A model generated the notes under the pieces. That model did not search any database, was not told the origin of the DNA, and saw only the letters and a program-made list of their open reading frames with translations. A stretch of DNA of 64,000 nt from Neoroseomonas oryzicola (GTDB lineage Bacteria; Pseudomonadota; Alphaproteobacteria; Acetobacterales; Acetobacteraceae), in assembly GCF_012163135.1 (NCBI RefSeq), contig NZ_JAAVUP010000002.1, positions 496,001 through 560,000 of the forward strand, in the 5' to 3' direction. Every line of letters begins with the position of its first letter. Positions within the stretch are counted from its first letter, which is position 1. The position numbers and the translations under genes were made by a program. Positions 1-64,000 of this stretch are shown here, one piece after another.

Positions 1-223
1 CGACCGCACCGAACAGCAGCGCGTCGGCGGCCATGATCGCCGCCCAGGTCTCATCGGGCATGGTGGTGCCCTGCGCGGTCCAGGACGCCGAGCCGAACAG
101 GTGCCGCGTCATGCGCAGCGGCACGCCGCGCTTCGCGACGAACCAGTCGAGGACGCGCACCGCCTCGTCGGTCACTTCCGGCCCGACGCCGTCGCCGGGC
201 AGGACAACGATGTCCAGGGTCAT
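1..223 (-). CDS. leuB: 3-isopropylmalate dehydrogenase family protein, N-terminal part (cut by window edge)
   Basis: Only the first 74 residues are in the window; the rest lies beyond the left edge. The start ATG overlaps the stop of the upstream dehydratase small subunit gene as ATGA, so the two are translationally coupled. The N-terminal motif LPGDGVGPEV (about residues 8-17) is the nucleotide-binding opening strand and loop of the isopropylmalate/isocitrate dehydrogenase family. In leucine synthesis this enzyme oxidatively decarboxylates 3-isopropylmalate in the cytoplasm. The segment HLFGSASWTAQGTTMPDETW is less like housekeeping LeuB than usual, so a paralogue acting on another 2-alkylmalate is possible. 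Placement after leuC-leuD supports the leuB call. Confidence 0.8.
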   Translation of the reverse strand, partial: MTLDIVVLPGDGVGPEVTDEAVRVLDWFVAKRGVPLRMTRHLFGSASWTAQGTTMPDETWAAIMAADALLFGAV

Positions 224-846
224 CGCTCGACACTCTCCCAGGCCCAGGGGCGCGCCGCGCGGTCGGCGGCGTACCAGGCGTTGATCCGGTCCTGCATCCG
301 CAGCGTCAGCGCGATGTCGTCCAGGCCCTCGAGCAGCGCCTCCCGCTTGCGGGCGTCGACGGTGAACGGGACCTCGTGCCCATCCGGCGTGACGACGACC
401 TGGCGGGCGAGGTCCACCCGGGTGTGGCGGGCGCCCTGCGCGGCTTCGGTCTCGGTCGCGATCTGCCGGATCGTCTCCTCCGGCAGGGCGATCGGCAGCA
501 TCCCGTTCTGGAAGCAGTTGTTGAAGAAGATGTCGCCGAAGGAGGGCGCGAGCACGGCCCGGAACCCCATGCCCATCAGCGCCCAGACCGCGCCTTCGCG
601 GGAGGATCCGCAGCCGAAGTTCGGCCCCGCGAGCAGGATGGGGCTGTCGCGATACTGCGGGCGGTTCAGCACGAAGTCGGGATTGTCCGATCCGTCCTTG
701 TTGTAGCGCAGCCGTTCGAAGGCATAGGGGCCGAGGCCGGTGCGCCCGGTGCCGACCAGGCGCTGGATCGGGATGATGACATCCGTGTCCACATTCGCGC
801 TCAGCATCGGCGCGGCGGGGCCGGAGACGGTGGTGAACTTTTCCAT
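220..846 (-). CDS. leuD: 3-isopropylmalate dehydratase small subunit
   Basis: LeuD pairs with LeuC to isomerise 2-isopropylmalate to 3-isopropylmalate through a dehydrated intermediate. The 208-aa product has the usual family length. It carries the swivelling-domain motif NFGCGSSRE (about residues 76-84) and the N-terminal NVDTDVIIP stretch that positions substrate. The frame is open 12 codons further upstream, but the ATG giving MEKFTTVSG matches family N-termini. That start leaves 13 bp after the leuC stop, whereas the longer start would overlap leuC. The next gene, leuB, begins inside its stop codon. The order leuC-leuD-leuB indicates a single transcript. Confidence 0.93.
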   Translation of the reverse strand: MEKFTTVSGPAAPMLSANVDTDVIIPIQRLVGTGRTGLGPYAFERLRYNKDGSDNPDFVLNRPQYRDSPILLAGPNFGCGSSREGAVWALMGMGFRAVLAPSFGDIFFNNCFQNGMLPIALPEETIRQIATETEAAQGARHTRVDLARQVVVTPDGHEVPFTVDARKREALLEGLDDIALTLRMQDRINAWYAADRAARPWAWESVER

Positions 847-859
847 CGGTCGCGCCCCC

Positions 860-2263
860 TTACGCCGCGAACTGCCGGACATCGGCGATGGCGCCCGCCA
901 CCGCCGCCGCCGCTGCCATGGCCGGGGAGGCGAGATGCGTCCGCGCCCCCGTTCCCTGCCGGCCGACGAAGTTGCGGTTGGACGTGGAGACGCAGCGCGC
1001 CCCGGGCGGCACAGATTCCCCGTTTGCCGCGACGCAGAGCGCGCAGCCCGGCTCGCGCCATTCGAAGCCGGCCTCGCGGAAGGCGGTGTGCAGGCCCTCG
1101 GCCTCGGCCTCGTGCTTCACGCGCTCGGACCCCGGCACCACCCAGGCGGTGACGTGGGGCGCGACCTTGCGGCCGCGCAGCACGGCGGCGGCGGCGCGCA
1201 GGTCCTCGATGCGCGAATTCGTGCAGGACCCGATGAAGACCCAGTCGACCTTGGTGCCCGCGATCTCCTGGCCCGGCGTCAGGCCCATGTAGGTGAGCGC
1301 GGCCTCCCAGGCGGTCCGCTTCTCGGGGCTCGGGGCCTCGGCAGGGTCGGGCACGCGGCCGGTGACGGGCAGCACCTGCTCGGGGCTGGTGCCCCAGGTG
1401 ATCTGCGGGGCGATGTCCCGCATGTCGATCAGCAGGTCGCGGTCGAAGCTCGCGCCCTCATCCGTCGGCAGCGCGCGCCAGGCCTTCACCGCCGCCTCCC
1501 AGGCCGCGCCCTTCGGCGCGAAGTCACGGCCGGCGAGCCATGCGAAGGTCGTCTCGTCCGGGGCGACCATGCCGATCTTCGCACCCATCTCGATCGACAG
1601 GTTGCACAGCGTCAGCCGCCCTTCGACCGACAGCGCGCGCACCGCGGACCCGGCATATTCCATGGCATACCCGGTGCCGGCCGCCGCGCCGAAGCGGCCG
1701 ATCGCCGCCAGGATCATGTCCTTGGGCGTGACGCCCGGCGGGGCCGTGCCCTCGAAGCGGATGCGCATGCGCTTTGGTTTTTTCTGCGGCAGTGTCTGCG
1801 TGGCGAGCACATGTCGCAGTTCCGACGCGCCGATGCCGAAGGCAAGCGAGCCGACGCCGCCATTGGTGCAGGTGTGGCTGTCGCCGCAGACCAGCGTCGT
1901 GCCTGGCAGCACGATGCCGAGTTCGGGCCCCATCACGTGCACGATGCCATTGCCGTCCTGGCCGAGGTCGAACAGCCGCACGCCCGTCTCGGCCGCGCGC
2001 TGGCGCAGGCCCGCCAGCAGCCGCGCCCCGGTCGGGAAGGTCTCGGAGGTCCGGCCCGGCGCCGAGGACACCGCATGGTCCGGCGTCGCGAAGACGAGGT
2101 CCGGCCGCGCAACCTTGTAGCCGGCCTCCCCAACCTCCTGCAGCGCGCGCCCGCCCGAGAGGTCGTGCACCAGCACCCGGTCGCAATAGAGCAGCGACCA
2201 CCCGCCGCCGAGATCCGCCACCACATGCGGGTCCCAGATCTTGTCGAACATTGTCGCGGGCAT
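860..2263 (-). CDS. leuC: 3-isopropylmalate dehydratase large subunit
   Basis: This is the [4Fe-4S] aconitase-superfamily subunit of isopropylmalate isomerase. The 467-aa protein has the cluster ligands at Cys347 (FIGSCTNSR) and Cys407/Cys410 (PGCALC), and the conserved GDSHTCTNGG loop at 127-136 and STSNRNFVGRQG near 426. I chose the ATG at 2263 because a GGAGG lies about 9 nt upstream and MPATMFDKIWDPHVV matches LeuC N-termini; the frame stays open about 32 codons further. Several motif positions differ from typical LeuC (CALCVA rather than CSMCLA), so it may be a second paralogue. It begins the leuCDB operon and diverges from a TctC-type binding protein 122 bp away. Confidence 0.92.
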   Translation of the reverse strand: MPATMFDKIWDPHVVADLGGGWSLLYCDRVLVHDLSGGRALQEVGEAGYKVARPDLVFATPDHAVSSAPGRTSETFPTGARLLAGLRQRAAETGVRLFDLGQDGNGIVHVMGPELGIVLPGTTLVCGDSHTCTNGGVGSLAFGIGASELRHVLATQTLPQKKPKRMRIRFEGTAPPGVTPKDMILAAIGRFGAAAGTGYAMEYAGSAVRALSVEGRLTLCNLSIEMGAKIGMVAPDETTFAWLAGRDFAPKGAAWEAAVKAWRALPTDEGASFDRDLLIDMRDIAPQITWGTSPEQVLPVTGRVPDPAEAPSPEKRTAWEAALTYMGLTPGQEIAGTKVDWVFIGSCTNSRIEDLRAAAAVLRGRKVAPHVTAWVVPGSERVKHEAEAEGLHTAFREAGFEWREPGCALCVAANGESVPPGARCVSTSNRNFVGRQGTGARTHLASPAMAAAAAVAGAIADVRQFAA

Positions 2264-2385
2264 CGCCGCCATCCTCCCGAGCCTTGACGCCGACGCGAAA
2301 GCATAGCGAGCCTTCGCGTGCAGCGGCGGCATCACGCCGCGCACGACGGGTGCGGTCAAGCGCCTGCGGGAAGGGAAGAACGGCC

Positions 2386-3348
2386 ATGGATCGCATCACC
2401 CGGCGCGCGGCGCTGCTGGGAACCCTCGCCGCACCTGGCCTTGCGCGGGCGCAGGGCGGTTGGCCCGACCGTCCGGTCCGCTTCGTCGTGCCCTACAGCG
2501 CCGGCGGCGTCGCCGACACCATCGCGCGCACCCTGCAGGCGCGCGTCGCCGAGCATCTCGGCCAGTCCTTCGTGATCGACAACCGCACCGGCGCCTCGGG
2601 CGCGATCGGCGCCGCCGCGGTCGCGCAATCCCCGGCCGACGGGTACACGCTGCTGTTCGAGGGCGCGACCTTCGCCACCCTGCCCGAAGTCCGCCGCGAC
2701 CTGCCTTTCGACTACGCCGCGGCCTTCGTGCCGGTCGTGCAGGTGACGACCCAGCCCTACATCATCGGCATCCGCGCCGGTTTTCCCGCAACCGACCTAG
2801 CGGGCTTCGTGGCCGAGGCGAAGCGCCGCCCCGGCGAGGTCACCTACGGCACGCCGGGCGTGGCCCATATCGGGCATTTCATGGGGGAGGCGCTGCAGCT
2901 CGCGGCCGGCATCCGGCTCGAGCACGTGCCCTTCCGCGGCGGGGCGGACGTGGCACGCGAACTCGCCGCGGGACGGATCGATGCGGGGATCATCTCCTAT
3001 TCCAGCCTCCGCCCCGCGGTGGAGCGCGGGGCGACGCTGATCGCGAGCACCGCCGGGCGGCGCCAGGCCTCGCTGCCGCAGATCCCGGTCATCGCGGAGA
3101 CCTTCCCGGGATACGACATGTCCTCCTGGACCGGGGTCTTCGCGCCGGCCGGCACGCCGGCGGCGGCGATGCAGCGCTTCGGCGCGGCCATCAGCGCTGC
3201 GCTGGCGGATGCGGATGTGCGACGGCGGCTCGAGGCCGCGGGGGCGGACCCGGTCGAATCCAATCCTGCCGCCTTCGCGGAGGTCATCCGCAAGGACCGG
3301 GAGACGGCGCGCAGGATCGTGCAGGCGACGGGGCTGCGCGTGGGCTGA
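2386..3348 (+). CDS. Tripartite tricarboxylate transporter (Bug/TctC) family substrate-binding protein
   Basis: A periplasmic solute-binding protein of the Bug family, which captures carboxylates such as citrate or aromatic acids for TctAB-type transporters or acts as a sensor. The 320-aa product has an N-terminal signal with RR followed by a hydrophobic run ending ARAQ (cleavage near residue 22). The mature protein opens with WPDRPVRFVVPYSAGG, the family hallmark, and has the conserved DNRTGASGAIG stretch. The ATG at 2386 is preceded by AAGGGAAG; upstream extension of the frame has no homology-like content. No TctA/TctB genes adjoin it. It diverges from leuCDB, so the ligand may be a related branched or tricarboxylic acid, which is inference only. 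Confidence 0.88.
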   Translation: MDRITRRAALLGTLAAPGLARAQGGWPDRPVRFVVPYSAGGVADTIARTLQARVAEHLGQSFVIDNRTGASGAIGAAAVAQSPADGYTLLFEGATFATLPEVRRDLPFDYAAAFVPVVQVTTQPYIIGIRAGFPATDLAGFVAEAKRRPGEVTYGTPGVAHIGHFMGEALQLAAGIRLEHVPFRGGADVARELAAGRIDAGIISYSSLRPAVERGATLIASTAGRRQASLPQIPVIAETFPGYDMSSWTGVFAPAGTPAAAMQRFGAAISAALADADVRRRLEAAGADPVESNPAAFAEVIRKDRETARRIVQATGLRVG

Positions 3349-3352
3349 AAAG

Positions 3353-3457
3353 GGCGGGGAGAGAAGAGAACTTCTCCCCCCGAACCCCCCTCAACCTTCT
3401 TTGGAACCAAAAGCCAAAGAAGGGAGGGGGATCGGGGGAGGTTCTCCTCCCCCGACC
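3353..3457. repeat. 105-bp three-hairpin intergenic repeat, copy 1
   Basis: This gap between two convergent genes is filled by an element with three consecutive inverted repeats: CGGGGAGAGAAG pairing with CTTCTCCCCCCG, CCTTCTTTGG pairing perfectly with CCAAAGAAGG, and TCGGGGGAGG pairing perfectly with CCTCCCCCGA around a TTCT loop. A second copy in inverted orientation lies at 43114-43220. The element touches the end of each flanking gene and could serve as a bidirectional terminator, although it has no run of T. Confidence 0.85.
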
Positions 3458-4420
3458 TTATTCGGCCGCCTTCGGCGCGTAGCCCAGCCCGCCCTCGTAC
3501 TTCCGCGCCGTCTCCTCCGGCAGGAACTCCGCCTCCATCTCGCGGATCCGGTCGAAGCCGGCGAAGGCGTGCAGGTTGCCCTTCGGGTGCGCCTTGAACT
3601 TCGCATCGTAGGCGGCCTCGGCCATCGGGCCGTCCTGCTTCAGCGCCATGGCGAAGTCGTGGATCGCCATGATCGCCGCGCGCATCGCCGCGCCGGGCAG
3701 GATGCAGACGCGGATGCCGAGGGCGGCCATCTCCTCGGCCGACAGGCGCGGCGAGATGCCGGTCATGTTGTAGAAGACCGGGCCCTTCACCTCGCGGCCG
3801 ATGCGCGCGACTTCCTCGACGTCCTTGGGGCCCTCGACGAAGGCCAGGTCCGCCCCGGCCTCGAGGAATGCATTGGCGCGGGCGATCGCCTCGTCCAGCG
3901 ACCCGCCATGGGCGCCGCGGGCATCGGTGCGGGCGATCACGACGAAATCCGGGTCGAGCGCATCGCGCGTGCGCGCGGCGGCGCGGACCTTCAGCACCGC
4001 CTCGTCGCGGGCGATCACCTCCCGCCCCGCGACATGGCCGCAGCGCTTGGGCGCGACCTGGTCCTCGAGGTGCAGGCCGGCGACGCCGCCGCGGATGTAT
4101 TCCTCGACGGTGCGGACGACATTGATGGCGTTGCCGAAACCGGTGTCGGCATCGGCGATGAGCGGGACGCGCACGGCCGAGGCGATCAGCTTCGCGTTCA
4201 GCGCCATCTCGGTCAGCGTGGTCAGCCCCGCATCGGGCAGGCCGAGCAGGTTCAACGAGGTCCCGTAGCCGGACATGTAGAGGGCGGGGAACCCGGCATC
4301 CTCGAGGATGCGGGCGGACATGGCGTTGAAGCAGCCCGGGACAATCAGCGGGCGGTGCGCGTCGATCAGGGCGCGCAGGCGGGTGGTCGGGCGGGCGGGG
4401 TTACCCTGGCCGAGGCGCAT
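3458..4420 (-). CDS. Isocitrate lyase/phosphoenolpyruvate mutase superfamily enzyme
   Basis: A 320-aa cytoplasmic TIM-barrel enzyme that breaks or forms C-C or C-P bonds next to a carboxylate. It has the superfamily signature KRCGH at 125-129 (the Cys is the general acid of the lyases), the metal-binding DADTGFG loop at 90-96 and Glu119-Asp120. Such proteins are lyases for 2-methylisocitrate, dimethylmalate or oxaloacetate, or PEP phosphonomutases. The lyase-like KxCGH motif argues against a mutase; the exact substrate cannot be read from sequence. Start is the ATG at 4420 (MRLGQGNPAR). It follows the leftward tadG-tadE genes by 48 bp, probably without functional link. Confidence 0.85.
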   Translation of the reverse strand: MRLGQGNPARPTTRLRALIDAHRPLIVPGCFNAMSARILEDAGFPALYMSGYGTSLNLLGLPDAGLTTLTEMALNAKLIASAVRVPLIADADTGFGNAINVVRTVEEYIRGGVAGLHLEDQVAPKRCGHVAGREVIARDEAVLKVRAAARTRDALDPDFVVIARTDARGAHGGSLDEAIARANAFLEAGADLAFVEGPKDVEEVARIGREVKGPVFYNMTGISPRLSAEEMAALGIRVCILPGAAMRAAIMAIHDFAMALKQDGPMAEAAYDAKFKAHPKGNLHAFAGFDRIREMEAEFLPEETARKYEGGLGYAPKAAE

Positions 4421-4468
4421 GGACGTTCCTCCTTCAGCATTGGCTGGGGGGAGGGTGCCTCCGTTCGC

Positions 4469-4918
4469 CTACAACTGGAAGGTGATGCTCGACGAATCCT
4501 GGAAGGTGGTCGGCATGAACCCGAAGGTGTTGAACAGCAGGCGGAGCTGAACGTTGACGTTCACCGCGACGGTCACCGTGATGACGCCGCCCGAGACGGT
4601 CTGGGTCCGCGTGACGCAATTGCCGGAACTTGTACCGACAAGCCCGCCGACGGCGCCGCCCCGGTTCGTGGCCTGGACGATCTGCGCGCAGGTCGCCGTC
4701 TGCGTGCCCGCGTTGCTCGACCACATGTTGACGATGCCGTAGCGCTCGGCGTCGGCCACGAAGTTCCGCAGCCCCTGCATCGCCATGTAGTAGCGGCCGA
4801 GGTCGATCGAGGCGAGCAGCACGACGAAGAAGATCCCGCTGATGAGCGCGAACTCGATCGCCGAGGCGCCGCGGCGGCAGCGGAGGGGTTTGCGTCTAGC
4901 GGACACGGATCTCGACAT
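4469..4918 (-). CDS. TadE/TadF-like pilus assembly pseudopilin (distal gene)
   Basis: A 149-aa protein of the TadE family, minor pseudopilins needed for Flp pilus assembly in the inner membrane and periplasm. It has the diagnostic RRGASAIEFALISGIFFVVLL near the N-terminus: a basic segment, Gly, then Glu at +5 of the processed form and one hydrophobic helix, as in substrates of the Tad prepilin peptidase. The C-terminal part is Thr/Val rich and predicted extracytoplasmic. The ATG at 4918 overlaps the end of the upstream tadE by 23 nt; the frame extends further upstream but over that gene. It is the last gene of the leftward tadG-tadE-tadE transcript. Confidence 0.85.
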   Translation of the reverse strand: MSRSVSARRKPLRCRRGASAIEFALISGIFFVVLLASIDLGRYYMAMQGLRNFVADAERYGIVNMWSSNAGTQTATCAQIVQATNRGGAVGGLVGTSSGNCVTRTQTVSGGVITVTVAVNVNVQLRLLFNTFGFMPTTFQDSSSITFQL

Positions 4919-5420
4919 TTCCACGCAGGGTCCTGAGCGGGAAGATCGACAGCGGGCTGTAGTTCCGCGTCGCGGTGATGGAGGCATATTGCTGGAAATC
5001 CGCGCAGGGCGGGGTGTCCGAGCTGCAATCGAAGGCGTAATTCGTGCCGACGGCGTTGCCGCTCTGCGGGCATTGGCACCAGGCGACGTAGGTCACGCAG
5101 ACCCCGTTGCCGGCGCCATTGGTGCAACTCGGGGCGGTTGACCAGCCCGAGAGCTTGGCCAGCACGGCATCGCGCACAAGTTTCGCGTTGGATCCGTTCG
5201 CAAACGTGGTGTCGGCGGTGTTGAAACTGGTGTCGCCCGTATGGGTGAACGCGACCTGGGCGCCGGCGCGCGCGGCGGCTTCCAGCCGGATCGACTGCTG
5301 CAGGGCGGCGCCGTAATCGGCGACGCCGAGCATGATGAAGGTCAGAACCGGGAGCGTCAGGGCGAATTCGAGCGCAGATACGCCACGATCGCGACGGCGG
5401 AGGATCTTCGGGATCTTCAC
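4896..5420 (-). CDS. tadE: TadE family pilus assembly protein
   Basis: A 174-aa TadE-like pseudopilin. The N-terminus has a basic RRRDRG, then VSALEFALTLPVLTFIMLG, giving the processing Gly, Glu at +5 and a single transmembrane helix. A Cys-rich middle (about residues 97-138) suggests periplasmic disulfides. Its start lies inside the stop of tadG (ATGA, 5417-5420), so translation is coupled. With TadF-type partners, TadE is thought to act at the platform of the Flp machine. Two TadE-like genes in tandem fit the usual tadE-tadF arrangement. Confidence 0.9.
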   Translation of the reverse strand: MKIPKILRRRDRGVSALEFALTLPVLTFIMLGVADYGAALQQSIRLEAAARAGAQVAFTHTGDTSFNTADTTFANGSNAKLVRDAVLAKLSGWSTAPSCTNGAGNGVCVTYVAWCQCPQSGNAVGTNYAFDCSSDTPPCADFQQYASITATRNYSPLSIFPLRTLRGNVEIRVR

Positions 5421-6973
5421 AGCACGAACCTCACATACCGCGTGCGCGCCACCTGCGTGCCGTTCGATTCGCAGGCGTCGATGTTCGCCCCCGAATTGCC
5501 CGAGAAGGTGATCTCGGCCGCCACGACGGCGATGCAGTTGCCCGCGGTCGTCTGGTTCATGCCCGTCGTGCCGACGAGGCGGACCTCGGCCGTCGGGGAG
5601 TAGACCGCGCCGAAGAGGGTGCTGGTCGAGTTGCCGGTGATGATCATCGTGTCGTTGGCGGAGTTGTTCACGCGCGCAAGGTCGTCACGATAGATCACCG
5701 TGCCCTGAAAAACTGCCGGGTTCGCGTCCGAAGCCGTGCCCGGAGCGATCAGGGTGAAGTTGCCGCCGCTGATCTGGATGTTCCCGACATTGTTCGAGTT
5801 GCTGCCAGTGAACACCAGCGTCACGCCAGCGCCGCCAGCGACGCAGCCGTCACAGGTGATGGTACCGGTGCTCATGGACAGGGACGCATTGTTGAAGAAG
5901 TAGGTACCAGGCTTCAGGACGAGCGTTTGTCCGCTGAGTGAAATGTTCGTACACGTCGCGACATAACTCGTCCTGGTAATGTTAAATGTGCTGGTACCGT
6001 TGCCGTTGCCATTCCTGTAGGTAATGCTTTGTTGCTGAGCGCCATTTGCATTGTAGGCAGCTAGGTAAATGGTGGCGGCGGAATTCTGGTTGTTGACCGC
6101 CCGGCCGGTCGAATCCAGGTACACCGGGTCGACGCAGGGAGAGTTGCCGGCGCCGTTGCCGAAGGTCGGCATCGCCCAGGCGTCCATGTAGGCATAGGGG
6201 TTCGGCGTCTGGGCGGAGCCGGAGGAATAGCCGCCGGGCACGCTGCCGCTCGGTACGTCTTCACAATTATAGCACTGCCCCGAGGCGCGCAGCGCTGCCG
6301 CTGTCAGATTGTTGACCGCCGAGCCCTGCACGTTGATGGACTTCGATCCCTGCATGTTCGAGGCGATGATGCAGTTCGGCGCATTGACCGTGGTGCTGCC
6401 GGCGATGTTCGTGCGGCCCTGCACCTGGCTCGTGGTCGTGGCCGGCGGGATGGAAAGCGTGCAGGCCGGCCCCCCGACTTCGAGCACCGCGATCGCCCCG
6501 CCCCAGGCGATCGGCGCGTTCCGGCTGATCAGCTGCGTCAGGCCGATGCGCTGCACCTGGTTGATGTCCACACGGACGGCATTCGGGCTGTTGCCGCTTG
6601 GGGCCGGGCTCGTGAACGTGTTGTTCTGCCAGAGCCCGGCCTGGACGACGACGCGGGTATCGCCCGCATTGGCGAGCGCCCCAGTGTCGGTGAAGCCGTT
6701 GCGGGTCGCGACCTGGGTGGCTGCCGCGGTTGCGGCAGTGGCATCGTTGAGCGACAGGCGAACGAGCCCGGCATAGGCAGCCGCGTCGGCCGCGTCCTGG
6801 GCATTGCGCCGCGTGTTCAGCCAGACCCCGGCCTCCGTCGCCAGGGCGCCCATGCCGAGCAGGACGGTCGCGCCGATCGCGAACGCGGCGCCGATCGCGC
6901 CGCGGTTCCCGAGGCGACCCGCCTTGGCTTTGCCGCGGTTCCGGATCGAACCGAACATCGGAATGCTCGACAT
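5417..6973 (-). CDS. tadG: TadG-like pilus assembly protein
   Basis: A 518-aa protein with a TadG-like N-terminus: basic residues, Gly-Ala-Ile at about 25, then a transmembrane helix (AAFAIGATVLLGMGALATEAG) followed by LNTRRNAQDAADAAAYAG, the conserved post-helix segment of the family. TadG anchors or surface-exposes part of the Tad apparatus. The rest is a Ser/Thr/Asn/Gly-rich extracytoplasmic region of beta-helix-like character without a recognisable von Willebrand A domain. SD GAAAGG precedes the ATG. The gene is the first of the leftward operon and diverges from flp across 452 bp. The stretch around 5880-6070 is visibly poorer in GC than the rest of the gene. Confidence 0.87.
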   Translation of the reverse strand: MSSIPMFGSIRNRGKAKAGRLGNRGAIGAAFAIGATVLLGMGALATEAGVWLNTRRNAQDAADAAAYAGLVRLSLNDATAATAAATQVATRNGFTDTGALANAGDTRVVVQAGLWQNNTFTSPAPSGNSPNAVRVDINQVQRIGLTQLISRNAPIAWGGAIAVLEVGGPACTLSIPPATTTSQVQGRTNIAGSTTVNAPNCIIASNMQGSKSINVQGSAVNNLTAAALRASGQCYNCEDVPSGSVPGGYSSGSAQTPNPYAYMDAWAMPTFGNGAGNSPCVDPVYLDSTGRAVNNQNSAATIYLAAYNANGAQQQSITYRNGNGNGTSTFNITRTSYVATCTNISLSGQTLVLKPGTYFFNNASLSMSTGTITCDGCVAGGAGVTLVFTGSNSNNVGNIQISGGNFTLIAPGTASDANPAVFQGTVIYRDDLARVNNSANDTMIITGNSTSTLFGAVYSPTAEVRLVGTTGMNQTTAGNCIAVVAAEITFSGNSGANIDACESNGTQVARTRYVRFVL

Positions 6974-7425
6974 GGCGCGAACCTTTCGCTTCGCCGGGTC
7001 GGGGTGGGGGGAGACCCGGCTCTATTTCATCTTTCTTTTACCATACCACACAGGTTTTGACGCGAGCGTGAGATTCCCCGCCCGGATACGGAAGCCAAGA
7101 CGTACGTTAAGCGCGCATCGATAATACCTTGATCAGACCAGTTTTTGAGATGCTCCAGAGTTGCATCATGCCGGCGGCGCTCGCCATTTTCACGAAAAGT
7201 TGAGCGGCTTTCCGCGAGATTTGCCCCCTGAATCTCAGAAAATGATAACTCAGATCGATTTTTTAGCGTTGACGTTCGGTTAACCGATATGCTCAGTTGC
7301 AGTCGTCGCGGTTGTCCGCCCCCGGGCTGACCCGCTTCTCGTCTCCTCCGCCACAACCTGGGCGAGCGGTTGGGAGGGGCGATGAAATCGGGCTCGTTTT
7401 TTGAGATGAAACGAAGGGGATCGAC
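6974..7425. promoter_or_regulatory. Divergent tadG/flp regulatory region with a 12-bp palindrome
   Basis: This 452-bp gap is AT-richer than its surroundings (especially 7120-7290) and must hold the promoters for both arms of the Tad locus. A TTGACG at 7269-7274 resembles a -35 element and is directly followed by the perfect palindrome TCGGTTAACCGA (7276-7287), a likely operator. No convincing -10 is seen at normal spacing. The flp start is preceded by AAGGGG. No ORF with coding character is seen in the gap. Confidence 0.4.
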
Positions 7426-7641
7426 ATGATTCGCAAGTTCCTGGCCTCTCTCCGTGGCGCCGCTTCCGATCGCAAGGGCGTGACCGCCGCCGAATACGCC
7501 ATCCTCGCGGTGGCCGTGGTGATCATCGTCGGCATCGCCGCGACGCAGTTCGGCACCGCGCTGAAGTCGGCCTTCCAGAACATCGGCAGCCAGATCAGCA
7601 CGCAGCAGAGCGCCGTCAGCACGAACGTCGCCGCCCGTTGA
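7426..7641 (+). CDS. flp: Flp family type IVb pilin 1
   Basis: The major structural pilin of the Tad pilus, 71 aa. The leader MIRKFLASLRGAASDRKG ends in Gly18, followed by VTAAEYAILAVAVVIIVGIA: Glu at +5 and Tyr at +6 are the Flp signature for processing by the CpaA/TadV peptidase, and the hydrophobic helix is the polymerisation core. The short C-terminal tail is polar. SD AAGGGG lies 7 nt before the ATG. The gene is followed by a strong hairpin terminator before flp2, as expected for a pilin made in excess over the assembly proteins. Confidence 0.95.
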   Translation: MIRKFLASLRGAASDRKGVTAAEYAILAVAVVIIVGIAATQFGTALKSAFQNIGSQISTQQSAVSTNVAAR

Positions 7642-7647
7642 TGCGGG

Positions 7648-7723
7648 GCGCGCCCATCCAGGGGATTGGGCGCGCACATCATCACGCAACGAAACGGCGG
7701 GCGCGGCATGCTCCCGCCGTTTT
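7648..7723 (+). terminator. Two hairpins after flp1; the second is a Rho-independent terminator
   Basis: The first hairpin pairs GCGCGCCCA (7648-7656) with TGGGCGCGC (7667-7675). The second pairs AAACGGCGGG (7692-7701) with CCCGCCGTTT (7713-7722) and runs into TTTT. Read-through would allow the remaining tad genes to be expressed at a lower level than the pilin. Confidence 0.8.
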
Positions 7724-7809
7724 GGCGCTTTAATCAACTTGAAGTACGGCGTCCTTGCTGTCCCAATATTGTTCGGGATCCCATCCCATCGCAGGAGCGC
7801 GTTGAGCCG

Positions 7810-8085
7810 ATGGACACGTCTTTGAGAGCGCTGATGGCAAAGTGTCCGGGCGACGCCCTCCGGTCGCGGTTCGCGGCGTCCCTGAAGCTTATCGCCGGCC
7901 CCATGCGGGACCGTCGGGGCGTAACGGCTGCCGAGTACGCTATTCTGTCCGTCGCCATCGTCATCGTGGTCGGCATTGCCGCGGTGCAGTTGCTGGATCC
8001 GACGACGGGCGCGTACGTCTACCTGTCGAATGTCATAGGGCAGACCCAGAGCGACGTCCTGTCGGGCGTCAGCGGAACGCGGTAA
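7810..8085 (+). CDS. Flp family type IVb pilin 2, long leader
   Basis: A second Flp pilin, 91 aa as called. The processing site is Gly37-Val38 in DRRGVTAAEYAILSVAIVIVVGIA, nearly identical to pilin 1 through the helix, but the tail (DPTTGAYVYLSNVIG and onward) is unrelated. The leader of 37 residues is about twice that of pilin 1; homology to pilin 1 begins only at about residue 18. An AGGAG lies 12 nt before this ATG. A start at Met32 would give a very short leader and lacks an obvious ribosome site. It may be a minor or tip pilin. Confidence 0.88.
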   Translation: MDTSLRALMAKCPGDALRSRFAASLKLIAGPMRDRRGVTAAEYAILSVAIVIVVGIAAVQLLDPTTGAYVYLSNVIGQTQSDVLSGVSGTR

Positions 8086-8114
8086 CGGCGCGGCCAATCC
8101 GGGATGATGGCCAC

Positions 8115-8627
8115 GTGACCTCCGCAACAAGCATTTTCCTGACCGTTTCCATCCCCCTGCTGTGCATCGCAGCGGCGCGGGACGTGGCGACACGCCTGAT
8201 CCCGGACGGGATCTCCATCGCGATCGCGGTCGCTGGACTGGTGACGCGCGGCGTCACGGGCTGGTCCGATGCGCTGATCTCCCTCGCGGTTGCGGCCGGC
8301 CTCTTCTTCCTGCTTCTTCTTCTTGCGATGCGCGGCGCTCTCGGTGGCGGCGACGTCAAGTTGATGGCGGCCATGGCGACCGGCCTGGCGCCGGCAGATA
8401 CCTGGTCCTTCATCGTGGCGACTGTTATGGCGGGCGGTATTCTCGCTGTGGCATACTTATTCGCACGGCATGTCGTCCCCGAACCGAATCTCGCGCCCGG
8501 CGGAGCACTTCTGCGGCGGGTCCTTGCCGTCGAATCGCGGCGGATCCGCCGACGGGGTCCATTGCCGTACGCGGTCGCGATCGCGGCCGGCGGTGTTTTC
8601 CTTCTCTTCTCCTTGTCGAGGGCCTGA
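8115..8627 (+). CDS. cpaA: Prepilin peptidase of the Tad system (CpaA/TadV)
   Basis: A 170-aa polytopic inner-membrane aspartyl peptidase that cleaves and thereby matures Flp pilins and TadE/F pseudopilins. The catalytic pair is visible: Asp in AAARDVATRLIPD near residue 21 and Asp in the GGGDVK motif near residue 80. The start is read as GTG at 8115, just before the first hydrophobic segment; no better SD-linked start is present. It follows flp2 by 29 bp and precedes cpaB by 3 bp, so it belongs to the main tad transcript. Confidence 0.9.
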   Translation: MTSATSIFLTVSIPLLCIAAARDVATRLIPDGISIAIAVAGLVTRGVTGWSDALISLAVAAGLFFLLLLLAMRGALGGGDVKLMAAMATGLAPADTWSFIVATVMAGGILAVAYLFARHVVPEPNLAPGGALLRRVLAVESRRIRRRGPLPYAVAIAAGGVFLLFSLSRA

Positions 8628-8630
8628 CCC

Positions 8631-9491
8631 ATGTTCCTGCGGCTTCTCGTCGTCCTCTCCCTCCTGTTGAGCGCGACCGGCCTCGCGATCATCGGCATGC
8701 AGCTGATGAACCCCGGCGCCGATGGGCAGCAGGTTGCCCGGGTCGAGGCGCCCCCGGCCGTCGCGCCGGTTCCGAAGGTGCGCATGCTGGTCGCGGCGCG
8801 CCCCTTGTCGATCGGCACGCTGCTCAAGGATGACGACTTCCAGGAACGTGAGGTCGCCGCCGACCAGGTGCCGGAAGGCGGTTTTACGCAGGGGACCGAA
8901 TCCCGCACCGAGTTGCGTGGCGCCCTGCTGCGCCGCTTCATCGATGCGAACCAGCCGGTGATCACGACGGATGTCCTGAGGCCGCGCGACCGCGGCTTCC
9001 TCGCGGCCGTTCTGCGGCCCGGCACGCGCGCGATCTCGGTCGGCGTGGACGTGGTCACGGGCGCGTCGGGCCTGATCTGGCCGGGTGACGAGGTCGACCT
9101 GATCCTGACGCAGAACCTGCAGGGCGGGAACGATCAGCCCGGCCGGCGCGTGGTGGGCGAGACGATTCTCTCGGCCGTGCGCGTCATCGCGGTCGACCAG
9201 CAGATCAGCCATAGCGGGGCGGACCAGACCGCAGGGCGCGTCGTTGCCCGCACGGTGACGCTCGAGGTGACGCCCGAGCAGGCGGAACGTGTGGCGGTGG
9301 CGACACAGCTCGGGCGGATCTCGCTCGTTGTGCGCTCGATCGAGGGCGTTCCCGAGGCGACCGGTCCAAGACCCTCGCTTGTGTTCGGTTCCGATGTATC
9401 CTCTGCATTGACGGGACCGCAGGCGCCGGCGCCGAGCACGCGGATGCGCGTGATCCAGGGCGGGACCCAACAGGAGGTGACGTTTCGATGA
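8631..9491 (+). CDS. cpaB: Flp pilus assembly protein CpaB/RcpC
   Basis: A 286-aa periplasmic protein anchored by one N-terminal helix (about residues 4-25). It has the SAF-type domain typical of CpaB (VRMLVAARPLSIGTLLKDDDF) and the following RcpC beta-domain (LRPGTRAISVGVDVVTGASG). The family stabilises or gates the outer-membrane secretin CpaC. The stop overlaps the cpaC start as ATGA. Confidence 0.92.
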   Translation: MFLRLLVVLSLLLSATGLAIIGMQLMNPGADGQQVARVEAPPAVAPVPKVRMLVAARPLSIGTLLKDDDFQEREVAADQVPEGGFTQGTESRTELRGALLRRFIDANQPVITTDVLRPRDRGFLAAVLRPGTRAISVGVDVVTGASGLIWPGDEVDLILTQNLQGGNDQPGRRVVGETILSAVRVIAVDQQISHSGADQTAGRVVARTVTLEVTPEQAERVAVATQLGRISLVVRSIEGVPEATGPRPSLVFGSDVSSALTGPQAPAPSTRMRVIQGGTQQEVTFR

Positions 9492-11674
9492 GCGTGACGA
9501 GATCCACCGCCCCCTGGACATCGGCATGTCGCACGGCGTGGCGTAGCTCGGCTTTCGCGCTTCTTGCCTCGGTTTCCCTTCTGGTGCTTGTGCCTGGCGA
9601 GGTGCCGGCGCAGTCGGCCGATGGCGCAGCGGCGGGAGCGGCGCCGCAGGTCGGCGTGCGCGTCGGCAATCATCCGGGCTATGGCCGGGTGGTCTTCGAC
9701 TGGTCCACCCAGACCTCCTACCAGGCCGAATCGAGCGGCGACGGCCTGACCATCCGATTCGCGCAGCCGGCGCGCGTCGCGGTCGGCGGGGTCGGGATGT
9801 ACCCGCGCAACGTCACGGGCCTGAGCGCCGAAGGTGATGTCGTCCGGATCGAGGCGCGTCCCGGCGTGCGGTTCCGCCATTTCCATCACGGGCCCAAGGT
9901 CGTCGTCGACATCCTTGATGCGACGGCGACGCAGGCGGCGGCTGCCCCGACCTCGGAGAGCATCCTCGCGGACCTCTCGGCCGCAACGCGCCTGCCGGTC
10001 CCGGCTTCGGCGCGCGCCGAACCGGCCCCCACCGTCCTGGCGAGCGCCGGTCCCGCCGTGCTAGCGAGCCAGCCGGCCTCCGCCCAGCGCGATGCCGCGA
10101 TGCTGCCCATCGCCGACGTGCCGCTCAATGCAGCGCCGCCGGCGCCGCAGATGGTGCAGATGGCGCAAGCCGGCCCGCAGGGGACCGTCCGGAGCACGAT
10201 GCCGACCGCGGCACCGCTTCCGCGTTCGGGCTTCCCGCTGGTGCAGCAGGCCCAGGCCCAGCCCGCCCAGATCCCCATGCCGGGCAGCGTGCCGGTGCCG
10301 GGTGCGACGCTCACCCGTCCAATCGTGCTCGAGCAGGGGTCCGGCCGCCTAGTCGAATTGCCGTCGGCGGCGGTGACGGTGCTCGTGGCTGACCCGCGAA
10401 TCGCCCGCGTGCAACCGGCCTCCCCGACCAGCCTTTTCGTCATGGGCGTGAATGCCGGCCGGACGAACCTCATCGCGACGCGCGAGGACGGATCGCTGGT
10501 CGCGGAGTTCGACATCACCGTCCAGGCGAGTGCGACAGGTGCTGCCCAGGCGGCCCCAGCCGTGGCGGCCGCGCCGGCGGTTTCCGCCGGCCAGGTCCAG
10601 AGCATGATCCGCCGCATGGTGCGCGGCGGGCAGAATGTGCAGGTGCAGATGGTCGGTCGCGGCGCGATCGGCCTGTCGGGCATGGTGCCGACCGCCGCCG
10701 ATGCCCAGCGGGCCGAGGCGATCGCCAAGGCGATGGGCGGCGAAAGCCGCGAGGTGATCAACAACCTCACTCTCCTGTCCGGCATCCAGGTCAACCTGCG
10801 GGTCCGGGTCGCCGAGGTGTCGCGAGAGGTCACACGTGACCTTGGCTTCAACTGGCTCGGGACCTTCAACGACGGCACTTGGCGCGTCGGCGTGCGCACC
10901 GGCGGCGGCGTCGTCGGTTCGGTGCTGAACGCGCTGCAGAATGCGGGAACGTCGGGCGGTGGCCTGATTGGCCTTGGTTTCCAGAGCGGCAATTTCGACA
11001 TCAACGGGATCATCGATGCCCTGTCCCAGGACCGGCTCGTTACGATCCTGGCCGAACCGAACCTGACGGCGCAGTCTGGCGAGGTTGCCTCCTTCCTGGC
11101 CGGCGGCGAATTTCCCGTGCCGGTCGCGGCTTCCAACAACAGCAGCGCACTGACGGTCGAATACAAGCAGTACGGCGTGAGCCTTGCCTTCATTCCAACC
11201 GTGCTGTCGCCGGAGCGCCTCAACATGCGCGTCCGGCCTGAGGTGAGCGAGTTGTCGAACGCCAACGCCGTCACCTTTCCGATTGCCGGTGGCACGGTCA
11301 CTATCCCGGGTCTGACGGTTCGGCGGGCTGAGACGACCATCGAAGTCGGCAGTGGCCAGAGCTTCGCGATCGCCGGCTTGTTGACCCGGAATTCGGCCTA
11401 CAACAACTCGGGCCTCATTGGGCTCGGCGAGATCCCGATCCTCGGCGCCCTGTTCCGGTCTGACCAGTTTCGCCGGAACGAGACGGAGCTTGTGATCATC
11501 ATCACGCCGTATCTCGTGCGGCCGGTGTCGGATCCGCAGGCACTCGCCACGCCGCTGGACACTTTCCGCCCTGCAACGGATCTCGAGCGCATCCTGCTGC
11601 GTCGCCAGACCGGTTCGGGCGCTCCTTACCGTCAGATCAGGCCGCCTGCCGCGGCCGGCTTCATCGTGGAGTGA
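9488..11674 (+). CDS. cpaC: Tad secretin CpaC/RcpA
   Basis: The outer-membrane channel through which the Flp pilus emerges, 728 aa. A long signal peptide ends near VPAQ (about residue 39). An AMIN-like domain follows (about 55-130, VGNHPGYGRVVFDWS), then a Pro/Ala-rich linker, a pilus-type N-domain (VLEQGSGRLVELPSAAVTVL), a BON-like fold (GLSGMVPTAADAQRAEAIAK) and the secretin core from VNLRVRVAEVSREV to the C-terminal NETELVIIITPYLVRP. The N-terminal AMIN-like segment, a peptidoglycan-binding fold, is longer than in the shortest CpaC proteins. Start overlaps the cpaB stop. Confidence 0.93.
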   Translation: MSVTRSTAPWTSACRTAWRSSAFALLASVSLLVLVPGEVPAQSADGAAAGAAPQVGVRVGNHPGYGRVVFDWSTQTSYQAESSGDGLTIRFAQPARVAVGGVGMYPRNVTGLSAEGDVVRIEARPGVRFRHFHHGPKVVVDILDATATQAAAAPTSESILADLSAATRLPVPASARAEPAPTVLASAGPAVLASQPASAQRDAAMLPIADVPLNAAPPAPQMVQMAQAGPQGTVRSTMPTAAPLPRSGFPLVQQAQAQPAQIPMPGSVPVPGATLTRPIVLEQGSGRLVELPSAAVTVLVADPRIARVQPASPTSLFVMGVNAGRTNLIATREDGSLVAEFDITVQASATGAAQAAPAVAAAPAVSAGQVQSMIRRMVRGGQNVQVQMVGRGAIGLSGMVPTAADAQRAEAIAKAMGGESREVINNLTLLSGIQVNLRVRVAEVSREVTRDLGFNWLGTFNDGTWRVGVRTGGGVVGSVLNALQNAGTSGGGLIGLGFQSGNFDINGIIDALSQDRLVTILAEPNLTAQSGEVASFLAGGEFPVPVAASNNSSALTVEYKQYGVSLAFIPTVLSPERLNMRVRPEVSELSNANAVTFPIAGGTVTIPGLTVRRAETTIEVGSGQSFAIAGLLTRNSAYNNSGLIGLGEIPILGALFRSDQFRRNETELVIIITPYLVRPVSDPQALATPLDTFRPATDLERILLRRQTGSGAPYRQIRPPAAAGFIVE

Positions 11675-11679
11675 CGCGG

Positions 11680-12027
11680 ATGTCGATGCGAGCTGGACCG
11701 ATCGTGGCACTGGCCATCCTCACGGCATCCTGCGCGCCTGACACCTATTTCCCGCCGAACGACTATGACCGGGCGGGAACCTGGCAGGCGCAGGGGATCA
11801 ACGATCGCAACCTACGCGCCATGGTTGCGGATCCGGCGCATCTGCAACAGGGCGTGGGCGCAGCGACGGATCGCGGCCAAGCGGGCGCAGCTGCCGTGAA
11901 CCAACAGGAGCAGGGGCGGATTCCGCGTCTTCCGGCCGGCCTGACCACTACTGTGGGCGGCGGTGGCGGTGGCGGTGGCGGCGGCGGCGGCGTGTCCAGT
12001 GGCGGGAGCGGCGGCAGTGCGCGCTGA
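11680..12027 (+). CDS. Small lipoprotein of the Tad locus with polyglycine tail
   Basis: A 115-aa protein with a lipoprotein signal (ILTASC lipobox, Cys near residue 18). It sits where cpaD or rcpB lies in other Tad loci, between the secretin and CpaE, so it is probably the outer-membrane secretin partner, but it is much shorter than CpaD and I see no clear domain match. The C-terminus is a run of about twelve Gly encoded by a GGN tract (11953-12002) followed by SSGGSGGSAR. An alternative GTG start three codons upstream would overlap the cpaC stop. Confidence 0.7.
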   Translation: MSMRAGPIVALAILTASCAPDTYFPPNDYDRAGTWQAQGINDRNLRAMVADPAHLQQGVGAATDRGQAGAAAVNQQEQGRIPRLPAGLTTTVGGGGGGGGGGGGVSSGGSGGSAR

Positions 12028-12076
12028 CCGCCTACCGCTGCACGAAGTTCCCGATGCCACCCGTGGCGGTGCGGTC

Positions 12077-13252
12077 ATGTCGGCCGACCGGCCTGCCCTC
12101 GTTGTCTTCGTCGCCGACGAGGCGAGCGAAGCCGCGATCCGGGGTGGGCTCGGCGACGTGCTCGGGGCGCAGATGCGCCGGGGCACGGTGCGGACGGCCG
12201 TCAAGGTTCTCGAGAAGGAAACGACGCCGCGCGTCCTGATCGTCGACATCAGCGGCGTGGACGACCCCTTCGCGGCTCTCGACGATCTCGCGGGCGTCTG
12301 CACGCCCGACGTCCGCGTCCTCGTCGTCGGCGAGCGGACGGAGATCGGCTTCTATCGCGACATCACGCGCAATGTCGGCGTGCACGAATACCTGCACAAG
12401 CCGCTGACCCGCGACAACGTCGCCCGCCTGTTCGCCCCGCATGTGCAGGGCGGCGGCGATGGCGGACATGACCGTGGCGGCCAGATCACCGCGGTGTGCG
12501 GCGCCCATGGCGGCGTCGGGGCGACGACGATCGCCGTGAACCTGGCGCTCGAACTGGAAGAGGTGACGCGCAGCCACGTCGCGCTGCTCGATCTCCATCT
12601 GCGGGGCGGCACGGCGGCGATGATGCTCGGCGCGCGCGTGACCTCCGGCCTGCGCATCGCGCTCGAGGAACCCGAACGCGTCGACTCGCTCTTCCTCGAC
12701 CGCGTCGCCGTGCCGATCAGCGAGCGCGTGCGCCTGATCGCGGCCGAGGAGCCGATGGAGGCCGACGTCAAGCCGACCGAGGAAGGCGTGCGCCGGATCC
12801 TCGACATGCTGCGCCAGCGCTTCAACCACGTGGTGGTCGACGTGCCGATGCCGCCTGGACCGATGGAACGTGCCGTGCTGCAGCGCGCGCGCCACGTCGT
12901 GCTCGTGATGGCACCTGAAGTCGCGAGCATCCGCGATACCGTGTCGATGCGGAAGCTGGTGACCGCGACCGGGTCGCCCGGCCGCGTCATCACGGTACTG
13001 AATGGGCTCGGCCGTCGCGGCTACCTGCCGATCAAGCTCGTCGCCGAGGGCATCGGCGGTCCGCCCGAGGTGGTTATTCCCGACCTGCCGAGGCAGCTGC
13101 CGCGTGCGGCCAATCTCGGCCGGCCGGCCCTGAAGGACAGCCCGCCGCTGCGGCGCGCCCTCGCCCAGCTGACGCAGGAGATCGCCGCGGTTCGCACGAC
13201 CGCCAGCCAGCGCTCCTTCTTCGCGCGGCTCTTTGGACGCGGAGGCAGCTGA
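12077..13252 (+). CDS. cpaE: Pilus assembly ATPase CpaE/TadZ
   Basis: A 391-aa cytoplasmic protein with an N-terminal atypical receiver-like domain (about 1-125) and a ParA/MinD-like ATPase domain with the deviant Walker A GAHGGVGATT near residue 142 typical of CpaE/TadZ. The family localises the Tad machine, often to a cell pole. The ATG at 12077 gives MSADRPALVVFVADE; the frame is open upstream into the polyglycine gene and a GTG at 12017 is possible. The gene ends TGATG into cpaF. Confidence 0.9.
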   Translation: MSADRPALVVFVADEASEAAIRGGLGDVLGAQMRRGTVRTAVKVLEKETTPRVLIVDISGVDDPFAALDDLAGVCTPDVRVLVVGERTEIGFYRDITRNVGVHEYLHKPLTRDNVARLFAPHVQGGGDGGHDRGGQITAVCGAHGGVGATTIAVNLALELEEVTRSHVALLDLHLRGGTAAMMLGARVTSGLRIALEEPERVDSLFLDRVAVPISERVRLIAAEEPMEADVKPTEEGVRRILDMLRQRFNHVVVDVPMPPGPMERAVLQRARHVVLVMAPEVASIRDTVSMRKLVTATGSPGRVITVLNGLGRRGYLPIKLVAEGIGGPPEVVIPDLPRQLPRAANLGRPALKDSPPLRRALAQLTQEIAAVRTTASQRSFFARLFGRGGS

Positions 13253-14619
13253 TGCGACCCTTCGGGCGCCGCTCGGAAGGCAACAACGCCCTTCCGGTTC
13301 CGTTGAACACCGACATGGAGATGCGGTCGGTCAACGTCTCCGCGAGCGACATCGCGCTCTCGGAGAGTGCAGAGCTCGCCCGGTTGCGGACGCTTGTCCT
13401 CGAACGCATTGACCCGGTCGTTGCCGGCGAATTGCCGCCTGCCGCGCTGCGGCAGCAGCTCGATGCCCTCGTCCATGAACTCGCGAGCCGCGAGCGCATG
13501 GAAATCTCCGCGCGGGATCAGTCCCGCATCGCGGAGGAAATCGCCCGCGACATGGTGGGCTACGGCCCGCTCGAGCCGCTGCTCGCGGACGACACCATCA
13601 ACGACATCATGGTCAACGGCCCGGACAACGTCTTCGTCGAAGTCCGCGGCAAGCTGATCCGCACCAATGTCCGCTTCCGCAGCTCGGCGCAGGTCGCGGC
13701 CATCGCTCAGAAGATCGCGGCCACCGTCGGCCGGCGCGTCGATGAATCGAGCCCGCTGTGCGACGCGCGCCTGCTCGACGGTTCCCGCGTCAACATCGTC
13801 TTCCCCCCGCTCGCGCTCGATGGCCCCTGCATCTCGATCCGTAAGTTCGCCAAGAAGCGGTACGACCTCGGCTCGCTTTGTTCAAACGGATCGATGTCGC
13901 CGGCGGTCCAGCGCATTCTCGAGATCGCGTCACGTTGCCGGCTGAACGTCGTCATCTCGGGCGGCACCGGCTCGGGCAAGACGACCATGCTCAACGCCAT
14001 GAGCCGCCTGATCGACCATGGCGAACGCATCGTCACCATCGAGGACGCCGCCGAACTGCAGCTGCAGCAGCCGCATGTGGTGCGGCTCGAGACGCGTCAC
14101 GCCAACCTCGAAGGCCGTGGCGAGATCACCGCCCGTGACCTGGTCCGCAACGCCCTGCGTATGCGACCGGACCGGATCATCGTCGGCGAGGTCCGCGGTG
14201 CCGAGGCCTTCGACATGCTGCAGGCGATGAACACGGGCCATGACGGGTCCTTCTGTACCGTCCACGCCAACTCCTCGCGCGATGCGCTGACCCGTATCGA
14301 GAACATGGTGATGATGGGGCAGTCGACGCTGCCCTCACGCGCCATCCGCACACAGATCGCCGCGGCGGTCGACGTGATCGTGCAGATCGAGCGCATGCGT
14401 GACGGCGGCCGCCGCGTGTCGCAGGTCTCCGAGATCTGCGGCCTCGAAGGCGACGTCATCACGATGAACGACATCTTCACCTTCCAGTACGAAGGCGAGA
14501 ACGCCGACGGACGCCTGCGCGGCTCGTGGGTCTCCCCCGGCATGCGGCCCGCCTTCGTCGAGCGGCTGTCCTACTTCGGCATGCTCGACCCCTGGATGCG
14601 CGCCCTCCAGGACGCCTGA
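13252..14619 (+). CDS. cpaF: Tad secretion ATPase CpaF/TadA
   Basis: The hexameric motor ATPase that drives Flp pilus extension (and, in some species, retraction), 455 aa. Visible motifs are Walker [10 protein letters not shown] (about 237-245), the Asp box (IEDAAELQ), Walker B region ([12 protein letters not shown]) and the His box ([12 protein letters not shown]). The N-terminal domain of about 100 residues ends with [21 protein letters not shown], a family hallmark. The start overlaps the cpaE stop by 1 nt; tadB follows 3 bp after its stop. Confidence 0.96.
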
Positions 14620-14622
14620 CCC

Positions 14623-15579
14623 ATGGATCGCGGCATCCTTCTGCTGGTCGGGGCGCTCCTGACGGGCGCGCTGGTGACTGGGCTTCTGTCCTATGTGAAG
14701 GCTGGGCAGGCGCGACGGCTGAAGGAACGCGTGGCGGCGGCCGGTACCCAGGTGCAGGTCGCGGTGGCGACCGACCTCCCGAGCATTCGGCTCAAGACCA
14801 CGGAAAACCTGCCATTCGTGGACCGGGTGCTGCGCTTCCTGCGCTTCAATCCGGACATGCCACAGGAACAGGTCGTTCCCTGGCCCGTTGTTGTCGCGAT
14901 CGGCGCGGTGATCGGCGTCGTCGTCGCCTTCTATTCCAGCCGCCTGTTCGATCCCGTGCTGGCGCTGCCCGTGGGTATTGGCTCGGCCATCGTCACCATC
15001 CGCGGTGTCTTCACCTGGCAACATGGTCGCTACGTCGATCAGATCTTCCAGCAGATCCCGGACGCGATCGGCCTCATGGTCCGCGCCGTGCGCGCCGGGC
15101 TTCCGGTCGGTGAGGCGATGCGCAGCGTTGCCACCGAGCTCTCTTCGCCGCTCCGTGACGAGTTCGCGCGCATGCTGGGCGATGTCGCGATCGGCCGCCC
15201 GGTCGATCAGGCCATGATGAAGCTGTACAAGCGCACGGGCCTGACCGAGTTCTCCTTCCTCGCCGTGACGCTCGGCATGCAGCAGCAGACCGGCGGCAAC
15301 CTAGCCGAAACCCTCGACAACCTCGCCGACACGGTGCGCAAGCGCGTCGCGCTCAGCAAGCGCGCGCGTGCCCTGGCGGCCGAGGCGCGCATGCAGGCCG
15401 GCATCCTGATGGCGCTGCCGCTGGTGGCAGTGCTCGCCATGGCGAACATCCAGCCCTTCTACCTGGACAACATGTTCGGCACACCGGGCGGCCGCAAGAT
15501 GGCGACGGTCGGTATCGGCCTCGCGGTTTTTGGCTTCTTCGTCATCCGCTGGATGATCAAGAAGGCGGGGTCCGACTGA
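14623..15579 (+). CDS. tadB: Tad inner-membrane platform protein TadB
   Basis: A 318-aa T2SSF-domain protein that forms the inner-membrane platform above the CpaF motor. A first transmembrane helix lies at about 5-24, two more near 85-130, then the T2SSF domain (DAIGLMVRAVRAGLPVGEAM ... TGLTEFSFLAVTLGMQQQTGGNLAETL) and a final pair of helices. The 1-nt overlap with tadC (TGATG) indicates coupling. Confidence 0.93.
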   Translation: MDRGILLLVGALLTGALVTGLLSYVKAGQARRLKERVAAAGTQVQVAVATDLPSIRLKTTENLPFVDRVLRFLRFNPDMPQEQVVPWPVVVAIGAVIGVVVAFYSSRLFDPVLALPVGIGSAIVTIRGVFTWQHGRYVDQIFQQIPDAIGLMVRAVRAGLPVGEAMRSVATELSSPLRDEFARMLGDVAIGRPVDQAMMKLYKRTGLTEFSFLAVTLGMQQQTGGNLAETLDNLADTVRKRVALSKRARALAAEARMQAGILMALPLVAVLAMANIQPFYLDNMFGTPGGRKMATVGIGLAVFGFFVIRWMIKKAGSD

Positions 15580-16541
15580 TGAACTTCGCCGGCGTGGAGA
15601 TCGATACGGGCGTCATGGCCGTCATCGTCGTGGTGGCGGCCGTGGTCATGGCGATCTCGGCTGCCATCGTCCTCGCGCGCGGCGCGGAGGAGAAGGACCT
15701 CACCAACCGCCTGCGCGGCGTGACGCGGCCGCAGGGCGCGCAGGACGATGCGGCGCTGGCCGCTGCCGGCGCGGTCGCGCCGCTGCGCAAGCTCGGCGAA
15801 GCCTTGCGCAACACTGCCCTCGTCTCGCCGAAGGACATCGAGGAATTCCAGCTCTCGATCGCGGCGGCGGGGCTCAATGCGCGCGCGGCCGTTCCTGTGT
15901 TCATCGGCGTCAAGGCTGTGCTGCTGATCGGCCTGCCGCTGCTCGGCGTGCTGTATGGCATCGTCAACGGCATGAACGGCCCGAAGATCGCCATCGCGGC
16001 GCTGATCGGCATCTTCTTCTCCGTGTTCGGGCCTAACCTTTTTCTGACCTATCTCAAGCGCAAGCACCAGGAATCGCTCCGCAAGGGCCTTCCGGACGCA
16101 CTCGACCTCCTCGTGGTGACGGCCGAGGCCGGGCTCGGCATCGAGACCGCGCTCGACCGCGTCGCCCGCGAGATGGAGAACACCAACCGGCCAATCGCAA
16201 TCTCCTTCATGGTTCTCGTGCAGGAATTGCGGATGCTGCCGGACCGCCGGCAGGCGCTCGAGCGTTTCGCGCAGCGCACCGATTTCGAAGGCTTCCGACG
16301 CCTCGCCGGGACGCTGGCCCAGACCCTGAAATATGGCACGCCGCTCGCCCAGGCGCTGCGCGTGCTTGCCGCCGAGATGCGCAACGACCGCATGATCCGC
16401 ATCGAGGAAAAGGCGATCCGACTCCCCGCGCTGCTCGTCATTCCCCTGATTCTGTTTATCATGCCGGCGGTCTTCATCGCGCTGGTCGGCCCCTCGGTGA
16501 TCGAGCTTTCGAAGGGCCTCTTTCAGGGTATTCAGCAATGA
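15579..16541 (+). CDS. tadC: Tad inner-membrane platform protein TadC
   Basis: The second T2SSF-domain platform protein, 320 aa, pairing with TadB. An N-terminal helix (about 12-30), two central helices (about 105-150) and the signature KGLPDALDLLVVTAEAGLGIETALDRV are seen, followed by the LAQTLKYGTPLAQALRVLA part of the T2SSF fold and a last helix. It overlaps tadD by 4 nt (ATGA). Confidence 0.93.
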   Translation: MNFAGVEIDTGVMAVIVVVAAVVMAISAAIVLARGAEEKDLTNRLRGVTRPQGAQDDAALAAAGAVAPLRKLGEALRNTALVSPKDIEEFQLSIAAAGLNARAAVPVFIGVKAVLLIGLPLLGVLYGIVNGMNGPKIAIAALIGIFFSVFGPNLFLTYLKRKHQESLRKGLPDALDLLVVTAEAGLGIETALDRVAREMENTNRPIAISFMVLVQELRMLPDRRQALERFAQRTDFEGFRRLAGTLAQTLKYGTPLAQALRVLAAEMRNDRMIRIEEKAIRLPALLVIPLILFIMPAVFIALVGPSVIELSKGLFQGIQQ

Positions 16542-17302
16542 TCCAGTCCCTGGCCGCCCGGGTCTGCATGGGTGTCGCCGCCGTCACGCTCGCGGGCTGC
16601 GCAACCGACGAGATCCGCAGCCCCGATGCCGGGACACGGATGCGCGTGGCCGCGGCGGCCGAAGCGAACGGCCAGAACGACATCGCCCTGTCGATGTACG
16701 GCGCGGCGGCGGCCCGCGATCCTGACAATGCTGAGGCCCAGGCCCGCTTCGCGATGGTGCTGCTGCGCACGGGCAACCGTCCGCAGGCCGAGCGTGTCCT
16801 CGCCGCCGCGATCGAGCGCCGGCCGAGCGATCGCCGCCTTGCCGTGATGCTCGGCCGGCTTCGCCTGCAGAACGGCGCGGCCGGCGAGGCCCTGTCCCTG
16901 TTCGACCGCGTGCTCGCGTCCGATTCGCGCAACGTTGATGCCCTGGATGGCCGGGGCGTGGCGCTCGATCTCATGGGGCGTCATCCGGAGGCCCAGGAAT
17001 CCTATCGCCGGGCGCAGGCGCTCTCACCTGAATCGATCTCGGTTGCGAATAACCTGGGCCTCTCCCTGCTTCTGGACGGGCGCCCGGATGAAGCGCGGGC
17101 GGTTCTCGAGCCCTTGGCTCGGCGCTCGGACGCGCCGCAGCGGGTGACCGCCAACTACGCGATCTCCCTCGCCGCGACCGGCGACGAAGCCGCCGCCCGC
17201 GCGGTCCTTGGCGAGGGCAGCGGCGATCTCCGTGCCCTGGCCGATACGCTGCGCGTGAACCGTCAGGTCATCGAGGTCACGCCGACCGACGGCCGCAGTT
17301 GA
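16538..17302 (+). CDS. tadD: TPR lipoprotein TadD
   Basis: A 254-aa outer-membrane lipoprotein that acts as a pilotin-like or scaffold factor for the Tad secretin. The signal has the lipobox LAGC (Cys near residue 21). TPR motifs run through the middle (for example AAARDPDNAEAQARFAMVLL and AQALSPESISVANNLGLSLL). It ends the recognisable tad operon; the next gene starts within its stop codon on a TTG. Confidence 0.9.
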   Translation: MIQSLAARVCMGVAAVTLAGCATDEIRSPDAGTRMRVAAAAEANGQNDIALSMYGAAAARDPDNAEAQARFAMVLLRTGNRPQAERVLAAAIERRPSDRRLAVMLGRLRLQNGAAGEALSLFDRVLASDSRNVDALDGRGVALDLMGRHPEAQESYRRAQALSPESISVANNLGLSLLLDGRPDEARAVLEPLARRSDAPQRVTANYAISLAATGDEAAARAVLGEGSGDLRALADTLRVNRQVIEVTPTDGRS

Positions 17303-18510
17303 GCGGTCGGTTGCCCCCTCCACGGGGCACCGTGTTCACAAGCCGGCGGGTCGCGTTCTACGGGGCGATCGTCTGCGCCTCGTACTTGGCGATGCTCGCG
17401 GCGATGACCGTGCTCGCCGATCGACCGACGCGCGTCGATTTCATGGCCTTCTACGAGGCAGGCCGGCTGGCGATCGAGGGCCAGGCGGCCAAAGCCTATG
17501 ACTGGGCGCAGGTCCGCCCGCTGCAGGCCGCCTTGCTTGGCGTTGATGAGCAAGAGGTCGAAACATTCCTAGGCTGGATCAATCCACCTCATTTCCTGTT
17601 CGCCGTCCTGCCGTTCTCGTTGTTACCGTTCGGCTGGGCATGGTTCCTCTGGGCGGTAGCGACGGCGCTGTTAATGGCGATCGCCATCCGCAGCGTCTTG
17701 CCCGAGGCTGCGACTCCCGCCTGTATCCTCGCGCTCTGCGCGCCGGCAGTCTTCACCTGTGCGTCCGTCGGGCAGAACGGGCTTCTGACGGCGGCGCTTA
17801 TGGCCTGGACTTACGCGCTGATGGATCGCCGCCCGGTCTTGGCGGGCGTGGCCCTCGGGTTGTTGACCTACAAGCCGCAGTTCGGGCTGCTGCCGCCGCT
17901 GATCCTGGCTGCGACCGGTCGATGGCGCGTCTTCGCCTCGGCAGCGACGACCGCCATTGCCGCCTTGTCGGCGGCCGTTCTCGTCTTCGGCCCGGGGATC
18001 CTGGAGGGCTTTCTCGAAAGCGTCGCACTCAGCAACGATCGCTACCTGGCAGCGGCGAATTCCGTGCTGCCGCGGATACAATCCGTCTTCGCGCTGGTGC
18101 TCGGCATCACCGAGCTACCCAACACCGCCTGGGCCGTGCATCTCGCTTTCGCCACCGCCGTTGCCGCGATCGTCCTGCGCCTCTGGCTCCGCCGCCCTGA
18201 AGGGCCCGAGGAGGCCCGCGCCACTGCGGCGATCGCCGCCTCCTTCCTCATGACGCCCTATACCTGGGTCTACGACGCGCCGTCGTTGGTCGTCGCCGGG
18301 GCCCTCCTCTGGCGCGCCGGCATGCGCCAGGGCTACCTCGCCTGGGAGAGGCCCTTGATCGTGCTGGCCTGCGTATCGACCCAGGTCATCGCCTTCACCG
18401 GGCCGCATTCGGCGATCGTCCCGGCCTCCTGGCTGGTCCTGCTCGCCCTCGCCTGGCGCCGCGACCGCGCCTGGCGGCTCAGCCAGGGGCCGAGCGCGAC
18501 GCCGTCCTGA
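17299..18510 (+). CDS. DUF2029/GT87-type polytopic membrane protein
   Basis: A 403-aa protein with roughly ten hydrophobic segments and the N-terminal DFMAFYEAGRLAIEGQAAKAYD pattern of GT87 family glycosyltransferases (related to mycobacterial mannosyltransferases that use polyprenyl-phospho-sugars). The acidic pair in the first periplasmic loop fits the GT-C fold. The TTG at 17299 overlaps the tadD stop; a GTG at 17332 is an alternative. Cotranscription with tad suggests, but does not show, glycosylation of pilins or a surface polymer. Its last 32 bp overlap the convergent transglycosylase gene. Confidence 0.75.
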   Translation: MSGRLPPPRGTVFTSRRVAFYGAIVCASYLAMLAAMTVLADRPTRVDFMAFYEAGRLAIEGQAAKAYDWAQVRPLQAALLGVDEQEVETFLGWINPPHFLFAVLPFSLLPFGWAWFLWAVATALLMAIAIRSVLPEAATPACILALCAPAVFTCASVGQNGLLTAALMAWTYALMDRRPVLAGVALGLLTYKPQFGLLPPLILAATGRWRVFASAATTAIAALSAAVLVFGPGILEGFLESVALSNDRYLAAANSVLPRIQSVFALVLGITELPNTAWAVHLAFATAVAAIVLRLWLRRPEGPEEARATAAIAASFLMTPYTWVYDAPSLVVAGALLWRAGMRQGYLAWERPLIVLACVSTQVIAFTGPHSAIVPASWLVLLALAWRRDRAWRLSQGPSATPS

Positions 18511-19378
18511 GGCACATGATGCGCGGCCGGGCGGGCTGCTGCGCCCGGCCCTGCAGCCGCAATTCCACGTTCGGCACGGCCACGACCGGCCGGAGTGACG
18601 GCGCCTGCGCGCCAATCAGCAGCACCGCACCGCGGCCCGACGCACAGAGCCCCGCCATCGCCGGGCCGGGCAGGGGGATCACGCCCGGCGCCGGGCCGGG
18701 CACGAAGCCCTGGCCGCTCATCGCCGCCATGACCCGCTGGTGGTAGATCAGCCCCCGCTCGGGCGTCGCCGAGTGGTAGCGCGCCGTCGCCTGGGCCCAG
18801 TCGCCGGTTTGCGCGTAGAGCGACTTCAGGTAGCGGACCGCATAGGCGACGTTGGTCGTCGGCTCGAAGCCGGCATCCACGCTCGGGAAGGCGTCGGGGT
18901 GGTGCAGCAGGTTGATCTGCATGCAGCCGATGTCGATCGACCGCGTCCCGGCGGCGAGGCGGGACTGCACCTCCGCCACCGCCTCGGTGCGGCTGCCCAT
19001 GTAGCGGCCTTCGCCGGCGGCGTTGAAGGACCAAGGCCAGGGCTGGACGCCGCCGGCCGGCGTGCGGCGGCCCGTCTCGACCCGCGCGATGGCGCCGAGC
19101 AGCCCCGGCGGCAGGCCGGAGCCGGCCTCGGCCGCGGCGATGGCCCGCGCGCAGGCGTCCCAGGGATCGTCGGAGGGCGGGCGCGGCGCCGGGGCGACGG
19201 CCGCGGCGGTCTGCGCCCGCGCCCGGGGCGCCTGGGCCGGGCGCGCCGGCGCGGCCGCCTCGGACCGTTGCGGGGCGTTCGCCTCCGCGGGCGTCACGGC
19301 GAGGATGGGAAGCAGCAGGCCAAGCAGCCTCAGGGCGGGGCGGGGGACCGGCAGCATGGGCCCGGTCATGGACTGCAT
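18479..19378 (-). CDS. Lytic transglycosylase, SLT domain
   Basis: A periplasmic murein-cleaving enzyme, 299 aa. After a signal peptide (about 1-33, ending PAEA) and an Ala/Pro-rich linker comes a family-1 SLT domain: catalytic Glu in AIARVETGRR, then SIDIGCMQINLLHHPDAF, NVAYAVRYLKSLY and ATARYHSATPERG, which are the ES, GLMQI-like, AYN-like and Y motifs. The C-terminal 80 residues look unstructured. Internal starts at 19366 or 19357 are equally possible. Tad and secretion loci often carry such an enzyme to open the cell wall; here it faces the tad operon end-on. Confidence 0.87.
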   Translation of the reverse strand: MQSMTGPMLPVPRPALRLLGLLLPILAVTPAEANAPQRSEAAAPARPAQAPRARAQTAAAVAPAPRPPSDDPWDACARAIAAAEAGSGLPPGLLGAIARVETGRRTPAGGVQPWPWSFNAAGEGRYMGSRTEAVAEVQSRLAAGTRSIDIGCMQINLLHHPDAFPSVDAGFEPTTNVAYAVRYLKSLYAQTGDWAQATARYHSATPERGLIYHQRVMAAMSGQGFVPGPAPGVIPLPGPAMAGLCASGRGAVLLIGAQAPSLRPVVAVPNVELRLQGRAQQPARPRIMCLRTASRSAPG

Positions 19379-19558
19379 TCCCGCGCCGGGTCAAGCATCG
19401 GCGGCCCGACCGACGCCCTCGGCTCCGTCAGACGTGATCGCCGTGTCACGCAGAACGATCCGGCCCCCGCGCGCCAAGCCGCCCCAATACCCAAGGTGGA
19501 CAAGCGCTTGCGCGATTGCGAGGGTGCCGCCCAACCAAACCGTCCGGAGGAACACGCC

Positions 19559-20530
19559 ATGGCCCTCATCCTCGCGCGCCGCGCCCTGCTGGCCGCGCCG
19601 CTGCTCGCCCCCGCCGTCCTGCGCGCCCAGGGAGCCTGGAAGCCCAGCCGCCCGGTCACCATGGTCGTGCCCTTCGCTGCCGGGTCCGGCACGGACACCG
19701 TCGCGCGCATGCTGGGATCTCTGTTGGAGCAGGATTGGGGCATCCAGGTGGTGATCGACAACCGGCCGGGCGCGAACGGTGCGATCGCCGCGGTGGCGGC
19801 CGCGCGGGCCGCCCCGGACGGCCACACCGTCATGATCACCACGAACAGCCCGCACGGGGCGACGCCGGCGCTGATGAAGCGCCCGACCTACGATGCCGTT
19901 GCCGATTTCAGCCCGCTCAGCCGGATGGGGACCTACATCTTCGTCTTCGCGGTGAACGACCAGGTTCCGGTGCGCTCGATGCAGGAGTTCCTGGCCCTGG
20001 CGAAGACGCAGCCTGGCCAGCTGACCTGCGCGTCGGGCAATACGACCGGCGTGGTCGGGGCGGCCATGCTGAACCGAATCGGCGGCATCGACGTCACGCA
20101 CGTCCCGTATCGCTCGAGCCCGCCCGCCATGACCGACGTGATCGCCGGGCGCGTCACCTCGATGTTCGCCGACGTGGCGTCCTCCCGCGCCTTCCTGCAG
20201 GAGGGCAGGCTCAAGCCGCTCGGCATCACCTCGGCGCAGCGCACGCCGCTGTTCCCCGACTGGCCCGCGCTGTCCGAGGTCGGCCTGCCGGGCTTCGAGA
20301 TGCTGTCCTGGATGGGCGCGGTCGGCCCCGCGCGCATGCCCGAGGAGGTCGTCGGCGCCTGGAACGCCGCCATCCGCAAGGTCTGGGACCGGCCGGAGAC
20401 GGTCCGCCGCCTCGGCGAGGTCGGCATCGAGAAGGTGACGACCACCCCGGCCGAATTCGGCGCCTTCATCCGCCAGCAGATCGCCTTCTGGGGCGAACAG
20501 GCCCGCGCTGCCGGAATCGAGCCCGAATAA
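19559..20530 (+). CDS. Tripartite tricarboxylate transporter (Bug/TctC) family substrate-binding protein
   Basis: A second Bug-family periplasmic binding protein, 323 aa, with signal peptide ending LRAQ (about residue 22) and the mature start WKPSRPVTMVVPFAAGSGTDT. The conserved DNRPGANGAIAA stretch and the LTCASGN motif of the ligand pocket are present. A strong GGAGG precedes the ATG at 19559 by 8 nt; the upstream open frame runs antisense to the transglycosylase and is not used. It stands alone without TctA/B. The 180-bp divergent region contains an 18-bp CGTGA-N8-TCACG inverted repeat (near 19431-19448) of unknown meaning. Confidence 0.88.
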   Translation: MALILARRALLAAPLLAPAVLRAQGAWKPSRPVTMVVPFAAGSGTDTVARMLGSLLEQDWGIQVVIDNRPGANGAIAAVAAARAAPDGHTVMITTNSPHGATPALMKRPTYDAVADFSPLSRMGTYIFVFAVNDQVPVRSMQEFLALAKTQPGQLTCASGNTTGVVGAAMLNRIGGIDVTHVPYRSSPPAMTDVIAGRVTSMFADVASSRAFLQEGRLKPLGITSAQRTPLFPDWPALSEVGLPGFEMLSWMGAVGPARMPEEVVGAWNAAIRKVWDRPETVRRLGEVGIEKVTTTPAEFGAFIRQQIAFWGEQARAAGIEPE

Positions 20531-20666
20531 CGCCCCTGTCCGGCCACATCCGCCGGCGACATGCCGGTCATCGCGACCTGCCGCTTGTGCATTGCAACGG
20601 GCGCCCCCACCTCAAGCCATGCGAGCGGCGGGGGAGGCCGCGCGCAACGCCCATAAGGGGACACCG

Positions 20667-21011
20667 ATGACCATGTCGAACCGCACCCAGACCGCCGCCC
20701 TGACCCGGACCCTGTCCGACCTCGCGGACGGCTCCCTGAACGACCGCCTCCGCCTCGAGGAAGCGGCCCGCATCGTCGTGGCCGCGCGCCGCGCCGCCGC
20801 GCTGGCCGCCGGCGGCGCCATCGCGCTGCCCGCCGCGGCGAATCCCGCCGTCCAGGCCGTGACCGAGATCGCCCGCCACTGGGACGAGACCACGGTGACC
20901 GCGGTCGAATACGCCGAATCCCTGCCCGTCGCGGCGCTCGAGCGACTGCTGCGCTCGGCCCCCGCCTGGGCCGCGGCCTTCGCGGCCGCGCCGCAGCGCC
21001 TCGCGGCCTGA
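20667..21011 (+). CDS. Hypothetical protein, Ala-rich helical
   Basis: I do not recognise this 114-aa protein. It starts at ATG 20667 after AAGGGG, reads MTMSNRTQTAAL and is rich in Ala and predicted to be helical throughout, with a 20-residue small hydrophobic stretch (AARRAAALAAGGAIALPAAA). No signal peptide or Cys is present. It stands alone between a TctC gene and an SDR gene. The frame extends upstream to 20592 without support. Codon use matches the neighbours, so it is probably a real gene. Confidence 0.6.
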   Translation: MTMSNRTQTAALTRTLSDLADGSLNDRLRLEEAARIVVAARRAAALAAGGAIALPAAANPAVQAVTEIARHWDETTVTAVEYAESLPVAALERLLRSAPAWAAAFAAAPQRLAA

Positions 21012-21084
21012 CGGCAAGGGCGCCGGGTGTCCACCCGGCGCTTCCGGGCTATACCCGCCACTCGGTTCGAACGAGGCGAGTGAC

Positions 21085-21864
21085 ATGGCGGGCAGCACGG
21101 CAACGCGCAGCAGGACGAGCAACGGGCCACGCCGCGTCCTTCTGCTGACCGGCGCCTCGCGCGGCATCGGCCACGCGACGGTCAAGCGCTTCTCGGCCGC
21201 GGGATGGCGGGTCATCACCGTCTCCCGCCAGCCCTTCCCGGAGCAATGCCCCTGGGAGATGGGCCCCGAGGACCACATCCAGCTCGACCTGACCGACCCC
21301 GCCGCGACCGAGGAGGCGGTGGCCGAGATCACCAAGCGCCTCGAGCCCGACGAGGGCCGCCTCGACGCCCTGGTGAACAACGCCGCCATCTCGCCCAAGG
21401 GGCCGGGCGGGGCGCGCCTCGGCTCGCTCGAGATGGATCTCGAAGGCTGGCTCAAGGTTTTCCGCGTCAACTTCTTCGCCCCCGTGCTGCTCGCGCGCGG
21501 CCTGGTCGGGCCGCTGCAGAAGGCCAAGGGCTCGGTGGTGAACGTCACCTCGATCGCCGGCAGCCGGGTGCATCCCTTCGCGGGCGTCGCCTATTCCACG
21601 TCGAAGTCCGCGCTGGCCGGGCTGACGCGGGAGATGGCGTCCGACTTCGCCCCGCTCGGCATCCGCGTGAACGCGATCTCCCCCGGCGAGATCGACACCT
21701 CGATCCTGTCGCCCGGCACCGAGAAGATCGTGCAGGAGCAGATCCCGATGCGCCGCCTCGGCCGGCCGGAGGAGGTCGCGCAGGCGATCTACTTCCTCTG
21801 CACCGAGGCGTCCTCCTACGTGAACGGCGCCGAGCTCCACATCAACGGCGGGCAGCATGTTTGA
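21085..21864 (+). CDS. Short-chain dehydrogenase/reductase
   Basis: A 259-aa cytoplasmic NAD(P)-dependent oxidoreductase of the classical SDR family. It has the cofactor motif TGASRGIG (22-29), NNAA in the central strand, and the catalytic Tyr170-x3-Lys174 (YSTSK) with an upstream Ser in NVTSIAGS. The C-terminal NGAELHINGGQHV is typical. The substrate cannot be inferred. The stop is followed at once by a tandem structured repeat that separates it from the ABC exporter. Confidence 0.9.
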   Translation: MAGSTATRSRTSNGPRRVLLLTGASRGIGHATVKRFSAAGWRVITVSRQPFPEQCPWEMGPEDHIQLDLTDPAATEEAVAEITKRLEPDEGRLDALVNNAAISPKGPGGARLGSLEMDLEGWLKVFRVNFFAPVLLARGLVGPLQKAKGSVVNVTSIAGSRVHPFAGVAYSTSKSALAGLTREMASDFAPLGIRVNAISPGEIDTSILSPGTEKIVQEQIPMRRLGRPEEVAQAIYFLCTEASSYVNGAELHINGGQHV

Positions 21865-22135
21865 TGCCTCAGGCGCCGGCGCCGGCATTCGCCGGCTTGG
21901 CTGACGCGCCCTGCGCTGCTGCGCTGGCGGCGACTGGCGGTCTGGGCGCGGTCGCGCTGTGCGCTCCCGGATTGAGGCCGTGCCTCGATCCGAAGTTTTT
22001 GTTGACCCTCAGACGCCGGCGCGCGCATCCGCGCGCTTGGCTTGCGCGCCCTGGACTGTCGCGCACGCGGCCTCGGTTGGTCTGGGCGCAGTCGCGCTTC
22101 GCGCTCCCGGATCGAGGCAGCGCCTCGATCCGCAG
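21865..22135 (+). repeat. Two tandem copies (A, B) of a 130-bp structured intergenic repeat
   Basis: Copy A (about 21867-21994) and copy B (about 22007-22135) share the layout CCTCA, a short hairpin, a CTTGGCT-like spacer, the block GGTCTGGGCGC-GTCGCGC then GCGCTCCCGGA, and a 3-prime hairpin. The 5-prime hairpin is GCCGGC-ATTC-GCCGGC in A and GCGCGC-ATCC-GCGCGC in B, different bases with pairing kept. The 3-prime hairpin is CGGATCGAGGC pairing with GCCTCGATCCG in B, with a G-T wobble in A. A third copy lies at 54156-54288. Copy A begins right after the SDR stop codon. I see no gene in this 305-bp gap. Confidence 0.88.
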
Positions 22136-22169
22136 GTGGCGGCCGTGACGCCTCGCGAGGGCCTACCTG

Positions 22170-23933
22170 ATGTCTGACGTCTCGGGTGGCGTGCGCCGTG
22201 GCGGCGTGCCGGCGCTCGGGCTGCTGCTGCCCTTCCTGCGGCCCTATCTGGGGCGCGTGCTCGGGGCCGCGGCGGCCCTCCTGCTGGCCGCGGGGCTGAC
22301 CCTCGCGGTGGGGCAGGGGCTGCGGCACATCATCGACGATGGATTCGGCGGCGGCGCCGGTGCGCTCAACCGTGCGGCCATGGTGATGGGCAGCATCGTC
22401 GCCGCGCTCGGGATCGCCACCGCCTGCCGCTACTACCTGGTCACTTGGCTCGGAGAACGGGTCGCGGCCGATCTGCGGCGCGCCGTCTTCGACCACCTGA
22501 CCCGCCTCGATGCCCGCTTCTTCGAGGTCGCGCGCACCGGCGACCTGATGTCGCGCCTGACCGCCGACGTAGCGCTGCTGCAATCGCTGATCGGATCGGC
22601 GATCTCCATGGGGCTGCGCAACGCGCTGACCGGCATCGGCGCCTTCGCCATGCTGGTGCTGACCAGCGCCAAGCTCGCCGGACTCATGGCCGTGGTGGTG
22701 CCGCTGGTGCTGCTGCCCATGGTCGCCTTCGGGCGCCGCGAGCGGCGCCTGTCGCGCGCGGCGCAGGAACGTGTCGCCGACCTCGCCGCCACGGCCGAGG
22801 AAGCGATCAACGCCATGCGCATCGTCCAGGCCTTCACGCATGAGGATGCGGAACGCGCCCGCTATGGCGCGGAATCCGAACGTTCCGTGCAGGCCGCGCT
22901 GCGTCGCGTGCTGACGCGCTCGGCGCTGATCCTTTCGGTCATCCTGCTCGGCTTCGGGGCCATCACCTTCGCGCTGTGGGTGGGCGGGCAGGACGTCATC
23001 GCGGGGCGGATGAGCGGCGGCGACCTCACCGCCTTCGTCTTCTACGCCGTGCTGCTGGCCAGCGCCGGCGCGACGGTCTCCGAGCTCTGGGGCGAGATCC
23101 AGCGCGCCGCCGCCGCCGCCGACCGGCTGGCCGAGATCCTCGCCGTGCAGCCCGCCATCGCCGCGCCCGCGAACCCCGTGCCGCTGCCCGCGCCACGGGG
23201 CCGCGTCACCTTCCGCGACGTCACCTTCCGATATCCCTCGCGCCCGGAGGCCAAGGCGCTCGACCGCTTCGGCCTCGACGTCGCGCCGGGCGAGACCGTT
23301 GCGCTGGTCGGCCCCTCGGGCGCCGGCAAGACCACGGTGCTGGCGCTGCTCCTGCGCTTCTACGACCCGACCGAGGGCGCGATCCTGATCGACGGCGTCG
23401 AGATCGCCCGCGCCGCGCCCGAGGACCTCCGCCGCCGCATCGGCCTGGTGCCGCAGGACCCCGTGATCTTCAGCGCCACCGTCGCCGAGAACATCCGCTA
23501 CGGCCGCCCCGGGGCGACCGACGCCGAGGTCCGCGCCGCCGCCGAGGCCGCCTCCGCCCTCGGCTTCATCGAGGCGCTGCCGGAAGGCTTCGCGACGCAT
23601 CTCGGCGCCCGCGGCGTGACGCTCTCGGGCGGGCAGCGCCAGCGCGTCGCCATCGCGCGCGCCATCCTGCGCGACGCGCCCGTGCTGCTGCTGGACGAGG
23701 CGACGAGCGCCCTCGACGCCGAAAGCGAGCACGCCGTGCAGCAGGCGCTCGCGCGTGCCTCGCGCGGGCGGACGACGCTGGTCGTCGCGCATCGCCTGGC
23801 CACGGTGCGCCGCGCCGACCGCATCGTCGTCATGGAGGCCGGGCGCATCGTCGCGACCGGCACGCATGAGGCGCTGCTGGCCGAGGGCGGTCTCTACGCC
23901 CGCCTTGCCGCCCTGCAGTTCACCGACGCCTGA
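22170..23933 (+). CDS. ABC exporter, fused membrane and ATPase domains (MsbA/lipid exporter-like)
   Basis: A 587-aa half-transporter: a six-helix type-I exporter domain (about 1-320) and a nucleotide-binding domain with Walker A GPSGAGKTT, signature LSGGQRQRVAIARA, Walker B VLLLDEATSALD and the switch His in VVAHRLAT. Homodimers of this class export lipids, drugs or peptides from the inner membrane; the substrate is not evident. The start MSDVSGGVRRGG has only a weak ribosome site. It converges on the GNAT gene with 3 bp between the stops. Confidence 0.9.
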   Translation: MSDVSGGVRRGGVPALGLLLPFLRPYLGRVLGAAAALLLAAGLTLAVGQGLRHIIDDGFGGGAGALNRAAMVMGSIVAALGIATACRYYLVTWLGERVAADLRRAVFDHLTRLDARFFEVARTGDLMSRLTADVALLQSLIGSAISMGLRNALTGIGAFAMLVLTSAKLAGLMAVVVPLVLLPMVAFGRRERRLSRAAQERVADLAATAEEAINAMRIVQAFTHEDAERARYGAESERSVQAALRRVLTRSALILSVILLGFGAITFALWVGGQDVIAGRMSGGDLTAFVFYAVLLASAGATVSELWGEIQRAAAAADRLAEILAVQPAIAAPANPVPLPAPRGRVTFRDVTFRYPSRPEAKALDRFGLDVAPGETVALVGPSGAGKTTVLALLLRFYDPTEGAILIDGVEIARAAPEDLRRRIGLVPQDPVIFSATVAENIRYGRPGATDAEVRAAAEAASALGFIEALPEGFATHLGARGVTLSGGQRQRVAIARAILRDAPVLLLDEATSALDAESEHAVQQALARASRGRTTLVVAHRLATVRRADRIVVMEAGRIVATGTHEALLAEGGLYARLAALQFTDA

Positions 23934-23936
23934 CCG

Positions 23937-24398
23937 CTACAGCGCCTTGCGCATGTAGACCGTCGTGCCACCCATGAAGGGCTCGCGCGAGGTGACGACG
24001 TAGCCGCTGCGTTCGTACAGCGCGATGTTCGCGGCGAAATCGCCATTGGTCAGCAGCCGCAACTCGGTCCGACGCGCGGCGCGCGCGAGCTCCTCGGCAT
24101 GGGCGAGCAGCCGCCGCCCGAGCCCCTGGCCCTGCAGCTCTGGCCGCACCGCGACGTTCTCGATCCAGAGATGGTCGGGCTCGAGCATTGTCTCGATCAG
24201 CGCAAGGATGCGCGGACCCCGCTGCAGCAAGTCGAAGCGGTGTTCGCGCAGCGCCTGGTCGTAGTCCACGCGCATCGGCATCGGCTCGCGACCGATCAGC
24301 GGTACCCATCGCGCATAGGCGGCGCGCACGATCTCGCGGATCTCCCCGGCATCGGCCGGGGTGGCGAGGCGAAGGGCCGTGGGCGTGACGGGGGCCAT
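23937..24398 (-). CDS. GNAT family N-acetyltransferase
   Basis: A 153-aa acetyl-CoA-dependent acetyltransferase. The acetyl-CoA site is seen as VAVRPELQGQGLGRRLL (about residues 84-100, the Q-G-x-G motif), with the C-terminal NIALYERSGYVVTSREPF strand typical of the fold. The substrate (small amine, antibiotic or protein) is unknown. The ATG at 24398 lies 25 nt after a Rho-independent terminator and 85 nt after the stop of a 33-codon Arg-rich leader ORF, so expression probably depends on attenuation. The preceding gene in the same direction is the hydrolase of the pdx operon. Confidence 0.88.
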   Translation of the reverse strand: MAPVTPTALRLATPADAGEIREIVRAAYARWVPLIGREPMPMRVDYDQALREHRFDLLQRGPRILALIETMLEPDHLWIENVAVRPELQGQGLGRRLLAHAEELARAARRTELRLLTNGDFAANIALYERSGYVVTSREPFMGGTTVYMRKAL

Positions 24399-24422
24399 GG
24401 GGCATTCCTGCTGCTGGACATG

Positions 24423-24454
24423 AAAAACCCCGCCGACCGTGAGGTGGGCGGGGT
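24423..24454 (-). terminator. Rho-independent terminator in the leader of the GNAT gene
   Basis: On the minus strand ACCCCGCC (24454-24447) and GGCGGGGT (24434-24427) form an 8-bp stem with a 12-nt loop, followed by TTTTTC. It lies between the leader ORF and the GNAT start. The 5-prime arm region (GCACCCCGCC) can alternatively pair with GCGGGGGCGTGC at 24531-24520 inside the leader ORF, giving a possible antiterminator. It could also simply end the pdxA-pdxJ-hydrolase transcript. Confidence 0.75.
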
Positions 24455-24482
24455 GCCGGGAACCGGGAGGGCGGGCGGGAGC

Positions 24483-24584
24483 CTAGGCTCCGCGTCGGCC
24501 TCGCGGTGTCGGTCCGGGCGCACGCCCCCGCAGCACCGTCGGACGACGGCGTCGCAGCGTCAGGATCATGGGGCGCGCGGACAT
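24483..24584 (-). CDS. Arg-rich leader peptide upstream of the GNAT gene
   Basis: A 33-codon ORF with AGGAAG 9 nt before its ATG, encoding MSARPMILTLRRRRPTVLRG followed by an Arg/Pro/Gly-rich tail. Four Arg codons in a row occur at residues 11-14 and eleven Arg in total. Its UAG stop lies in the loop of a hairpin (GCGGAGC-CUAG-GCUCCCGC, one bulge), and the terminator follows 29 nt later. This is the layout of a ribosome-sensing attenuator. Regulation could respond to Arg-tRNA or to drug-stalled ribosomes at R-x-R motifs; both are inference. Confidence 0.55.
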   Translation of the reverse strand: MSARPMILTLRRRRPTVLRGRAPGPTPRGRRGA

Positions 24585-24616
24585 GGGCGGATGCTTCCTG
24601 GTGAGGCCCCCGCCCG

Positions 24617-25420
24617 TCAATGCCTTTCGAGGAAGGCAAGCACCGCGGCGTTGAAATCCGCCGGGTTGTCCGCCTGCACGCTGTGTGCCGCGCGGGCGAT
24701 GGTCACGCGCGTCGCATTCGGCATCGTGGGTTCCAGCGCATCGAGGATGCGCCCGAACTGCGGCTGCGACTGCGCGCCGCCGATCAGCAGCGTCGGTGTC
24801 GCGATCCCCTGCGCCTCGGCGCGGGCGTAGGGCTTGCGCTGCTCGTTGATCTGCCCGAGCAGCGTGCGCGCATTGGCGCGGTTGACCGCCTTGCGGGCCT
24901 CGGAGCGCTTCTCCCAGGCGCCGGGGCCGCCGGTGTGCTCGGCGACGACGGTCAGGCCTTCCTCGACCTTGCCCTCGCCGATCAGCGCGGCGGCCTTGGC
25001 GAAGGCCGCGCCCTGCTTGCCCGCCGGCGGCGCGCCGCTGAGGCTCTCGTCCAGCTCCCCGCCCGGTTCGACGAGCACGAGCGCCGACAGAAGTTCCGGA
25101 TGATGCTGCGCGACGCGGAAGGCGATGTGCCCGCCGCGCGAATGGCCGATCAGCCGCACCTTCCCCGCACCGAGCCCCTTGATGAAGCCCGCGATGTCCG
25201 CGGTGTGGCGCGCAATGGTGAAGTCGCCGCCATCCTCCCACTGGCCAGGCCAGCAATGGCGCAGGCTGACGGCCATGGCGTGGAACCGCTCGCCGAAGGG
25301 CGTCATCTGCGCCGTCCAGGACCGCTGGTCGCCCAGCGTGCCATGGATCATCACCACGGGCTTGCCGGTCCCGGATTCGGCATAGGCGATGGGGTAGCCG
25401 TCGACGGTCAGCGTGGGCAT
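24617..25420 (-). CDS. Alpha/beta hydrolase
   Basis: A 267-aa cytoplasmic alpha/beta-fold hydrolase: oxyanion segment HGTLGD (26-31), nucleophile elbow GHSRGG with Ser94, and a C-terminal AAHSVQADNPADF where His is the likely catalytic base. The acid is probably an Asp or Glu near residue 225 and not certain. It follows pdxJ by 9 bp and so is the third gene of the pdxA-pdxJ operon, though no vitamin B6 role is known for such proteins; the substrate is unknown. The next element downstream is the GNAT leader. Confidence 0.85.
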   Translation of the reverse strand: MPTLTVDGYPIAYAESGTGKPVVMIHGTLGDQRSWTAQMTPFGERFHAMAVSLRHCWPGQWEDGGDFTIARHTADIAGFIKGLGAGKVRLIGHSRGGHIAFRVAQHHPELLSALVLVEPGGELDESLSGAPPAGKQGAAFAKAAALIGEGKVEEGLTVVAEHTGGPGAWEKRSEARKAVNRANARTLLGQINEQRKPYARAEAQGIATPTLLIGGAQSQPQFGRILDALEPTMPNATRVTIARAAHSVQADNPADFNAAVLAFLERH

Positions 25421-25429
25421 GGCGGTTCC

Positions 25430-26164
25430 TCAGGCGTTGCGCGCGGCGTCCATGATGGACCGGAAGCGCTTCACCGTCGCCTCCAGCCCCTCGAAGACAC
25501 TCTGCGAGATCAGGAAGTGGCCGATGGAGACCTCGGTGACCTCCGGCCAGGCGGCGATCGGGCCGACCGTGTCGTAGGAAAGCCCGTGCCCGGCGTGGCA
25601 GAGCAGCCCCGCAGCCTTCGCCACTTCCGCGCCGCGCTTCAGGCGTGCGAGTTGCGCCGCGCGGTTCTCGACCGCCCCTTCGGCATAAGTGCCGGTGTGC
25701 AGCTCGATGGCCTGGGCGCCGAGGCGGGCTGCGGCCTCGATCTGCGCCGGGTCGGCCTCGATGAAGATGGACACGCGCACGCCCGCGGTCTTCAGCCGGT
25801 CGATGGCCTCCGTCAGGAACGGCGCAGCGCGCAGCACGTCGAGGCCGCCTTCCGTCGTCAGTTCCTGACGCTTCTCCGGCACCAGGCAGCAATAGGGCGG
25901 GCGGATGCGCTCGGCGAAGGCGACCATTTCCTCGGTCGCGGCCATCTCGAAGTTCAGCGGCGCGTCGATCTCGGCGCGCACGCGTTCCACGTCGCGGTCG
26001 CGGATGTGGCGGCGGTCCTCGCGCAGGTGCATCGTCACGCCGTCCGCGCCGGCCGCGACGACGATGCGCGCGGCCTCGACCGGGCAGGGGAAGGTCCCGC
26101 CGCGCGCGTTGCGCAGCGTGGCGACGTGGTCGACGTTCACCGAGAAATCGAGATGCGGCTTCAT
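25430..26164 (-). CDS. pdxJ: Pyridoxine 5-phosphate synthase
   Basis: PdxJ condenses 1-deoxyxylulose 5-phosphate with the product of PdxA to give pyridoxine 5-phosphate, the last ring-forming step of DXP-dependent vitamin B6 synthesis. The 244-aa TIM barrel has the N-terminal [19 protein letters not shown], the catalytic HLREDRRHI segment, the [10 protein letters not shown] phosphate region and GHGLSYD. Length matches the family. Its ATG overlaps the pdxA stop by 4 nt. Confidence 0.97.
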
Positions 26165-27132
26165 GCAGTCCCCCGTGCGCGGGCAAGGTCCGCCGCAAGG
26201 CGGATCGCGGCGATGAGCGAAGACGGATCGGCACGCCCCGTGCCCGCGATGTCGAGCGCCGTGCCGTGATCCGGGCTGGTCCGCACGATGGACAGCCCGA
26301 GCGTCACGTTCACCCCGCCCGCCATGTCGAGCGTCTTGATCGGGATGAGCGCCTGGTCGTGGTAGAGGCATATCGCCGCGTCGTAGGTCGGACGCGCGAG
26401 TGCCGTGAACATCGTGTCCGGAGGCAGCGGGCCGCGCGCGTCGATGCCCTCGGCGCGCAGCAGGGCGACGGCGGGGGCGACGATGTCGATGTCCTCGCGC
26501 CCCATGGTGCCGGCCTCGCCCGCATGCGGGTTCAGTCCCGCGACGGCGAGGCGAGGATGCGCGATGCCGAATTCCTCCCGCAGCGCGCGGGCGGTGATGC
26601 GGGCGGTCTCGGCGATCAGCTCCGGCGTCAGGCGCGCGATGGCGCGTGCCAGCGCCTCGTGCACCGTGACCGGCACGACGCGCAGGTCGGACGAGGCCAG
26701 CATCATGATCGGCGGCACGCCGGCCCCAGCGATCTCGCCGAGGTATTCCGTGTGTCCGGGATGCCTGAACCCCGCCGCGGTCAGCGTCGCCTTCTGGATC
26801 GGGTTGGTCACCACGCCCGCCGCGCGGCCCGCCTTGCACAGATCCACCGCTTCCGTGATCGCGGCGATGACGGCCGGCGCGTTCGCGGTGTCCGGCTTTC
26901 CGGCGACGGGCGCGTGCGGCAGGGGGCGGTGCAGGATCGGCAGCGCGTCCGGGAAGACGGCGGCGGCCTCCTCGGGCGCGGCGATGGGGCGGACGGGCAC
27001 GGCGAAGGGCCGTGTCGCGTCGTCGATCAGGAAGAAAACTGGCCCGGTGGCGCGGAGCGCGGACCAGGCGCCGGCGGCGATCTCGGCGCCGATGCCGGCG
27101 GGTTCTCCCATGGTGAGGGCGAGGGGACGCAT
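26161..27132 (-). CDS. pdxA: 4-hydroxythreonine-4-phosphate dehydrogenase
   Basis: PdxA oxidises 4-phosphohydroxythreonine with NAD, feeding the PdxJ reaction. The 323-aa protein has the N-terminal [14 protein letters not shown], metal-binding His in [15 protein letters not shown] and [13 protein letters not shown], as in characterised enzymes. The start [11 protein letters not shown] at 27132 matches the family; a longer frame to 27207 is open but would run to within 15 bp of the divergent membrane protein gene. It heads the pdxA-pdxJ-hydrolase operon, with 89 bp to the divergent gene. Confidence 0.96.
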
Positions 27133-27221
27133 GACCCTTCGCGTGTAGTCCCTGCCGCCCCGGCTGACGAGGCCTTGCGGCGGCGCAAGCCCCCGCGTGG
27201 CGCGCATGCTAGACAGCGGTC

Positions 27222-27959
27222 ATGGATTTCCTCGCGAACTGCCTGCACGACCTGACGGCGCTCGGCCCCGGCGGCGTGCCGGCGGTGATGGCGGCGCTGT
27301 TCCTCGCGGGCCTCGCGGGCGGGGCGACGCATTGCGCGGGCATGTGCGGGCCCTTCGTCATCGCGCAGGCGGCAGCCGTCGCGGACCGGGCGGCGGGCGG
27401 AGGCATGCTGGCGCGGCTCTCGGGCGCGGCACTGGCGCCCTATCACCTGGGACGGATGCTCGGCTACGGGGCGCTCGGCGCGGCGGCGGGGGGCTTCGCG
27501 GGCATCGTCGCGTTCGGGACCGGCTTCCGGTTCCTGCTGGCCGCGCTGCTGGCGGTCGCGGCGCTGCTGATGTTCGCCCAGGCCTCGGCCCGGGTCGCGG
27601 CGTTGTTGCCACGGATGCCGGCACCGCGCCTGCCCGCGGGGCTCGAGCGGCGGCTCGGTGCCTTGCTGGCCGCGCCGACCGGGCTGCGCGGCGTGGCGCT
27701 TGGCTTGATGCTCTCGGCGCTGCCCTGCGGGCTGCTCTACGGCGCGCTGGCGGGGGCGGCGGCGACGGGCTCGGCGCTGGGCGGGGCGCTGGCGATGGCG
27801 GCCTTCGTCGCGGGGACGGTGCCCGCACTCGTCGGCGTCGCGCTGCTCGGGCGCTTCTTCGGGCGGCGCGCGGGCCCCGGCATGCGCGCGGCGGGCGCGG
27901 CGCTGTTCGCGATCAACGGCGTGATGCTCGCGGCGATGGCGGTGCGCGTCGCGGCCTGA
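27222..27959 (+). CDS. Sulfite exporter TauE/SafE family (UreH-like) membrane protein
   Basis: A 245-aa inner-membrane protein with about six helices. The first helix has GGATHCAGMCGPFV (about residues 31-44) and a later one LSALPCGLLYGAL, the paired Cys motifs of the UreH/DsbD-like transmembrane domain seen in proteins encoded near cbb3 oxidase maturation genes. The cysteines suggest a role in reductant or copper delivery across the membrane. It lies 3.8 kb upstream of ccoN in the same direction, which fits a maturation role but is not proof. Confidence 0.78.
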   Translation: MDFLANCLHDLTALGPGGVPAVMAALFLAGLAGGATHCAGMCGPFVIAQAAAVADRAAGGGMLARLSGAALAPYHLGRMLGYGALGAAAGGFAGIVAFGTGFRFLLAALLAVAALLMFAQASARVAALLPRMPAPRLPAGLERRLGALLAAPTGLRGVALGLMLSALPCGLLYGALAGAAATGSALGGALAMAAFVAGTVPALVGVALLGRFFGRRAGPGMRAAGAALFAINGVMLAAMAVRVAA

Positions 27960-28031
27960 CGCCGTTCCCTTCCGCCCGATGCGCCGCTACTGGAACGAGA
28001 AGCGCTGCCGAATCGGACGAAGGAGGGGTGC

Positions 28032-30017
28032 GTGAGCGAAACAGCGGACCCTTCGCCCTCGCGCCTGGCGGCGGCGGCCTTCGCGACGACCGTGGCGGTC
28101 TCGGCGGCGCTTCTCTTTGCCGTGCAGCCGATGCTCGGCAAGGCGCTGCTGCCGGCCTATGGCGGCGGGGCGGCGATCTGGACGGCGGTGATGCTGTTCT
28201 TCCAGATCGGTCTGCTTGCCGGCAGCGCGCTGTTCCATGCGGTCTCGACCCTGCTCGGGGCGCGCGCGGCGGCGATGGTGCATCTCGGGCTCGCGATCCT
28301 GGGCCTGGTCCTGGTGCCGGTCGTCCCCGCGCCGCGCGATACCGGCCTCGGCCCCACCTTCGACGTCCTGGTGACGCTCGGCCTTGCCTATGGCCCCGTC
28401 GTGCTCGTGCTGGGCGCGAACGCCGCGGCGCTTCAGGCCTGGTACGCGCGCGCGGTCGGCCAGGCGCCATGGTGGCTCTACGCCGTCAGCAATGCCGGCA
28501 GCTTCCTCGGCCTGCTCGCCTATCCGCTGCTGATCGAATCCGCCTTCACCCTGCACCAGCAGGGCGCTCTCTGGGTGCAGGCCTTCGGCATCTGCGCGGC
28601 CGGGCTCGCCGCCTGCGCCTGGATGGCGCTGCGCCGCCCGGCGCTGCGCGGCGACGGGCAGGCGCGCCCCGGCGCGTTCCGCCTCGATTGGCTGATCCTG
28701 GCGGCCCTGCCGTCCAGCCTGCTGCTCGGCGTCACCGAACATGTCACGGTGATGGTCGCGCCGGTGCCGATGCTCTGGGTCGTGCCGCTCGCCGTCTACC
28801 TCGCCAGCTGGATCCTCGCCTTCGCGCACCCCGAGGCCGCGGCGCGGTGGGGCCGGGTGGCGGTGATGGCGCTTTGCCCGCTGCTGCTGATGGAATTCCA
28901 CCACCCCATCATCAGCGCGCCGCACCCTGCGATCGGGGTGGCGCTGCACGTGGCTGGCCTGCTCGGCGCCGGGCTGATGGCGCATGGGATGCTCGCCTTG
29001 CGCCGGCCGCCGGCGGCGGCGCTGACCGGCTTCTACCTGAACGTCTCGCTCGGAGGGGCGCTGGGCGGGCTCGCCAATGCCGTCGTCGCCCCGCTGCTGC
29101 TCGACCGCGCCATCGAATACCCGTTCGCCTTCGCGGCGCTGCTGCTGCTTGTCCCGCTCGGGCGCCCGGGCAGCGCGCGCCTGGTCTGGGCGCTGATGGC
29201 TGCGCTCGTCGCCTTCTCCCCCATCCTGCTGCCGCAGCGCGGACGCACGGCGGTCGCCCATGCGCGGGACTTCTACGGGACGGTCACCGTCACCGACACT
29301 GCGGAGCAGCGCCAGATGTCGCACGGACGCACGCTGCACGGCTTCGAATGGCGCGACCCCGCGCGGCGGCTCGAACCGTCCAGCTACTATCACCGCGAGG
29401 CCGGCGCGGGGCGGCTCATCGCGGCCATGCTTGACCTGCGGCCGTCCTCCGCACCGCCGATGTCCGCTGTCCTGGTCGGCCTCGGGCCCGGGACCATGGC
29501 CTGTTACGCGTCGGACCGGTTCCGGCCCTCCTTCATCGAGATCTCGCCCGCCGTGGTGGACAGCGCCCGGCGCTGGTTCGGGTTTCTCTCCGGCTGCGGC
29601 GATCCGCCGATCGAGATCGGCGACGGCCGGCTGAAGCTGCTCGCGCGGGCGTCGGGATCGGTCGACCTGATCGTCCTCGACGCCTATTCCGGCGTGTCGA
29701 TCCCGGTGCACATGGCGACCGCCGAGGCGATCGCGCAGTTCCTCGACCGGCTCACGCCCGGCGGGGCGATCGCCGTGCATGTCAGCAGTTCGCATTTCGA
29801 CCTGGCGCCGCTCTTCGCCGCGGCGGCGCGCGAGGCAGGGACGAGGACGCTTATCCTCGAGCGGATCGTCGAGAACGTGCCCTCGGCCTGGATCGCCATC
29901 ACGCGGGACGGGCCGCTCACGGCGCGGCTGGCGGCGGAGGGCTGGCGACCCGTGACGCCCGCCGCCCAGCCCTGGCGCGACGATCGCTGGGACCTGCTCT
30001 CCGCGATCCGGCGCTAG
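28032..30017 (+). CDS. Polytopic membrane protein fused to a spermidine-synthase-like domain
   Basis: A 661-aa protein with an N-terminal half of about ten or more hydrophobic segments (residues 15-410) and a C-terminal Rossmann domain related to spermidine synthases (VLVGLGPGTMACYASD, FIEISPAVVDSARRWF, DLIVLDAYSGVSIPVHM). This fused architecture is widespread but uncharacterised; the SAM-like fold keeps acidic residues for nucleotide binding, but aminopropyl transfer has not been shown. It starts at GTG 28032, 4 nt after AGGAGGG. The stop TAG is supplied by the left end of a repeat element (30014-30121). Confidence 0.8.
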   Translation: MSETADPSPSRLAAAAFATTVAVSAALLFAVQPMLGKALLPAYGGGAAIWTAVMLFFQIGLLAGSALFHAVSTLLGARAAAMVHLGLAILGLVLVPVVPAPRDTGLGPTFDVLVTLGLAYGPVVLVLGANAAALQAWYARAVGQAPWWLYAVSNAGSFLGLLAYPLLIESAFTLHQQGALWVQAFGICAAGLAACAWMALRRPALRGDGQARPGAFRLDWLILAALPSSLLLGVTEHVTVMVAPVPMLWVVPLAVYLASWILAFAHPEAAARWGRVAVMALCPLLLMEFHHPIISAPHPAIGVALHVAGLLGAGLMAHGMLALRRPPAAALTGFYLNVSLGGALGGLANAVVAPLLLDRAIEYPFAFAALLLLVPLGRPGSARLVWALMAALVAFSPILLPQRGRTAVAHARDFYGTVTVTDTAEQRQMSHGRTLHGFEWRDPARRLEPSSYYHREAGAGRLIAAMLDLRPSSAPPMSAVLVGLGPGTMACYASDRFRPSFIEISPAVVDSARRWFGFLSGCGDPPIEIGDGRLKLLARASGSVDLIVLDAYSGVSIPVHMATAEAIAQFLDRLTPGGAIAVHVSSSHFDLAPLFAAAAREAGTRTLILERIVENVPSAWIAITRDGPLTARLAAEGWRPVTPAAQPWRDDRWDLLSAIRR

Positions 30018-30121
30018 AGCCGTTTCCGTTCGCCATGGCTCACGGCAACGCCTCCAGGCTTGTGTTTTCGCGAGCATCTTTGCCCGATCAGGTGATTCCA
30101 CCTGATCGGGATCTGCTCTAG
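30014..30121. repeat. 108-bp element with CTAGAGC/GCTCTAG ends and an internal hairpin
   Basis: The gap between two convergent genes begins with CTAGAGC (30014-30020) and ends with the exact inverse GCTCTAG (30115-30121). Inside, CCGATCAGGTG-ATT-CCACCTGATCGG forms a strong hairpin near the right end. The left TAG is the stop of the spermidine-synthase-like gene and the right CTA is the TAG stop of the minus-strand DUF2189 gene. The structure is like a small non-autonomous palindromic repeat that may also end transcription from both sides. Confidence 0.75.
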
Positions 30122-30894
30122 GCCCGGACCAGATCCCGGTAGGCATGCCAGGTGGCGTGCCCGACCAGCGGGATGACCAGCGCGAGGCCGAGGAAGAACG
30201 GCACCATCGCAATCGCCGTGAAGACCACGATCAGCCCGGCCCAGAAGGCCATCGCACCGGGATTGGTCGTCACCGTCCTGATGGAAACGACGATCGCCTC
30301 CATCGCCGTGATGTCGCGGTCGACCAGCATCGGGATCGACACCGCCGAGATCGCGAAGGCCGCCGCCGCCAGGACCGCCCCCGCCCCGGTTCCCACGATC
30401 AGGAAGGGCAGCAGCATGTCCGAGCGCAGCATCGCCATCGGCAGCGATTCGAGCGAGGGCGCGAAGTTCAGCCCGAACATCAGCATGAAGATCAGTGCCG
30501 CGACCCGGATCCAGAACAGGTGCAGCACCACCAGCACCACCCCCATGAAGGCGAGTTGCCCGCCATTGCGCGTGAAGCCTGCCAGGCAGGCCCCGAAGGT
30601 GACCGGCTTGCCTTCCTCCCGCAGGCGGGAGGCTTCGTAGAGCCCCGCGGCCAGCAGCGGCGCCACCATGAAGAAGCCCGCCGAGACCGGCAGGATTGCC
30701 CAGGCGGTCTGCGCCCAGAGCAGCAGCAGCGCGAGCAGCCAGCCCGCCACCGTCAGCGCGCCCCCATAGAAGAAGCCGATCTGGGGATTGGCCATCAGGT
30801 CCCGCCAGCCGGCGGTCAGCCAGGCCCAGGGACGGTCCGGCGGCACTTCCCGGATGATGATCTGGCGGGGCGCGGTTTCCGCGTCGCTCGGCAT
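30118..30894 (-). CDS. DUF2189 family integral membrane protein
   Basis: A 258-aa protein with about six transmembrane segments. The N-terminal [19 protein letters not shown] and the repeated pattern of amphipathic plus hydrophobic helices match DUF2189 proteins, function unknown. Start [11 protein letters not shown] at 30894; a start five codons upstream is possible. It diverges from ccoN and the FNR box lies 75 bp upstream of its start, so it could be co-regulated by oxygen. Its stop codon comes from the repeat end. Confidence 0.8.
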
Positions 30895-30968
30895 GGCAGG
30901 CGTTCCCAACTGCGTGCGGCCGGGCCGCGTGTCGAGATGTCACACTAGCCTGCTGCGCTGCGGAAGAA

Positions 30969-30982
30969 TTGATCCGGATCAA
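30969..30982. promoter_or_regulatory. FNR/FixK/Anr binding site upstream of ccoN
   Basis: TTGATCCGGATCAA is a perfect match to the consensus TTGAT-N4-ATCAA and is the only such site I find. If it acts in class II position (centre at -41.5), transcription would start near 31017. It is placed to activate ccoNOQP under low oxygen, and may also serve the divergent DUF2189 gene. Confidence 0.88.
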
Positions 30983-31067
30983 GGACGGAGCACCGGGCCG
31001 GGTCTTGTCTCCGGTCATGGCGAGCACCGCGAGTCCGCGGCTGTCGTCCCTGTGGGAGAAATCGGTC

Positions 31068-32561
31068 GTGGCAGCAGCAACTGCAACCGCCGCCCTGGCC
31101 CCCGGCCAGGCATCGAGCGCGGGGGAGGTGACGTATGTCGAAGCCCCCCTCCGCGCCTTCGCCGCCATCACAGCCTTCTGGGGCGTGGTCGGCTTCCTGG
31201 TCGGGGTGGTCATCGCCCTGCAGCTGGCCTACCCGCTGCTGAACCTCGACCTCGAATGGACGACCTTCGGGCGGCTGCGCCCGCTGCACACCAGCGCGGT
31301 CATCTTCGCCTTCGGCGGCAACGCGCTGCTCGGCACCAGCCTGTTCATCGTGCAGCGGACCTGCCGCGCGCGGCTGTTCGGCGGCGACGACGCCGGCTGG
31401 TTCCTTTTCTGGGGCTACCAGTTCGTCATCGTCATGGCGGCGCTGGGCTACGTGCTCGGCATCACCCAGGGCAAGGAATACGCCGAGCCCGAATGGTACG
31501 TGGACCTCTGGCTGACCTTCGTCTGGGTCGTCTACCTGGTGGTCTTCGGCGGCACGATCCTGCGGCGCGCGGAACCCCACATCTACGTGGCGAACTGGTT
31601 CTACCTCGCCTTCATCATCACCATCGCCATGCTGCACATCGGGAACAACGTCTCGATCCCGGTCAGCTTCGGGTCCTCGCATTCCTACTCGGCGCCCGCG
31701 GGCGTGCAGGGGGCGATGATCCAGTGGTGGTACGGCCACAACGCGGTGGGCTTCTTCCTGACCGCGGGCTTCCTCGGGATGATGTACTACTTCATCCCGA
31801 AGCAGGCGAACCGGCCGGTCTATTCCTACCGCCTGTCGATCGTGCACTTCTGGACGCTGATCTTCCTCTACATCTGGGCCGGTCCGCACCACCTGCACTA
31901 CACCGCGCTGCCCGACTGGGCGCAGGTGCTCGGCATGGTGTTCTCGGTCGTGCTGTGGATGCCCTCCTGGGGCGGCATGATCAACGGCCTGATGACGCTG
32001 TCGGGCGCGTGGGACAAGCTGCGCACCAACCCCGCGCTGCGCTTCTCGGTGACCGCGGTCGGCTTCTACGGCATGTCCACCTTCGAAGGCCCGGTGATGT
32101 CGATCCGGGCGGTGAACGGCCTGTCGCATTACACCGACTGGACCATCGGCCACGTGCATTCGGGCGCGATGGGCTGGGTCGGCTTCATCACCTTCGGCGC
32201 GCTCTACTACCTGTTCCCCGTGCTGTGGCGGAAGAAGGGCGTCTGGAGCGAGAAGCTGATCGCCTGGCACTTCTGGCTCGCGACCCTCGGCATCGTCTTC
32301 TACATCACCGCGATGTGGGTGTCGGGCATCATGCAGGGCCTGATGTGGCGCGCCTACGACGAGCTCGGCTTCCTCCAGTACTCCTTCGTCGAGACGGTCG
32401 AGGCGATGCACCCCTACTACGTGATCCGTGCGCTCGGCGGCGTCCTCTACCTCTCCGGCGCGCTGATCATGGCCTTCAACCTCTGGAAGACGGTGACGAG
32501 CAGCGAGGCCGCAGAGCCCGAGGCCGCACCCGCTTCCGCCATCGCCGTCGCGGCGGAATAA
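31068..32561 (+). CDS. ccoN: cbb3-type cytochrome c oxidase subunit I
   Basis: The catalytic heme-copper subunit with 12 transmembrane helices that reduces oxygen at high affinity. Heme and copper ligands are seen in [44 protein letters not shown] and [11 protein letters not shown] prefer the GTG at 31068: GGGAG lies about 9 nt upstream and it leaves about 25 residues before the first conserved segment ([15 protein letters not shown]). An ATG at 31017 (514 aa) lacks a ribosome site and would coincide with the transcription start predicted from the FNR box. It begins the ccoNOQP operon. Confidence 0.95.
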
Positions 32562-32574
32562 GGAGGAGACACCG

Positions 32575-33309
32575 ATGTTCCGCTGGCTTCGCGATCACGG
32601 CGTCATCGAACGCAACCTGATCCTGATGGGCGTGCTCACGCTCATCACGGTCTCCATCGGCGGCCTGGTGCAGATCGTCCCGCTCTTTGCGGTCGAGACC
32701 ACCATCGAGCGCGTCTCGGGCGTGCGTCCCTACACCCCGCTCGAGCAGGCGGGCCGCGACATCTACGTGCGGGAGGGCTGCTACCTCTGCCACTCGCAGA
32801 TGATCCGCCCCTTCCGCGACGAGCTGGAGCGCTACGGCCACTACAGCCTCGCCGCCGAGAGCATGTACGACCACCCCTTCCAGTGGGGCTCGAAGCGCAC
32901 GGGGCCGGACCTCGCGCGCGTCGGCGGCCGCTACTCGGATGACTGGCACGCGGCGCATCTGCGCTCCCCGCGGGCGCTGGTTCCGGCCTCGGTGATGCCG
33001 CCCTACGCCTTCCTCGACCGTCCGCTCGACTACACGGACATCCAGGACCGGCTGCGGGCGCTGCGGACCGTGGGCGTGCCCTACACGGACGAGATGATCG
33101 CCAATGCGCGCGCCGACCTTGAGGCGCAGGCGCGCCCCGACGCGGACGGCTCGGCCTTCCAGGGCCGCTACGCCCGCGCGCGGCAGGGCGCCTTCGACGG
33201 CGATCCGGCCCGCATCACCGAGATGGATGCGCTGGTGGCCTACCTGCAGATGCTCGGCACGCTCGTGGACTTCCGCGACGTGACGCCCGCGCAGCTGCGC
33301 CAGCCCTGA
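32575..33309 (+). CDS. ccoO: cbb3-type cytochrome c oxidase subunit II (monoheme cytochrome c)
   Basis: A membrane-anchored monoheme c-type cytochrome, 244 aa, passing electrons from CcoP to CcoN. One N-terminal helix (about 15-38) anchors it; the heme motif is CYLCH at 69-73, and the axial Met is probably in [19 protein letters not shown] precedes the ATG, 13 bp after ccoN. Confidence 0.96.
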
Positions 33310-33319
33310 GGAGGTGGAG

Positions 33320-33505
33320 ATGCAGACGCTGATCGAGCACCTGCCGACCCTGCGCTCGCTCTGGGTGGTGTGGTTCTTCGTCCTCTTCATCGGGATGCTG
33401 TGGTTCGTCATGCGCCCGTCGAAGAAGGCCTACTACCAGGCCCAGGCCGACATTCCCCTGCGCGACGTGGCCGAGGACGGCCCCGCCGCCCGCGGCTCAC
33501 GCTGA
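33320..33505 (+). CDS. ccoQ: cbb3-type oxidase assembly/stability subunit CcoQ
   Basis: A 61-aa single-helix protein (VVWFFVLFIGMLWFVMRPSKK) with the conserved MRPSKK-YYxQA pattern after the helix. CcoQ stabilises the core complex. GAGGAGG lies 5 nt before the ATG at 33320; an in-frame GTG two codons upstream overlaps the ribosome site and is less likely. Confidence 0.92.
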   Translation: MQTLIEHLPTLRSLWVVWFFVLFIGMLWFVMRPSKKAYYQAQADIPLRDVAEDGPAARGSR

Positions 33506-33518
33506 GGAGCATCCCAGG

Positions 33519-34382
33519 ATGCCGACCAAGATCGAGAAGGACACCGTCTCCGGTCAGGATACCACCGGTCACGAGTGGGACGGGCTGAAGGAACTCAACA
33601 CGCCGCTGCCCAAGTGGTGGCTGTACACCTTCTACGCGACGATCGTCTGGGCCCTCGTCTGGGTGGTGGTCTACCCCTCGGTGCCGTTCTGGCGCGGCAC
33701 CTCGGGCTGGATCGCCCGCGAAGCCATCGTCGGCGAGGTCGAGGCGGCGAACGCCCGCAACGCGCCCATGATGGCGCGGCTGCGGGAGGCGACGCCAGCG
33801 CAGATCGCGGCCGACCCTGAGATGCGCGCCTTCGCCCTCGCCGGCGGGCGCGTCGCCTTCGCCAACAACTGCGCCGGCTGCCACGGCGCTGGCGGGCAGG
33901 GCGCGCAGGGCGGCTATCCGACCCTGGCGGACGACGACTGGATCTGGGGCGGTTCGCTCGAGGCCATCCAGCAGACCATCCGCCACGGCATCCGCAACAC
34001 CGAGGACGACGAGGCCCGGACCAGCATCATGCCGCGCTTCGGCGCCGACGGGATGCTGACGGCCGCGCAGATCGGCGACGTCGCGGAACATGTGCTGTCG
34101 CTGTCCGGTCGGGCGACCGACCAGGCGGCGGCGGGCCGCGGCCAGGCGATCTTCGCCGAGCAATGCGTCGCCTGCCACGGCGACCGCGGCGAGGGGAACC
34201 GCGATGTCGGCGCCCCGCGCCTGAGCGACCAAGTCTGGCTCTACGGCAACACCAAGGCCCAGATCATGGCGATAATCAACAACCCGCGCATGGGCGTCAT
34301 GCCGGCCTGGCAGGGTCGCCTCGACCCCGCCGTGATCAACATGCTGACCGTCTACGTGCATTCCCTGGGTGGGGGCGAGTAG
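33519..34382 (+). CDS. ccoP: cbb3-type cytochrome c oxidase subunit III (diheme cytochrome c)
   Basis: The diheme c subunit that receives electrons from soluble cytochromes, 287 aa. The N-terminal cytoplasmic segment HEWDGLKELNTPLPKWW leads into one helix (about 33-53). Heme motifs are CAGCH at 118-122 and CVACH at 216-220, each followed by the expected Met ligand region (IMPRFG and VMPAWQG). It starts 13 bp after ccoQ and ends the structural operon. Confidence 0.96.
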   Translation: MPTKIEKDTVSGQDTTGHEWDGLKELNTPLPKWWLYTFYATIVWALVWVVVYPSVPFWRGTSGWIAREAIVGEVEAANARNAPMMARLREATPAQIAADPEMRAFALAGGRVAFANNCAGCHGAGGQGAQGGYPTLADDDWIWGGSLEAIQQTIRHGIRNTEDDEARTSIMPRFGADGMLTAAQIGDVAEHVLSLSGRATDQAAAGRGQAIFAEQCVACHGDRGEGNRDVGAPRLSDQVWLYGNTKAQIMAIINNPRMGVMPAWQGRLDPAVINMLTVYVHSLGGGE

Positions 34383-34407
34383 CCCCCATACGCTTGGCAG
34401 GACCACC

Positions 34408-35922
34408 ATGAGTACCGTCGAGGCTCCGCATCGCGCCAAGGCCGACCGTCCGCCGGAAGCACCGGCGGCGGCGGCGGCGCAGCCGCTCTACGCCAGCCGT
34501 CAGAAGGTCTATCCGAAGCGCGTCTTCGGCGTCGTCCGGTCGGTGAAGTGGGCGGTCCTGGCCCTGTGTCTTGCCCTCTACTACGTGGTGCCCTGGATCC
34601 GCTGGAACCGCGGGCCGGGGCTGCCCGACCAAGCCGTGCTGGTCGACATCGAGAATGCGCGGCTCTTCTTCTTCTGGATCGAGATCTGGCCGCAGGAGAT
34701 CTACTTCCTCACCGGCGCGCTGATCCTCGGCGCCTTCGCGCTGTTTGCCGTCTCCTCCCTGTTCGGGCGGCTGTGGTGCGGCTTCACCTGCCCGCAGACG
34801 GTCTGGACGGACCTCTTCATGTTCGTCGAGCGCTGGATCCAGGGTGACCGCAATGCGCGGATGAAGCTCGACCAGGGCCCGCGCAACGCGAACTACTGGA
34901 CCCGCAAGGGCCTGACCCACTTCGTCTGGCTGCTGATCGCCGCGGCCACCGGCGGCGCCTGGGTGATGTACTTCGTCGACGCGCCGACGGTGACGATGCA
35001 GATCCTCACCGGGCACGCCAGCGTGCAGGTCTACTTCTTCTTCGCGCTGTTCGCCGGCTTCACCTACCTGCTGGCGGGCTGGGCGCGGGAACAGGTCTGT
35101 ACCTACATGTGCCCCTGGCCGCGCTTCCAGGCCGCGATGCTCGACGAGAACTCGCTCGTCGTCACCTATCGCGACTGGCGCGGCGAACCCCGCGGCAAGG
35201 CGAAGGCCGAGGGCGTCGGCGACTGCGTCGACTGCTTCGCCTGCGTCCATGTCTGCCCGACGGGGATCGATATCCGCGACGGCCAGCAGCTCGAATGCAT
35301 CGGCTGCGGGCTTTGCGTCGATGCCTGCGACAGCGTCATGGGCAAGCTTGGCCGGCCGAAGGGCCTCATCGCCTTCGAGACGCTGAAGAACCTCGCGGCC
35401 AGCGAGGCCGCGACCGTCGGCATGCCGCCCGGCGAGGCGCGCTACAAGGCGGGCATGGCCGCGCGCCACCTGCCGCGCTTCATCCGCCCGCGCACCATGA
35501 TGTATGCGGGCGCGATCGCGGTGGTCTCGCTCGTCATGCTCGGCGCCTTCCTGCTGCGCTCGACGCTCGACGTGACCGTGCTGCGGGACCGCGCGCCGCT
35601 GTTCGTGCGCCTGTCCGATGGCGGCATCCGCAACGGCTACACCATCAAGATCGTGAACAAGCGGCGCGAGGACAGCCCGCTGGTGCTCGACCTCCAGGCG
35701 CCGCAGGGCTTCCGCATGGTGGTGCAGGACGCAGACACGGATCCGGACGGCCGGCCCATGGTCGCCCGCCGCGCCGACGGCATCGTGCAGTATCGCGTCC
35801 TGGTCTCGGTGCCGCCCGGTCAGCGGCTGCCGGAATCGACGCCCGTCACCTTCCGCCTGCTCGAACCCAGCGGCCGCGTCGCGGCCCGCCAGTCGAGCAC
35901 CTTCGTGGGGCCAAGGCAGTGA
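34408..35922 (+). CDS. ccoG: Cytochrome c oxidase accessory ferredoxin CcoG/RdxA
   Basis: A polytopic polyferredoxin, 504 aa, thought to reduce copper for insertion into cbb3 oxidase. Membrane segments carry WCGFTCPQTVW and CTYMCPWPRFQ; two [4Fe-4S] clusters are formed by CVDCFACVHVCP and CIGCGLCVDACD. An Ig-like periplasmic C-terminal domain follows. Start MSTVEAPHRAK at 34408 with AGGA upstream, 25 bp after ccoP. The last codons overlap the alternative GTG start of ccoH. Confidence 0.95.
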   Translation: MSTVEAPHRAKADRPPEAPAAAAAQPLYASRQKVYPKRVFGVVRSVKWAVLALCLALYYVVPWIRWNRGPGLPDQAVLVDIENARLFFFWIEIWPQEIYFLTGALILGAFALFAVSSLFGRLWCGFTCPQTVWTDLFMFVERWIQGDRNARMKLDQGPRNANYWTRKGLTHFVWLLIAAATGGAWVMYFVDAPTVTMQILTGHASVQVYFFFALFAGFTYLLAGWAREQVCTYMCPWPRFQAAMLDENSLVVTYRDWRGEPRGKAKAEGVGDCVDCFACVHVCPTGIDIRDGQQLECIGCGLCVDACDSVMGKLGRPKGLIAFETLKNLAASEAATVGMPPGEARYKAGMAARHLPRFIRPRTMMYAGAIAVVSLVMLGAFLLRSTLDVTVLRDRAPLFVRLSDGGIRNGYTIKIVNKRREDSPLVLDLQAPQGFRMVVQDADTDPDGRPMVARRADGIVQYRVLVSVPPGQRLPESTPVTFRLLEPSGRVAARQSSTFVGPRQ

Positions 35923-35930
35923 GCGCAACG

Positions 35931-36404
35931 ATGAACGATCAGGGCTTCGATCCCCGGCGCTCGCGCTGGGTTCCCTGGGCCTTCGCCGGCAGCATGCTGG
36001 TCGTCGTGATGGTCAACATGGTGCTGGTCTACTACGCCGTGTCGACCTTCACGGGCGTGACCGTGACGCGGTCCTACGAGCGCGGCCGTGGCTACGAGGA
36101 GGTGATCGCCGAGGCCACGCGCCAGGATGCGCTCGGCTGGCGCGCGGACGTCACGCTCGCCGGCGGGCGGCTCGCCGTCGCCGCGACCGATCGCGAGGGC
36201 CGTCCGATCGCGGGCCGCGTCGAGGGCGTGCTGCTCCGCCCGCTCGAGGGCACCGAGATCCCGCTCGCCTTCGCTGGCGCGGGCGGCGGACGCTGGGCGG
36301 CGGAGGTGCAGCCGCCGCAGCCCGGCCAGTGGGAAGCGCGGCTGACTCTCTTCGGGCCCGGCGAGACCAGCTTCGACATCCGCCGCCGGGTGATCGCGCC
36401 GTGA
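35931..36404 (+). CDS. ccoH: CcoH/FixH family oxidase assembly protein
   Basis: A 157-aa single-pass membrane protein needed for cbb3 assembly. It has the N-terminal RRSRWVPWAFAGSMLVVVMV helix, the conserved SYERGRGYEEVIAEATRQDALGW segment and a periplasmic FixH beta-domain. The ATG at 35931 lies 8 bp after ccoG; a GTG at 35919 overlapping the ccoG stop is an alternative. Its stop overlaps the ccoI GTG start. Confidence 0.92.
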   Translation: MNDQGFDPRRSRWVPWAFAGSMLVVVMVNMVLVYYAVSTFTGVTVTRSYERGRGYEEVIAEATRQDALGWRADVTLAGGRLAVAATDREGRPIAGRVEGVLLRPLEGTEIPLAFAGAGGGRWAAEVQPPQPGQWEARLTLFGPGETSFDIRRRVIAP

Positions 36405-38743
36405 GCCTGATCGGCCGCGCCGAGCCGGTCGCGCCGGGGGCGGTCTCGGCCGCTGCCTGCGCGCATTGCGGCGCGCGGCTGGCCCCCGGGCAGGACCGCT
36501 TCTGCTGCACGGGCTGCGAGGGCGCGCATGCGCTCGTCGCCGGCCTTGGCCTGGCCTCCTTCTACGGCCGCCAGGCCACCGAGGCCGGCACGCTGCGCCC
36601 CGAGGCGATGGCAGCCGGCCTCGATCTCGCCCCTTTCGCCGAGACCATGAAGGACGGGACGCAGCGGCTCGAGCTCGTCGTCTCCGGCCTGACCTGCGGC
36701 GCCTGCGTCTGGCTGGTGGAACAGGCGCTCGCCGCCGAACCGGATGTGCTCTCGGCCCGCGCCTCGCTCTCCGCGCGGCGGCTGACCGTGACCTGGCGGG
36801 GGGAGGCGGCGCGCGCCAACGACCTCGTCGCCCTGCTCGCGCGGCTCGGCTTCCGCGTCGCGCCCTGGTCGCCCGCCTGCCTGCGTGCGACCGAGGATGC
36901 CGAGGGGCGCCAACTGACGCGCGCGCTCGGCATCGCGGCCTTCGGGTCGATGAACATCATGCTCATCTCCGTCGCCGTCTGGGTCGGCACGGATATGGGC
37001 CCGGCGCTGCGGCACGGGCTGCACTGGCTCGCGGCGCTGATCGGCATGCCGGTCGTGCTGATCGCGGGCCTGCCCTTCTACAAGTCGGCCTGGGCGGCGA
37101 TCCGCGCCGGGCGGCCGAGCATGGACCTCGCCATCTCGCTCGGCGTGCTCGCCACCGCGCTGATGAGCCTGTCCGAGACCATCCACAACGGCCCCTACAC
37201 CTGGTTCGACGGCGCGACGATGCTGCTCGCGCTACTGCTGGCCGGGCGCGTCTTCGACCGCGCGGCGCGGCGGCGGGCCCGCCAGTCCGTGGCGGAACTG
37301 CTCGCGCTGCAGGAAGGCATCGTCACCCGCCTGCTGGCCGATGGCCGCAGCGAGGCGATTCCCGCCGAGCGCGCCGCCGCGGGCGACCGCATCCTGGTCG
37401 CGGTTGGCGAGCGCCTGCGCCTGGACGGCGTCGCGGCGGACCCGGCGCTGCTCGATGCCGCCACCACGACCGGCGAGAGCGTGCCCCGGTCCTTCGAACC
37501 CGGCGCGGCGCTGCCCGCCGGTGCGGTGAACATGGGCGCGGCCTTCGCCATGACGGTGACGGCGGCGGCGAAGGACGGCTCGCTCGCCGCCATGGCGCGG
37601 CTGCTGGAACGCGCGGAGCAGGCCAAGGGCCGCTTCGTCGCCATCGCCGACCGCGCGTCGCGCTACTACGTCCCCGTGGTCCATGCCGTCGCGGCCGTGA
37701 CCTTCGCCGTGTGGTGGGGCGTGCTCGACGCGCCCTGGCAGGTCGCGCTGGTGAACGCCGTCTGCGTGCTGCTCATCACCTGTCCCTGCGCGCTGGCGCT
37801 AGCCGTGCCGGCGGTGCAGGTGGTCTCGGTCGGCGCGCTGTTCCGCCGCGGGGTGCTGGTCACCTCGGCGACGGCGCTGGAGCGCCTCGCGACCGCGGAT
37901 CTCGCCGTGCTCGACAAGACGGGCACGCTGACCGAAGGCCGGCCGGTGCTGATCCCGGAAGGGCAGGATCCGGAGGTGGTCGCGCGGGCGGCGGCGATGG
38001 CGCGCGCCTCGCGCCATCCGCTCGCGCAGGCGCTGGCGCGGGCCTGCCCCGAGGCGCCCGCCGCCGAGGGCGTGCGCGAGGTCCCCGGCCAGGGGCTGGA
38101 ACGCGGCGATGCGCGGCTGGGGTCCCCGGCCTTCTGCGGCCTCGGCCCCTCGGCCGACGGCATGACGCTGGTGTTCCGCGACGGCGCGGCGGAGCCCGTC
38201 GTCTTCCGTTTCGCCGACCGCATGCGGGAAGACGCGCCGGCCGCCGTCGCCGCGTTGCGCGAGCTCGGCCTCGACGCCGAGCTGCTCTCCGGTGACGGGG
38301 AGGGCGCGGTCTCCGCCGTCGCCTGGCAGGCGGGCATCCGGGACTGGCGCGCGGGTGCCGATCCGGTGGCCAAGCAGGCCCGCATCGCTGCGCTCAAGGA
38401 TGCCGGCCGCCGTCCGCTGATGGTCGGCGACGGAATCAACGACGCGGCCGCGCTCGCCGCCGCGCATGTCTCGGCAAGCCCGGCCGGGGCGACCGACCTC
38501 GCCCAGACCGCCTCGGATCTGGTGCTGCAGCGGGAAGGCCTCGGTGCCCTGCGGGCGGCGATCCGCATCGCGCGGCGCGCCCAGGCGATCGCGCGGGAGA
38601 ACATCGGGCTCTCGCTGGTCTATAACGTCTTCGCGGTGCCGCTGGCGGTGGCCGGCCTCGTCACCCCGCTGGTCGCGGCGGCGGTGATGGCCTCCTCCTC
38701 CATCGTGGTCGTGCTGAACGCGCTGCGCGCGGCGAAGGAGTAG
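36401..38743 (+). CDS. ccoI: Copper-translocating P-type ATPase CcoI/FixI
   Basis: A 780-aa P1B ATPase that moves copper for the binuclear centre of cbb3 oxidase. The N-terminus has CAHC (20-23) and CCTGC (35-39), then an HMA-like domain with LTCGAC (98-102). The core shows TTTGES, the intramembrane CPC (461-463), the phosphorylation motif DKTGT (505-509) and GDGIND near 677. The GTG at 36401 overlaps the ccoH stop as GTGA. The combination of an extra N-terminal Cys cluster and HMA is characteristic of CcoI rather than CopA. Confidence 0.95.
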   Translation: MSLIGRAEPVAPGAVSAAACAHCGARLAPGQDRFCCTGCEGAHALVAGLGLASFYGRQATEAGTLRPEAMAAGLDLAPFAETMKDGTQRLELVVSGLTCGACVWLVEQALAAEPDVLSARASLSARRLTVTWRGEAARANDLVALLARLGFRVAPWSPACLRATEDAEGRQLTRALGIAAFGSMNIMLISVAVWVGTDMGPALRHGLHWLAALIGMPVVLIAGLPFYKSAWAAIRAGRPSMDLAISLGVLATALMSLSETIHNGPYTWFDGATMLLALLLAGRVFDRAARRRARQSVAELLALQEGIVTRLLADGRSEAIPAERAAAGDRILVAVGERLRLDGVAADPALLDAATTTGESVPRSFEPGAALPAGAVNMGAAFAMTVTAAAKDGSLAAMARLLERAEQAKGRFVAIADRASRYYVPVVHAVAAVTFAVWWGVLDAPWQVALVNAVCVLLITCPCALALAVPAVQVVSVGALFRRGVLVTSATALERLATADLAVLDKTGTLTEGRPVLIPEGQDPEVVARAAAMARASRHPLAQALARACPEAPAAEGVREVPGQGLERGDARLGSPAFCGLGPSADGMTLVFRDGAAEPVVFRFADRMREDAPAAVAALRELGLDAELLSGDGEGAVSAVAWQAGIRDWRAGADPVAKQARIAALKDAGRRPLMVGDGINDAAALAAAHVSASPAGATDLAQTASDLVLQREGLGALRAAIRIARRAQAIARENIGLSLVYNVFAVPLAVAGLVTPLVAAAVMASSSIVVVLNALRAAKE

Positions 38744-38746
38744 CCG

Positions 38747-38908
38747 ATGGACTCGCTGCTGCTGCTGATCCCGGTCTCGCTCTTCCTCGGCCTTCTCGGC
38801 CTGATCGGCTTCCTCTGGGCGCTGCGCTCGCGCCAGTACGAGGACCTGGATGGGGCGGCCGCCCGCATCCTGTTCGACGACCAACCCCGCAAGGAGACCC
38901 CGCCATGA
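38747..38908 (+). CDS. ccoS: cbb3-type oxidase maturation protein CcoS
   Basis: A 53-aa single-helix protein: MDSLLLLIPVSLFLGLLGLI, then WALRSRQYEDLDGAAARIL, which is the conserved CcoS pattern (hydrophobic helix followed by W-x-x-x-x-x-Q-Y/F-D/E-D-L-x-G-A-A). CcoS is required for heme and copper insertion into CcoN. The start is 3 bp after ccoI; the stop overlaps the next ATG. Confidence 0.93.
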   Translation: MDSLLLLIPVSLFLGLLGLIGFLWALRSRQYEDLDGAAARILFDDQPRKETPP

Positions 38909-39090
38909 GCGGCGCCCGCGTGTTCTTCATCGTCCTCTACGGCTTCCTCGCGCTGCTTGGCCTGGTCATGGCCGGCATTGCGCAGGACATCGGCATCTCG
39001 ATCTTCGGCTGGGGCCTGGTCGCCTTCGGCGTGCTGAACGCCTTCCGCACCATCGGCGCCCATTTCGACGACGCCGCAAAGGCGCATTGA
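38905..39090 (+). CDS. Small membrane protein coupled to ccoS
   Basis: A 61-aa protein with two hydrophobic segments (VFFIVLYGFLALLGLVMAGIA and ISIFGWGLVAFGVLNAF). The ATGA overlap with ccoS shows translational coupling, so it belongs to the ccoGHIS transcript. I do not recognise a named family; an oxidase accessory role is inferred from position only. Confidence 0.7.
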   Translation: MSGARVFFIVLYGFLALLGLVMAGIAQDIGISIFGWGLVAFGVLNAFRTIGAHFDDAAKAH

Positions 39091-39098
39091 TGCGGGCT

Positions 39099-39121
39099 GC
39101 ACGAAGGCGCTGCCTTCGTGC
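39099..39121 (+). terminator. Hairpin after the cco cluster
   Basis: GCACGAAGGC and GCCTTCGTGC pair perfectly over 10 bp with a GCT loop, directly after the last gene of the cco cluster. There is no T run, but the position between convergent genes suggests a termination or mRNA-end-protection role. Confidence 0.55.
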
Positions 39122-39156
39122 CCCTCGGCGACCGGGCGCCGCGTATCCGCGCGGCG

Positions 39157-39609
39157 TCACGGCACCGGCGACAGCACCCGCTTCAGGCAGCGCAGCGTGA
39201 AGGCCGTGCGCGTGTGGCGCACGCCGGGCAGGCGGTAGATCTTCTCGCGCAGCAGGCGCTCATACCCCGCCGTGCCGCCGACCGCCGCCTTCAGCACGTA
39301 GTCGTACTCCCCCGTGACGAGCCAGCATTCCAGCACCTCGGGCATGGCGCTCACCGCCTCCTCGAAGCGCTTCAGGTTCTCGTCGTCGTGGCGCTCCATC
39401 ATCACTTCGAGGAACACCGTGTCCGGCAGGCCGAGCGCGGCCTGGTCGAGCACCGCGTGGTAGCCCTGGATCACGCCCGCCTGTTCCAGCCGCTTCACGC
39501 GGGTCCAGCAGGGGGAGGGGGATAGCCCCACCTCCTCGGCGAGTTCGGCATTGGTGAGGCGGGCCTTGCGGGCGAGCGCCCGAAGGATCCGGCGGTCGGT
39601 GGCGTCCAT
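39157..39609 (-). CDS. Lrp/AsnC family transcriptional regulator
   Basis: A 150-aa regulator with an N-terminal winged HTH (MDATDRRILRALARKARLTN through SPSPCWTRVKRLEQAG) and a C-terminal RAM ligand-binding domain (GEYDYVLKAAVGGTAGYERL). It is divergent from the indolepyruvate oxidoreductase gene with 110 bp between starts, the usual layout of a local activator sensing an aromatic or branched amino acid. The start MDATDRR was chosen over an upstream ATG (39645) by family alignment. Confidence 0.92.
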   Translation of the reverse strand: MDATDRRILRALARKARLTNAELAEEVGLSPSPCWTRVKRLEQAGVIQGYHAVLDQAALGLPDTVFLEVMMERHDDENLKRFEEAVSAMPEVLECWLVTGEYDYVLKAAVGGTAGYERLLREKIYRLPGVRHTRTAFTLRCLKRVLSPVP

Positions 39610-39719
39610 GGCGGAAGGATGTTCCGTCCCTTCGGCGCTGCACAACAGAAATCGGAAGAAACCACCGGGAAACCCGACGCATCATCCTGCCATTGGCATC
39701 GCGCGCAGAGACCTCCAAC

Positions 39720-42700
39720 ATGACGGCCATGGGCAGCATCATCCGACCCGACGCGACGCTCGAGGAACGCTGGGACGCCACCGGCGGGCCTGTGCTCCTC
39801 ACCGGCACTCAGGCGCTGGTGCGCCTGCCCATGCTCCGGCAGGAGATGGACGCCGCCCTCGGCTGGAAGACCGGGGGGTTCATTTCGGGTTACCGGGGCT
39901 CGCCGCTCGGGGGCTTCGACAAGGAACTCGGGCGCCAGCAGAAGCGGCTCAAGGCGCATGACATCGTCTTCCAGCCGGGGCTGAACGAGGACCTGGCCGC
40001 CACCGCGGTCTGGGGCACGCAGCAGGTCGGGCTGTATCCCGGTGCGCGGGTCGATGGGGTCTTCGCCATCTGGTACGGCAAGGGTCCGGGCGTGGACCGC
40101 TCGGGCGACGTGCTGCGCCACGCCAATTCCGCCGGCACCGATCCGAAGGGCGGCGTGATCGCGCTGGCGGGCGACGACCCGTCGTCGAAATCCTCCACCA
40201 TCACCTCCGGCTGCGAATACGCCTTCATGGATGCCGAGATCCCGGTGCTGGACCCGGCCGATGTCGGGGAGGTGCTGGAATTCGGCCTCAAGGGCATCGC
40301 CCTGTCGCGCTTCGCCGGCGTCTGGGCCGGGGTGAAGTGCGTCGCGGACACCATGGACGCGTCGATGACCGTCCTGCTCGACCCTGCGCGCTATGCGACG
40401 CGGGATCCGCAGGGTTTGGCGTTGCCGCCGGGCGGGCTGCACATCCGCGGCGGCGACAGCCCGATCGCGCAGGAGGAGCGGCTTAGGCACTTCAAGCTGC
40501 CGCATGCGGTCGCCTTCGCGCGGGCCAACGGCTTCGACCGTATGGTCATCGATTCGCCCCAGGCCCGCTTCGGCATCGCGGTGCGCGGCAAGGCCTATGC
40601 CGTGCTGCGCCAGGCGATGGAGGAGGCCGGCATCTCCGACGCGCTCGCGCGCGAGCACGGGCTGCGGCTGTGGAAGATCGGCCTGGCCTGGCCGCTCGAT
40701 GCCGAGGCCGCGCGCGCCTTCGCCGATGGGCTCGAGGAAATCCTCGTCGTCGAGGATCGCCGCCCGGTGGTCGAGCCGCAGATCCGCGACGCGCTCTACC
40801 ACGCCGTCCAGCGCCCGCGCGTGATCGGCAAGACGGACGAAGCCGGTCGCCCGCTGCTGTCCGACCTGACGGAACTCGATGTCGGGCAGATCCTGCGCGC
40901 ACTCGCCGCCCGCCTGCCCGAGGCGCTGCGCACCGACCGGCTGCGCGCCCGCATCGCGGAACTCGACGCGCTGGCGCGGATGCAGGAACCGCCGCTGCAT
41001 CTGCGCGATCCCTATTTCTGCCCGGGCTGCCCGCACAACAGTTCGACGCGCATTCCGGAAGGTTCCCGCGCGCTCGCCGGCATCGGCTGCCACTACTTGG
41101 CGCGGTTCATGAACCGCAACTCGGACGCCTACACCCAGATGGGCGGGGAGGGCATGCCCTGGATCGGCCAGGCGCCCTTCACCACCGAGGAGCATGTCTT
41201 CGCCAATATCGGCGACGGCACCTGGGGCCATTCGGGCTCGCTGACCGTGCGCTTCGCGGTCGCGTCCAAGGCCAACATGACCTTCAAGATCCTGGTCAAC
41301 GGCGCGGTCGCAATGACCGGCGGCCAGACGCCCGAAGGCGAGATCGACGTCCCGCACATCGCAGCGCAACTCCGCGCGGAAGGCGTCGAGCGCATCGAGA
41401 TCGTCTCGGACGACGAGGACCGCCACAAGGGCAACCCGCTGATCCCGCCGGGCACGGGCTTCCACCATCGCTCGGAGCTCGAGGCGGTGCAGAAGGCGCT
41501 GCGCGAGGTGAAGGGCGTCACCGCCATCATCTACGACCAGGAATGTGCCACCGAGCGCCGCCGCAAGCGCAAGCGCGACCTGGCGCCCAAGGCCGAGCGC
41601 CGCGTGATGATCAACCCGCGCGTCTGCGAGGATTGCGGCGATTGCTCCCGCGCCTCCAACTGCCTCGCGGTCGAGCCCGTCGAGACCGAGTTCGGCCGCA
41701 AGCGGAAGATCGACCAGTCGGCCTGCAACCAGGACCTGTCCTGCGTGCAGGGCTTCTGCCCCTCCTTCGTCACGTTGGTCGGCGCGAAGCCGGCCGAGCA
41801 TCACGTCACCGCCTCCGGCGCTGCCCCGCCCGAACCCGTCCGCCCGGAGGTGCAGGGCGAGGCGTGGAACCTGCTGATGGCGGGCGTGGGTGGGCAGGGC
41901 GTGTCCTCGCTCGCGGCGATCCTCGGCCAGGCCGCGCATCTCGAGGGGCGGCCGGTGCGCAGCCTCGATTTCCTCGGCCTCGCGCAGAAGGGCGGCGGCG
42001 TCTATGCGCAGCTGCGGATCGGCGCGCCGGGGGCGGCGCCGGACAGCATTTCCGGCGCGCGCATCGGCGCGGGTTCCGCCGACCTGCTGATCGCGGCCGA
42101 CATGGTGGTCGCGCATGGCAGGACGGCGCGGCCGCTGCTCGGGCCGGAACGCACGGTGGCGGTGGTGAACGCGGACCTCGCGCCGACCGCGCAGTTCGTG
42201 AAGGACACGGGCACGCGCTACCACGCGGCGGAGATGCTCGAGAGCATCCGCCATGCCTGCCGCGACACCATCGCCCTTCCGGGTGCGACGCGCGTCACCG
42301 AGGAACTGGGCGACGCGGTCTATCTCAACGTCTACCTGCTCGGCATCGCCTATCAGCGCGGGCTGGTGCCGCTGTCGGCCGAGGCGATCGGTCGGGCGCT
42401 CGAACTGAACGGCGCGCAGGTCGCGCTGAACAAGGAAGCCTTCGCCCGCGGCCGCGCCGCGGCGATGGGCGACCTGCAGCCGCCGGCGCATGTGGCCGAG
42501 ACGCTGGACAGCCTTATCGCGCGGCGCGTCGCTGACCTCACAGCCTACCAGAACGCGCGCTACGCGAAGGACTACGCCGCCTTCGTCGCGAAGGTCGGCG
42601 CCGCCGAGCAGGCCGCCCTGCCGGGCGAGGAGCGCCTGTCCCGTGCCGTTGCGACGCAGCTCCATCGCCTGATGGCCACCAAGGACGAATACGAGGTCGC

Positions 42701-43112
42701 GCGCCTGCACAGCCTGCCGGAATGGAAGGATGCGCTCACGCATGGATTCACCGGCACGCAGGCGATCGAGATGCACCTCGCCCCGCCCGCGCTGGGCGAG
42801 CAGAAGCGCCGTTTCGGCCCATGGATGTTCCGGGCCATGGGTCTGCTGCGCCACGGCAAGGTGCTGCGGGGGACGGCGCTCGACCCCTTCGGCCGCACCG
42901 AGGAGCGGCGCATGGAACGCGCGCTGCCGGGCGAGTTCCGCGCAGGCATGGAGCGCTTCCTCGCGGCGCTACCCGGGTCGCACGCGACGGCCTGCGACTG
43001 GGCCGAGGCCTGGGCGGGTGTGAAGGGCTTCGGGCCGATCAAGGCGCGGAACCTCGTGGGCGTCAGGGCGCGGCTCGCGCAGATCGAGGCGCCGGCCATC
43101 GCGGCCGAGTGA
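39720..43112 (+). CDS. Indolepyruvate ferredoxin oxidoreductase, fused alpha and beta subunits
   Basis: A 1130-aa enzyme that converts aryl- or branched 2-oxo acids to acyl-CoA with reduction of ferredoxin. The N-terminal part is the pyrimidine-binding and TPP-dependent IorA-like region (GGFISGYRGSPLGGFDKEL; GDGTWGHSGSLTV in the TPP site). A CPGCPHN motif and the CEDCGDCSRASNC plus distal Cys cluster bind Fe-S. From about residue 715 the IorB-like gamma domain follows (GVGGQGVSSLAAILGQAA). Such single-chain forms are common in aerobic proteobacteria for aromatic amino acid breakdown. The adjacent divergent Lrp gene is the probable regulator. Start MTAMGSIIRP at 39720. Confidence 0.92.
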   Translation: MTAMGSIIRPDATLEERWDATGGPVLLTGTQALVRLPMLRQEMDAALGWKTGGFISGYRGSPLGGFDKELGRQQKRLKAHDIVFQPGLNEDLAATAVWGTQQVGLYPGARVDGVFAIWYGKGPGVDRSGDVLRHANSAGTDPKGGVIALAGDDPSSKSSTITSGCEYAFMDAEIPVLDPADVGEVLEFGLKGIALSRFAGVWAGVKCVADTMDASMTVLLDPARYATRDPQGLALPPGGLHIRGGDSPIAQEERLRHFKLPHAVAFARANGFDRMVIDSPQARFGIAVRGKAYAVLRQAMEEAGISDALAREHGLRLWKIGLAWPLDAEAARAFADGLEEILVVEDRRPVVEPQIRDALYHAVQRPRVIGKTDEAGRPLLSDLTELDVGQILRALAARLPEALRTDRLRARIAELDALARMQEPPLHLRDPYFCPGCPHNSSTRIPEGSRALAGIGCHYLARFMNRNSDAYTQMGGEGMPWIGQAPFTTEEHVFANIGDGTWGHSGSLTVRFAVASKANMTFKILVNGAVAMTGGQTPEGEIDVPHIAAQLRAEGVERIEIVSDDEDRHKGNPLIPPGTGFHHRSELEAVQKALREVKGVTAIIYDQECATERRRKRKRDLAPKAERRVMINPRVCEDCGDCSRASNCLAVEPVETEFGRKRKIDQSACNQDLSCVQGFCPSFVTLVGAKPAEHHVTASGAAPPEPVRPEVQGEAWNLLMAGVGGQGVSSLAAILGQAAHLEGRPVRSLDFLGLAQKGGGVYAQLRIGAPGAAPDSISGARIGAGSADLLIAADMVVAHGRTARPLLGPERTVAVVNADLAPTAQFVKDTGTRYHAAEMLESIRHACRDTIALPGATRVTEELGDAVYLNVYLLGIAYQRGLVPLSAEAIGRALELNGAQVALNKEAFARGRAAAMGDLQPPAHVAETLDSLIARRVADLTAYQNARYAKDYAAFVAKVGAAEQAALPGEERLSRAVATQLHRLMATKDEYEVARLHSLPEWKDALTHGFTGTQAIEMHLAPPALGEQKRRFGPWMFRAMGLLRHGKVLRGTALDPFGRTEERRMERALPGEFRAGMERFLAALPGSHATACDWAEAWAGVKGFGPIKARNLVGVRARLAQIEAPAIAAE

Positions 43113-43113
43113 C

Positions 43114-43220
43114 GGTCGGGGGAGGATGAACCTCCCCCGAACCCCCTCCCTTTTCTGGTCACTTGGTTCCAAAGAAGGTTGAGGGGGGTTCCGGGGGGAG
43201 AAGTTCCCTTCTCCCCCCGC
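43114..43220. repeat. 105-bp three-hairpin intergenic repeat, copy 2
   Basis: The inverted second copy of the element at 3353-3457. Read on the minus strand it keeps CGGGGGGAGAAG pairing perfectly with CTTCTCCCCCCG, the CCTTCTTTGGAACCAA block, and TCGGGGGAGG pairing with CCTCCCCCGA. In the middle hairpin the partner arm differs at two positions. It lies between the stop of the fused oxidoreductase and the acyl-CoA dehydrogenase start, here between genes in the same direction. Confidence 0.85.
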
Positions 43221-43246
43221 TATCCTGCCCGCGGGGGGAACATCCA

Positions 43247-44395
43247 ATGACCAATGTCTTCGACCTGCCCGAGGCGACGCGCGAGTTGCAGTCCGTCGCG
43301 CGCGACTTCGCCCGCGAGGTCCTGGCACCCAACGCGCTCCGCTGGGACGAGCAGCGCCATTTCCCCGTCGAGGAGATGCGCGAGGCCGCGAAGCTCGGCA
43401 TGGCCGCGCTCTACGTGCGGGAGGAGAGCGGCGGGTCGGGCCTCACCCGCCTCGACGCCGCGGTGGTGTTCGAGGCGCTGGCGACGGGCTGCCCGGTGGT
43501 CTCGGCCTATCTGTCGATCCACAACATGGTCGCCTGGATGATCGACCGCTTCGGCAATGACGCGCAGCGCGCGGAATGGCTCCCCGGGCTCGCGAGCATG
43601 GAGCGCGTCGCCTCCTACGCGCTGACGGAACCGGGGTCGGGATCGGATGCCGCGGCCTTGCGCACGCGGGCGGCGCGCGACAACGAAGGCTATGTGCTGA
43701 ACGGCACCAAGCAGTTCATCTCGGGCGCCGGCGCGTCGGATCTCTACCTGACGATGGTGCGCACGGGTGGGGAGGGCCCGTCGGGCGTCTCCGCCCTGCT
43801 GATCCCGAAGGAGGCCGAGGGCCTCTCCTTCGGCGCGAACGAACGCAAGATGGGCTGGAACGCCCAGCCGACGCGCCAGGTGATCTTCGAGAATGCCCGC
43901 GTTCCGGCGACCGCCCTGCTGGGCGAGGAAGGCCACGGCTTCCGCTTCGCCATGGCGGGGCTGGATGGCGGTCGGCTGAACATCGCGGCCTGTTCGCTCG
44001 GCGGCGCGCAGTCCGCGCTCGACATCGCGCTGGACTACGTGAAGGAGCGCAAGGCCTTCGGGAAGGCGCTCGCGGACTTCCAGAACACGCAGTTCCGGCT
44101 GGCGGACATGCGCATCGAGCTCGAAGCCGCGCGGTCGCTGCTGTGGCGCGCGGCGGCGAAGCTGGATGCGAAGGAACCGGACGCGACCGCCTGGTGCGCC
44201 ATGGCCAAGCGCTTCGTCACCGACACCTGCTCCCGCATCGCCGACGAGGCGCTGCAGCTGCTCGGCGGCTATGGCTACCTGGCGGATTACGGCATCGAGA
44301 AGATCGTGCGCGACCTGCGCGTGCACCGCATCCTCGAGGGCACGAACGAGATCATGCGCCTGATCGTCGCCCGCCAGATGCTCGGCGCGCGCTAG
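43247..44395 (+). CDS. Acyl-CoA dehydrogenase
   Basis: A 382-aa FAD flavoprotein of the acyl-CoA dehydrogenase family. It shows YALTEPGSGSDAAAL (FAD/substrate loop), the KQFISGAG segment, and C-terminal LQLLGGYGYLADYGIEKIVRDLRVHRILEGTNEI, in which the Glu of EGTNEI is the FAD-interacting loop; the catalytic base is likely the Glu/Asp near YGIEKIVRD. The sequence resembles isobutyryl-CoA dehydrogenase-type enzymes, which would fit acyl-CoA produced by the neighbouring oxidoreductase, but this is inference. The start follows GGGGGGAA; its TAG stop overlaps the convergent gene stop in CTAG. Confidence 0.92.
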   Translation: MTNVFDLPEATRELQSVARDFAREVLAPNALRWDEQRHFPVEEMREAAKLGMAALYVREESGGSGLTRLDAAVVFEALATGCPVVSAYLSIHNMVAWMIDRFGNDAQRAEWLPGLASMERVASYALTEPGSGSDAAALRTRAARDNEGYVLNGTKQFISGAGASDLYLTMVRTGGEGPSGVSALLIPKEAEGLSFGANERKMGWNAQPTRQVIFENARVPATALLGEEGHGFRFAMAGLDGGRLNIAACSLGGAQSALDIALDYVKERKAFGKALADFQNTQFRLADMRIELEAARSLLWRAAAKLDAKEPDATAWCAMAKRFVTDTCSRIADEALQLLGGYGYLADYGIEKIVRDLRVHRILEGTNEIMRLIVARQMLGAR

Positions 44396-47202
44396 ACCCA
44401 GACGAGCCAGGCGGGCGGCCCCGTCGGCGTCGCGAGGCCCGGCAGCGCGATCGCCATGTCCGCCTGCGCATCGCCGTCGAGGTCGATGCGCAGGATGCGC
44501 GCGGCCTCGTCGAAGCGCGCCTCGGCATGGCCCTGGCCGGTGAAGCCCAGGCCGCCGCGCCAGTCCGCGCCATCGGCGATGCCGACCATCAGGATGCTGT
44601 CGCCCTCGGCCGGGTTGAAGCCGATGATGGTGTCCGGTGCAGCGGCGCTGCTGTGCCCCGCGGCGGTGAAGACGAACAGGTCCGCGCCCGCCCCGCCGGT
44701 CAGCCGGTCGATGCCCGCGCCGCCGATGATGGTATCCGCGCCCTCGGCCCCCGCCAGCGTGTCGTTGCCGCCGCCGCCGTCGAGCCAGGCAGCCGGATTG
44801 CCGCTGAGCAGCGAGACGGAATCCGCGCCCGCCCCGCCATGGACCATCTCGGTGCCGCTGGCCGCGACGCGCAGCCCACCATCGCCGAGCGTCAGCATGT
44901 CCCGACCGGCGCCGAGCGCGACCGAGACGAGGCCCGTCGCGCGGGTCACCGTGACGAGGTCGCTCGCCGCCCCGCCGGTCAGCACCTCGACATTCGCGAC
45001 GGTCACCACGTTCATCCCCGGCCCGAGCATCAGCCGGTCGGTCCCGCCGCCCAGGTCGATCGTCCCGCCGACGAGCCCACGCGTGAGCGTGACGGTGTCG
45101 TCGCCGGTATTTCCGGTGATGACCTCGACATCGGCGAGGGTGACGCGATTGGCTCCCGGCCCCAGCAGCAGGTGATCGACGCCGCCGCCGAGGCGCAACG
45201 TCACGCCGTCCGCCCCGCCGGCCAAGTCGATGGTGTCCGCGCCGTCGCTGCCGATGGTGAATTCCGTGTTGGCGACGGCGATGCGGTTGCCGCCGCGCAG
45301 GATGGACAGCGTGTCGGACCCGCCGCCGAGATCCACCACCGCCGGGCCGACGATGCCGCCGAAGATGACGGCATCGGCGCTGCTGCCGCCGATGACGGTC
45401 TCCGCCGCGATGACGCCGACCGTGTTGCCGCCATCGGACAGAACGATGCGGTCGAGCCCCTCGCCGAGGTGGAACTGTGCGCCGGAGACAGTTTCGAGCA
45501 GCGTCACGACGTCGGTGCCGCCGCCGGCATTGAGCAGCTCGACGCCGCGCAGTCGCACCGAATCATTGCCGTCCGAGAGGAAGACCCTATCACGCCCGCC
45601 GCCGAGCAGCAGCAGCGCATCCGCCGCCGCGGTGAAGGTGATGTCGTCGTCCCCCGTGGTGCCGGTGACGGTCTCGACACCCGCGAGGCGCACGGCATTG
45701 GCGCGGCCGCCCAGCGTCAGCCGGTCGGCGCCGGCGCCGAGGTCGATCACCATGCCGGTGGTGCCGTGCGCGATGGTGACGTCCTCGGCGCCGCTGCCGC
45801 CGATCAGCGTCTCGATGCCGGCGATGGTGATGGTGTTGCCGCCATCCGCCAGGCGCAGCCGGTCCTGGCCCCCGAACAGGTTGACCGCAGCCGGCGCGAC
45901 GCTGAGCAGGGTGAGGTTCTCGTCCCCGCCGCCGCCCTCGATCGCCTCGACATTGCTGACGCGCGTGGTGACCGGCCCGCCGCGGATGACGAGCCGATCG
46001 TTGCCGCCACCGAGGTCGATGATGCCGTCCGCGATGGCGCCGGACAGCGTCACCTCGTCCGCGCCGCTGCCGCCGAGCAGCGTCTCGGTTCCGCCCGCGC
46101 GCAACCGGTTGCCGCCATCGGCGAGGACCAGCGCATCGAGCCCCGCGCCGAGGTCGATCACGCCGTCGAGGATGCGGTCGCGCAGCGCGATGCGGTCATC
46201 CGCCGCGCTGCCGCGCAGCGTCTCGATGCCCATGAGGGTCACGTCGCCGCCACCCAGCAGCAGCAGGCTGTCGGCACCCGCGCCGCCCGAGACGCTCTCG
46301 ATCCCGCGGAGCACCATCGCATTGCCGCCATCGGCGAGGCGGATCGCGTCGATGCCGGCGCTGCCGGTCACCGTCTCGATGCGGGAGAGGTGGACGGGCC
46401 CGGTGACGGCCTCGAGCGTGATCTCGTCCTGCCCGGCACCGCCGAGAATGGTCTCCGCCCCCGCGACCGTCAGCGCGCTGCCGCCGTCGCCGAGTTGCAG
46501 GATGTCGGCGCCGGCGCCGAGGACAAAGCGCCCGGCGGCGCGGCCCTCGACGATGATGGTGTCGTTGCCGGTGCCGGCGAGGAGGGTCTCGACGCCGAGC
46601 AGCGTGACGGCGTTGTCGCCGTCCGCTAGCACCACCGTGTCGTTGCCGGTCTTGAGGTCGAAGCGCAGCCCCGGCGCCGGCCCGGTGACGGTGACGATGT
46701 CGTCGCCGGACCCCGAGATGACGGTCTCGACGTCCGGCGCGATCACGATGGCATGGCTGAGCCAGGAGGCGAGGCTGAGCCTGTCGCGCCCGGCGCCGAG
46801 GCTGAAATAGGCACCCGGCCCCCAGGGTGAGAAGGAGAGGTCGTCGTCGCCGCTGCCGGAGAGGATGGTCTCGGCCGCGACGATGGTGCCGCGGTTGCCG
46901 CCGTCGGACAGCCGGACGACGTCGTTGCCGCCCCGCAGGTCGATGCGGCCGCCGGTGAGCGGCGTCAGCAGGGTGAGGGTGTCGGCCGCACCGCCGCCGT
47001 AGATGCTCTCGGCGCCGCTGACCGTCAGCAGGTTCGCGGCCGAGGCGAGGCGCAGGACATCTTTCCCGGCGCCGAGTTCGACGATGGCGTCGGCAAGTCC
47101 GGCCGTCACCGTCACGTCGTCGTCGTAGGCCCCGCCCGTCAGCCGGTCGAAGGACCCGACAGTGACGGTGTTCGGCCCGGACGGGTCGAGCGTGATCGGC
47201 AT
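44392..47202 (-). CDS. Large calcium-repeat (RTX-like) protein with C-terminal secretion domain
   Basis: A 936-aa protein with no signal peptide. Nearly all of it is a degenerate repeat of about 44 residues, roughly IDLGGGxDRLxLxDGGNxVTVAGVExLxGGSGxDxVTL, in some twenty copies, predicted to stack as a beta-roll. Classical RTX nonapeptides (GGGGNDTLAGAEGADTIIGG) appear only near residues 815-840. The C-terminal 100 residues (DLFVFTAAGHSSAAAPDTII and on) look like the M10 serralysin C-terminal domain that carries the type I secretion signal. No type I exporter genes are in the window. Function is unknown; adhesin or S-layer-like roles are possible. The 5-prime region holds palindromes and a hairpin. 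Confidence 0.8.
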   Translation of the reverse strand: MPITLDPSGPNTVTVGSFDRLTGGAYDDDVTVTAGLADAIVELGAGKDVLRLASAANLLTVSGAESIYGGGAADTLTLLTPLTGGRIDLRGGNDVVRLSDGGNRGTIVAAETILSGSGDDDLSFSPWGPGAYFSLGAGRDRLSLASWLSHAIVIAPDVETVISGSGDDIVTVTGPAPGLRFDLKTGNDTVVLADGDNAVTLLGVETLLAGTGNDTIIVEGRAAGRFVLGAGADILQLGDGGSALTVAGAETILGGAGQDEITLEAVTGPVHLSRIETVTGSAGIDAIRLADGGNAMVLRGIESVSGGAGADSLLLLGGGDVTLMGIETLRGSAADDRIALRDRILDGVIDLGAGLDALVLADGGNRLRAGGTETLLGGSGADEVTLSGAIADGIIDLGGGNDRLVIRGGPVTTRVSNVEAIEGGGGDENLTLLSVAPAAVNLFGGQDRLRLADGGNTITIAGIETLIGGSGAEDVTIAHGTTGMVIDLGAGADRLTLGGRANAVRLAGVETVTGTTGDDDITFTAAADALLLLGGGRDRVFLSDGNDSVRLRGVELLNAGGGTDVVTLLETVSGAQFHLGEGLDRIVLSDGGNTVGVIAAETVIGGSSADAVIFGGIVGPAVVDLGGGSDTLSILRGGNRIAVANTEFTIGSDGADTIDLAGGADGVTLRLGGGVDHLLLGPGANRVTLADVEVITGNTGDDTVTLTRGLVGGTIDLGGGTDRLMLGPGMNVVTVANVEVLTGGAASDLVTVTRATGLVSVALGAGRDMLTLGDGGLRVAASGTEMVHGGAGADSVSLLSGNPAAWLDGGGGNDTLAGAEGADTIIGGAGIDRLTGGAGADLFVFTAAGHSSAAAPDTIIGFNPAEGDSILMVGIADGADWRGGLGFTGQGHAEARFDEAARILRIDLDGDAQADMAIALPGLATPTGPPAWLVWV

Positions 47203-47223
47203 GGCGCAGGCTCCACTTCCGCG

Positions 47224-47311
47224 CCGGCGCCGTCTGGCGCCGGGCGGAGGAACGATGGCCTGCCGTCTCTAAAATTAGACCAAACTTTGAGACGCGTCTC
47301 AGGACGCGTCC
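47224..47311 (-). promoter_or_regulatory. Upstream region of the 936-aa repeat protein: hairpin and stacked palindromes
   Basis: Going upstream from the start at 47202: an 8-bp perfect hairpin CCGGCGCC-GTCT-GGCGCCGG (47224-47243); the inverted repeat TCTAA-AA-TTAGA (47268-47279) in an AT-rich patch that may hold the -10; then two palindromes sharing an ACGCGT core, GAGACGCGTCTC (47289-47300) and GGACGCGTCC (47302-47311), centred 12 bp apart. The paired palindromes look like a repressor or activator operator. Confidence 0.5.
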
Positions 47312-47322
47312 CGGATGGTTAA

Positions 47323-48117
47323 TCAGGTCTTGATCGGCCCGCCCCGGCCGCCACGACCCTGGCCGGGCGGGTCGCCCGGGTCGTTGTCGGACGGCCCGGC
47401 GGGCGCGCGACCACCGCCGCCACCACCGCGACCCTGGCCCGGCGGATCGCCCGGATCGGCGTCGCTGACACCGCCGCCACGGCCGCCGCCGCCACCACCG
47501 CGACCCTGGCCAGGCGGATCGCCCGGATCGGCGTCGCTGACACCGCCGCCACGGCCGCCGCCCCCACCACCGCGGCCCTGGCCCGGCGGATCCCCTGGAT
47601 CGGCATCGCTGACGCCGCCGCGACCGCCACCCCCGCCGCCGCGGCCTCCGCCGGCCGGATCCCCCGGATCGGCGTCGCTGACGCCCGTCCGCGGCCGCCC
47701 GCCGCCCTGCGCGCCGCGACCGCCGCCGGGGGGATCGCCTGGGTCGGCATCGCTCACGCCCGTGCGGGGCCGGCCGCCGCCTTGCGGACCGCGGCCGCCA
47801 TTCGGCGGATCGCCGGGATCCGCGTCCGTCATGCCTGTCTGCGGCGGGCGCTGCCCGCCCTTGACCGGCGGGCTGCCGCCGCCACGGCCCTGGCCCGGCG
47901 GGTCGCCCGGATCGTTGTCGGACGGTCCGGCCGGGGCACGCCGGGGCGCCGGGCTCGGCGCGGGTGCCGGTGCCGGGCCGGGCGCCGGCGTGCCGCCGCC
48001 TTCGCCCTTCGTGCCCTGCGCCAGCGCGGCGCCGGGCAGGGCGGCCGCGCCGCCCGCGGCGGCGAGTCGGACCACGACGAGGCGCCGCGCCAGGCGATGG
48101 TCGGGTGAATCGGTCAT
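47323..48117 (-). CDS. Exported DPGDPP-repeat protein, function unknown
   Basis: A 264-aa protein with a twin-Arg-like signal (ARRLVVVRLAAAGGAAALPG, ending ALAQ near residue 34). After an Ala/Pro linker come eight copies of SDADPGDPPG followed by GRG and Gly/Arg-rich spacers, for example VSDADPGDPPGQGRGGGGGG; the first and last copies have SDNDPGDPP. The protein is therefore an alternating acidic and basic low-complexity polymer in the periplasm or outside. I do not recognise a named family. The acidic D-x-D-P-x-D could bind calcium. It ends 121 bp before the large repeat protein in the same direction and its start faces the LexA-regulated small gene. Confidence 0.7.
   Translation of the reverse strand: MTDSPDHRLARRLVVVRLAAAGGAAALPGAALAQGTKGEGGGTPAPGPAPAPAPSPAPRRAPAGPSDNDPGDPPGQGRGGGSPPVKGGQRPPQTGMTDADPGDPPNGGRGPQGGGRPRTGVSDADPGDPPGGGRGAQGGGRPRTGVSDADPGDPAGGGRGGGGGGRGGVSDADPGDPPGQGRGGGGGGRGGGVSDADPGDPPGQGRGGGGGGRGGGVSDADPGDPPGQGRGGGGGGRAPAGPSDNDPGDPPGQGRGGRGGPIKT
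47425..47640 (-). repeat. Three near-identical 72-bp tandem repeats inside the DPGDPP-repeat gene
   Basis: The DNA has an exact 72-bp period (ACCCTGGCC at 47431 and 47503, GCCCTGGCC at 47575), each unit coding for 24 residues. The three units are much closer to each other than to the outer repeats, indicating recent duplication and probable copy-number variation in frame. Confidence 0.8.
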
Positions 48118-48232
48118 GGAACGGGCGCTCCGCTGGAACTGGGGGAACATACTCGGCGCCGGAACGGGCCCCGCACAAGACCGCAGGCGGGGGGCGGTGT
48201 GTGAGCCGGCACACAGAACCTCTTGCATTAAT

Positions 48233-48247
48233 GTTCTTGGTTTGTTC
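48233..48247 (+). promoter_or_regulatory. LexA (SOS) box, GTTC-N7-GTTC
   Basis: GTTCTTGGTTTGTTC matches the alphaproteobacterial LexA site, a direct repeat GTTC spaced by 7. It lies 10 bp before the ATG of the 58-aa membrane protein, between a TTGCAT (48223-48228) and a TATCAT (48249-48254) that could be -35 and -10 elements at a long spacing of 20. LexA bound here would block transcription until DNA damage. Confidence 0.75.
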
Positions 48248-48257
48248 TTATCATCCC

Positions 48258-48434
48258 ATGAGCACGCGCACCGCCACCGATCCCTCCCTGGAGATCCCGC
48301 CGCTCCCCCTCGTGGTCCGCTTCGTGCCGGCCAGGCCGGCGCGTACGGCCCGTCGCGCCATGCGCGACTTCACCGCCTTCCTGGCGCTAGCCTGGGCTGC
48401 GGCGGAGCTAGCCCTGTGGGCGACGGGGGTCTGA
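48258..48434 (+). CDS. Small SOS-controlled membrane protein, candidate division inhibitor
   Basis: A 58-aa protein: a basic, Pro/Arg-rich N-terminus (residues 1-36, with ARPARTARRAMR) and one hydrophobic helix at the C-terminus (FTAFLALAWAAAELALWATG). This is the topology of a type II single-pass inner-membrane peptide. The LexA box directly upstream predicts induction by DNA damage. Small SOS-induced membrane proteins such as Caulobacter SidA block division by binding FtsW/FtsN; an analogous role is proposed by analogy, not by homology. No SD is seen, so the mRNA may be leaderless; translation from Met36 (24 aa) is an alternative. Confidence 0.6.
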   Translation: MSTRTATDPSLEIPPLPLVVRFVPARPARTARRAMRDFTAFLALAWAAAELALWATGV

Positions 48435-48520
48435 GGCGCGCCTTGCTCATTTGATCGCGCCTGCCGCGGCCCCATCTGTCGCCACCCGGCCGGCGTGCCG
48501 CCGGAACGGTTGCGAGGGCG

Positions 48521-49732
48521 ATGATGGGATATACGCGGCGCGGAATGCTTGCCCTGGGGGGCGTCGGCCTGGCCGGCGCCTGGGTCCAGGGCAGCCGGCC
48601 GGATCCGCGCGGGCCGGCGGTGCCCATGGGCCATGCGGCGGAAGCCTCCGCCCTCGGCATCCCCAATGAACGCTTCATGCTTTCCGCCCCCGGCGGGACC
48701 GAGGCGCTGCTGCGCGGCCTCGCGGACGCGACGCGGCGGCGGCAGTTCGCGATGGGCCTTCCGGCCTCGGCCGAGCCGCTGCTCGACAAGCAGATCCTCG
48801 CGCTGTCCGGCGGCGGGGAGAACGGCGCCTTCGGGGCCGGGCTGCTGACCGGCTGGACCGCGCATGGCACGCGCCCGACTTTCCATATCGTCAGCGGCGT
48901 CAGCGTCGGCGCCCTGATCGCGCCCTTCGCCTTCATCGGCCCGTCGCGCGATGCGGAACTGCGCGAACTCTTCACCACCATGACGGCCGACCAGGTCATG
49001 CGCCGCCGCGGCTGGATCGACGGCGTTGTGGGCGAAAGCCTCGCCGACAATGCGCCCCTGATGGACACCATCGCGCGCCACCTCGACGCCGGCATGATGG
49101 AGGACATCGCGCGCGGGCACGAGGAAGGGCGCGTGCTGCTGGTCGGCACGGTCAACCTCGATGCGCAGGCGGCGGTCTGGTGGAACCTCGGCGCCATCGC
49201 CGCCAGCGGGCATCCCGGCGCGCTCCCGCTGATGCGGGAGATCCTGCTGGCCTCTGCCGCGATCCCGGGGCTGTTCCCGCCGAGCATGATCGACGTGACG
49301 CTGGGCGGGCGCCGCTTCCAGGAAATGCACGTCGACGGCGGCGCGCTGGCGCAGACCTTCGTCTATCCGTCCGCGCTCGGCGAGAAGCGGCGCGCGCGGA
49401 TCCGCGAAGGGCTGCCCGTGCCGCAAGCGGCGGCTTATGTCATCTGCAACACGCGCCTCAGCGGCGCCCGCCCGCCGGTCGGCCTCTGGACCGTCTCGAT
49501 CGCCGAGCGCGCGATCGCCGCGCTGATCCGCGCGAATGGCCTCGGCGATGTCTGGCGCATCTACCAGAACGCCGAGCGCGACGGGATCGGCTTCAACCTT
49601 GCCGTCATCGGCGACGACTTCGCGCCGATGCCGCAGGCGCGCTTCGACCGCGACTACATGCGCGCCCTGTTCGCCCATGCCGAGGACCAGGCCCGGCGCG
49701 GCTATCCCTGGATGCACAGCCCCCCGGTCTGA
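48521..49732 (+). CDS. Patatin-like phospholipase
   Basis: A 403-aa serine hydrolase with a patatin fold. The oxyanion motif SGGGENGAFGAGLL is near residue 95, the nucleophile Ser lies in GVSVG (about 125-129) and the catalytic Asp in HVDGGAL (about residue 272). The N-terminus has YTRRGMLALGGVGLAGAW, a Tat- or Sec-type signal or anchor without a clear cleavage site, so it probably acts in the periplasm. It may release fatty acids from phospholipids. Two adjacent ATG codons at 48521 and 48524 follow GAGGGCG. Confidence 0.87.
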   Translation: MMGYTRRGMLALGGVGLAGAWVQGSRPDPRGPAVPMGHAAEASALGIPNERFMLSAPGGTEALLRGLADATRRRQFAMGLPASAEPLLDKQILALSGGGENGAFGAGLLTGWTAHGTRPTFHIVSGVSVGALIAPFAFIGPSRDAELRELFTTMTADQVMRRRGWIDGVVGESLADNAPLMDTIARHLDAGMMEDIARGHEEGRVLLVGTVNLDAQAAVWWNLGAIAASGHPGALPLMREILLASAAIPGLFPPSMIDVTLGGRRFQEMHVDGGALAQTFVYPSALGEKRRARIREGLPVPQAAAYVICNTRLSGARPPVGLWTVSIAERAIAALIRANGLGDVWRIYQNAERDGIGFNLAVIGDDFAPMPQARFDRDYMRALFAHAEDQARRGYPWMHSPPV

Positions 49733-49742
49733 GGCGGGGCGG

Positions 49743-50417
49743 TCAGGCCGCCTGCGCCTTCAGGATCTCGACCGCGCGGCGGAAGCCCGCGGCCATGCGT
49801 TCCGCCGGCATGGCGCCGGAGAAGAGCAGGTGGCGGTCGAGCAGGAAGGACGGCACGCCCGAGATCCCCGCCTGCGCGAGGCCGAGGCTCTCGCCCATCA
49901 CCTCCTCGCGCGCCGCTTCGCCGGCCGCGAAGGCCGCCAGGGCCGCGGCGGGCATGCCGGCGGCCTCGCCCTCGGCGGCGAGCACGCCGCGGTCGCCGAT
50001 GTCCTTGCCCTCTTGGAAATAGGCGCGGAACAGCCGCTCCGCGACCGCGTGCTGGAGGCCGGCGGGCCCCGCCAGGCGGATCAGCCGGTGCGCCTCGACC
50101 GTGTTCGGCGTGCGCAGCATGAGGTCGTGGCGGAACTGGATGCCTGCGGCGCCCCCGGCCTCGGCCACCTGGGCATCCAGTTGCTGCGAGCGTTCCAGCG
50201 AACCGAATTTCTGCGCGCGATACGTCGCGCGATCGACCCCCTCGGCCGGCATGTCGGGGTTCAGCTGGTAGGGCAGCCAGCCGATGTCGAAGGTCAGGCC
50301 CTCGGCGCGCAGGATCTCGAGCGCGCCGTCCAGATGCGTCTTGCCGATCCAGCACCATGGGCAGATGGCGTCCGAGACGATCTCGAGCCGGCCGGCGGTC
50401 GCGGGGGCGGTGTCCAT
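49743..50417 (-). CDS. DsbA family oxidoreductase, FrnE-like
   Basis: A 224-aa cytoplasmic thioredoxin-fold protein with the redox motif CPWC at 19-22 and the C-terminal GISGVPSFLLD (cis-Pro) typical of FrnE/2-hydroxychromene-2-carboxylate isomerase relatives. These DsbA-like proteins without a signal peptide help in oxidative stress or isomerise disulfides. It converges on the patatin gene with a 10-bp gap and diverges from the serine hydrolase gene. Confidence 0.9.
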   Translation of the reverse strand: MDTAPATAGRLEIVSDAICPWCWIGKTHLDGALEILRAEGLTFDIGWLPYQLNPDMPAEGVDRATYRAQKFGSLERSQQLDAQVAEAGGAAGIQFRHDLMLRTPNTVEAHRLIRLAGPAGLQHAVAERLFRAYFQEGKDIGDRGVLAAEGEAAGMPAAALAAFAAGEAAREEVMGESLGLAQAGISGVPSFLLDRHLLFSGAMPAERMAAGFRRAVEILKAQAA

Positions 50418-50527
50418 GGCGGGCTCCTGTCGGGTCGTGCCGTGCAGGGAGAATGGGAGCGCCCCGCGGCGCGGGCAAGGCGCCCCCGGGGCTTAACGGC
50501 CCCGGCCCGCTGGCGCATAGGAAGGCC

Positions 50528-51637
50528 ATGAGCATCACCTTCCCCGCCGCCCATCCCGCCCCCTGGCCCGAGGCCGCCCCCGCCGAGCTCGGCTTCGATG
50601 CCGCGAAGCTGGCCGAGGCCGTCGCCTTCGCCGCCGCGCACGAGACGCCCTGGCCCTACGACCTCGCCGGCCATATCGGCCGCGGCGCCTTCGAACCGCC
50701 GCCGGGCAACGAGGTGCTCGGCCCGCTCTGGCCGCGCGGCGCGCCTTGCGGGCTGGTCACGCGCCACGGCGTGCTCGTCGCCCGCTGGGGCGACACGCGG
50801 GAGGTGAGCCAGACCTTCTCCGTCGCGAAATCCTACCTCTCGCTGCTGACGGGCATCGCCGTCGCGGATGGGCTGATCCCGGACATCGACCGCCCGGTGC
50901 GCGAACTGGTGGACGATGGCGGCTTCGACAGCGCGCAGAACGCCCCGATCACCTGGCGGCACCTGCTGACCAACACCTCCGAATGGGAGGGGGAGCTGTT
51001 CGGCAAGGCGGATTCCATCGACCGCGGCCGCAACCTCGGCGTCGAGGGGCAGGGGAAGAAGGGGGAGCGCGCGCTCGAGCCCGCGGGGACGCATTGGGAA
51101 TACAACGACGTGCGGGTGAACCGCCTGTCGCTCTCCCTGTTGCGCGTCTTCCAGCGTCCGCTGCCCGAGGTGTTCCGCGAGCGCATCCTGGGGCCGATCG
51201 GCGGATCGTCCGACTGGCGCTGGGATGGCTATCGCACGTCGTGGGTCACGCTCGAGGACGGGCGGCGCGTGCAATCCGTGCCGGGCGGGACGCATTGGGG
51301 CGGCGGCATCTCGATCCATGCCGAGGACCAGGCGCGCATCGGGCTGCTCGCGCTCGCCCGTGGGCTGTGGGATGGCCAGTTCGTCATTCCCGCCGCCTGG
51401 ATCGGCCTGTCCACAGAAGCCTGCGAGCTCAACCCGCACTACGGCTTCCTGTGGTGGCTGAACTCGGATGGGAAGAAGTATCCCTCGGCGGCGCGGGACG
51501 CCTTCTGCGCCTCCGGCGCCGGCGGCAACCTGACCTGGGTGGATCCGTCGAGCGGCATCGTCGCCGTGCTGCGCTGGACCAATCCGGCGGCGATGGACGG
51601 CTTCATCGGCCGGGTGCGCGCTTCGCTGGCGCGCTGA
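50528..51637 (+). CDS. Serine hydrolase, class C beta-lactamase family
   Basis: A 369-aa penicillin-binding-protein-fold hydrolase without a signal peptide. The nucleophile motif is SVAK at 98-101, the second motif YND near 196, and HWGGG near 258 replaces the KTG triad, as in esterase-type members. It is probably a cytoplasmic esterase or amidase rather than a true beta-lactamase. Start MSITFPAAHP at 50528. Confidence 0.87.
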   Translation: MSITFPAAHPAPWPEAAPAELGFDAAKLAEAVAFAAAHETPWPYDLAGHIGRGAFEPPPGNEVLGPLWPRGAPCGLVTRHGVLVARWGDTREVSQTFSVAKSYLSLLTGIAVADGLIPDIDRPVRELVDDGGFDSAQNAPITWRHLLTNTSEWEGELFGKADSIDRGRNLGVEGQGKKGERALEPAGTHWEYNDVRVNRLSLSLLRVFQRPLPEVFRERILGPIGGSSDWRWDGYRTSWVTLEDGRRVQSVPGGTHWGGGISIHAEDQARIGLLALARGLWDGQFVIPAAWIGLSTEACELNPHYGFLWWLNSDGKKYPSAARDAFCASGAGGNLTWVDPSSGIVAVLRWTNPAAMDGFIGRVRASLAR

Positions 51638-51651
51638 CTGCCTCCTTCTTG

Positions 51652-51681
51652 GGCAGGCGGGCCGCGCGACGCGCGCCTGCC
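51652..51681 (+). terminator. GC-rich hairpin after the serine hydrolase
   Basis: GGCAGGCG (51652-51659) pairs with CGCCTGCC (51674-51681) around a GC-rich loop, 15 bp after the stop. It lacks a T run, so it is a weak terminator candidate. The rest of the 156-bp gap shows nothing definite apart from a GGCGCC-GCGA-GGCGCC inverted repeat. Confidence 0.4.
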
Positions 51682-51793
51682 TGGCCGAGCGCGGCGGGGC
51701 AACCGGAACTGCCCGCCCAGATGACGATGGCCTCATGATTGCTACCGCCCGTCCAGGCGCCGCGAGGCGCCGCAACCACGGACGCGGAGCGGC

Positions 51794-52813
51794 ATGGCCA
51801 AGGGCGCGGATATCGAACTCGTCGCGGTGACCAAGCGCTACGGCGCGGTCACCGCCGTCGACGGCATCGCGCTGCGCATCCCCGCCGGGACCTATTGCTG
51901 CCTGCTCGGTCCCTCGGGCTGCGGCAAGACCTCGACGCTGCGCATGATCGCCGGGCACGAGACGGTGACCGAGGGCGACATCCTCCTCGGCGCCGAGAAC
52001 ATCACGGACCTGCCGCCGGCCCGGCGCGGCACCGCGATGATGTTCCAGTCCTACGCGCTGTTCCCGCATCTTTCCTGCACCGACAACGTCGCCTTCAGCC
52101 TGAAGATGCGCGGCGTGCCGAAGGCCGAGCGCCGCGCGCGCGCCGCCGAGATGCTCGCCCGCGTCGAGATGACCGCCTATGCCGACCGCCTGCCGGCGCA
52201 GCTCTCGGGCGGGCAGCAGCAGCGGGTCGCACTTGCCCGCGCGCTGATCACCGATCCCTCGGTGCTGCTGCTGGATGAGCCGCTCTCCGCCCTCGATCCC
52301 TTCCTGCGCGTCCGCATGCGGGAGGAGCTGAAGGCGCTGCAGACGCGGCTCGGCATCTCCTTCGTGCATGTGACGCACAGCCAGGACGAGGCGATGGCGC
52401 TGGCCGACCTGGTGGTGGTGATGAACCACGGCCGCATCGAGCAGGCCGCCCCGCCGCGCGAGGTCTTCAACCACCCGGCCTCCGCCTTCGTCGCGCGCTT
52501 CATCGGCGGGCACAACGTCATCGCGCTCGCGGGCGGCCTGCCCATCCCGGCGCCGCCCGGCGGGGCGCGGCATGTCGCGGTGCGCGCGGACCGCATGATG
52601 CTCGCGCGTCCGGGCGCGGCGGAACTGCCGCTGTCCGGCACGGTGCGATCGGTCGAATACCTCGGCGCCACGGTCGCGGTGGGCCTGGCGGTGGAAGGGC
52701 TCGAGCCGCTTTCCGCCGTGCTGCCCGAAGCCGCCTTCTTCGCCGATCCGGTGCATCCGGGCGAGGCCGTCTCGCTCGGCTGGAAGCCCGAGGACATGCA
52801 CGCCATCGCGTGA
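51794..52813 (+). CDS. ABC transporter ATP-binding protein (polyamine/iron type importer)
   Basis: A 339-aa ATPase of the PotA/FbpC class. Walker A GPSGCGKTS (about 39-47), Q-loop MMFQSYALFPHL, signature LSGGQQQRVALARA, Walker B VLLLDEPLSALD and switch His in HVTHSQDEA are present, followed by a C-terminal TOBE domain (HVAVRADRMMLARPG). It is the first gene of a four-gene importer operon (ATPase, binding protein, two permeases), the order typical of spermidine/putrescine-like systems. The true substrate is not evident. Confidence 0.92.
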   Translation: MAKGADIELVAVTKRYGAVTAVDGIALRIPAGTYCCLLGPSGCGKTSTLRMIAGHETVTEGDILLGAENITDLPPARRGTAMMFQSYALFPHLSCTDNVAFSLKMRGVPKAERRARAAEMLARVEMTAYADRLPAQLSGGQQQRVALARALITDPSVLLLDEPLSALDPFLRVRMREELKALQTRLGISFVHVTHSQDEAMALADLVVVMNHGRIEQAAPPREVFNHPASAFVARFIGGHNVIALAGGLPIPAPPGGARHVAVRADRMMLARPGAAELPLSGTVRSVEYLGATVAVGLAVEGLEPLSAVLPEAAFFADPVHPGEAVSLGWKPEDMHAIA

Positions 52814-52864
52814 CACGGCGCGGCGGCAGGTCGCCGTCGCGTTCCTCTGCAAAGGGAGACTGAC

Positions 52865-54154
52865 ATGGTCGAGACCAAGGCAGGAAAGAGCAAGGGCATC
52901 GCCCGGCGCAAGCTCCTCGGCGGCGTGGCGGGCGCCGCGCTCGGTTCCGGGGCGGTCACCGGCTTCCCGACCATCTGGGCGCAGAACATCCGCAACGTCG
53001 TGCTGCGCCAGTTCGGCACCGGCGTGTCGAACCAGAACGCGATCGCAGAGAAGTGCAAGGAGGACCTCGGCATCACGCTGCAGATGACCGCGCTCGATTC
53101 CGACGCGGTGACGCAGCGCGCGGTGACGCAGCCGAATTCCTACGACATCGCCGACATCGAATACTGGATCTGCAAGAAGGTCTTCCCGGCGGGTGTGCTG
53201 CAGCCGATGGACGTCTCCAAGATCCGGCTGTTCGACAAGATCGTGCCGATATTCACCACCGGGAAGCTCACCCCGACCTCGACGATCGCGCAGGGCACCG
53301 CGCCGAACACGGTGGGCTTCGTCGACGGCCCCGGCAGCACGCGCTTCGCCTCCGCGCCGACCCAGTGGTTCACCATGATCCCGACGATCTACAACGCCGA
53401 CACGCTCGGCATCCGTCCGGACCTGGTGGGCCGCCCGATCAGGAACTGGAAGGACATCATGGACCCCGCCTTCCGGGGCAAGACGTCGATCCTCAACATC
53501 CCGTCCATCGGCATCATGGACGCGGCGATGATCTGCGAGAGCGCCGGCGTCATCCGCTACGGCGACAAGGGCAACATGACCCGCGCCGAGATCGACAAGA
53601 CCATCGACTTCCTGATCCAGGCCAAGCGTGCCGGGCAGTTCCGCGCCTTCTGGAAGACCTTCGACGAGAGCGTGAACCTGATGGCCTCGGGCGAGGTCGT
53701 CATCCAGTCCATGTGGTCGCCGGCGGTGACCGCGGTGCGGTCGCGCGGCATCCCCTGCGTCTACCAGCCGCTCGAGGAAGGCTACCGCGCCTGGGGCGGC
53801 GGCCTGGCGCTGGCCAAGCACCTGCGCGGCCTGCAGCTCGACGCCGCCTATGAATACATCAACTGGTACCTCTCCGGCTGGGTCGGCGCCTACCTCAACC
53901 GCCAGGGCTACTATTCCGCCGTGCTCGAGACCGCGCGCCAGCACATGACCGCGGATGAGTGGGGCTACTGGATGGAGGGCAAGCCCGCCCAGGGCGAGAT
54001 CAAGAACCCGCAGGGCCAAGTGATGGAACGCGCCGGCGCGGTGCGCGACGGCGGGTCCTTCGAACAGCGCATGGGCGCGGTTGCCTGCTGGAACGCGGTG
54101 ATGGATGAGGACCGCTACATGGTCCAGAAGTGGAACCAGTTCATCGCTTCGTGA
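52865..54154 (+). CDS. ABC transporter extracellular solute-binding protein (PotD-like)
   Basis: A 429-aa periplasmic binding protein. The signal ARRKLLGGVAGAALGSGAVT has the twin-Arg pattern of Tat export and ends near IWAQ (residue 39). The body has PotD/FbpA-family features: a YDIADIEYW strand, NADTLGIRPD and NWKDIMDPAFRGKT. GGGAG lies 7 nt before the ATG. The gene is followed immediately by a structured repeat that separates it from the permeases, an arrangement that can raise binding-protein mRNA relative to permease mRNA. Confidence 0.92.
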   Translation: MVETKAGKSKGIARRKLLGGVAGAALGSGAVTGFPTIWAQNIRNVVLRQFGTGVSNQNAIAEKCKEDLGITLQMTALDSDAVTQRAVTQPNSYDIADIEYWICKKVFPAGVLQPMDVSKIRLFDKIVPIFTTGKLTPTSTIAQGTAPNTVGFVDGPGSTRFASAPTQWFTMIPTIYNADTLGIRPDLVGRPIRNWKDIMDPAFRGKTSILNIPSIGIMDAAMICESAGVIRYGDKGNMTRAEIDKTIDFLIQAKRAGQFRAFWKTFDESVNLMASGEVVIQSMWSPAVTAVRSRGIPCVYQPLEEGYRAWGGGLALAKHLRGLQLDAAYEYINWYLSGWVGAYLNRQGYYSAVLETARQHMTADEWGYWMEGKPAQGEIKNPQGQVMERAGAVRDGGSFEQRMGAVACWNAVMDEDRYMVQKWNQFIAS

Positions 54155-54155
54155 T

Positions 54156-54288
54156 GCCCTCAAACGGCGGGCGCGGCCCGTCCGGGCCGCTGGCCTTCGC
54201 GCCATGCACTGGTGCGCGGGCGGCAGCGGTTGGTCTGGGCGCGGTCGCGCATTCGCGCTCCCGGACCGGGGCTCTGCCTCGGTCCGCC
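54156..54288 (+). repeat. 130-bp structured intergenic repeat, copy C
   Basis: The third copy of the element at 21865-22135, starting one base after the binding-protein stop codon (TGATGCCCTCA; compare TGATGCCTCA in copy A). The 5-prime hairpin is GCGGCCC-GTCC-GGGCCGC, unlike A and B in sequence but the same in form. The core GGTTGGTCTGGGCGC-GGTCGCGC and GCGCTCCCGGA is conserved. The 3-prime hairpin is CGGACCGGGGC-TCT-GCCTCGGTCCG, where a T-A pair of copy B has become C-G on both arms. Confidence 0.87.
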
Positions 54289-54319
54289 TGTTTTCGGTCT
54301 GGGGTGAGGTGGGGTGGCG

Positions 54320-55168
54320 ATGAAGGGTAGGGTTGCGGCACTGGCGCTGGCGTCGCCGCTGGCGCTGATCCTGCTCGCCTTCCTGCTGGTGCCGATCGGC
54401 ACCATCGTCGTCGTGTCCTTCTTCGACTACGACAGCGTCCGCATGTTCCCTGCCTTCGTCTGGACGAACTACGAGGAACTGCTGCTCTCGCCCATCACCT
54501 GGAAGACCTACCTACAGACCCTGTGGTTCGCCGCGGTCACCTGGGCGATCTGCCTCGCGATCGGCTTCACCGTCGCCTATTTCCTCGCCTTCCACGTCCA
54601 TTCGGCGTTGATGCAGACAGTACTCTTCCTGATCTGCACCATCCCCTTCTGGACCTCCAACGTCATCCGCATGATCTCCTGGATCCCCTTCCTCGGGAGG
54701 AACGGGATCCTGAACTCGGCGCTGCTGTCGATGGGCGCGATCGACCGGCCGTTGGAATTCCTGCTGTTCTCCGACTTCGCGGTGGTGCTCGCCTATGTCC
54801 ACCTCTACGCGCTGTTCATGGTGGTGCCGATCTTCAACTCCATGGTCCGCATCGACCGATCCCTGGTCGAGGCCGCGCGCGACGCAGGTGCGAGCGAATG
54901 GCAGGTCCTGCGCAACGTGATCATCCCGCTCGCGCGTCCCGGCATCGCCATCGGCTCGATCCTGGTCGTCGCGGTGGTGATGGGGGACTTCGTGACGGTG
55001 CGGCTGATGAGCGGCGGGCAGTCCGCCTCGGTCGGGCTGATGATGGTCAACGCCATGTCGCTGCTGCAGTACCCCGCCGCGGCCGCGAACGCCGTCGTCC
55101 TGCTGGTCGTCGTGCTGCTGATGATCGCGGCCATGCTGCGCGTCGTCGACATCCGGAAGGAACTCTGA
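54320..55168 (+). CDS. ABC transporter permease (PotB-like)
   Basis: A 282-aa inner-membrane permease with six helices and the EAA loop (VEAARDAGASEWQVLRNVIIPLARPG) that docks on the ATPase. It has the N-terminal LLVPIGTIVVVSFF of PotB-type proteins. Start is taken as ATG 54320 after GGTGGGGTGG; a GTG two codons earlier is possible. The stop overlaps the next start as TGATG. Confidence 0.92.
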   Translation: MKGRVAALALASPLALILLAFLLVPIGTIVVVSFFDYDSVRMFPAFVWTNYEELLLSPITWKTYLQTLWFAAVTWAICLAIGFTVAYFLAFHVHSALMQTVLFLICTIPFWTSNVIRMISWIPFLGRNGILNSALLSMGAIDRPLEFLLFSDFAVVLAYVHLYALFMVVPIFNSMVRIDRSLVEAARDAGASEWQVLRNVIIPLARPGIAIGSILVVAVVMGDFVTVRLMSGGQSASVGLMMVNAMSLLQYPAAAANAVVLLVVVLLMIAAMLRVVDIRKEL

Positions 55169-55986
55169 TGCAGGGCGGCCGGCGGTCCCGCGCCTTCTGG
55201 CCGCTCGCGGCCTTCTTCGGGCTCTTCGTCGCATTCCTCTACGGGCCGACGGTGACGATCGTCATCCTGTCCTTCCAGGGGCCGGAGGGCGGGCTGACCT
55301 TCCCGATGCGCGGCTTCTCGACACGGTGGTTCGCGAACCTGTTCGAGACCCAGATGGTCGGCGATTTCGGCGGGTCCTTCCTGCGGTCGCTGATCCTTGG
55401 CGCGATCGTGACCGTCATCACCGTCGTCGTCTCCTTCATGGCGGGCCTGGCCTTCCGGCGGCGCTTCCCGGGATCGACGGCGCTGTTCTACTTGGCGGTG
55501 GCGAGCCTGATCGTGCCCTCGGTGCTGATCTCGCTCGGTATCGGGCTGATGTTCCGGCTGATCGGCGTCGATCCCGCCTGGTGGTCCTCGGGCCTCGGGG
55601 CGCATCTCACCTGGACGCTGCCCTTCGGCCTGCTGATCATGTTCGCCGTCTTCAACCGCTTCTCCCCGGCCTATGAGGAAGCGGCGCGCGACCTCGGCGC
55701 GAGCCCCTGGCAGACCATCCGCCACGTCGTGGTGCCGATCCTGCTGCCCTCGCTGATCGGCGTCGGCCTGTTCGGCTTCACCCTCTCCTACGACGAGTTC
55801 GCGCGGAGCCTCTACACGGCCGGCACCTTCAACACCCTGCCGCTCGAGATCTACGGCATGACCACCAACGTCACCACGCCGGTGCTCTATGCGCTCGGCA
55901 CCGTGACGACGGCGGTCTCCTTCGTCGTCATCGGGCTGGCCATCGGCGGCGTGGTGCTGCTGCAGCGGCGCCGCGGCAGGGGCTGA
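55168..55986 (+). CDS. ABC transporter permease (PotC-like)
   Basis: A 272-aa second permease with six helices and its own EAA loop (EEAARDLGASPWQTIRHVVVPILLPS). It opens with FLYGPTVTIVILSFQGPEGG, typical of PotC. It ends the importer operon; a 63-bp gap with no clear terminator leads to the gnd gene. Confidence 0.92.
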   Translation: MQGGRRSRAFWPLAAFFGLFVAFLYGPTVTIVILSFQGPEGGLTFPMRGFSTRWFANLFETQMVGDFGGSFLRSLILGAIVTVITVVVSFMAGLAFRRRFPGSTALFYLAVASLIVPSVLISLGIGLMFRLIGVDPAWWSSGLGAHLTWTLPFGLLIMFAVFNRFSPAYEEAARDLGASPWQTIRHVVVPILLPSLIGVGLFGFTLSYDEFARSLYTAGTFNTLPLEIYGMTTNVTTPVLYALGTVTTAVSFVVIGLAIGGVVLLQRRRGRG

Positions 55987-56049
55987 ACGGGCGTTGCGCC
56001 GGCCCCCGCGCTGGGGCAAGCATCCCCCAGGCCCAAGGGGGGAAGCCGC

Positions 56050-57030
56050 ATGGCGGAAATCGGGATCGTCGGCCTCGGGCGCATGGGCGCGAACATCGCG
56101 CGCCGGCTGATGCGCGCAGGCCATCGCTGCGTGGTGTGGGACAAGGACCCGGCCGCCATCGCCGCCGTGGTCGCGCATGGCGCGACCGGTGCGGCGGACC
56201 TTGCCGGCGTCGTCGCCGGCCTCGCCGCGCCGCGCGCCGTCTGGGTGATGCTGCCCCACGGCCCGCCGACCGAGAAGGCGATCGCCGCCCTCGGCGACCT
56301 GCTCTCCCCCGGCGACGTCGCCATCGATGGCGGCAACACGCAGTGGAAGGACGACGTCCGCCGCGCCAAGGCGCTGAAGGCGAAGGGGGTGCACTACCTC
56401 GACATCGGCACCTCGGGCGGCGTCTGGGGGCTCGAGCGCGGCTATTGCCTGATGATCGGCGGGGAGGCGGCGCCCGTCGCGCGCCTCGCCCCGATCTTCG
56501 CCGCCCTGGCGCCGGGCCGCGGCAGCATTCCCGCCACGCCGCGCCGCGAAGGCCGCGCGCCGAACGTCGAGGAAGGCTGGCTGCATTGCGGCGGCCACGG
56601 CGCCGGGCATCTCGTGAAGATGATCCACAACGGCATCGAGTATGGGATGATGCAGGCGTTGGCCGAGGGCCTCGACCTGCTGCGCCACGCCGACAGCCCG
56701 CAAATGCCCGAGGAGCACCGTATCAGCGTCGATGTCGCCGATGTCGCCGAGGTCTGGCGGCGGGGTTCGGTCGTGACGTCGTGGCTGCTCGACCTCACCG
56801 CGGCGGCACTCGCCGAGGACCCGGACCTCGATAAATACTCGGGCCGCGTGGGCGATTCCGGGGAGGGACGCTGGACCGTGCAACAGGCCATTGAGACTGC
56901 CGTCTCGGCCCCCGTGCTGACCGCGGCGCTGTTCTCCCGCTTCGCCTCGCGCGATGAGGGTCATTTCTCCGGCAAGGCGCTGTCCGCCATGCGCGCGGGC
57001 TTCGGCGGGCATCTGGAGCCCAAGGCCTGA
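56050..57030 (+). CDS. gnd: 6-phosphogluconate dehydrogenase, decarboxylating, short form
   Basis: A 326-aa NAD(P)-dependent enzyme converting 6-phosphogluconate to ribulose 5-phosphate and CO2. It has GLGRMGANIARRL at the nucleotide site, DGGNTQWKDD, the catalytic GTSGGVWGLERGYCLMIGG and HGAGHLVKMIHNGIEYGMM. The length matches the short YqeC/GndA type, not the 470-aa form. The gluconokinase gene starts in its stop codon (TGATG), giving a gluconate-use unit. Confidence 0.93.
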   Translation: MAEIGIVGLGRMGANIARRLMRAGHRCVVWDKDPAAIAAVVAHGATGAADLAGVVAGLAAPRAVWVMLPHGPPTEKAIAALGDLLSPGDVAIDGGNTQWKDDVRRAKALKAKGVHYLDIGTSGGVWGLERGYCLMIGGEAAPVARLAPIFAALAPGRGSIPATPRREGRAPNVEEGWLHCGGHGAGHLVKMIHNGIEYGMMQALAEGLDLLRHADSPQMPEEHRISVDVADVAEVWRRGSVVTSWLLDLTAAALAEDPDLDKYSGRVGDSGEGRWTVQQAIETAVSAPVLTAALFSRFASRDEGHFSGKALSAMRAGFGGHLEPKA

Positions 57031-57548
57031 TGCCGGTCGCCGCCATCGTCGTGATGGGCGTCTCCGGCTGCGGCAAGTCGACCATCGGCACCCTGCTGGC
57101 CGAACGCCTGGGCTGGACCTTCGAGGATGGCGACGCCTTCCACCCCGAAGCCAACGTCGCGAAGATGTCCGCCGGCACGCCGCTGACGGATGACGACCGC
57201 TGGCCCTGGTTGCGCGCCATCGCCGCGCGCATCGGCCGGGCGCGGGCGGCGGGCGCGCCGGTCATCATCGGCTGCTCGGCGCTGAAGCGCGCCTATCGCG
57301 AGGTGCTGCGCGACGGCCATGCCGATGTGCGCTTCGTGCACCTGACTGGCGCGCCGGAACTGATCATGGCGCGCCAGGCCGCACGCACGGGGCATTTCAT
57401 GCCGGCCTCGCTGATCGCGAGCCAGTTCGCGACGCTCGAAGCGCCGGACACGGAAGCGGATGTGATCGACCTCGACGTCGATCCCGAACCGCCGGCCATC
57501 GTCGCCAAGGCGGTCGCCGCCCTGCGGCGGCGCGGCGACCTGGCGTAG
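57030..57548 (+). CDS. gntK: Gluconokinase
   Basis: A 172-aa kinase that phosphorylates gluconate to 6-phosphogluconate, the substrate of the preceding enzyme. The P-loop GVSGCGKST is at about 10-18, followed by FEDGDAFHPEANVAKMSAG, which binds gluconate, and the DDDRWPWL and CSALKRAYR motifs of the GntK family. It overlaps gnd by 1 nt. Confidence 0.95.
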   Translation: MPVAAIVVMGVSGCGKSTIGTLLAERLGWTFEDGDAFHPEANVAKMSAGTPLTDDDRWPWLRAIAARIGRARAAGAPVIIGCSALKRAYREVLRDGHADVRFVHLTGAPELIMARQAARTGHFMPASLIASQFATLEAPDTEADVIDLDVDPEPPAIVAKAVAALRRRGDLA

Positions 57549-57558
57549 CGCGCGGCGC

Positions 57559-57891
57559 CTATTCCGCCGCCATCGCCAGCCCCGGCACCGGGCCGTTGGT
57601 GATCGCCGTCATGCGTTCCCGCACGTCGAACATGCGGACCTGCAACTCCGTGATGTCCGGGTTCGCCTTCATGCGCGCGACGATCGGGCCGTTCACATAG
57701 GCCTCGGCGCTGGCGCGGCTGTCGAAGAGGTAGATGCCGCCGGCGCGGCGCTCCTCCTCCCCGTCCAGCCAGATCTTCCACTGCAGCCCCGGCACGGCGA
57801 GGAACTGCTTCGCGCGGTCGTCGGTGTAGCGGGCTTCCCATTCGGCCTTGGGCATGGCCGGGCGCGTGTAGTTGACCTGGACGATCACCAT
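57559..57891 (-). CDS. YdhR family putative monooxygenase
   Basis: A 110-aa ferredoxin-like fold protein. GLQWKIWLDGEEERRAGGIY and LFDSRASAEAYVNG match the core of E. coli YdhR (the GFLWKVW... EAGGIYLF segment), a dimeric alpha/beta barrel of the antibiotic biosynthesis monooxygenase group with no proven substrate. Start MVIVQVNYTRP at 57891; the frame is open further upstream over the divergent region. It converges on gntK. Confidence 0.85.
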   Translation of the reverse strand: MVIVQVNYTRPAMPKAEWEARYTDDRAKQFLAVPGLQWKIWLDGEEERRAGGIYLFDSRASAEAYVNGPIVARMKANPDITELQVRMFDVRERMTAITNGPVPGLAMAAE

Positions 57892-58010
57892 GGCGCGGGT
57901 CCTCCCTTGGATGCGCCGGGCCATGATGGCACGGATCGCGCCGCCGCAATGCGCGGAAGGCGCGCCCCTAGCGATCGGGGGCATCACGGTCGGGACAGGA
58001 GAACCCCGCC

Positions 58011-58298
58011 ATGACCCTCGCCGACCTGACCCTCGACCTTCGCGGCACGCCCTTCCAGCGCGCCGTCTGGGCCGCGTTGCAGGAGATCCCGCCAGGCCGC
58101 ACCGCGACCTATGCTGAGGTCGCCGCCGCCATCGGCTGCCCCGGCGCCGCGCGCGCCGTCGCGCGGGCCTGCGCGGCGAATCCGGTCGCCCTCGCCGTGC
58201 CCTGCCATCGCGTGGTGCCGGCCGCGGGCGGGACCGGCGGCTGGCGCTGGGGCGCGGCACGCAAGCGTGCGCTGCTCGTGCAGGAGGGCGCGCTGTGA
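58011..58298 (+). CDS. Methylated-DNA-protein cysteine methyltransferase, Ada C-terminal domain only
   Basis: A 95-aa suicide repair protein for O6-alkylguanine. It aligns with the last part of Ada: LDLRGTPFQRAVWAALQEIP, the DNA-reading helix ARAVARACAANP, the acceptor Cys65 in PCHRVV and the GWRWGAARKRALL end. The usual N-terminal RNase-H-like subdomain is missing, and so are the Ada regulatory domains. Because Cys is kept (not Trp), it is not an alkyltransferase-like ATL protein. It overlaps the oxygenase gene by 4 nt (GTGA). Confidence 0.88.
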   Translation: MTLADLTLDLRGTPFQRAVWAALQEIPPGRTATYAEVAAAIGCPGAARAVARACAANPVALAVPCHRVVPAAGGTGGWRWGAARKRALLVQEGAL

Positions 58299-58987
58299 TC
58301 GCGGCGCTCGACTGGGCGCGCATCGCGGCCGACCTCGATGCCTTCGGCTGCGCGACGACCGGCCCGCTGCTGACGCCGGAAGACTGCGCGGCACTCGCCG
58401 CCCTCTATGACCGCGAGGACGGCTTCCGCAGCCGCATCGTCATGGCCCGCCACGGCTTCGGCCGCGGCGAATACAAGTACTTCGCGAACCCGCTGCCGGC
58501 GCCCGTCGCTTCGCTGCGCGAAGGCTTCTGGCCGCACCTCGCCACCATCGCGAACCGCTGGAACGAGGCGATGGGCCTCGCGCCACGCTTCCCGGCGCGC
58601 CACGCCGACTTCCTCGCCCGCTGCCACGCGGCGGGCCAGTCGCGCCCGACGCCGCTGCTGCTGCGCTACGAGGCCGGCGACTACAACTGCCTGCACCAGG
58701 ACCTCTATGGCGAGCACGTTTTCCCGCTGCAGGTCGCGATCCTGCTCTCGGACCCGGGGCGCGACTTCACGGGCGGCGAGTTCGTCCTGACCGAGCAGCG
58801 CCCGCGCATGCAGTCGCGCGCCGAGGTGGTGCCGCTGCGCCAGGGCGAGGGCGTGATCTTCGCCGTCCACCACCGCCCGGTGCAGGGCACGCGCGGCACC
58901 TACCGCGTGACCATGCGCCACGGCGTCAGCCGCATCCGCGGCGGCCGGCGCCATACCCTCGGCGTCATCTTCCACGACGCCGCGTGA
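58295..58987 (+). CDS. 2OG-Fe(II) oxygenase coupled to the methyltransferase
   Basis: A 230-aa dioxygenase with the iron motif HQD (His134-x-Asp136), a distal His in FAVHHRPVQG (192 or 193) and Arg near 204-208 for 2-oxoglutarate. The FTGGEFVLTEQRPR loop and the C-terminal RVTMRHGVSRIRGGRRHTLG are typical of an uncharacterised prolyl-hydroxylase-like family often found beside Ada or AlkB genes. Starting on GTG inside the stop of the Ada-C gene, it is probably a DNA- or RNA-dealkylating partner. AlkB-like activity is inferred from context only. Confidence 0.85.
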   Translation: MIAALDWARIAADLDAFGCATTGPLLTPEDCAALAALYDREDGFRSRIVMARHGFGRGEYKYFANPLPAPVASLREGFWPHLATIANRWNEAMGLAPRFPARHADFLARCHAAGQSRPTPLLLRYEAGDYNCLHQDLYGEHVFPLQVAILLSDPGRDFTGGEFVLTEQRPRMQSRAEVVPLRQGEGVIFAVHHRPVQGTRGTYRVTMRHGVSRIRGGRRHTLGVIFHDAA

Positions 58988-58993
58988 GAGGGA

Positions 58994-60229
58994 TCAGGCC
59001 TCCAGCGCCTGGTAGGTCAGCATGTTGATCAGCCGCCGGTAGCGCAGCCGCATCTCGCCCGGCGCATGGGCCATCAGCACCACCGCGAGCCGTTCCGCCG
59101 GATCGACCCAGAAGAAGGTGCCGAAGACGCCCGACCAGCCGAAGGCCCCCGGCGCGCCCATGAAGGCCGACCCGCCCGCATTCTTCCGCACCGAGACGGT
59201 CAGCCCGAAGCCGTAGCCCGTGAGGCCCGGATCCATCCGGTCCGGCCCGCCCGTGATGCCCTGGAGATGGTCCGAGCCCATCCAGCGCACCGTCGCCGGC
59301 GAGAGCACCCGCGCCCCGCCCAGCGTGCCGCCGGCGCGCAGCATCTCGGCAAAGCGCAAGTAGTCCGACGCCGTCGAGACCAGCCCCGCCCCGCCCACTT
59401 CCAACTTTGGAGCCGTCAGCGGTGCCGCGACGGATTGCGGCTTGCCCGTCAGCGGGCAGGTCGGCAGCGCCTTGGCGAAGCGCGGCGCCGCGCCGGCGGG
59501 CAGCACATATCCGGTTTCCGTCATGCCGAGCGGCTCGAAGATCCGCTGCCGCATGATGGTGCCGAGCGAGGCCCCGCCCACCGCCTGCGTCACCAGGCCG
59601 AGCACGTCGGTCGAGAAGCCGTATTCCCAGGCCTCGCCAGGATGGTGGCGCAGCGGCGTCGCAGCGAGCGCCTGCGCGAGGCTCCCCGCATCGTGCTCGT
59701 TCGCGACGGTCAGCGAGGACCCCGGATGCGCCGCATGCACCGCCGTCGCGCCGAAGCCGCCATAGACGAAGCCGGTGGTGTGGCGCGCGGCGTCCTGCAC
59801 CGTCATCGGGCGACGCTGCGGCTCGGTCTCGATCGGGCCTTCGCCGGACAGCATCGCGGGCGTCGGCTTCGCCACCTGCATCGTCATCAGCGGCGGGACA
59901 TAGGCGCCGACCGGGTCCGAGAGCAGCAGCCGCCCGTCCTCGACCTGCGTCAGCGCCGCGACGCCGCAGACCGGCTTGGTCATCGACGCGATGGCGAACA
60001 TCGCATCGGGGCGCATCGGCACGCGCCCCTCGGCATCCAGGTAGCCGACCGCCTCGAGATGCACGAGCCGCCCGTCGCGCGCGATCGCGACCACGCCGCC
60101 GGGGAAGCGGCCTTCTGCCACCTCGCGTTCCAGCGCGGGGCGGATCTTCGCCAGCCGCGCGGAGGACATGCCGACCGCCTCCGGCCGCGCCGGCGGGATG
60201 GGCGAAACCTCAGCCTGGATGATGCTCAC
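58994..60229 (-). CDS. Serine hydrolase, class C beta-lactamase family
   Basis: A 411-aa beta-lactamase-fold hydrolase without a signal peptide. SxxK is SMTK at 82-85; the Tyr motif is in WEYGFSTDVLG; and the third motif is GWSGVFG. The SMTK and YGFSTD pattern is that of the esterase EstB-like group. The GTG at 60229 overlaps the stop of the metallo-hydrolase gene (GTGA); PEAVGMSSARL near residue 16 is the usual N-terminal landmark, and a start there (Met21) is an alternative. Confidence 0.87.
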   Translation of the reverse strand: MSIIQAEVSPIPPARPEAVGMSSARLAKIRPALEREVAEGRFPGGVVAIARDGRLVHLEAVGYLDAEGRVPMRPDAMFAIASMTKPVCGVAALTQVEDGRLLLSDPVGAYVPPLMTMQVAKPTPAMLSGEGPIETEPQRRPMTVQDAARHTTGFVYGGFGATAVHAAHPGSSLTVANEHDAGSLAQALAATPLRHHPGEAWEYGFSTDVLGLVTQAVGGASLGTIMRQRIFEPLGMTETGYVLPAGAAPRFAKALPTCPLTGKPQSVAAPLTAPKLEVGGAGLVSTASDYLRFAEMLRAGGTLGGARVLSPATVRWMGSDHLQGITGGPDRMDPGLTGYGFGLTVSVRKNAGGSAFMGAPGAFGWSGVFGTFFWVDPAERLAVVLMAHAPGEMRLRYRRLINMLTYQALEA

Positions 60230-60867
60230 GCGGCGTCTCCCGCATAGGGGTTGGTGCGGCGCTCGGTCCCGAAGGTGGATCCCGGCCCGTGGCCGCAGAT
60301 GAACTGGATGTCGTCCCCGAGCGGGAACAGCTTCTCCCGGATCGCGGAAATCAGCGCCGCGTGGTCGCCATAGGGGAAGTCGGTGCGCCCGACCGAGCCC
60401 TGGAACAGCACGTCCCCCACCAGCGCGAAGCCGAGCGCGGTCGAGACGAACACCACATGCCCCGGCGTGTGCCCCGGGCAATGCAGCACGGCGAATTCGT
60501 GGCCGGCGATCTCGACCGTCTCGCCTTCCTCGAGCCAGCGATCGGGCGTCACGGGCCGGCACTCCATGCCGTAGCGCGCGCCCTGCTGCGGCAGGCCGGA
60601 GAGCAGGAATTCGTCGGCGAGGTGCGGGCCTTCGATCGGCACGCCGAGCGCCTCGGCCAGTTCCGCGGCCGCGCCGGCGTGGTCGAGATGCCCATGCGTC
60701 AGCAGGATGCGCTGCACCTTCACCCCGGTCTGCTGGATCGCTTCCTGGATCTTGTCGGCGTCGCCGCCGGGATCGACCACGACGCCTTCCTTCGTCTCGT
60801 CGTCCCAGATCAGGGTGCAGTTCTGCTGGAACGGGGTGACCGGGAGGATGGCGGCGGCGATGCTCAT
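60226..60867 (-). CDS. Metallo-beta-lactamase fold hydrolase (glyoxalase II-like)
   Basis: A 213-aa cytoplasmic di-metal hydrolase. Metal ligands are in THGHLDH (58-63 region), CPGHTPGH, GDVLF and GHGPGS. The sequence matches the YcbL-type family, which has weak glyoxalase II activity on S-lactoylglutathione. It is the first gene of a two-gene transcript with the serine hydrolase and diverges from the large RTX gene. Confidence 0.92.
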   Translation of the reverse strand: MSIAAAILPVTPFQQNCTLIWDDETKEGVVVDPGGDADKIQEAIQQTGVKVQRILLTHGHLDHAGAAAELAEALGVPIEGPHLADEFLLSGLPQQGARYGMECRPVTPDRWLEEGETVEIAGHEFAVLHCPGHTPGHVVFVSTALGFALVGDVLFQGSVGRTDFPYGDHAALISAIREKLFPLGDDIQFICGHGPGSTFGTERRTNPYAGDAA

Positions 60868-60980
60868 GCGCCGACCTTGGCCCGGCCCCCGCGCGGCGTC
60901 CAGCCGCCCGGCCTGGCGCCGTTCACGCTCCCTTCAGCCCGGCTGCGGCATGCGTTGCCGTCCCCCGGTCGCAGGATGCG

Positions 60981-63900
60981 ATGGCCAACTATCTCTTCAC
61001 CGACGTCGCGGGCGCGAGCCTCGTCTTCGATCCGACGCAGGATTTTCTGGTCTTCCCGGCCGGGTACCCGGCGGCCTCGCTGTCCTTCCTCGTCGCGGGG
61101 GCGGACCTGCTGGTCTCCTCGGGCGGGATGACCGTGCGGCTGCTGAACCTCGCGCTCGGCGGGGCAGGGCTGACCGGGGCGGACCTCGTGTTCCAGGACG
61201 GCAGCATCCTGGTGCTCGACAGCACCGGCAGCAGCCTGCGGACCGGGACGGTGCAGGGCGACTGGATCGGCATCGACCGCGGCGGCAACGACACCGTCGC
61301 GGCCGGCGCGGGCGACGACCTGATCCAGGCCGGCAGCGCGCTGACCGCTTCGGATTCCGTCGATGGCGGGGACGGCACGGGCGATGTGCTCGCGCTCGGT
61401 GGCACCGTCTCGCTCACGCTTGGGCCGGGCACGGTGCAGCGGGTCGAGCGCTTCGAGATCGGCGCCGGCGATGTGAGCCTGGTGCTCGACGCCGCGACGG
61501 TCGCGACGGCGACGCCCGCCGAGGGTGCGGTCTTCACCGTCGATGCCTCGGCCCAGCCGCTCGGCTCCCGGCTTGTGCTGGACGGGTCGGCGGCGGCGGC
61601 CTCGATGGCGCTGCTCGGCGGGGCGGGGGACGATCTGCTGACCGGCGGCGCGGCGGGCGACAGCCTCGACGGCGGCGCCGGGGACGACACGCTCTCGGGC
61701 GGCGGCGGGGCGGACACCATCGCGGGCGGGCTGGGGGCGGATGTGCTCTCGGGCGGGGTGGGGGAGGACCTGTTCCTGTTCGACACCGCCGGGGCGCTCA
61801 GCCCGCCGGCGACGCCTGACCTGATCCTCGATGTCCAGGGTGCCGGGCAGGCGGGCGGCGACCGGATCGCGCTGCCCTCGATGTTCACCATCGGGCTGCT
61901 CACCGCCTTCCACGTCACCGCCGTCGACTTCGCCTTCGAGGGCTATGCGGAGTCCGGCGAGCAGTTCCCCGCCGTCTGGATCGGCGACGGCATCGCCGAC
62001 ATCGTCTGGCGCGTGGTCGAGGGCCAGGCCTGGCGCTTCGAGCTCTGGGTCGACGCCAACGACAACGGCCGCTTCGACCCGACGGACCTCTTCCTGCGCA
62101 TCGCGCTCGCGGAGGGCGAGACCGCCAGCTTGCTGTCGCCCGAGGATTTCGCCACCCAGTTCGGCGGCTTCGTCGGCGGGCCGGATGGCGACGTGCTGGA
62201 AGGCCTCGGCTGGACCGACGACATCATGTGGGGGGAGGGCGGGGACGATTCCCTCTCGGGCGGCGGCGGCGTCGACGTGCTGTTCGGCGGCACCGGCAAC
62301 GACACGCTGCTCGGCGGGGATTTCTCGGACGAACTGCACGGCGATGCCGGCAGCGACTTCCTCGATGGCGGCGACGGCTGGGACACGCTCTTCGCCGCCG
62401 ATCCCTGGGCGCCGGAGACCGAGAGCCCGGACGACCGCAACACGCTGATCGGCGGCGCCGGCTTCGACATGCTGTTCGGCGGGGCGGGGCGGGACACGCT
62501 GCTCGGCGGTACCGAGGACGACCTGCTCTGGGGCGATGCGGGCGACGACTGGCTCGAGGGCGGGGAGGATGCCGACCTGCTCTATGGCTGGGACGGGGCG
62601 GACCGGCTGGATGGCGGGGCGGGGGCCGACACGCTGCTCGGCGGGCTCGGGGCCGATGTGATGATCGGGGGCGCGGGGGCGGACCTCTTCGTCGTCGACC
62701 TCTCGACCAAGGACCTCGCGGAGAGCACCGGCGCGGCCGCGGACTGGATCCAGGACTTCCAGCCCGGCGAGGGCGACATCCTCTCCCTCGGCCTCGTGGG
62801 GGGCATGGTGGGCGGCGCCTATGGGCCGGGGCCGCTCGCCTGGCGCGGGACCTTGGCGGCGCGGGACCTGTCGAGCGGGCCCGGTTACGGAAATGCTTTG
62901 CCGGGGGCGGGCGTCGGGCCCGGCTACTACCAGGCCTGGTGGCAGCCGGCGGTGCAGGGCGGGCAGGCGGCGGGTGGCTGGTTCGTCATCGACCTCGACC
63001 AGGACCTGGTGCTCGACATCGACGATGCCGTCATCCGGCTCGGCTCGCCCGGCGCCTGGGGGGCGGTGGCGCTGGACCCCGCGGCTTTCGCCGAGGGTAC
63101 CTTCCGCGTGCTGGTCGGCACGGTCGCGGCCGATACGCTGGTCGCCGCGGAATCCGGGCAGGAGGCCTTCGGCCTCGGCGGCGCCGACAGCCTGGTGGGC
63201 GGGGCCTCGACCGACCGGCTGCTGGGCGGGGTCGGCAACGACACGCTGATCGGCCTCGGCGGCGCGGACCAGCTGTGGGGCGGGGCCGGCAACGACTGGA
63301 TCGAGGGCGGGGAGGGCGACGACGAGGTTTTCGTCGAAGGCCCGGGGATCGAGGAGGTGGACGGCTTCCTCGCCCGCAACACCGTCATCGGCGGGGCCGG
63401 CAATGACAGCCTGTGGGGCGCGGATGGGCGGGAGTCGCTCGACGGCGGGGACGGCGACGACTGGCTCTATGGTGGCATCGGCCTCGACACGCTGCGCGGC
63501 GGGGATGGCGCGGACACCATCATCGGCGGCGACGGCGCCGACCTGATCGAGGGCGGCGCCGGGGCGGATTCCATCGACGCCGGGGCGGGCGACGACACCG
63601 TCGCCTACGATCCGCTGGACACCTTCCTCGACGGCGGGGACGACACCGACCTGCTGGTCGTGACCGCGCCGGTCACGGTCACGCTGGACAGCCAGATCGA
63701 CCAGGTCGCGGGCGGCGGCATCACCCGCGGCTTCGAGGGCGTGGACGCCTCGGCCGTTGCCCTGGCGGTCACGCTGCTCGGCACCTCCGGGCGCAACCGG
63801 CTGATCGGCGGGGCGGGGGACGACCGGCTGGAAGGCAAGGACGGCGCCGATACGCTGATCGGCGGGGCGGGCGGGGATACGCTGCTCGGCGGCGCCGGGG

Positions 63901-64000
63901 ACGACGTCATCGATGGCGGGCCGGGCGCAGATCTCCTCGACGGCGGCACGGGGAACGACCTGCTGACCTATGCCGGCGCCGTGGGGCCGGTGGCTGTGCA
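60981..64000 (+). CDS. Very large RTX (hemolysin-type calcium-binding) protein, 5-prime part
   Basis: The frame is open from the ATG at 60981 (AGGATG upstream) to the right edge, at least 1006 residues with no stop. There is no signal peptide, as usual for type I secretion. Blocks of RTX nonapeptides (LLGGAGDDLLTGGAAGDSLD near 213; GEGGDDSLSGGGGVDVLFGG near 417; more after 740 and 930) alternate with non-repeat domains. Two EF-hand-like loops occur: DANDNGRFDPTDL at 358 and DLDQDLVLDIDDAV at 671. It is probably an adhesin or surface-layer-like protein that folds on calcium outside the cell. The exporter genes and the C-terminal signal would lie beyond the window. Confidence 0.87.
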   Translation, partial: MANYLFTDVAGASLVFDPTQDFLVFPAGYPAASLSFLVAGADLLVSSGGMTVRLLNLALGGAGLTGADLVFQDGSILVLDSTGSSLRTGTVQGDWIGIDRGGNDTVAAGAGDDLIQAGSALTASDSVDGGDGTGDVLALGGTVSLTLGPGTVQRVERFEIGAGDVSLVLDAATVATATPAEGAVFTVDASAQPLGSRLVLDGSAAAASMALLGGAGDDLLTGGAAGDSLDGGAGDDTLSGGGGADTIAGGLGADVLSGGVGEDLFLFDTAGALSPPATPDLILDVQGAGQAGGDRIALPSMFTIGLLTAFHVTAVDFAFEGYAESGEQFPAVWIGDGIADIVWRVVEGQAWRFELWVDANDNGRFDPTDLFLRIALAEGETASLLSPEDFATQFGGFVGGPDGDVLEGLGWTDDIMWGEGGDDSLSGGGGVDVLFGGTGNDTLLGGDFSDELHGDAGSDFLDGGDGWDTLFAADPWAPETESPDDRNTLIGGAGFDMLFGGAGRDTLLGGTEDDLLWGDAGDDWLEGGEDADLLYGWDGADRLDGGAGADTLLGGLGADVMIGGAGADLFVVDLSTKDLAESTGAAADWIQDFQPGEGDILSLGLVGGMVGGAYGPGPLAWRGTLAARDLSSGPGYGNALPGAGVGPGYYQAWWQPAVQGGQAAGGWFVIDLDQDLVLDIDDAVIRLGSPGAWGAVALDPAAFAEGTFRVLVGTVAADTLVAAESGQEAFGLGGADSLVGGASTDRLLGGVGNDTLIGLGGADQLWGGAGNDWIEGGEGDDEVFVEGPGIEEVDGFLARNTVIGGAGNDSLWGADGRESLDGGDGDDWLYGGIGLDTLRGGDGADTIIGGDGADLIEGGAGADSIDAGAGDDTVAYDPLDTFLDGGDDTDLLVVTAPVTVTLDSQIDQVAGGGITRGFEGVDASAVALAVTLLGTSGRNRLIGGAGDDRLEGKDGADTLIGGAGGDTLLGGAGDDVIDGGPGADLLDGGTGNDLLTYAGAVGPVAV

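Follow-up and report, generated by a model that had tools for sequence, protein, structure and literature searches.

The SOS division inhibitor known from the Alphaproteobacteria is SidA, a 29-aa protein of Caulobacter. In YneA and ChiZ the membrane helix is N-terminal, a layout shared by SosA. The TisB protein of Escherichia coli is an SOS-induced small membrane peptide, and tisB is controlled by an antitoxin RNA that acts on the 5' leader. Excerpts of two papers describe late division arrest by small SOS-induced membrane proteins of other bacteria (PMC13396833, PMC4211646). In the same excerpts, the YneA helix binds TM7 of FtsW (PMC13396833) and SidA acts through FtsW (PMC4211646), and AlphaFold 3 models place the helices of SidA, SosA and ChiZ on FtsW with a confidence stated not to be high (PMC13396833). 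A further paper deals with depolarisation driven by TisB once DNA is damaged (PMC11997105), and the Caulobacter LexA motif is given as GTTCN7GTTC in an excerpt of PMC12700426.

In the window (the whole stretch of 64,000 nucleotides of DNA that was analysed), which comes from a genome of Neoroseomonas (Acetobacteraceae), an exact GTTC-N7-GTTC site precedes a tiny ORF by 10 bp, as the original prediction had it (Table 1). The putative -35 and -10 elements are separated by a 17-bp spacer, which places the predicted start of transcription (+1) at the A of the ATG. The box spans the promoter spacer and touches the -10 region. Because this geometry leaves no space for a Shine-Dalgarno leader, the message is likely leaderless, starting directly with the initiation codon, and the leaderless arrangement proposed earlier is well supported by the promoter as read here. 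Parts of the promoter are also found in relatives: the CTTGC located five bases 5' of TGTTC is retained in many of them, and TTAT directly follows the box in most rows of a scan of 59 loci. The number of boxes is by itself unremarkable in a 64-kb window, with two exact matches to GTTC-N7-GTTC against a shuffle mean of 0.87 and at least two in 21 of 100 shuffles (not significant). The significance of the box therefore lies in its conservation in relatives and not in the count. The other match in the window (43128-43142, GTTCGGGGGAGGTTC) has 10 copies among the 100 genome sites listed and, because of this recurrence, is probably part of a dispersed repeat and not a LexA site.

Table 1. Positions in the window of the candidate SOS gene, its promoter elements and the predicted parts of its product.
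Feature	Position	Strand	Basis or remark
LexA/SOS box, GTTCTTGGTTTGTTC	48233..48247	+	Exact GTTC-N7-GTTC
-35 element, TTGCAT	48223..48228	+	-35 to -30 if the A of the ATG is +1; read from sequence
-10 element, TCTTAT	48246..48251	+	-12 to -7; overlaps the second half-site of the box; read from sequence
CDS, 58-aa candidate SOS-controlled membrane protein	48258..48434	+	ATG at 48258-48260, stop ends at 48434; ORF, homologues, pN<pS
Residues 11-17, LEIPPLP, hydrophobic-x-I-P-x-P motif, predicted cytoplasmic	48288..48308	+	P14 invariant in alignments A2 and A3
Putative membrane-spanning helix containing L42, W46 and E50, roughly residues 38-56	48369..48425	+	Hydropathy, AlphaFold2, conservation
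Glu50 codon, within the predicted membrane helix	48405..48407	+	Conservation in homologues

A protein search of the genus gave 39 matches in 33 of 35 congeneric genomes (the homologue is missing from G017 and G018) and no match in the 24 non-congeneric genomes of the same search. Thirty loci were taken from these matches, and all 30 retain both the ORF and the box, 10 or 11 bp apart. This joint retention in congeneric relatives makes the predicted SOS control well supported at the level of sequence. The first refuting outcome named with the original prediction, loss of both box and ORF from close relatives, was not observed. The extended scan of 59 loci comprised the same 30 plus 29 named loci (including those of Neoroseomonas eburnea, marina, alba, lacus, terrae and soli); the two sets overlap, and many records represent the same genomes. 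Among the 64 gene copies in these loci, 62 have the box and two (L105, L107) end at a contig or locus edge just upstream. Thus, every genus copy with upstream sequence (62 of 62) has GTTC-N7-GTTC in the core promoter, the position that marks members of the LexA regulon. Four rows, representing two loci twice each, have an additional in-frame ATG 2 bp past the box besides the one at 11. We also identified congeners with two or three copies of the SOS gene each (G020, G024, G031, G033 and G034); these copies lie about 2-5 kb apart and have a box of their own wherever upstream sequence is present.

The pattern of substitutions is consistent with a coding gene. Between the window copy and its nearest relative, pN is 0.024 and pS 0.183, and pN is lower than pS against each of the 29 congeners to which the window copy was compared. 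The pN/pS ratio has a median of 0.52 and runs from 0 to 0.81 across 435 pairs, many of them well diverged synonymously. Together with the conservation of the ORF alongside its box and the homologues found, these values provide good support for a real protein, as first proposed, and for one under constraint. The residues that are invariant in the 30-row alignment include M1, P14, R36, D37, F38, T39, A45, W46, A49, E50, A52, L53 and W54, and P14, L42 and E50 are present in all rows of a 27-row alignment (A2). By pattern matching, 120 of the 120 homologues listed carry a Glu within the hydrophobic run, and 113 carry a motif of the I-P-(x)-P kind. A Glu/Asp pattern for the helix matched 157 of 158 sequences, the one miss having the Glu with an Arg nearby; 156 sequences were long enough and gave 21 non-redundant helices, in which the residue is Glu in 20 and Asp in one. 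The family signature is, therefore, an I-P-x-P motif in the predicted cytoplasmic part and an in-helix acidic residue, nearly always Glu, in the arrangement L-x3-W-x3-E. The longer spacing A-x3-[GF]-x3-L-x3-W-x3-E was noticed post hoc and does not constitute a test. Both the in-helix acidic residue and I-P-x-P suggest that the protein makes specific contacts with other proteins.

A basic N-terminus and a single C-terminal transmembrane helix, both anticipated in the original prediction, were recovered. The hydropathy peak (a 19-residue stretch) covers residues 40-58 and has 7 basic and 3 acidic residues N-terminal to it. AlphaFold2, run with the 30-row alignment, returned a single helix at residues 28-56 (mean pLDDT 82.2; pTM 0.44), with block pLDDT values of 94 for residues 31-40 and 98 for residues 41-50 and less certainty in the N-terminal part. 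In 25 of the 27 rows of A2, the segment N-terminal to the helix has more basic than acidic residues (the exceptions are L070 and L165, the latter with equal numbers), and 0-5 residues follow the helix in 25 of the 27 rows, with 20 and 21 in two g61 members. The excess of basic residues before the helix and the near absence of residues after it lead to a predicted N-in topology (positive-inside). No match to the 58-aa protein was found in Pfam, NCBIfam or PHROG, and a PHROG search with four members of the family was also negative. Searches bearing on a phage or mobile origin found no relative in viral_contigs when the genus-level alignment A1 was used as the query and no match to window positions 48180-48460 among plasmids.

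Homologues of the protein extend beyond the genus. A profile search of 5.8 billion proteins returned 185 homologues at E<=0.01, and the organism-named entries among the 120 matches listed are assigned to Neoroseomonas, Falsiroseomonas, Roseomonas or Acetobacteraceae. The strict promoter pattern gave 27 sites in 24 of 397 Acetobacteraceae genomes, with none for the reversed control among the matches listed; in 10 of the 12 strict-pattern matches outside the genus, a small protein of the same layout starts 10-11 bp past the box. A relaxed pattern matched 224 of the 397 genomes, with scattered matches in the control, and a hand-picked set of 40 relaxed matches contained 11 members and 29 non-members. 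In the protein-first searches, the first profile had four distant matches, with the box in three and none at L061. A 43-row profile matched 101 of the 397 genomes at E<=0.01, and further genomes may have been missed since at most 16 candidates were scored per genome; its weak tail was taken as noise, and weak matches (E about 1e-4 to 0.01) were counted as members only after inspection. We inspected 31 of the profile matches, mostly new (L237 repeats L089). Twenty have the exact box 9-11 bp before an in-frame start, six have a box placed at a different distance (L214, L219, L221, L222, L226 and L238) and five have no exact box (L215, L218, L220, L240 and L244, which include all three g40 loci inspected). 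The spacing of members found by pattern is given by construction; the protein-first sets are free of this constraint, and the 43-row profile itself included pattern-first members. Members with the box 9-11 bp upstream were found in 13 of the 102 genera sampled (g1, g28, g46, g49, g53, g61, g72, g84, g88, g100, g113, g115 and g120), and the shortest members have 43 aa. Box-first searching of 318 genomes of the class (314 outside Acetobacteraceae) with the strict pattern matched three genomes, one of them the window's own; in this sample and with this pattern, no member of the family turned up outside Acetobacteraceae. The matches in the other two genomes, a LexA/UmuD-like protein (read from the translation) and an unrelated 84-aa protein, were rejected. 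Among the papers listed in searches of open-licence PMC literature, none dealt with the SOS genes of Roseomonas or of Acetobacteraceae in general, and an earlier description is possible. Apparently, this is a fast-evolving, unnamed SOS gene family of Acetobacteraceae, undescribed as far as the searches reached.

The genes that flank the small ORF are conserved to different degrees. A DsbA-type gene is convergent downstream in 27 of the 29 named loci (all but L098 and L116) and directly adjoins the SOS gene in 26. Because this neighbour is convergent, the small gene is predicted to form a transcription unit of its own. The upstream 301-aa gene is divergent in the named loci. In the window, the divergent ORF at 47323-48228 (minus strand) contains SDADPGDPPGQGRGG-type repeats, has no Pfam match and has been kept at this upstream position in many relatives; the box might also touch its regulation. 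Three g53 and two g72 members, with 29-44% identity to the window protein, keep DsbA downstream, and the repeat-rich 301-aa gene is kept upstream in three g53 loci, one g72 locus and one g120 locus, where its repetitive matches are the weaker evidence. At the other diverged loci with about 1.5 kb of flank (L068, L070, L071, L072, L073 and L086) there is no DsbA match, so their orthology is argued mainly from promoter and layout. A patatin-like phospholipase gene (48521-49732 in the window) starts 86 bp past the end of the ORF; it lies between the SOS gene and DsbA in one of the 29 named loci, that of N. marina, and is probably a recent insertion.

The genome has 104 exact sites compared to 21 for the reversed pattern. 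We examined 18 regions of the 104 sites, a selection made by eye on box composition that includes the window's two and is not the full regulon. In these regions, boxes adjoin lexA (PF01726, PF00717), recA (PF00154), ssb (PF00436), mmcB (PF06319), a tag-type glycosylase gene (PF03352), a gyrB/parE-type ORF (PF00204) and a PA0069-type radical SAM gene. An imuA-like gene also has a box, its imuA match being below the curated cut-off (86.9 versus 150 bits); the ORF beside ssb has no Pfam match, and uvrA is not claimed. From its box and the presence of a lexA/recA regulon, we infer that the 58-aa gene is controlled by LexA. We also identified a second SOS-box gene (L034:3121-3399; C32:316120) for an 80-aa protein that starts MSDPLAIPPLP and has an I-P-P-x-P motif in common with the window protein. 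In G001 the orthologous gene (L247) retains the box, and its product has LAIPPIP; matches in the genus were found in 5 of 13 genomes, and the N-terminal motif was seen to be kept in the window genome and G001. Two further boxes adjoin small proteins without a Pfam match: GTTCTTGTATTGTTC lies between a divergent S24-peptidase (LexA-like) gene and a gene for a 124-aa protein (L032:1981-3188; C32:53778), and GTTCTTGATTTGTTC lies 24 bp 5' of a 75-aa ORF (L031:2932-3189; C12:1034183).

By analogy with SidA, YneA and SosA, and because SulA was not found (PF03846 matched none of 19 congeneric genomes and, among 14 control genomes, only E. coli), we lean, by a small measure, towards an SOS-induced membrane checkpoint protein with a SidA/YneA-like action on the septal synthesis complex. 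The 58-aa protein itself has no match to PF03846 or to another Pfam family. The model starts from what the sequence provides (gene, box, promoter geometry, family, predicted helix and conserved residues) and extends to a conjectural topology in vivo, target and division arrest. The gene would be a single-gene SOS unit in which, as SOS biology leads one to expect, LexA bound at the box, between and over the -35 and -10 elements, represses the gene until RecA triggers its self-cleavage, releasing a leaderless message that begins at the ATG. The 58-aa product would insert via its C-terminal helix and leave the basic N-terminal part in the cytoplasm. Residues L42, W46 and E50 could then pack onto a multi-spanning protein of the division machinery, FtsW or its FtsI/FtsN partners being the most likely, and the I-P-x-P motif could provide a second, cytoplasmic contact. 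Septal wall synthesis would pause until the DNA is repaired.

Several observations weigh against a role in division. The helical moment of conservation (100 degrees per residue) is not significant (p 0.22), and 11 of the 31 inspected profile members have no exact box or have it at another spacing. YneA and ChiZ work via an outer LysM domain, and the 58-aa protein has the opposite predicted layout, with a C-terminal helix, no Pfam match and almost nothing outside. Furthermore, a small membrane protein induced by SOS may have a role other than in division, as TisB illustrates. A TisB-like peptide would lower the proton motive force and lead to dormancy with no specific block of division, and the SOS control, small size and single helix of the window protein are all compatible with such an action. 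However, the promoter geometry, with its predicted start site, would leave no 5' leader for control by an antitoxin RNA, and a hydrophobic helix with one fixed acidic residue plus a conserved cytoplasmic linear motif suggests protein contacts, which makes a depolarising peptide improbable.

The protein could also be a small regulatory subunit that acts on another membrane protein (a transporter, a protease, a signalling protein or a wall enzyme) during the SOS response, with no direct effect on division. Such action is common among small bacterial membrane proteins, and a fixed acidic helix residue suits a specific partner helix. Yet, no operon partner is conserved, as DsbA is convergent and the 301-aa gene divergent in the named loci, and we regard this role as unlikely, if worth keeping in view. 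The proximity of the patatin gene could suggest instead that the ORF is spurious and that the box serves the patatin gene or the divergent gene. This is highly improbable. Box and ORF persist in the named loci although patatin is present in only one of them, which rules patatin out as the box-regulated gene, and the excess of pS over pN in every comparison with the window copy and the number of homologues also argue for a protein. For the ORF, the spurious reading is largely refuted.

A different mechanism for division control is suggested by the I-P-x-P motif (hydrophobic-x-I-P, then basic), which might mimic the conserved peptide at the C-terminus of FtsZ. In the same genome, FtsZ ends MGLEIPTFLRRQSN, and the window protein reads SLEIPPLPLVVRF. 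A hydrophobic-x-[IL]P motif with R/K within 6 residues is present in 107 of the 120 homologues listed, compared to a mean of 16.6 and a largest value of 29 after N-terminal shuffling, a comparison in which kinship among homologues is not corrected for. As a mimic, the membrane-anchored, damage-induced peptide would rival FtsZ in binding to FtsA or other receptors of the peptide, and the helix would meanwhile hold the septal complex, making the protein a two-handed checkpoint inhibitor. Against mimicry, L[DE]IP, the acidic form that occurs in the FtsZ peptide, is found in only 6 of the 120 homologues listed, and prolines take the place of the F-L of FtsZ in the family; we consider mimicry quite doubtful. 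For the proposed checkpoint protein acting on the septal synthesis complex, the conserved I-P-x-P motif, L42, W46 and E50 make the mechanism directly testable, and the 43-aa members outline a minimal working unit. Defined by its promoter, its motif and a fixed acidic residue in the predicted membrane helix, and present in 13 or more genera, the family is a concrete candidate for the coupling of DNA damage to division in Acetobacteraceae. Searching box-first also reveals small, rapidly evolving SOS genes that escape protein searches made with a single sequence.

The comparison with known systems places the predicted protein among them without matching any one. SidA of Caulobacter crescentus, in the excerpt of PMC4211646, is likewise an alphaproteobacterial, SOS-controlled and very small inner-membrane protein; at 29 aa it differs from the 58-aa window protein, which has a predicted cytoplasmic part of about 37 residues and the I-P-x-P motif. 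DidA, also of Caulobacter, is described in the same excerpt as a division inhibitor of 71 aa whose single helix is flanked by a short cytoplasmic and a short periplasmic part (PMC4211646), and is similar in these respects but SOS-independent, whereas the window gene has a LexA box. YneA of Bacillus subtilis, SosA of Staphylococcus aureus and ChiZ of Mycobacterium are comparable as DNA-damage-induced small membrane proteins. YneA and ChiZ differ by their outer LysM domain, as described in the excerpt of PMC13396833, and the window protein departs from all three in its predicted C-terminal helix with almost nothing beyond. Unlike TisB, the window gene appears, from its promoter geometry, to have no room for an antitoxin-controlled leader, and its product has a fixed acidic residue and a predicted cytoplasmic motif.
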